Source of the DNA: a virus
Length of the DNA: 21,161 nt
Direction: 5' to 3' (one strand)
Virus record (IMG/VR): IMGVR_UViG_3300025732_000323
Coordinates: 1 to 21,161 of that record
Shown here: one piece after another, positions 1 through 21,161 of the stretch
Position numbering within the stretch: the stretch's first letter is position 1
Layout of the letters: the number at the start of each line of letters is the position of its first letter
Translations under genes and position numbers: made by a program
The notes under the pieces: model-generated
Told to the model about the DNA's origin: nothing
The model's input: the letters and a program-made list of their open reading frames with translations, nothing else
The model's database searches: none

Positions 1-1
1 T

Positions 2-1135
2 GACGAGTACATTAACACAGGTAATTACTTATTGAACGCACAACTTACAGGCTCTCTCTTTGGGGGGATTCCTAACAGTCGTTCCATCTGTTTCGCAGGA
101 GAATCTGGAACCGGAAAAACGTTCCTTACGCTGAACGCTTGCCGCGAGGCTCAGAAGATGGGGTACTCTGTAATCTACTGTGACTCTGAAGCCGCAGTGG
201 ATGAAGACATTATGCGCAACTTTGGAGTAGACCCTGATAAGGTGCGTTACCAGCCAGTGGCTACTTCGTTGGAGGTTCGTCACTTTGTGGCTAACCTTTG
301 TGATAACTTACGTAAGTACAAAGAAAAAGGAATTGAGCTTCCAAAAATTATGTTGGTCTTGGATTCCTTAGGAAACCTAGCAACAACTAAAGAACGAGCT
401 GACGCTGCTTCGGGTTCAGAAAAAAAGGATATGACCAAGCAACAAGATTTGCGTTCTCTCTTCCGGGTAATCACAACAGACTTGGCTGAGTTTAAGATAC
501 CTTTTATCTTTACTAATCACACATATGCAACTATCGGTGCATACGTTCCAGGCCAAACAATATCTGGTGGAGGTGGCGCAATCTACAACGCATCCATCAT
601 TTTGCAACTATCTAAAGCAGGTCTTAAAGAGGATGGCGCCAACAAAACAGGTATTATTGTAACCAGTAAGCCTGCAAAAAATCGTTTTGCACGTCCACTT
701 CCTATCAAGTTTCACATCAGCTTCTACAAAGGTATGAACCCATACGTTGGTCTAGAGCAGTACATCAACTGGGAATCTTGTGGAATCGGCCGTGGAAAAC
801 TCCTAACTGAGAAAGAGGTTGAAAAATACTACAAAGACCCAGCAGCACGTGAAGTTATTGATAAGACTCGATTCGTTCACACTGATGCGGATGGCAATGA
901 AAGCGTTTGGTATTTTGAAGCCAAAGAAACTGCACGTTCACTGGTGGTTCGTCACCTCTGTGAAGCGGTTAAACCTCAAGATCTATTTACACCTCGTGTA
1001 ATCTCCGAAGAAGTTCTTCGTCACCTTGACGAAACCATCATCAAGAAAACCTTTATGTTGCCTACAATTGGCGATATACATGAGTTGGAGGATGAAGAAT
1101 TGAACAACGAAATCTTCGAAGGCGATGAGGATTGA
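2..1135 (+). CDS. uvsX: UvsX-like RecA-family recombinase (5' partial)
   Basis: T4-type strand-exchange protein that forms filaments on single-stranded DNA for recombination-dependent replication and repair. Walker A (GESGTGKT) is encoded at 98-121 and the Walker B strand (IMLVLDS) ends with Asp at 362-364. The glycine-rich stretch QTISGGGGAIYNAS fits a RecA-type DNA-binding loop. The C-terminus is acidic (ELEDEELNNEIFEGDED), as in RecA/UvsX proteins. The frame stays open to the window edge, and the residues before the TTG at 32 (DEYINTGNYL) look like the conserved UvsX sequence ahead of the LFGG segment. The true start is therefore upstream and TTG 32 is not used. The next gene overlaps its end by 11 nt. 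The family assignment is firm; RadA/RecA is the only alternative, and the T4-like neighbours favour UvsX. Confidence 0.93.
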   Translation, partial: DEYINTGNYLLNAQLTGSLFGGIPNSRSICFAGESGTGKTFLTLNACREAQKMGYSVIYCDSEAAVDEDIMRNFGVDPDKVRYQPVATSLEVRHFVANLCDNLRKYKEKGIELPKIMLVLDSLGNLATTKERADAASGSEKKDMTKQQDLRSLFRVITTDLAEFKIPFIFTNHTYATIGAYVPGQTISGGGGAIYNASIILQLSKAGLKEDGANKTGIIVTSKPAKNRFARPLPIKFHISFYKGMNPYVGLEQYINWESCGIGRGKLLTEKEVEKYYKDPAAREVIDKTRFVHTDADGNESVWYFEAKETARSLVVRHLCEAVKPQDLFTPRVISEEVLRHLDETIIKKTFMLPTIGDIHELEDEELNNEIFEGDED

Positions 1136-1406
1136 TATCAACAAACTTCCTATAAAGTACGCGTTGGAGCTCTACCAAGAGCTCCCGTCGTACCCTTCTC
1201 CAGAAGATTTGGAGTACATGCTAGTCTCTGCGCTACAAGAGAAAGACCTCTTGGGTGTGGAGTTTACTGCTGAACAGGTATGGGACTATATGAAAAGCGC
1301 AGTTCCATCGCTAAATGAACTTATCTCTTTTTTGGATAACTTAAATACATGCAATAAGCTGGACGAGGATGGTTACCTCTTGACAGCGCATCCTTGGATG
1401 AACTAA
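1125..1406 (+). CDS. Small unknown protein between uvsX and gene 41
   Basis: A 93-aa soluble, acidic protein I do not recognise. It starts with an ATG overlapping the 3' end of uvsX by 11 nt in another frame, which suggests translational coupling. The sequence has a proline-rich patch (LPSYPSPEDLEYML) followed by predicted helices. No membrane segment, cysteine motif or nucleotide-binding motif is visible. It sits where T4 has gene 40 between uvsX and 41, but I see no similarity to gp40. A perfect 7-bp inverted repeat (1166-1185) lies about 40 nt after its start. Coding status rests on the clean frame filling the space between two recognised genes. Confidence 0.75.
   Translation: MRIDINKLPIKYALELYQELPSYPSPEDLEYMLVSALQEKDLLGVEFTAEQVWDYMKSAVPSLNELISFLDNLNTCNKLDEDGYLLTAHPWMN
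1166..1185 (+). repeat. GC-rich perfect inverted repeat inside a small gene
   Basis: The arms GGAGCTC (1166-1172) and GAGCTCC (1179-1185) flank a 6-nt loop, TACCAA. The stem is unusually GC-rich for this sequence and would form in the mRNA shortly after the start of the 93-aa gene. No T-run follows, so it is not a classical terminator. It may be coincidental coding sequence. Confidence 0.5.
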
Positions 1407-1416
1407 TTTAACCTTT

Positions 1417-1428
1417 GTGTATATAAAC
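1417..1428 (+). promoter_or_regulatory. Late-type TATATA promoter element upstream of gene 41
   Basis: GTGTATATAAAC lies in the 35-nt gap before gene 41, with TATATA at 1420-1425, 22 nt before the ATG. The same 12-mer recurs at 13625, and a close relative with the same preceding CTTTGTG lies at 14153-14168. It resembles the T4 late promoter TATAAATA recognised by gp55. The upstream CTTTG could also belong to a Bacteroidota-type -7 box. Confidence 0.65.
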
Positions 1429-1441
1429 TTAAACTAATTAC

Positions 1442-2743
1442 ATGGTTTCATCGCATTTAGAAAAGATTTTCTATCACTACCTCATGGACAAACGTGAGTT
1501 TATCAATCTGGTAAAACCACGGTTCTTTGAAATGGAGGACGTGAAAAAGGCATACGAACTATCAACAGAATTTGTCGAGAAGTACGGCACGGCACCCACA
1601 AAACAACAGCTTGTAGAACTTTCAAAAATGAAAGGCCTGTCTGAAGAACTCACTGATTCTAAGATTACAATGATTTTTGAAACCAACCTCTCGGAATACG
1701 ATGAGGCATGGCTTAAAGAATCGGCCGAATCCTGGATTGAGTATAAAAACCTGGACATCTCAGTTTACGACTTAATCTCCTACCTAAAAACAACCAAAAT
1801 CTCTACAGACAACATCAAAGAGGTGGTGCAAACTGCCAAGTCCTTAATCAATGACCGCAACAACATACAGTTTGGTTTTGATGAAGGTCTAGACTTCTTT
1901 AACCCAGGCTCCCACTTACAACCTACCAGTGATACCTTTTCAACCGGCTTTCCGTATATGGATCTGGTATTAGGTGGCGGCTGGTATTCCAAAGCTCTCT
2001 TTTGTTTTATTGGTGAAATGAAGATTGGTAAGTCTATTTGGCTTGCCAATATCGCAGCAAACAGCGTAAAGATGGGCTACAACACTGCTGTAATATCATT
2101 GGAAATGCGGGACCGCAAGGTTGTAAAGCGCTTAGGCGCAAATCTCTTAAGCGTAACTATGCGTGATTACGCAAAAATAGCCGAGGACCAAGTAGGTCTA
2201 AAGAAGAAACTTGGAAGTATTGGCTATGACACACTACAAACACCAGGAAGCCTCTTTGTTAAAGAGTTTCCTACATCATCTGCTGGTGTACCTGACGTGG
2301 AACGCTACCTGCAAAAAATGGAGGAACTCAAAGGTATAAAGTTTAAGGTGATAGTGTTGGACTACATCAATATCTTAAAGAATTGGCGTAACCCTAACAC
2401 AGAGAATATGTACATGAAGATCAAACAAATTGCTGAAGATCTTCGAGCCATGGCAATGCGCAACGACTGGGCTATTATTACCGCTACGCAGGTAAATCGT
2501 AGTGGATTTGGTAGCACTGACCTTTCCATTACCAACGTTAGTGAATCATCTGGTTTAGGACACACAGTGGACGCTATGTTCGGTATTATTCAGGATGAAA
2601 TTATGCACGGCAATCGAGAGTATATGCTAAAACTCTTGGCTAACCGTGATGATGGCTATAAGAACAGCCGAAAAAAATTCTTAATCAACTATGAACTTAT
2701 GCGTCTTATTGAAGATGCTGACTCTCCAATACACAATGAATAA
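1442..2743 (+). CDS. 41: Replicative DNA helicase, gp41/DnaB family
   Basis: Hexameric replicative helicase that unwinds DNA at the phage fork and acts with primase. The N-terminal about 150 residues are helical (DnaB N-domain-like). The RecA-type motor follows: Walker A GEMKIGKS at residues 191-198, then a conserved ISLEMRDRKVVKRL segment, Walker B VIVLDY at 303-308, and the TATQVNRSG motif typical of DnaB/gp41 helicases. The length of 433 aa is close to the T4 protein. The ATG has no Shine-Dalgarno but an A-rich leader, and follows a TATATA element. The next gene starts on the last base of its stop codon (TAATG). It lies between uvsX and 47/46, so the block encodes fork and recombination functions together. 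Confidence 0.93.
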   Translation: MVSSHLEKIFYHYLMDKREFINLVKPRFFEMEDVKKAYELSTEFVEKYGTAPTKQQLVELSKMKGLSEELTDSKITMIFETNLSEYDEAWLKESAESWIEYKNLDISVYDLISYLKTTKISTDNIKEVVQTAKSLINDRNNIQFGFDEGLDFFNPGSHLQPTSDTFSTGFPYMDLVLGGGWYSKALFCFIGEMKIGKSIWLANIAANSVKMGYNTAVISLEMRDRKVVKRLGANLLSVTMRDYAKIAEDQVGLKKKLGSIGYDTLQTPGSLFVKEFPTSSAGVPDVERYLQKMEELKGIKFKVIVLDYINILKNWRNPNTENMYMKIKQIAEDLRAMAMRNDWAIITATQVNRSGFGSTDLSITNVSESSGLGHTVDAMFGIIQDEIMHGNREYMLKLLANRDDGYKNSRKKFLINYELMRLIEDADSPIHNE

Positions 2744-3168
2744 TGAAAGACGACAAAATTTTTAACAATCGGTACAATACAGGGGATCTTGAGTACGAAG
2801 TATTTGGTGAAATAAAACTGCACGAGGACACCACACCTGGCGATGCATACGAAGAGTATATTGAGCAAAAGATTCAAGAAGACATTTACAGAATCTTTAA
2901 AGAGTCACCATACTACTCTAGCAGTGGAAAGCCTACTAAGGTTAACCGCTCTGCTGTTGCTGAGATATACTACTACTTTGAGGAAAAACTCCCAGACGCT
3001 GAGGACATCTCCGCGGTGGATAAGTTTACACACATCGCAGATTTTATGGGAATCCAATATGAGGTGTTGTACGGTGAGATTTCTCCAGTTCATAAAGAAA
3101 AAATACTTCGTGAACTGGACCAAAAGTACGCAGTATTCTCTAAGAGAAAAATTAAAAGACTTTTCTAA
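2743..3168 (+). CDS. Unknown 141-aa protein between genes 41 and 47
   Basis: Unrecognised, acidic in the first half and basic at the end. It is joined to gene 41 by TAATG at 2741-2745 and to gene 47 by TAATG at 3166-3170, so it is probably translated by termination-reinitiation and made with the helicase and nuclease. Visible features are an acidic N-terminal third, a tyrosine-rich segment (AEIYYYFEEKLPDAEDI), a helical part containing DKFTHIADFMGIQYEVLYG, and a short basic/aromatic C-terminus ending KRKIKRLF. A hydrophobic C-terminal tail is how T4 gp33, gp55 and gp43 contact the sliding clamp, so a clamp- or polymerase-binding accessory protein is possible, but this is speculation. Confidence 0.8.
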   Translation: MKDDKIFNNRYNTGDLEYEVFGEIKLHEDTTPGDAYEEYIEQKIQEDIYRIFKESPYYSSSGKPTKVNRSAVAEIYYYFEEKLPDAEDISAVDKFTHIADFMGIQYEVLYGEISPVHKEKILRELDQKYAVFSKRKIKRLF

Positions 3169-4274
3169 TGAATATACCAGCAAAGCGAATATGGATGATC
3201 ACCGATACACACTTTGGTGTACGGTCCAACTCTCGTGAGTGGATGGATATGATGGAAAGCTACTTTTATGACTTCTTCATTCCGTTGCTCAAGTCTGAGT
3301 ATCGGCCTGGAGATATATTGGTACACTGTGGCGACACATTTGACTCAAGGCAATCGCTGAATCTATACGTTCTTAACAAAGGGCAATCTATTATCGAGGC
3401 AATTGCGGAGATTATGCCAGTATACATCATCATTGGTAACCATGATATCTTTATGAAGTATTCTAATGAGATTAACTCTATGAAAATCTTCAAGCACATG
3501 AAAAATGTCACGGTTTTTGAGGAACCAATGCTTGTTAACTTTGGCCCAAAGACCGGTATGTTTCTTCCATGGGTAGAGGACCACGATGACTTATCAGAGT
3601 TTGTAAGCAATCCAGCAAATCGAGCGAACATCCTCTTTTGTCATGCAGATGTTAAGGGCGTGTCTTTTAATAGGCACGTGAAAATTGAAGAAGGTACTGA
3701 GGCCGATAGCTTCCAGCAGTATGACAGAGTATACTCAGGGCATATTCACTACGCTCAGAAGTTTAAGAACGTAAGAATGCTAGGTACACCATACCAGCTC
3801 ACAAGGTCCGACATGGGAAATCCTAAATGCGTTTGGATGCTAGACCTGGAAAACGACGAGGAACGCTCTTGGGAAAACACGCATTCCCCGAAGTTTCTTA
3901 AGTATCGATTGGAGTGGATCATGGAGCGTAGCACAGAAGAGTTGCAAGAACTCTTTTACAATAACTACGTGGACATTTTGGTTACGCCACAATGGTCCTT
4001 AAAGTTTCCTTTTGCTTCTTTTGTGGAAAGATTTTCTGGCTATAGAAAAATCAATCACATAATTGTTACCGAGGATGACATACAGGAAATAAACGAATCG
4101 GAAGAAAATTTGTCAGAAGAGATAAGCCTTATCAACATGATTGAGATGTATGTTGATGGGATGGCTTACACTGATAGCATTAAGGATAGGCTAAAAAGCG
4201 TTAGCATTAACCTATACCATGATGTACTAAGAGTATTAGAAGAAAAGAATAAGCATGAAGATACAATCAATTGA
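3168..4274 (+). CDS. 47: Recombination nuclease subunit gp47 (Mre11/SbcD family)
   Basis: Metal-dependent phosphoesterase that pairs with gp46 to resect DNA ends and feed UvsX. The five calcineurin-type motifs are present in order: TDTHFG (D13, H15), GDTFDS (D56), GNHD (residues 90-93), CHADVKG (from 158) and SGHIHYA (190-196). All expected metal ligands are intact. The length of 368 aa is near the T4 protein. The C-terminal third is acidic and helical, as expected for the capping and gp46-binding region. The start is fixed by the TAATG junction with the previous gene. Its end overlaps the gene 46 start by 20 nt, which supports co-translation of the two complex partners. Confidence 0.95.
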   Translation: MNIPAKRIWMITDTHFGVRSNSREWMDMMESYFYDFFIPLLKSEYRPGDILVHCGDTFDSRQSLNLYVLNKGQSIIEAIAEIMPVYIIIGNHDIFMKYSNEINSMKIFKHMKNVTVFEEPMLVNFGPKTGMFLPWVEDHDDLSEFVSNPANRANILFCHADVKGVSFNRHVKIEEGTEADSFQQYDRVYSGHIHYAQKFKNVRMLGTPYQLTRSDMGNPKCVWMLDLENDEERSWENTHSPKFLKYRLEWIMERSTEELQELFYNNYVDILVTPQWSLKFPFASFVERFSGYRKINHIIVTEDDIQEINESEENLSEEISLINMIEMYVDGMAYTDSIKDRLKSVSINLYHDVLRVLEEKNKHEDTIN

Positions 4275-5931
4275 ATGGCGTAATTTTTCCTCTTATGGAA
4301 ACAACTTGCAAAAGATTGTTTTCGAGGAAGAGCAAGGAAACTTTTACCTGGTAGTAGGCTCTAACGGTGCAGGTAAAAGTACTATAAGTGATGTTATTAA
4401 GTTTGGCCTATACGGAAAATTAGACAACAAAAAACTTGGAGAAATTGCAAATAGGTTTAATGGCAACGCATACGTAAAGATTTGCTTGCAGAAGAATTCC
4501 TCTACCAATATCATCATTGAACGCGGTATTGCTCCAGGAGTCTTTCGAGTTTTCATTAATGGAGCCGAGTATCACCAAGCTGGAAAAAAGAACGTACAAG
4601 CTTTCCTGGAAGAGGAGATTTTAGAGATACCATACTACGTCTTTAACAACATGGTGTCACTATCAATCAATGATTTCAAAAGCTTTATCAGTATGAGTGC
4701 ACATGATAAGCGTAGTATTGTGGATAGACTCTTTGGATTAGAAGTACTTACTCATATACGTTGGCGTATCAAGGTTAAAGTTAAAGAGATTAAGGACCAG
4801 ATCGACAACATCAATACTGAAATCAGTGTTCTTGGACGTAGCATTGACACATCCAACATGGAGCTAGCAGCTCTTAATGAAAAACTGGAAACGGCATCGA
4901 TGGAAAAGAAGCAAGAACTTCTAGATGCAATAGAAAAACTCAATGGATTTGTGGGCCAGGCAGATACTCACATAGGAAAAATTCAGGAAACACTTGGCGG
5001 TATCAGAACTGCCACAAGTGGACTGCAGCAAACACGCACTTCCATTGAATATGAGCGCAAATCGCGCAATGAGAAGATTGCACTTTTCCAAAAAGGCAAG
5101 TGTCCTACATGCGAATCTGACCTGTCCGGTGATTACTACCAAAACTTGCTGCAGGAATATCTATCAGAGAATGAGGAAGCCGTTGGCCAAATCAATGAAA
5201 TTGTAGATAAGGAACGTGAACTTAAAGAAAAGGTGCAAGCCTTGGAAATAAAGCTGCGGGAAATTGAGGATAAAAAGACTACAGCAAAAGTACGTATCAA
5301 TGCAGCCAGCGGTGAAATAGCCAAGATGGATGATAACAACAACAATGATGAGCAAACCGCATCTTTACAACGTATCATTAGCGAATCGGAAACCAAGAAG
5401 GACGATGCTGTAAAGAAAGTAGACAACGAGGAAAAAAAGATTAACTTCTACAAAATAGTTGACGAAATCTTTGGAGATAAGGGCGTAAAGCTAATGGCTA
5501 TCAAAAGGATTCTACCGATACTTAACAGTGAAATTAAGAAAGTGCTGTTGGAACTTAACATGGACTACCGTGTAACCTTCAACGAGGAGTTTGAAGTAAC
5601 TATACAACATTTAGGATTTCCGGTTACTGCAGACCAGCTAAGTACAGGAGAACGCAAGAAGGTAGACTTTGCTGCTTTAGTGGCTCTGATTCGTATCATG
5701 AAAATGAAATTTACTGGAGTAAACCTTACTTTTCTTGACGAGATTTTTTCATCAATTGATAGCGATGGAATCTACCACATCTTAAAGGTTCTACATCGCA
5801 CATGCAGAGAACTGAACCTCAACATCTTTGTAATCAATCACAGCCAATTGCCTACTGAGATATTCGACTACCGGATTGAAATTTCCAAGAACAATGGCTT
5901 TTCAAACTTAAGCCTAGAAAAAATAGGGTGA
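4255..5931 (+). CDS. 46: Recombination nuclease ATPase subunit gp46 (Rad50/SbcC family)
   Basis: ABC-type ATPase of the gp46/gp47 end-processing complex. Walker A GSNGAGKS is at residues 35-42, followed by the conserved SDVIKFGLYG segment. Long charged helices (about 170-270 and 295-400) form a coiled coil around a zinc hook, CPTC at 283-286. The ABC signature LSTGERKK is at 462-469, Walker B FLDE ends at D495/E496, and the H-loop is INHS near 528. All catalytic parts are complete at 558 aa, with short coiled coils as in phage Rad50 proteins. The ATG overlaps gene 47 by 20 nt. A TATATA element starts the next transcription unit directly after its stop. Confidence 0.95.
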   Translation: MKIQSIEWRNFSSYGNNLQKIVFEEEQGNFYLVVGSNGAGKSTISDVIKFGLYGKLDNKKLGEIANRFNGNAYVKICLQKNSSTNIIIERGIAPGVFRVFINGAEYHQAGKKNVQAFLEEEILEIPYYVFNNMVSLSINDFKSFISMSAHDKRSIVDRLFGLEVLTHIRWRIKVKVKEIKDQIDNINTEISVLGRSIDTSNMELAALNEKLETASMEKKQELLDAIEKLNGFVGQADTHIGKIQETLGGIRTATSGLQQTRTSIEYERKSRNEKIALFQKGKCPTCESDLSGDYYQNLLQEYLSENEEAVGQINEIVDKERELKEKVQALEIKLREIEDKKTTAKVRINAASGEIAKMDDNNNNDEQTASLQRIISESETKKDDAVKKVDNEEKKINFYKIVDEIFGDKGVKLMAIKRILPILNSEIKKVLLELNMDYRVTFNEEFEVTIQHLGFPVTADQLSTGERKKVDFAALVALIRIMKMKFTGVNLTFLDEIFSSIDSDGIYHILKVLHRTCRELNLNIFVINHSQLPTEIFDYRIEISKNNGFSNLSLEKIG

Positions 5932-5938
5932 TATATAC
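5928..5938 (+). promoter_or_regulatory. TATATA promoter element directly before the gp15-like gene
   Basis: GTGATATATAC overlaps the stop codon of gene 46; TATATA is at 5932-5937, only 11 nt before the ATG at 5943. Other copies sit 20-32 nt before their genes. If it works like a T4 late promoter, transcription would begin at or within a few bases of the start codon. Confidence 0.6.
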
Positions 5939-5942
5939 TTAA

Positions 5943-7469
5943 ATGGGAGAATTCTTACACAGATACAACACAGACAATGTTCATTCACGAGCCGTGATAG
6001 TAGGTATGATTAACCTGCTTAACAGTCACGTTTACTTTGAGAATGTTTTGTCCGACACAGTAATCGACACAGTCTACGTTCCCTTCTTCTACAACATGGG
6101 AGGTGATGAACGTTTTTTACAAGATTACTTCCTACACTGGAATGACTGTGTGCATCCAAGATTAGCCGATGGTAATTACGATGTGATACCAAGAGGCATT
6201 GTCACTCTTACTTCCAAGAACATTGATACTGGAAAAATGACTCACCGTTTTGTACGCGGTAATTATGTTAAAGAGGTTGATGGTCAGCTACAAACTTTTA
6301 GCTCATACCTAAACTCCATTCCTATAGCTATGAACTTTGATGTGGAAATTGAAGTTGATACTAACCTGGATGCTTTCAAAGTAGAGCAGGCTATTGTTGA
6401 TGTCTTTTATAAGACCCAAGTCTATTCAGTAACTTACAAAGGCATGAGAGTTCCATGTCAGGTTGGGTTTGCTGAAGACTATGGAGTGGAGAATACTTTT
6501 GAATTTACATACCAGGCAAATGTTAGAACTCTACTAAAGTTTTCATTAACCGTCGAAACCTACTTCCCAGTCTTGGACCCGACAACCGAACGCAGCAACG
6601 CCAACCGCGCGAGTGCGTTTAACACAGTACAACTATCCGAGGAAAGGTACCTGGTTCCACGCTTTACATACGCGGAACCATTAAGCCGAGAGACATACTT
6701 TTCAGGTGGAGTGCTGCCTATTTCATGGACTAACACAGGCCCTATCATGAGGGTTAACCTTTACTATAGATTAGTAGGCAGTTCAGAATGGCGTCTTATA
6801 GCCAAAAACCTTAATAACAATGGCACGTATGATTGGGTTGTTCCATACTTTGACAACAATGGAAACGAGGTCCCAACAGACCCTATCAGTGTAGGCATCG
6901 TAACCTCTAGCGGAAAGTTAGCAAAAGTACGCGCTATCGCCGATGCGCTAGGCTCCATTGAAAAAATTATCATACTAGAAAAAGGCCTATCATACTCCAG
7001 CACTGACATTATTAGCGCCAGCCCTCCAATAGGAGTGTCATTTGTTCCGCCTGTAATACAGGCCAACATTGTTGGTGGTGAAATTGTTGGTTCTACCATT
7101 GTTGACGCTGGAAGCGGATTTGCACCTTCGGCAACAACAGAGATTGAACTCAAGATTGAAGATGCCAACAGTGAAGTTACCTATCGCTTGTTAGACGAAG
7201 TAGTAACATTCACAGGTGATGTGAATCCAAATCTGCAAGCTCCACAAAACTCATACATCACTAACATGGTGCCTACGGTAGTCGAACTCTTAAACTACAC
7301 TCCTCTGTTAGGGCAAACCGTAAGTGGTGCCGGTATTGTTAACGGCTCAGTTATCACAAATGTGGATCAAGTCAATAATCGGGTAGAGATAAATAATACG
7401 ACAACTAACCAGGTAAGCGGTGGAACAATTGTTTTATCCACTAGCACTGGCAAAATTTATATTCAATAG
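5943..7469 (+). CDS. 15: Tail sheath stabiliser-like protein (gp15-like) with Ig-like C-terminal extension
   Basis: 508 aa. Residues 1-215 follow the layout of T4 gp15, the tail terminator that caps the contracted sheath: a short N-terminal helix region, VPFFYNMGGDERF near 46-58, the segment SIPIAMNFDVEIEVD followed by VEQAIVDVF, and a closing TYFPVLDP near 207. After about 255 comes a domain with the Ig-like pattern PISWTN, VNLYYRLVGSSEWRLIA and TYDWVVP, common in Bacteroidota surface and sorted proteins. The last 170 residues are glycine- and valine-rich beta sequence with GSGF and GxGIVNGSVI turns. T4 gp15 is 272 aa, so the extension is the oddity. The gp15 match is from remembered pattern and moderately secure; a general virion structural role is more certain. 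Confidence 0.65.
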   Translation: MGEFLHRYNTDNVHSRAVIVGMINLLNSHVYFENVLSDTVIDTVYVPFFYNMGGDERFLQDYFLHWNDCVHPRLADGNYDVIPRGIVTLTSKNIDTGKMTHRFVRGNYVKEVDGQLQTFSSYLNSIPIAMNFDVEIEVDTNLDAFKVEQAIVDVFYKTQVYSVTYKGMRVPCQVGFAEDYGVENTFEFTYQANVRTLLKFSLTVETYFPVLDPTTERSNANRASAFNTVQLSEERYLVPRFTYAEPLSRETYFSGGVLPISWTNTGPIMRVNLYYRLVGSSEWRLIAKNLNNNGTYDWVVPYFDNNGNEVPTDPISVGIVTSSGKLAKVRAIADALGSIEKIIILEKGLSYSSTDIISASPPIGVSFVPPVIQANIVGGEIVGSTIVDAGSGFAPSATTEIELKIEDANSEVTYRLLDEVVTFTGDVNPNLQAPQNSYITNMVPTVVELLNYTPLLGQTVSGAGIVNGSVITNVDQVNNRVEINNTTTNQVSGGTIVLSTSTGKIYIQ

Positions 7470-7472
7470 AAA

Positions 7473-7482
7473 GATATATAGA
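7473..7482 (+). promoter_or_regulatory. TATATA promoter element upstream of the frameshifted gene
   Basis: GATATATAGA lies in the 37-nt gap after the gp15-like gene; TATATA at 7475-7480 is 32 nt before the ATG at 7507. The rest of the leader is almost pure A with few G, like the other leaders in this window. Confidence 0.55.
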
Positions 7483-7506
7483 AAAAGACAAAATAAATCA
7501 AAACAA

Positions 7507-9096
7507 ATGTCAAATTCAACACTAAAACAACGCATTGAAGGACTAATGTCTTCAACTACATCTGACCAGGCCGTAATGGCGTGCAAAGAGGCGCTTAAGA
7601 AGTACGAGGAGTACAATAACTTTATACTACCTGGGCATTTAGCAGAACAGTTTGAGCTTTCAGTTGCTGAAGCATTGATTAAAGATCTAGAAGCAATTGA
7701 AGAAAACAATGTATCTGACTTCTTAGCAGTAGAAAAGCGAATTGTTGGTATGAACAACATGGGAGTAAAAAAGGCTATTGCAGAATTAAGCGAAAGTGAA
7801 ATGGCAAACAACCCAGCAACTCTCTATGCTTTACAAAGCTTAACAAGCATTCAGCACCTACCTGAGTGGTCTATCGTAAATCGAGTAATAGAGTCTCTTA
7901 AATCATTTGAGTGGAACCCATTAGTAAAGGAACATTTGAATGTATTGAAAGCCAACGCTGCTAAATACGCAGAAGACATTAAAATCTACACTGCGGTTCA
8001 AGAGGCTAAAGCTTCAAAATCAAGCTTCCTAATTGAAAGTGTTGAAAACGACATCAATTCATACCTAAACCATAGAACCTCTACAAACCGTGCAAAACTT
8101 CTTGAGTCTTTAGGGAAATACAACTTTGACCAGGGAGTTCGCAAACTTTACAACATCGTTTCTGAAAGCGAAACTACATTCCAACTTAAAAGCATTACAA
8201 ACGATGCTCGTGTAAGTAAGTTATACTCTCCAGTTCTTATCAACGAGGATAGCGAAGTATTCTCTGTCTTTGGAAAAGGCTATGTAAAAAGTGGAGATAA
8301 CGTAAGAGCACTAACTGAAGAGGAAAGCAAAATGCTTCCAGACTACTTTCACTGGATGTCTTCTTTTCTAGCTCAGCCAAACGTGGAAGTTACTGAAGGC
8401 CGTGTTAAAATCTTTTCACATGACAAAAAGGTAGAAATTGTAGAAGAAAATGACAGCGTTAATGTTCACATCAACGGAAAGGTGGTTTCTATTGAAGAGT
8501 TTCACAAAGTGTATCTTAACAGTGGAATCTTCCGTATGAATGAGAAAGAAATCATCAATGCAGTTTCCAGAATCCTTGAAAAATGGAATCTAATCTTTGA
8601 ACTTGACTTTGCTAAATCAATCTTTCCAAAAAGCACACCTAACCGTCGAGTAGATATCTTCAAAATCAACGAGAAAATTCACGTTAACCGTGTTGATACT
8701 TTAATGAATGAAAATATCTTCCACGAAGACTGCAACGCAGTACAGGCAAAAAATCTTGTACTAGAATTTGCACAGTATGACTTATCAAATGCTTTCTCAA
8801 GTATGTTATCTGAAAAAGAGGCTGAGTTGAAAAAACTAGATGAAAGCAAAAAACAACTTCTTGATACCATTACATACCTAGAAGAAAGACGCGCTCTTAT
8901 CGAAGGCATCGATGATGAAGATGTTAAAGAGTCTGATGAGGTAAAAGAAGTATTGGCAATGATAGAAAGCGAAATTGACGCAGTAAAATCTGTCTACTAC
9001 GAAATACACAATCGTCAAAAGGAACTGACCACAGTTCAAGAAGGTTTGGGTGCAAGCGTCGGCGACGAAGTTGAGCACTTAAAAAAAAAGCAGTAG
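7507..9096 (+). CDS. Unknown 529-aa protein, zero-frame part of a probable frameshift fusion
   Basis: The start is taken at ATG 7507, giving MSNSTLKQRIEGL. The frame is open further upstream, but that part overlaps the previous gene and contains the promoter-like TATATA. I do not recognise the family. The N-terminal half is helical, the middle (about 250-370) is mixed alpha/beta, and residues about 435-515 are charged heptad-like helices (KEAELKKLDESKKQLL) likely to form a coiled coil. The last residues, VGDEVEHLKKKQ, stop abruptly at an A9G tract, where the -1 frame continues without a stop for 214 codons. It lies between virion genes and the late sigma gene, so a structural or internal head role is possible. 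Function unknown. Confidence 0.85.
   Translation: MSNSTLKQRIEGLMSSTTSDQAVMACKEALKKYEEYNNFILPGHLAEQFELSVAEALIKDLEAIEENNVSDFLAVEKRIVGMNNMGVKKAIAELSESEMANNPATLYALQSLTSIQHLPEWSIVNRVIESLKSFEWNPLVKEHLNVLKANAAKYAEDIKIYTAVQEAKASKSSFLIESVENDINSYLNHRTSTNRAKLLESLGKYNFDQGVRKLYNIVSESETTFQLKSITNDARVSKLYSPVLINEDSEVFSVFGKGYVKSGDNVRALTEEESKMLPDYFHWMSSFLAQPNVEVTEGRVKIFSHDKKVEIVEENDSVNVHINGKVVSIEEFHKVYLNSGIFRMNEKEIINAVSRILEKWNLIFELDFAKSIFPKSTPNRRVDIFKINEKIHVNRVDTLMNENIFHEDCNAVQAKNLVLEFAQYDLSNAFSSMLSEKEAELKKLDESKKQLLDTITYLEERRALIEGIDDEDVKESDEVKEVLAMIESEIDAVKSVYYEIHNRQKELTTVQEGLGASVGDEVEHLKKKQ
9079..9096 (+). promoter_or_regulatory. Putative -1 frameshift (slippery) site A9G with following stop codon
   Basis: The zero frame reads TTA AAA AAA AAG CAG TAG. 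It contains the efficient bacterial -1 slippery heptamer A AAA AAG at 9084-9090, with a stop two codons later. The -1 frame is open from 9075 and begins coding exactly here. No strong stem-loop or pseudoknot is obvious just downstream; only a weak 3-bp stem with a possible G-T extension (9102-9119). Polymerase slippage on the nine A residues would give the same product. A missing A in the assembly (A10 instead of A9) would also join the frames. Confidence 0.7.
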
Positions 9097-9734
9097 TTAT
9101 AGGAGCGAACCAAGCCTCTAAAACTCTAACAATCAAAGACGAAGACGGAAAGACCCACGAGGTTGATCCCACACAAATAAAAGTCACTAAGAAGGCCTCT
9201 GAAGCACGACCTGGCAATGACCTTGAGATAAACACCCAAGGTGATGGCGCAACAGTCGGGATTCGTGAGGCCAATGACTTTGTTAAGGGAAAGGTTTTAG
9301 GCTCGTACAATGGACCTGAGGCTGGAGATGAAGTCTTGGTAAAAGCTACCGACTACACTACTAAAGGCGATAACGATGAAGTTGAAATCATGGTGGGTGG
9401 CTCAGAAAAAGCAACAATCCTAAAAAAGTTTTTAACTAACGTTCTGGTTGAAGGAAGAGAACTAAATGAATACGGTGTATATAATTCTGAAAACGACGTT
9501 AATAACAATGTAAAAACAGGAGAAAACGAGCCTAGCGACGAACAGGGCTTTATCATGAAACTTTCCGATAGCGTAAAGCACATAATTGGAACGCTTGAAG
9601 AGGTAAAAACTACTGTTCGCGAAGAATCCAAGGTATCATTTGACTCGATTGATGTGGCAATTGCTGAACTTTCCAGTTATGTGAAATCCTTAGAGGATGA
9701 AGGTGACATTATAGCCTCCGCAACACCAAACTAA
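9090..9734 (+). CDS. -1 frame extension (214 codons) of the preceding protein
   Basis: This frame has no ATG near its beginning: it is open from 9075, the first possible start is a TTG at 9336, and convincing coding sequence begins at the A-tract. It is therefore best read as the second part of a 742-aa fusion (7507-9090 joined to 9090-9734). Read across the junction, VGDEV from the zero frame continues as AVVIGANQASKTLTIKDEDG and EVDPTQI, like one small SH3/KOW-type beta barrel. The domain would be cut in half without the shift. A second beta-rich block (KVLGSYNGPEAGDEVLVKA) and an acidic helical tail follow. The gp55-like gene starts 3 nt after the stop. No family recognised; function unknown. 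Confidence 0.78.
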   Translation, partial: AVVIGANQASKTLTIKDEDGKTHEVDPTQIKVTKKASEARPGNDLEINTQGDGATVGIREANDFVKGKVLGSYNGPEAGDEVLVKATDYTTKGDNDEVEIMVGGSEKATILKKFLTNVLVEGRELNEYGVYNSENDVNNNVKTGENEPSDEQGFIMKLSDSVKHIIGTLEEVKTTVREESKVSFDSIDVAIAELSSYVKSLEDEGDIIASATPN

Positions 9735-9737
9735 AAC

Positions 9738-10082
9738 ATGGCAAATTACGTAGACCCTGAAGAGTTTAAGAAAGAAATTTTACTCTCAAAAGAAAGAGAT
9801 GAACTTACCCCCAAGGCAGTTGATATGCTGATGCTGATGGCAAAAGAATCGTCTAAGAAGCTTACATACAAAGATGAGGAAGACCGCAAAGACTGCATAG
9901 CTTTTGCGATGATGGATGTTATCAAGTATTGGCGTAGCTACAACCCAGAAAAATCAAAGTATCCTTTTGCTTATTATACACAAATCATTAAACATGGTTT
10001 TGCAAAAGGCTGGAGAAAATTACATCCACTTAGCGCAACAAAAAAAGTTTCACTGAGCAACGAGAACTTTTATAGCTTCTAG
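9738..10082 (+). CDS. 55: Late transcription sigma factor, gp55-like
   Basis: 114 aa. Residues about 40-95 match the core of T4 gp55: a basic/aromatic lead (KKLTYKDEEDRKD), a helix with AMMDVIKYWRSYNPEKSKYPFAYYTQ and then IKHGFAKGWRKLHP, equivalent to sigma region 2. This part of gp55 binds the RNA polymerase beta' coiled coil and recognises the TATAAATA late promoter. The C-terminus (SLSNENFYSF) has aromatic residues like the clamp-binding tail of T4 gp55 (SLDFLYE). The protein is much shorter than the 185 aa of T4 gp55. The ATG lies 3 nt after the previous stop and has no Shine-Dalgarno. The repeated TATATA elements in the window are its likely targets. Confidence 0.8.
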   Translation: MANYVDPEEFKKEILLSKERDELTPKAVDMLMLMAKESSKKLTYKDEEDRKDCIAFAMMDVIKYWRSYNPEKSKYPFAYYTQIIKHGFAKGWRKLHPLSATKKVSLSNENFYSF

Positions 10083-10100
10083 AAAAAACTTGATACGTGC

Positions 10101-10601
10101 ATGAGTAACATCAAGTCTAACAAGCCGAACCCAATGGGCACGTACCGCCAAGGGTACTACAAGCTTACTAACCCTGAAAAGTATATAGGTGATCCAAGCA
10201 AAATCATCTATCGTTCTTCATGGGAGTATCGATTTTGTAGATATTGTGACCACACACCTGAGGTTGTGAAATGGTCTTCTGAACCGGTTGCTATTCCATA
10301 CTACAGTCCACTCGATGAGCCAGCAAAAGCAAAACCACGTAACTATTACGTGGACTTTTACATGCGCGTAAAGAAGAAAGAAGAATATGTAGATTACCTA
10401 GCTGAGGTTAAGCCTTCGTCTTCACTGGCAAAACCAGTATTAGAAGGTGTAAAGCATAGCACACAAAAGCTAAAAAACTATAATTATGCTTTGCAGACGT
10501 GGCTTGTAAACCGTGCAAAGTTTGCTGCAGCTAAAGAGTATGCAGAGTCACGAGGCTTCCAATTTATCTTGGTGACCGATGAATTTTTGTTTGGTAAGTA
10601 A
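10101..10601 (+). CDS. 4: Head completion protein gp4 (PD-(D/E)XK nuclease-like)
   Basis: 166 aa, close to T4 gp4 (150 aa), which is needed to finish DNA-filled heads before tails join. Shared features: NPEKYIGDPSKIIYRSSWE near 24-42, VVKWSSEPVAIPYYSP near 55-70, a nuclease-like core with D85 (YYVDF) and E102-x-K104 (AEVKP), then a C-terminal NRAKFAAAKEYAESRGFQF segment. E42, D85, E102 and K104 form a plausible PD-(D/E)XK site. The gene follows the late sigma gene by 18 nt, and the next gene starts at its stop codon (TAATG). The assignment is strong by pattern; whether it cuts DNA is not shown. Confidence 0.88.
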   Translation: MSNIKSNKPNPMGTYRQGYYKLTNPEKYIGDPSKIIYRSSWEYRFCRYCDHTPEVVKWSSEPVAIPYYSPLDEPAKAKPRNYYVDFYMRVKKKEEYVDYLAEVKPSSSLAKPVLEGVKHSTQKLKNYNYALQTWLVNRAKFAAAKEYAESRGFQFILVTDEFLFGK

Positions 10602-11380
10602 TGAGAAATAACAAACCTATAAACCCGCTTCCGCAGCGTACACCGTCAACCACCCCAGGTTCTGGCGATTTTACGCAAAATTACAGGGCACAAAAGGGTA
10701 AAGATAAACTACGCAAGGATGCATATCCCAAGTTTGAGGCCAAGTACGTAAAGCGGCCATGGGAGGAGTACGACTTCTTGGAAGATCAGGAAAGGCTCTT
10801 GGCAAGAAAGCTAAATTTCTTCATGCCAGGAAGGATTTATACCTTTCAATATGACCCTTTGCATAAGGATTGGCTATCTTATTACGATAAACGCCCTATA
10901 GTTCTTATGCATTCACAATTTACTAGCAAGGCTGGTAATCTTTGCGTACAGGGCTTAAACATCAATTTTTTACCTGAGTTGGCTCGGGTGCAGGTAATTG
11001 ACATTTTCATGCAAACCTTTAAGCAAGATATTGCTGAAGGGCAAAAAAAGCTGGCAAAAAACCAAATAGGCATCTACAGACTTGCTTGGCAAACGCTAAC
11101 CGACTGGTTTAAGACTTACAAAATTTTTGGTCAGGGTGGAAAAATAGCATATTCCTTTGCGTTTAGAAATTACATTATTGGCCGCATTAAGCAGCCGGTA
11201 CTAGTAGAAACCGAGGACTATGAAATGCTGCCTTACATTATTCCAAAAGAGTTTAAAGGCAAGAGCCCACAAGAAGTTTGGTCGCTGTACCAGAAAGAAC
11301 AACCTAAGATGATTAAGAAGGTTCCTAATGAGCAAAAAGCAAAACAATCACAGAAGAAATATACCAAGCCTGGCGGCTAG
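10601..11380 (+). CDS. Conserved T4-type phage protein of unknown function (PGRIYTFQYDP family)
   Basis: 259 aa, joined to gene 4 by TAATG. The core has a pattern I associate with marine and distant T4-like phages: MPGRIYTFQYDP, then YYDKRPIVLMHS, then GLNINFLPELARVQVI. The function of that family is unknown to me. The N-terminal 50 residues are basic and proline-rich and likely disordered; the last 40 are lysine/glutamine-rich (KAKQSQKKYTKPGG). No transmembrane segment or enzyme motif is seen. Its place between gp4 and the portal gene suggests a virion or head-tail assembly role (inference). Confidence 0.85.
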   Translation: MRNNKPINPLPQRTPSTTPGSGDFTQNYRAQKGKDKLRKDAYPKFEAKYVKRPWEEYDFLEDQERLLARKLNFFMPGRIYTFQYDPLHKDWLSYYDKRPIVLMHSQFTSKAGNLCVQGLNINFLPELARVQVIDIFMQTFKQDIAEGQKKLAKNQIGIYRLAWQTLTDWFKTYKIFGQGGKIAYSFAFRNYIIGRIKQPVLVETEDYEMLPYIIPKEFKGKSPQEVWSLYQKEQPKMIKKVPNEQKAKQSQKKYTKPGG

Positions 11381-11388
11381 ATATATAC
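11380..11388 (+). promoter_or_regulatory. TATATA promoter element upstream of portal gene 20
   Basis: GATATATAC overlaps the stop codon of the previous gene; TATATA at 11382-11387 is 20 nt before the portal ATG. The leader that follows (CAAAATAACAAACT) is A-rich with no Shine-Dalgarno. Confidence 0.62.
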
Positions 11389-11401
11389 AAAATAACAAAC
11401 T

Positions 11402-13021
11402 ATGGCAGGATTTATAGATAGAATCGGGGTGAACCCTATATTTGGTCAGCTTTCCAAGGGGCTTAAGAACTTAGCTAACCTGGGAATGCGATACGACGAT
11501 ATGGTCGTCAAACAATCTCGTGCTGTCGGTGTAACCGAAGCGGAGTTTGGAAACCAGGGTTACTTACCAGAAGAATTCCTATATTCTTTGGCCTTGGCCG
11601 ATGTAGGTCAGAAAAAGTTTATTGCATTTTTTGACAAGGACTATAAGGCACGAAGAGACTATCTAAGAAAGTTTGCAATGAACCCAGAAATAGAGTTCAT
11701 CATCGATACCATAGCCGATGAAGCTGTGGTATATGACGATTCAAACTACTTTTGCACCGCCGACGTATCACGCGTTAGGGAAATTATTTCACCTGAAAGA
11801 CAAGATGAGATAACGGTAGAAATCAATCAACAATTCAAGAAAATTTATAGCCACTTTCACTTCTCTGAAGGGCACGATGCATGGGCTTACTTTCGTCAGT
11901 TACTAATTGACGGCTTCATTGCATTCGAGATTATTTATGACCCGGACGGAAAAAACATAGTTGGGTTTAAAGAGCTGGACCCAATATCGCTTAGACCAGG
12001 TGTTGAAAAGACGAGCGATGGCACATACAAAAAAATCTGGGTACAATACGAAGATGTTCCTTCAATGAAGCGTGTTCTTTTGGATTCGCAGATTATTTAC
12101 ATATCATACGCCAAAGGAAACTTTACTGGCCGTGTATCCTACGTGGAGCGCATGGTTCGTTCTTTCAACCTATTACGTATCATGGAAAATAGCCGTATCA
12201 TTTGGAACATTATGAACTCCTCTTTCCGTCTCAAGATGGTAGTTCCAATCGGTACCAAGTCTCCACAAAAGGCTAAAGAATCTTTAGCCGAGATGATAAA
12301 CATCTATAAAGAGGATATCAACCTAGATCAGGATTCTGGTGAACTTAGTATTAACGGTGCACCGGCTATGCAGTTTTACAAAAACTATCTTTTCCCATCA
12401 AAAAATGGTGAGTCTCCGGATATCTCAGTAATGGGAGGCGAAGGCTTTGACCTTAGCGATACTGAAGCTCTAAGTTACTTTAAGAACAAAATCATCGAGG
12501 ACTCCAAAATACCTTCATCACGCTTTGATAAGCAAATGGGCGGTGGCGGTGGAGGCCAATATACTATGAGTGCAGACGGAATCGACCGTGAAGAGATCCG
12601 CTTCTTTAAGTTTATTGTTCGTCTACGCTCCATCTTCCAGGAAATCATTCTTAAGCCTTTGTACATACAAATGGGTCTAAAGTACCCTGAGTTGGCAGAA
12701 GACGAGCTTTTTAAGGCTTCTCTTTCATTAACATTCAACAAAGATAACCTCTTCGAAGAAATGAAGCAAATGGACATTATGCAGAAGCGTGTTGACTTTG
12801 CTACATCAATGATGGGTATCATGGATAAGAAGAAAGATGCCACAGGTATGGACGTGGATGTTCCATACTTTATGCCAAAATTTGTGGTTGAGAAATACCT
12901 CAAGCTTTCACAAGATGATATTGCATCTAACGAACGTATTGCGAAAGATAAAGCGCAGCAAGACTTAGAGGATATGAAGCTTGCTCAACAAATGCAAAAT
13001 GCGAGCATGGGAGGCATGTAA
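11402..13021 (+). CDS. 20: Portal vertex protein gp20
   Basis: 539 aa, the dodecameric portal through which DNA enters and leaves the head and on which the terminase docks. Family features seen in order: RRDYLRKFAMNPEIEFIIDTIADEAVVYD near 80-110, the wing segment with LLIDGFIAFEIIYD near 170-185, ELDPISLRPG, then SYVERMVRSFNLLRIMENSRIIWN, a stem region, a glycine run (QMGGGGGGQYT) in the crown-side loop, and DGIDREEIRFFKFIVRLRS, highly characteristic of gp20. The C-terminus is methionine/glutamine-rich. The length is similar to T4 gp20 (524 aa). It has its own TATATA element. T4 has gp21 next; here two metabolic-type enzymes follow. Confidence 0.94.
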   Translation: MAGFIDRIGVNPIFGQLSKGLKNLANLGMRYDDMVVKQSRAVGVTEAEFGNQGYLPEEFLYSLALADVGQKKFIAFFDKDYKARRDYLRKFAMNPEIEFIIDTIADEAVVYDDSNYFCTADVSRVREIISPERQDEITVEINQQFKKIYSHFHFSEGHDAWAYFRQLLIDGFIAFEIIYDPDGKNIVGFKELDPISLRPGVEKTSDGTYKKIWVQYEDVPSMKRVLLDSQIIYISYAKGNFTGRVSYVERMVRSFNLLRIMENSRIIWNIMNSSFRLKMVVPIGTKSPQKAKESLAEMINIYKEDINLDQDSGELSINGAPAMQFYKNYLFPSKNGESPDISVMGGEGFDLSDTEALSYFKNKIIEDSKIPSSRFDKQMGGGGGGQYTMSADGIDREEIRFFKFIVRLRSIFQEIILKPLYIQMGLKYPELAEDELFKASLSLTFNKDNLFEEMKQMDIMQKRVDFATSMMGIMDKKKDATGMDVDVPYFMPKFVVEKYLKLSQDDIASNERIAKDKAQQDLEDMKLAQQMQNASMGGM

Positions 13022-13039
13022 CCCTGTAAACTTAAAAAT

Positions 13040-13624
13040 ATGATAGCTATTGATAGCAACCCTCTTGAAGGAAAAGTAGGCTTTCTAACATCACCTCTTA
13101 TTATAGAAGATGTTTTAGACAAAGAGGAAATAACTAGCATAGAAAAAATCATTGATGCTCTGCACTCATCAGAAGCCACTGTGAACTACGGTGAAAAGGA
13201 TGATAACGTCGCGTCCTTTAAACTTGCCTGGATTCCTTTCAATGATAATACCGCTTGGTTGTACGGTAGATTGTACGACATAGTACATATGTACAACGAC
13301 GAGTCTTTTGAAATGGAGCCGCTTGATATGGTGGAGCGCATTATGTACTGTGAATATGGAGAAGGCGACTTTCACAGTTGGCATCTTGACATAGCCGATG
13401 TTCCTCCTTTTCTGGGAAGAAAGCTAACAGTCACAGTTCAACTAAGCTCCAGCGACGACTATCGAGGCGGAAACCTAACGTATATGTTGGACGGCTATTC
13501 AGTTCCAAGATCACAGGGTACTTTCATTATTCATCCCTCATACTTGCTACACAGCACAGAACCAGTAGTTTCCGGAACCAAAAAGACTCTTACATATTGG
13601 TTAGGTGGAACCAAATTCCGCTAG
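13040..13624 (+). CDS. 2-oxoglutarate/Fe(II)-dependent oxygenase
   Basis: 194 aa, double-stranded beta-helix oxygenase of the prolyl-4-hydroxylase/PKHD type, common in marine T4-like phages. Fe(II) ligands are H115 and D117 (SWHLD) and H171 (LLHSTEPV). K181, ten residues after the distal His, takes the place where these enzymes usually have an Arg that binds 2-oxoglutarate. CEYGEGDFHSWHLD and the RGGNLTYML strand fit the fold. The substrate cannot be told; protein side-chain or nucleobase hydroxylation are both possible. It sits 18 nt after the portal gene and directly before the nucleotidyltransferase promoter. Its leader (GTAAACTTAAAAAT) is A-rich without Shine-Dalgarno. Confidence 0.88.
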   Translation: MIAIDSNPLEGKVGFLTSPLIIEDVLDKEEITSIEKIIDALHSSEATVNYGEKDDNVASFKLAWIPFNDNTAWLYGRLYDIVHMYNDESFEMEPLDMVERIMYCEYGEGDFHSWHLDIADVPPFLGRKLTVTVQLSSSDDYRGGNLTYMLDGYSVPRSQGTFIIHPSYLLHSTEPVVSGTKKTLTYWLGGTKFR

Positions 13625-13636
13625 GTGTATATAAAC
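13625..13636 (+). promoter_or_regulatory. TATATA promoter element upstream of the nucleotidyltransferase gene
   Basis: GTGTATATAAAC, identical over 12 nt to the element before gene 41, directly follows the oxygenase stop. TATATA at 13628-13633 is 21 nt before ATG 13649. Its GTG can be misread as a start codon of the next gene. Confidence 0.65.
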
Positions 13637-13648
13637 ACTAAAAATCTT

Positions 13649-14110
13649 ATGAAAGTTGGTATTACCTGCAGTACTTTTGATTTGCTGCACACAGGTCATA
13701 TCTTAATGTTGGAAGAGTGCAAGCAGCATTGCGATTACCTTATCTGCGCTCTTCAAGTAGACCCAACACTAGATAGGCCCGAAAAAAACAAACCCATACA
13801 ATCTGTAGTTGAAAGATACACTCAGTTAAAGGCTGTAAAGTACGTTGATGAGATCATACCGTATGTTACAGAGATTGAACTAGAGGAAATCTTTAAGTCT
13901 TATCCAATTAATGCACGTATTATTGGAAGCGATTACATGGGAAGAGACTTTACTGCAAAGGAAATATGCAGAGACCGCGGCATCGAAATCATTTACAATA
14001 AACGTGACCATGATTACTCTAGTACAGAGTTGAGAAAAAGAGTCTGGAGGGTCGAAACAAGTAAGATCGAGTACTATAAAAAGCTTAATGCAGAGGAGCC
14101 CCAAAAGTAA
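13649..14110 (+). CDS. Cytidylyltransferase-type nucleotidyltransferase
   Basis: 153 aa from ATG 13649. The frame opens at a GTG at 13625, but that codon belongs to the promoter element. The enzyme has the nucleotidyltransferase fold of the glycerol-3-phosphate cytidylyltransferase / RfaE C-terminal group: CSTFDLLHTGHILML near the N-terminus carries the HxGH nucleotide-binding motif, followed by ERYTQLKAVKYVDEIIPY, and YSSTELRKRV near the end carries the (I/Y)SST motif that closes the active site. Such enzymes join CMP or AMP to a phosphorylated alcohol or sugar. The target is unknown; surface polysaccharide, nucleotide-sugar or cofactor metabolism are possible. The length is close to the about 130-160 aa usual for single-domain members. 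Confidence 0.85.
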   Translation: MKVGITCSTFDLLHTGHILMLEECKQHCDYLICALQVDPTLDRPEKNKPIQSVVERYTQLKAVKYVDEIIPYVTEIELEEIFKSYPINARIIGSDYMGRDFTAKEICRDRGIEIIYNKRDHDYSSTELRKRVWRVETSKIEYYKKLNAEEPQK

Positions 14111-14152
14111 TGGAAATTGTAAATATGCCGTATAACCAAGAACTAAAGTATA

Positions 14153-14168
14153 CTTTGTGAATATAAAA
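14153..14168 (+). promoter_or_regulatory. TATATA-like promoter element upstream of clamp-loader gene 44
   Basis: CTTTGTGAATATAAAA lies 28 nt (counted from the AATATA core at 14160) before the gene 44 ATG. It shares CTTTGTG-N-ATATAAA with the element upstream of gene 41 (1413-1427). The two replication genes thus share a longer version of the motif than the virion genes. Confidence 0.58.
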
Positions 14169-14187
14169 GCTAAAGAAATAACAACAT

Positions 14188-15141
14188 ATGATACAAGAAC
14201 TCTTTACTGAGAAGTACCGTCCAAAAAACCTGGAGCAAATGATACTCCCAAGCCGCATCCGCAAATCTATTGCTGACGGCGCGCTGCACCAAAACTACCT
14301 GTTCTACGGTTCGCCGGGTTTAGGAAAAACTTCGTTGGCTAAAGTTTTAGCTGGAAACTATCCATACCTATACATTAACGTCTCAGATGAAAGTTCTGTG
14401 GACGTTATTCGCGAAAAAATTACTAACTGGTGCTCAACCATATCATTATTAGATGGCGGTGAAAAATACAAGGTGGTCATCCTTGATGAGATGGATGGCG
14501 CTTCAGACCAGTTCTACAAAGCCCTACGCGCCACTATTGAAAAATTTGCTGCAACCGCTCGTTTTGTGGGAACATGTAATTACATTAACAAAGTACCAGA
14601 ACCGGTACAATCAAGGTTTACCTGTATCTCCTTTGACTTTATCAACAAGGAGGAAGAGAAGGAAGTAATGGTGGAGTTCATTAAACGGACATGGGCAATT
14701 TTAAAGAACGCAGGTATTACTATCGAGAAAGACGCGGTTATTGAGTTTGTTAAACGTAACTTTCCGGATATGCGTTCGATACTCAATAAGGTACAAAACT
14801 TCATTATTCAAGGAGTAACCGAGATTAAAGTAGAAGATGTAAAGCAATTAAACTACTCCTTTCGTGACATCTTTGAACTTGTATGTTCACCAAAGGCCGA
14901 CCCTTCAGAAACATACAAGTTTATGATGGTTAATTATGGGAGTAAAGTAGACGATGTATTGGCGTCTTTAGGCTCTGAACTGCCGGAATATATTCGAGAA
15001 AATCAACCAAACCTTGCTCATAAAATTCCTCAGGTGGTTATCAAATCAGCACACTATCAATCACAAAGAGTAACAGTAATCGACCCAGCAATTTCTATGG
15101 TTGCTGCTGTGTACGAATGTCAAATCATTATGAATTCCTAA
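14188..15141 (+). CDS. 44: Sliding clamp loader large subunit gp44 (AAA+)
   Basis: 317 aa, almost the same as T4 gp44 (319 aa). It is the ATPase subunit that opens and loads the gp45 clamp at primer ends and, in T4, thereby also enables late transcription. Motifs: TEKYRPKNLEQMI at the N-terminus, Walker A GSPGLGKT at 41-48, Walker B VILDEMDGAS with D100/E101, sensor 1 TCNYINKVP near 129-137, and arginine finger QSRFTC with R143. The C-terminal third is the helical collar. The small subunit gene 62, adjacent in T4, is not next to it here; a candidate lies at 17162. The downstream KTSC gene starts 2 nt after the stop. Confidence 0.94.
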   Translation: MIQELFTEKYRPKNLEQMILPSRIRKSIADGALHQNYLFYGSPGLGKTSLAKVLAGNYPYLYINVSDESSVDVIREKITNWCSTISLLDGGEKYKVVILDEMDGASDQFYKALRATIEKFAATARFVGTCNYINKVPEPVQSRFTCISFDFINKEEEKEVMVEFIKRTWAILKNAGITIEKDAVIEFVKRNFPDMRSILNKVQNFIIQGVTEIKVEDVKQLNYSFRDIFELVCSPKADPSETYKFMMVNYGSKVDDVLASLGSELPEYIRENQPNLAHKIPQVVIKSAHYQSQRVTVIDPAISMVAAVYECQIIMNS

Positions 15142-15143
15142 AT

Positions 15144-15419
15144 ATGAAAGTAACAACAACAGAATGCCGCAGCTGGGACTCTTCACTAATTAAGTGGACT
15201 GAGTACACGCCGGATGACCAAACACTATACGTGGTATTTAGCAACGAGCTAGCATACAGCTATGAAGGCGTAACCGAAGAAGAGTATCAAGCTTTCTGCG
15301 GCGCAGAATCTCAAGGTTCTTACTTTGCTAAACACTTTCGCAGTAAGAAAACTTACAACAAAATTGAAAACACTGAAGGAGTAGATACCAATGAATCCAC
15401 AGGGAATACACAGAACTAG
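15144..15419 (+). CDS. KTSC-domain protein
   Basis: 91 aa from the ATG 2 nt after the gene 44 stop; an in-frame ATG at 15117 would overlap gene 44 and lies before the domain. The body fits the KTSC domain: WDSSLIKWTEYTPDDQTLYV near the start, YSYEGVTEEEYQAF in the middle, and GSYFAKHFRSKKTYNKI near the end, where the family's Lys-Thr/Ser-Cys and YF-x-x-xI/F-R pattern lies. Family members are small, widespread in phages and bacteria, and of unclear function; some are linked to lysyl-tRNA synthetase or nucleic-acid binding. The last 20 residues are polar and disordered. It overlaps the next gene by 29 nt. Confidence 0.85.
   Translation: MKVTTTECRSWDSSLIKWTEYTPDDQTLYVVFSNELAYSYEGVTEEEYQAFCGAESQGSYFAKHFRSKKTYNKIENTEGVDTNESTGNTQN
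15376..15381 (+). promoter_or_regulatory. Shine-Dalgarno-like AAGGAG before the 84-aa gene
   Basis: AAGGAG lies 9 nt before ATG 15391, inside the KTSC gene. It is the only clear Shine-Dalgarno match found at any start in this window. It may be chance, but it supports the chosen start. Confidence 0.4.
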
Positions 15420-15645
15420 TCACGTAGTTGCGTATATTAAGAGCAACTATCCACAAATGGATCCTCGTAAATTTGACGTAGTTAAGGTAGGACCACGTGT
15501 ATACATGTATGCAGTCGATAGCACAGGGCTACTTCAAAGAAAATTTATCTTCCAGGGAAATCTTCCGGCAATCAACGAGCTCTCAGTACTTATGAATAGC
15601 TTTGAGCGAAACGTAAAAGATGCAATTAAGGGGCTAGGCTACTAA
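15391..15645 (+). CDS. Unknown 84-aa protein
   Basis: Unrecognised. Basic, mixed alpha/beta: HVVAYIKSNYPQMDPRKF, then two likely beta strands (FDVVKVGPRVYMYAVDS and LLQRKFIFQG), then a C-terminal helix (ELSVLMNSFERNVKDAIKGL). It overlaps the KTSC gene by 29 nt in another frame and is followed by a 78-nt leader with hairpins, so it seems to end this transcription unit. No catalytic motif or membrane segment is visible. Confidence 0.77.
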   Translation: MNPQGIHRTSHVVAYIKSNYPQMDPRKFDVVKVGPRVYMYAVDSTGLLQRKFIFQGNLPAINELSVLMNSFERNVKDAIKGLGY

Positions 15646-15655
15646 TTGTTAATAT

Positions 15656-15693
15656 CTTTTGCGCCCAAAAGTTTCAAATGTAAAAACTTTTGG
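15656..15693 (+). terminator. Overlapping hairpins in the rnh leader (terminator or attenuator)
   Basis: CCAAAAGTTT (15665-15674) pairs perfectly with AAACTTTTGG (15684-15693) over 10 bp with a 9-nt loop, followed by TTAATTTTAT, a terminator-like arrangement. CTTTTG at 15656-15661 can instead pair with CAAAAG at 15666-15671 across a 4-nt CGCC loop, excluding the longer stem. The stem has few G-C pairs, so termination would be weak. It lies after the stop of the 84-aa gene and before rnh. Confidence 0.55.
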
Positions 15694-15723
15694 TTAATTT
15701 TATACTATACAAAAAATAACAAT

Positions 15724-16827
15724 ATGAACCTTATATTTGACGGGAACTATTTCTTTTACAAAACGCTCTTCATTTTTGGAGGCTATAGCGGAAATGGCGG
15801 AAAAACTCTTGAGTCCAGACAGGACCAGGAGATGTTTATTCGCAAGATAGCCACGGACATGGCTCACTCAATTCGCACGTTCGGAAACCCAAGCCGTATC
15901 ATCTTTACTATTGATTCCAAGTCTTGGAGAAAGGAAGTAGAAATTGAGGATGGTGGTTACAAAACAAATCGTGATAAAGGCGACTCACCAATTGATTGGG
16001 ACAGCTTCTACAAACTTATGAATGAGTTTGCTATCATCTTAAAGAAAAAAGGCTTTATCGTTTCTAAGGAGGAACGAGCTGAAGGTGATGACCTTATGTA
16101 TCTTTGGGCTGACGAACTCTACAAAAACGGAGAGGACAGCATCATTATCACCGGTGACCGTGACTTAACACAATGCGTTCGTTGCAACGGCAAAAACTAT
16201 GTAGTGGTTTACAACCCTAACTCTAAAAGCCGTAAGATTGTAGCTCCTAAAGGGTTTACTGAGTGGCTAAAAAAGGAAGAGTATGATTTGTTCGATGCTA
16301 GTACTTTTATGAACCGCAGCAAAGACCTTATTGCAGAAGCCGCTAACAGCATTCCAGTGGAGGAAATTGACGAGGCTTACCTTATCTTTGAAAAGGTGAT
16401 TATTGGCGATGCGGGAGATACTGTTCCTCCGATATGGACGTGGGAAAGCAAAGGAAAAACTTTCCGTGTTACGCCGGCAAAGGCCGCTCGAATATACGAG
16501 GTAATGCAAATGATGAAACCTATCGAGGATGTTTTTGAACTTCCACATCGAGCACAGGAAATATCAAACGCTCTAAACAGTGTTTGTAAACAGTCAACTA
16601 CTGCTGACGCAATTCGACCAAGGCTGGAAAGAAATCTAAGATTGGTTTACTTAGACCATCGAATTATCCCAAGCGAAATTATTGAGGCATGGGCTGCATC
16701 ATATAGCGGTGATTCCCCTAAAATGCTAAGCGCAAAAGCTTATGATATGAATTACCTACTTGAAGGTACTCGCTTTATTAGCGGCGGAAGAACTTTTGAA
16801 GCGGATATCTTTTCAAAGTTTAAGTAA
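15724..16827 (+). CDS. rnh: RNase H / 5'-3' exonuclease (T4 Rnh, FEN-1 family)
   Basis: 367 aa from ATG 15724; an upstream in-frame TTG at 15646 would include the hairpin leader and is rejected. The enzyme removes RNA primers and 5' flaps on the lagging strand. It starts with MNLIFDGNYFFYKT, which carries the first conserved Asp. Acidic clusters follow: EGDDLMYLWAD with E120, D122 and D123, IITGDRDLTQ with D145 and D147, and IIGDAGDTVPP with D229 and D232, the entry to the helix-hairpin-helix region. All expected metal ligands are present. T4 Rnh is 305 aa, so this version is longer. The leader (ACAAAAAATAACAAT) is the A-rich type. The next gene begins at its stop (TAATG). Confidence 0.89.
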   Translation: MNLIFDGNYFFYKTLFIFGGYSGNGGKTLESRQDQEMFIRKIATDMAHSIRTFGNPSRIIFTIDSKSWRKEVEIEDGGYKTNRDKGDSPIDWDSFYKLMNEFAIILKKKGFIVSKEERAEGDDLMYLWADELYKNGEDSIIITGDRDLTQCVRCNGKNYVVVYNPNSKSRKIVAPKGFTEWLKKEEYDLFDASTFMNRSKDLIAEAANSIPVEEIDEAYLIFEKVIIGDAGDTVPPIWTWESKGKTFRVTPAKAARIYEVMQMMKPIEDVFELPHRAQEISNALNSVCKQSTTADAIRPRLERNLRLVYLDHRIIPSEIIEAWAASYSGDSPKMLSAKAYDMNYLLEGTRFISGGRTFEADIFSKFK

Positions 16828-17159
16828 TGAGCGCGCTACCACTAACAATCGTAATTGCAGCAGACCCTGATGCAATCGTTGAATGGTCTGAGTCAAGAAA
16901 GACTTTAATGCACGACCTAACGCTAGAAGGCGCAAACGCATTAATGGTTAACACAGAGAAAGAAGAACAAATTCTCATTAACTTTTACGAAAGCTTTGGA
17001 GATAGTCTGCCTTACGCTGATGTGTCAATTCACAGAGATGAGATATTAGATAGCCTTGAAATAGCTTTAGAGTACTATGTAAATGAAGAACTTTTTGAAA
17101 AGGCTGTGATAGCGCGAGATCTCATCAAAACCTTTTTACAACAGGAAAATATAAATTAG
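16827..17159 (+). CDS. Unknown 110-aa protein with UVR-like C-terminal helix pair
   Basis: Acidic, unrecognised. It starts in a TAATG junction with rnh, so it is probably coupled to it. The N-terminal part has a hydrophobic strand (LPLTIVIAADPDAIVEW). The C-terminal helices, with ELFEKAVIARDLIKTF, resemble the UVR motif that mediates UvrB-UvrC and ClpC-McsA contacts, although one short match is weak evidence. A protein-protein contact role in the replication or protease genes that follow is possible. A TATAAATT sequence (17150-17157) near its end resembles a T4 late promoter for the next gene. Confidence 0.8.
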   Translation: MSALPLTIVIAADPDAIVEWSESRKTLMHDLTLEGANALMVNTEKEEQILINFYESFGDSLPYADVSIHRDEILDSLEIALEYYVNEELFEKAVIARDLIKTFLQQENIN

Positions 17160-17161
17160 GT

Positions 17162-17575
17162 ATGAGCGACTTATTTGAATTCATTAACGGAATGGTTTCT
17201 AAGCCAGAAGAGTTTAAGAAAACCAAGATGCATGAGAGAGCAAAACATTTTTTCATGGTAAATAGGCTATGCAGCATTGCTTTTCCAGTGCAGGCATCCT
17301 ACTTTAATCACATAAAGATAAATCCTGCGCAAGCAGTTACTTTTTGGCAAACACTGCTATCTGCAAAGTATAACCGTACCCCAAATTGGATGTATGTAAA
17401 GACTGCAAAGGCTAAAGCTGAAAAGAAAGCTGTTCAACCTGTGAGCGATGAAGTAATGCGCTCTTACTGCGAAACATACAAAATATCAAGAAGAGACTTA
17501 GATACTGCAATTCTGATGCTAGGACAAAGCATGGAAAAAGAGCTAAAAGATTTTGAACAACTAACACAACAATAA
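17162..17575 (+). CDS. 62: Candidate clamp loader small subunit, gp62-like
   Basis: 137 aa, basic and helical. Its layout recalls the short gp62 of T4-like cyanophages: MVNRLCSIAFPVQASYFNHIKINP near 32-55, a basic segment NRTPNWMYVKTAKAK near 71-85, then VMRSYCETYKISRRDLDTAILML near 98-120. The spacing of VNR, the basic/aromatic P-x-W segment and the Y-x-x-S helix is similar, but identity is low and this is from memory. gp62 bridges gp44 subunits in the loader; T4 gp62 is 187 aa. Here the gene is separated from 44 by four genes. It overlaps the ClpP-like gene start by one base (TAATG). If not gp62, it is unknown. Confidence 0.5.
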   Translation: MSDLFEFINGMVSKPEEFKKTKMHERAKHFFMVNRLCSIAFPVQASYFNHIKINPAQAVTFWQTLLSAKYNRTPNWMYVKTAKAKAEKKAVQPVSDEVMRSYCETYKISRRDLDTAILMLGQSMEKELKDFEQLTQQ

Positions 17576-18144
17576 TGGCAACAACATTTTCAATACCCGA
17601 ACCAAAAGATAGAAACTTGTATCTTGCTTCCCAGGTGAATCAGGAAAGCATGAATAAATTGTCTAAAGAAATCATCGAGATCAACGAGTCTGACGATTAC
17701 CTAAAGAAGCTTTACGCTGTTCATGACATAGTGTATACACCGAAGCCAATTAAAATCTACATTGATTCGTATGGTGGTGCGGTTTACCAATGCTTTGGTT
17801 TGATTGGTGTTATGGAAAAAAGTCAAACACCAGTGCATACATACGTTACCGGCTGTGCAATGAGCTGTGGATTTATCATTCTTATTCATGGGCATAAGAG
17901 ATTTGGTTATCAGCACGCAACTCCTCTGTACCACCAAGTATCTACAGGGTTTTGGGGAAAAGTCGCAGACATGGAAGATGACCTTAAAGAGGCCAAAAGG
18001 CTACAGAAAAAAATTGAGGACATGACAATCTCAAAGACCAAGATTACGCCATCCAAATTAGAAAAGGTGTATAAGCGCAAGACTGATTGGTTTATGTCAG
18101 CTGATGAGGCTCTTAAACTTGGCGTCATTGATGAGATAGTCTAA
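17575..18144 (+). CDS. ClpP-like serine protease (S14 family)
   Basis: 189 aa with the ClpP/crotonase-type fold. The catalytic triad is complete: S97 in GCAMSCGF, H120 in PLYHQ, and D171 in KTDWFMSADEA. IYIDSYGGAVYQCFGLIGVM (61-80) is the characteristic oxyanion and core region, and the tail LGVIDEIV is typical. No partner Clp ATPase is visible in the window. Phage S14 proteases often process capsid or scaffold proteins; since no gp21-type protease gene follows the portal here, this enzyme may do prohead maturation, or it may alter host proteolysis. No signal peptide. The start is fixed by the TAATG junction with the preceding gene; the gene ends 39 nt before the next promoter. Confidence 0.88.
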   Translation: MATTFSIPEPKDRNLYLASQVNQESMNKLSKEIIEINESDDYLKKLYAVHDIVYTPKPIKIYIDSYGGAVYQCFGLIGVMEKSQTPVHTYVTGCAMSCGFIILIHGHKRFGYQHATPLYHQVSTGFWGKVADMEDDLKEAKRLQKKIEDMTISKTKITPSKLEKVYKRKTDWFMSADEALKLGVIDEIV

Positions 18145-18155
18145 AAACTAGACCG

Positions 18156-18181
18156 GTGATATATAAAGAAAAGTATATCAC
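18156..18181 (+). promoter_or_regulatory. TATATA promoter element within a palindrome, upstream of the gp14-like gene
   Basis: GTGATATATAAA (18156-18167) matches the promoter consensus, with TATATA at 18160-18165, 24 nt before the start. The arms GTGATATA (18156-18163) and TATATCAC (18174-18181) are perfect inverted repeats around a 10-nt AT-only-plus-two-G spacer. The palindrome could be an operator or could form a hairpin ending 2 nt before the start codon. Confidence 0.6.
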
Positions 18182-18183
18182 AA

Positions 18184-20187
18184 TTGAGCTGCACAACGAC
18201 TCTTACCAGCATTGGGGAATATGTTAGGATAACCCAAAACAAGCCTTTTCGATACGTTACCAAAATGACAGGTTGGAGTGAAATTATCACTGGAATCGGT
18301 CAGCTAAAGAAAGAATTTAGATGGGGCACTAACAATCGAGTGAAGGCGTCCTGGATGGACCTTACCACGGAAAATCTCACGCGCATCATATTAGACCCAA
18401 CCAAAGACTTGTTTGTAGACTTTCGGTATACTCTGATAGGCGGAGGCCCTATTACCATTGAGGATGTAATGTTAGAATTTGAGCAAACAGAAGATGCTCT
18501 AGATCCTTATTTAGGCTATCACCCTCCTATGCTAGTTGGTGATAGAGGTAATATCAGCAATTTAACAAAGATTGAAAACTTTACGTTCAAACCTTACGAC
18601 GTAAATCCAGCAGTTGTGTTGTACAAAGAGCTGAGTGCAACAATAAATAAGATGTTTGGCCACGACGTGATGTATGCACGTGCTGTGCCTATGGCTGTTG
18701 GCCGCGATGTAGTACTGCATGAGTGGACACTTTATGACGTGGATGACCCATGCTGTGTAAAAGTTCTTGTTCCAAACAACGAGTTTCCTGATAGCAAAAT
18801 CAACTTCAATCCATTTGGGCTAGATTTTGAAATGCCTTTTGAAGTGCATATTGTTAAGGAGTACTATGAAGGTGTTTTTGGTGTGGGTACCGCTCCGCAG
18901 CAACATGACATCGTCTACTTTCCAATAACAGACAGAATTTACGAAGTAGAAAGCTCGTACCTTTTCCGTGACATTATGCAGAAGGAGGTGTACTGGAAAG
19001 TTTCCTTGAAAAAATACGCGCCAAAGTCAAATCGTTACGAGCCTACGGATTTGCGTGAGCAGTTTGACTCTCTTACTGCTGATACTGAAGAAGAGTTTGG
19101 CGAAGAGGTTCGTGAAGAAGAAATTCAAGACACAAAACCCCAACAGTACGACCAAAAGATTGGTTCGAGATATTATGACCCAATACGACAAACTATAAAC
19201 GACGACCTGGTGATCGTGGAACAGCAGCTAAAGAACTGGAGTAACATATTGTCGGAAAGCCAATATGACCTTCGCTCTATCTTTAACGTTCTAGACAATC
19301 CTATTGCTGTGACGTATAAAGCTTTTTCGACCTTTCCTGGTACATCCGAAGCAAACAGAGCTTTGTGTGGGTGGTTTAAAGAGATTAAACCAAGAGTTAC
19401 GCTTCCTAAAGATGTCGTTAAAGGTTCCATCATTAAGGGCACGCCTGGCGCAACTACCACGCCGATAAGTTTTTCTATACTGCCTAAGCGCAACTATCAA
19501 CCTGGTGACTTGCTAAAAGTTAGCCGATTCAATGGACTAACACTATACGGAACGTTTGTTTCAAGTACACAAATTGTTGGAGGTTTTACTATTGTGATGG
19601 AAGTTCGCAACGAAATTATACAGTACTTAGACTCATACTTCCCTAACTGGGCTAGCACCTCAGTTACAAGTGGCTATCATTTAGAGCCTACATACGAAAA
19701 AATCTTTATGGACGGTTGGGATGGACAAAGCGGTTGGAAGCTCTCCTCTTACGCAGGAAGGTTCATCGTTTTCAAATCAACGTATGAGGATATCATCTTT
19801 ATACTACAAAACAACCTGGTAGAGGATAGTTGGTACGGCTTCTTCTTTAATGTAAGCAATACATACCAACAAATTTCATTGGACTTATGGGTGCGCAAAT
19901 GGAGCGAAACCTCTCCAACTCCCGCACAGACCACAGACTTGGAGAATATATACTCTAAATCTGTGATAACGACGGTAGACGATAGGTCTGCTAGCAATTA
20001 CAGGTACCGCATTCACGGAGCAAACATGGTGTATACTAACATCAGATTGTTTGAAGAAACCGAGAATGATTTACAAAAACAAATGATAGTTCTAAACCAA
20101 ACTATAGTACAGGATTCGCAGTTTGCTGTCATTATTGACAATGCTATTCCAAGACTTCGATTACCGTTTATAGCAAAAAGTAAGTAA
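18184..20187 (+). CDS. 14: Large virion structural protein with gp14 neck-like region
   Basis: 667 aa. The TTG at 18184 is the only start codon between the upstream in-frame stop (18157-18159) and the first ATG at codon 28; its distance from the promoter fits the other genes, and the sequence before codon 28 looks coding. Residues about 145-290 resemble T4 gp14, a neck protein: MFGHDVMYARAVP, then FNPFGLDFEMPFEVHIVKEY, then HDIVYFPITDRIYEVES and a strand ending SLKKY. T4 gp14 is 256 aa, so other domains are added: an acidic linker near 290-315, a middle region, and a beta-rich domain near 510-645 (SGWKLSSYAGRF, GFFFNVSN, NMVYTNIRLFEE). The C-terminus is IDNAIPRLRLPFIAKSK. Located before the terminase genes. 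gp14 identity moderate; virion role likely. Confidence 0.6.
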   Translation: MSCTTTLTSIGEYVRITQNKPFRYVTKMTGWSEIITGIGQLKKEFRWGTNNRVKASWMDLTTENLTRIILDPTKDLFVDFRYTLIGGGPITIEDVMLEFEQTEDALDPYLGYHPPMLVGDRGNISNLTKIENFTFKPYDVNPAVVLYKELSATINKMFGHDVMYARAVPMAVGRDVVLHEWTLYDVDDPCCVKVLVPNNEFPDSKINFNPFGLDFEMPFEVHIVKEYYEGVFGVGTAPQQHDIVYFPITDRIYEVESSYLFRDIMQKEVYWKVSLKKYAPKSNRYEPTDLREQFDSLTADTEEEFGEEVREEEIQDTKPQQYDQKIGSRYYDPIRQTINDDLVIVEQQLKNWSNILSESQYDLRSIFNVLDNPIAVTYKAFSTFPGTSEANRALCGWFKEIKPRVTLPKDVVKGSIIKGTPGATTTPISFSILPKRNYQPGDLLKVSRFNGLTLYGTFVSSTQIVGGFTIVMEVRNEIIQYLDSYFPNWASTSVTSGYHLEPTYEKIFMDGWDGQSGWKLSSYAGRFIVFKSTYEDIIFILQNNLVEDSWYGFFFNVSNTYQQISLDLWVRKWSETSPTPAQTTDLENIYSKSVITTVDDRSASNYRYRIHGANMVYTNIRLFEETENDLQKQMIVLNQTIVQDSQFAVIIDNAIPRLRLPFIAKSK

Positions 20188-20189
20188 TT

Positions 20190-20849
20190 ATGCCAAGACA
20201 AGATAGTGATGAGCGCAAACGTGAAAAGCAGCTGCGTGATGACCTGGAAAAACTAATTGATACAGATCTCACAGAGATTAAAGGGTTGGTGCAGCAGGCT
20301 GAAAGTGTTCTCCCTCAAAGAAGCTCGGGCTTTCTAAACTACGAAGTAGTAAAAAAGGACGCTGATACACGCGCCAAAAAAATCGTGACTTCAATTGCTG
20401 AGTTTTACCTCAACAAGGACATGATTAGGGAGATACCTTACATTCGACAAAAGAACCTGGTAGACCATATCACAGTGTCAAACCTTTTGTTCCAAATGAA
20501 AACTGCGGAGCATGCAATCATTAAGTTGCTAGAAGAGATTGACAATGGGAATACTCACCCAAGAACTTTTGAGGTACTGGCATCCTTGCAACGTTCTAAG
20601 ATGGAAATTGTAAAACACTTAGCACAGTTTATGGTTGTGATGGAGCAAAACTATAAAAACCTCAAAGATGATTACCGAGTTAAAAAGGCAGAAGAGCCTA
20701 CTGGAGCTATCGGGGAAAGTTACGAGGACGTTCAATCCACGACACAATTCCGGGGTTCACGCGCACTAATTGAAACTTTGCGAGAGGCTGTTCCTGAGCA
20801 CCGTGCATCAGGAGACCTTAACAACGAAAATATAGAAGATGTCGAGTAG
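20190..20849 (+). CDS. 16: Terminase small subunit gp16
   Basis: 219 aa; regulates and aids DNA recognition by gp17 during packaging. The central coiled-coil helices include TAEHAIIKLLEEID, then NTHPRTFEVLASLQRSKMEI and VKHLAQFMVVMEQNYKNL, matching the T4 gp16 oligomerisation core (SPRHMEVFATLM and the helix after it). The C-terminal TTQFRGSRALIETLREA parallels the T4 FMGSPTELMDEI segment thought to contact gp17. The N-terminal 40 residues are highly charged (MPRQDSDERKREKQLRDD). It starts 2 nt after the gp14-like gene and overlaps gene 17 by 11 nt, the usual 16-17 arrangement. T4 gp16 is 164 aa; this one is longer mainly at the N-terminus. Confidence 0.82.
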   Translation: MPRQDSDERKREKQLRDDLEKLIDTDLTEIKGLVQQAESVLPQRSSGFLNYEVVKKDADTRAKKIVTSIAEFYLNKDMIREIPYIRQKNLVDHITVSNLLFQMKTAEHAIIKLLEEIDNGNTHPRTFEVLASLQRSKMEIVKHLAQFMVVMEQNYKNLKDDYRVKKAEEPTGAIGESYEDVQSTTQFRGSRALIETLREAVPEHRASGDLNNENIEDVE

Positions 20850-21161
20850 AGGTAAGATATGGAATACCAAGAGAATCAATGAGCAAATTGAGCGCATTGA
20901 AATGGGTATCGCTGCAGACTACTCTCCTTTTTACGAAGGCCGAATAGATTCACGTGCTGCTGACATAGTCTTTGAGTATACTGAGGAAGAGCTCAAAGAA
21001 ATGGCTAAGTGCGCATCCGATGTAGTGTACTTTGGTGAAAAGTATTGCTTCTCTATGACGGATGAGGGTATACGTCGTATCAAACTGCGTTCGTATCAGA
21101 AGACTATGCTTAAGTCTTTTCAGGATAACCGCTTTAGTGTAATGCTTGCTAGCCGACAAAT
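20839..21161 (+). CDS. 17: Terminase large subunit gp17 (3' partial, N-terminal 107 codons)
   Basis: Packaging ATPase/nuclease, cut off by the window end. The frame starts at ATG 20839 (MSSRGKIWNTKRI), overlapping gene 16 by 11 nt. Near the end, IKLRSYQKTMLKSF matches the adenine-binding Q-motif region of T4 gp17, and the last visible codons, SVMLASRQ, are what directly precedes its Walker A (SRQ-x-GKTT in T4). The Walker A itself and the nuclease domain lie outside the window. The N-terminal stretch has the expected MGIAADYSPFYEGRIDSRAADI-type lead. The assignment is strong because of the gp16 neighbour and the Q-motif. Confidence 0.9.
   Translation, partial: MSSRGKIWNTKRINEQIERIEMGIAADYSPFYEGRIDSRAADIVFEYTEEELKEMAKCASDVVYFGEKYCFSMTDEGIRRIKLRSYQKTMLKSFQDNRFSVMLASRQ

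Follow-up and report, generated by a model that had tools for sequence, protein, structure and literature searches.

In the window, as we call the whole 21,161-nucleotide stretch of viral DNA that was analysed, one gene among T4-type genes is split by a -1 frame break at an A9G tract. We conclude that this break reflects programmed recoding of either kind (probability about 95%) and that the phage almost certainly produces one protein in two lengths by design, both of which would accumulate. The initial annotation had proposed a programmed -1 fusion in a T4-type phage gene, inside a single small region resembling a beta-barrel, and our results support it. Transcriptional slipping is the most likely route and RNA polymerase slippage on A9/A10 probably accounts for the shift, in preference to -1 slippage of the ribosome. 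RNA polymerase would slip at the A9/A10 run, so that a fraction of the mRNAs carry one A more (or two fewer). Without slippage the mRNA would yield the 529-aa short form, ending almost directly past the tract; slipped mRNA would yield the 742-aa long form, in which the barrel is completed and followed by a second barrel and a helical C-terminus.

The zero frame extends from the ATG at 7507 to a TAG at 9094-9096 (529 codons), with the letters TTA AAA AAA AAG CAG TAG at 9079-9096. Open from 9075, the -1 frame reaches a TAA at 9732-9734 and contributes 214 codons, giving a joined product of 528 + 214 = 742 aa. Our own reading thus returns the coordinates given initially. It also agrees that the -1 frame has no plausible start for over 200 nt: the earliest ATG, GTG or TTG are TTG 9336 and then ATG 9390, more than 240 nt beyond the junction, so the frame is without a usable start near the junction. 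The features of the locus are as follows.

5943..7469, plus strand: gp15-like tail sheath stabiliser with a C-terminal extension (PF16724, E 2.8e-5, 23.8 bits against a cut-off of 25); a conserved neighbour
7507..9096, plus strand: short-form N part, zero-frame ORF of 529 aa (ORF reading, AlphaFold2 model, kept in relatives)
9058..9195 (approximate limits), plus strand: putative SH3/KOW-like barrel across the junction, VGDEVEHLKKK followed after the slip by AVVIGANQASKTLTIKDEDGKTHEVDPTQIKV (sequence, strands of the C model)
9081..9089, plus strand: A9 slip tract, A9 or A10 without exception in 14 distinct phages
9084..9090, plus strand: in-phase A_AAA_AAG heptamer with G at 9090, without variation in the family
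9094..9096, plus strand: TAG stop of the zero frame, the second codon past AAG (in relatives the stop is at codon 0, 1 or 2, counted from 0)
9090..9734, plus strand: -1 extension, 214 codons and TAA, with the remainder of barrel 1, barrel 2 and a helical pair at the C-terminus
9738..10082, plus strand: gp55-like late sigma factor (phrog_234, E 4.7e-12), starting 3 nt past the long-form stop

Two other ways of expressing the second half were considered and rejected. Independent translation of the -1 frame is at odds with the missing start and with the conservation of the residues just after the tract. Reading TAG as Gln, as in Lak phages, does not join the halves, since the zero frame still reaches a TAA within about a dozen codons.

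Relatives were gathered from viral contigs: a search with the N part gave 14 loci, profile searches added more, and one (L111) was added through a DNA pattern built on the junction. After merging identical or near-identical assemblies, 14 distinct phages remain (the window and 13 others). All 14 carry the (A9-10)G tract, show the -1 relation and end the zero frame within three codons; the homologue alignment suggested as a check in the initial annotation finds slip site and frame break retained in all of these phages. The junction codons are TTA, CTA or GAA followed by AAA AAA AAG, and the -1 extension measures about 160-216 residues. Compared with the window, the N parts show 43-55% identity and the extensions 39-60%, which suggests that both halves are under similar constraint. 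Judged by sequence comparison, the recurrence of tract, frame relation and early stop in 13 further relatives is far beyond chance. Annotated phage records contain distant relatives only, none with the frameshift, and a search of bacterial genomes gave no relative of the gene. In L021, L051, L052 and L053 barrel 2 is missing from the extension (162-166 against 206-216 residues), and an A9 run sits where it was lost. The 238 kb relative has a second A9G tract within its -1 extension (L014, 5850-5858).

Selection appears to have kept the tract and also the early termination of the short product, as far as can be judged from a codon alignment of 12 phages. Of 60 invariant two-fold columns in the N part, only 5 keep one wobble base throughout; the tract accounts for three of these five. 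Likewise, 3 of 13 invariant Lys columns use one codon only, all three in the tract. A third-base A in 12/12 phages is seen in 5 of 553 columns: three consecutive ones at the tract and two elsewhere. The consecutive columns include the Leu/Glu codon preceding KKK, which lies outside the A_AAA_AAG heptamer. Synonymous sites around the tract are saturated while the tract itself is invariant; the phages in these counts share ancestry, so that the counts are not independent trials. Zero-frame stops make up about 7% of codons in the extension (own count), yet the early stop always falls within three codons, even though on the tree it has moved to another position at least three times.

Avoidance of similar runs in other genes gives an indication of the mechanism. 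Runs were counted over 168,654 codons of nine family contigs and compared with synonymous shuffles, the short-form frame of the studied gene being excluded. Within genes, A9+ runs are found 2 times against 64 expected (0.03 of expectation) and A8 runs 35 times against 94; other A9+ runs are mostly in leaders or at gene ends. For A8+ the ratio is 0.21-0.27 of expectation and similar in all three reading phases, whereas the in-phase A_AAA_AAG in an A6 run is not avoided (38 against about 43 expected, 0.87-0.89). T runs in other genes are likewise avoided, and the pattern recurs in two Tenacibaculum phages: in PTm1 and pT24 (L063-L087) A7+ and T7+ are strongly avoided within genes, with 2 A8 observed against 53 expected. 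Avoidance thus follows run length instead of phase, which fits slippage of a polymerase or of DNA and not a ribosomal heptamer. Homopolymer avoidance can also arise from slippage in DNA replication.

The strongest competitor is programmed -1 ribosomal frameshifting, in which the tRNA-Lys of the P and A sites moves from A AAA AAG back to AAA AAA, here with no strong conserved stimulator. We regard it as possible but as the less probable route. In its favour, and against polymerase slippage, is the in-phase A_AAA_AAG itself, which works efficiently in E. coli, is invariant in the family and is identical to the heptamer of E. coli dnaX (PMC3711429). The in-phase A_AAA_AAA is moreover found in other genes at 0.49 of expectation against 0.82-0.85 for other A7 runs; ribosomal slipping in the host is therefore possible, and the 238 kb family phage encodes two tRNA-Lys(UUU). 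Also counting against the polymerase is that three family members have an A9 within the extension itself. Nonetheless, conservation includes the wobble A ahead of the heptamer, and no conserved RNA structure follows. RNAalifold gives no consensus pairs downstream of the tract, and single-sequence RNA z-scores scatter near zero for the majority of phages, with low values in a few. By eye, the upstream alignment shows no SD-like element at conserved spacing, although the hosts may not use SD pairing. Of the hallmarks of dnaX-type frameshifting, the in-phase X_XXY_YYZ heptamer is present and a downstream stimulatory structure is absent from the comparison, and two sequence hallmarks of poly-A slippage sites, a homopolymer of about nine or more A/T at the junction and conservation of tract and frame relation with coding on both sides, are found. 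A scan for Bacteroidota promoter motifs was uninformative. The initial annotation had placed the heptamer first and the polymerase second; both routes do fit, but tract conservation beyond the heptamer, the failure to find conserved structure or SD-like spacing and the avoidance of runs by length lean towards the reverse order.

Polymerase slippage of this kind is established elsewhere. It is proven on nine A/T in Thermus dnaX (PMC5009743, PMC3711429) and on A11 in Citrobacter tssM1, where two length forms are needed (PMC4256274). The gene studied here shares with dnaX of Thermus thermophilus, and with the two-ORF versions in Chlorobi, a tract of nine or ten A/T, N-terminally identical products and independence from RNA structure (PMC5009743, PMC3711429). 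It is, however, another gene, and the long form is the unshifted product in Thermus and the shifted one in the phage. With Citrobacter rodentium tssM1 it shares poly-A, an early zero-frame stop (after 28 nt there) and a long form made from slipped mRNA (PMC4256274). Yet tssM1 is a bacterial secretion gene with a longer tract, where slippage rescues an interrupted gene in one species, whereas in the phages the arrangement is kept throughout a deep clade. Among ribosomal systems, lambda gpG/gpGT is likewise a phage gene with a -1 shift and N-terminally identical short and long forms (PMC5009743), but no homology was found, the protein studied here is much larger and its neighbours differ. T4-like tail chaperones are reportedly separate short and long genes, according to a secondary account (Vladimirov 2022, cited in PMC10885494). 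E. coli dnaX shares the in-phase A_AAA_AAG; its shift, however, yields the short form, and no conserved counterpart of its stimulators was found in the phage gene. These stimulators are an SD-like element and a stem-loop.

More distant relatives encode the same N part without any break. In Lak, which are Prevotella phages, and in metagenomic phages of 462-642 kb they adjoin the same gp15-like gene, and they lie mostly beside that gene among LR756500, Lak and the metagenomic phages of 634-735 kb; in LR756501 (735 kb genome) the relative is located elsewhere. Short-only versions are found in phages of 634-735 kb: LR756502, LR756504 and LR745206 have 428-441 codons and a TAA after the helical hairpin, with no extension. 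LR756500 has one unbroken 631-codon frame comprising the N part and the second barrel, and Lak a single frame of 1148-1222 codons (1148-1222 aa), which is longer with TAG as Gln. As read from these genomes, short-only, long-only and slip-made pairs all occur, and since the single-frame versions exist, each form makes sense alone. The Lak homologue (L017, 3044-8104; L062, 8603-13408) contains long acidic D/E-rich repeats and runs past in-frame TAG codons, which are sense in Lak. In LR756500 a TnpB-like ORF, identified by eye, lies between the gp15-like gene and the studied gene (L016, 2323-3576).

Predicted structures were obtained for the N and C halves folded separately. AlphaFold2 gives the short form a helical N-terminal half, a beta-rich middle and a long helical hairpin at residues 436-508 (pLDDT 80, pTM 0.42). 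The C model has strands at residues 6-12, 17-22 and 27-30, consistent with a barrel that may be SH3/KOW-like, a label for which the Pfam match is weak. Pfam and PHROG provide no useful match for function and no recognisable homology to tail chaperone families, and a PDB fold search with the short-form model gave nothing significant. Its fold matches in BFVD are uncharacterised phage proteins and one protein labelled DNA ligase. The latter, A0A1B4XWW4 of Tenacibaculum phage pT24 (936 aa, labelled DNA ligase 1), may carry a wrong label or be a fusion. The fold match in PTm1 is probably BBI90634.1 (ORF-242, 442 aa); its length points to it, as does a match to the profile that is very weak (E 0.44). 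The profile search of PTm1 and pT24 produced no match.

Only the neighbours suggest a structural or assembly role. The gene stands between the gp15-like and gp55-like genes and not just ahead of the tape measure gene, and homologues of gp4, gp2 and the portal (gp20) follow downstream of the gp55-like gene. The earlier label of structural-region protein holds for the surroundings, where late and structural genes of T4 type are found, but neither family searches nor the PDB fold search yielded a match that would give the protein a function. Elsewhere in the window, 13040-13624, 13625-14110 and 17575-18144 look by eye like a 2-oxoglutarate oxygenase, a cytidylyltransferase and a ClpP-like protease, among structural and replication genes.

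The position of the late sigma gene raises another explanation, namely that the shift mainly feeds ribosomes to it, late transcription then being set by how often the shift occurs. The frameshift phages have their long-form stop about 0-10 nt ahead of the gp55-like ATG, whereas the short-form stop in the window is about 640 nt upstream of it; shifted translation would therefore bring ribosomes to the sigma gene. Still, we consider this improbable as the main purpose: genes in phage operons are ordinarily packed tightly, protein conservation of the extension is about equal to that of the N part, and the long single-frame version of LR756500 has a wider gap. The closeness of stop and start (about 10 nt; 9734-9738 in the window, and in the frameshift relatives) is in itself a possible case of translational coupling.

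Very unlikely is phase variation, by which the DNA tract would vary in length between particles and toggle the long form. Replication can leave A9 tracts unstable (PMC3711429), but the frame relation is identical in all assembled copies and no in-frame version of the tract was found among those of the frameshift family. The explanation held open initially, a lost A in the assembly (or a decayed gene), is refuted: single-base homopolymer errors are common, though nothing is specific to this tract, the homologues in all 14 phages share the break, for 5 of them separate metagenomes yielded two or three assemblies with unchanged run length, the extension is conserved, and in L021, L022 and L051-L053, where GAA replaces TTA and the run becomes A10, the shift needed is still -1, so that a missing base cannot explain the break.

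Programmed recoding, with polymerase slippage as the favoured route, thus concerns a new gene family and a known kind of recoding; a literature search did not find recoding described in this family. The hosts of the frameshift phages are likely Bacteroidota, given that the named relatives infect Prevotella, Tenacibaculum and (through the gp15-like gene only) Flavobacterium. Tentatively, we propose that in a T4-related clade, probably of Bacteroidota, RNA polymerase slippage may set the short:long ratio of a protein that relatives make as short-only or long-only, and that this ratio may matter for particle assembly or for the adjacent late sigma factor. Because relatives encode either form alone, the need for each can be tested by swapping. 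Automatic annotation splits the gene in these phages and can miss an extension that is conserved and exceeds 160 residues. The family would represent recoding in a gene other than those for tail chaperones and capsid proteins, and would do so in a T4-related lineage; the tail chaperones of that lineage, as far as the secondary account goes, reportedly do not frameshift.
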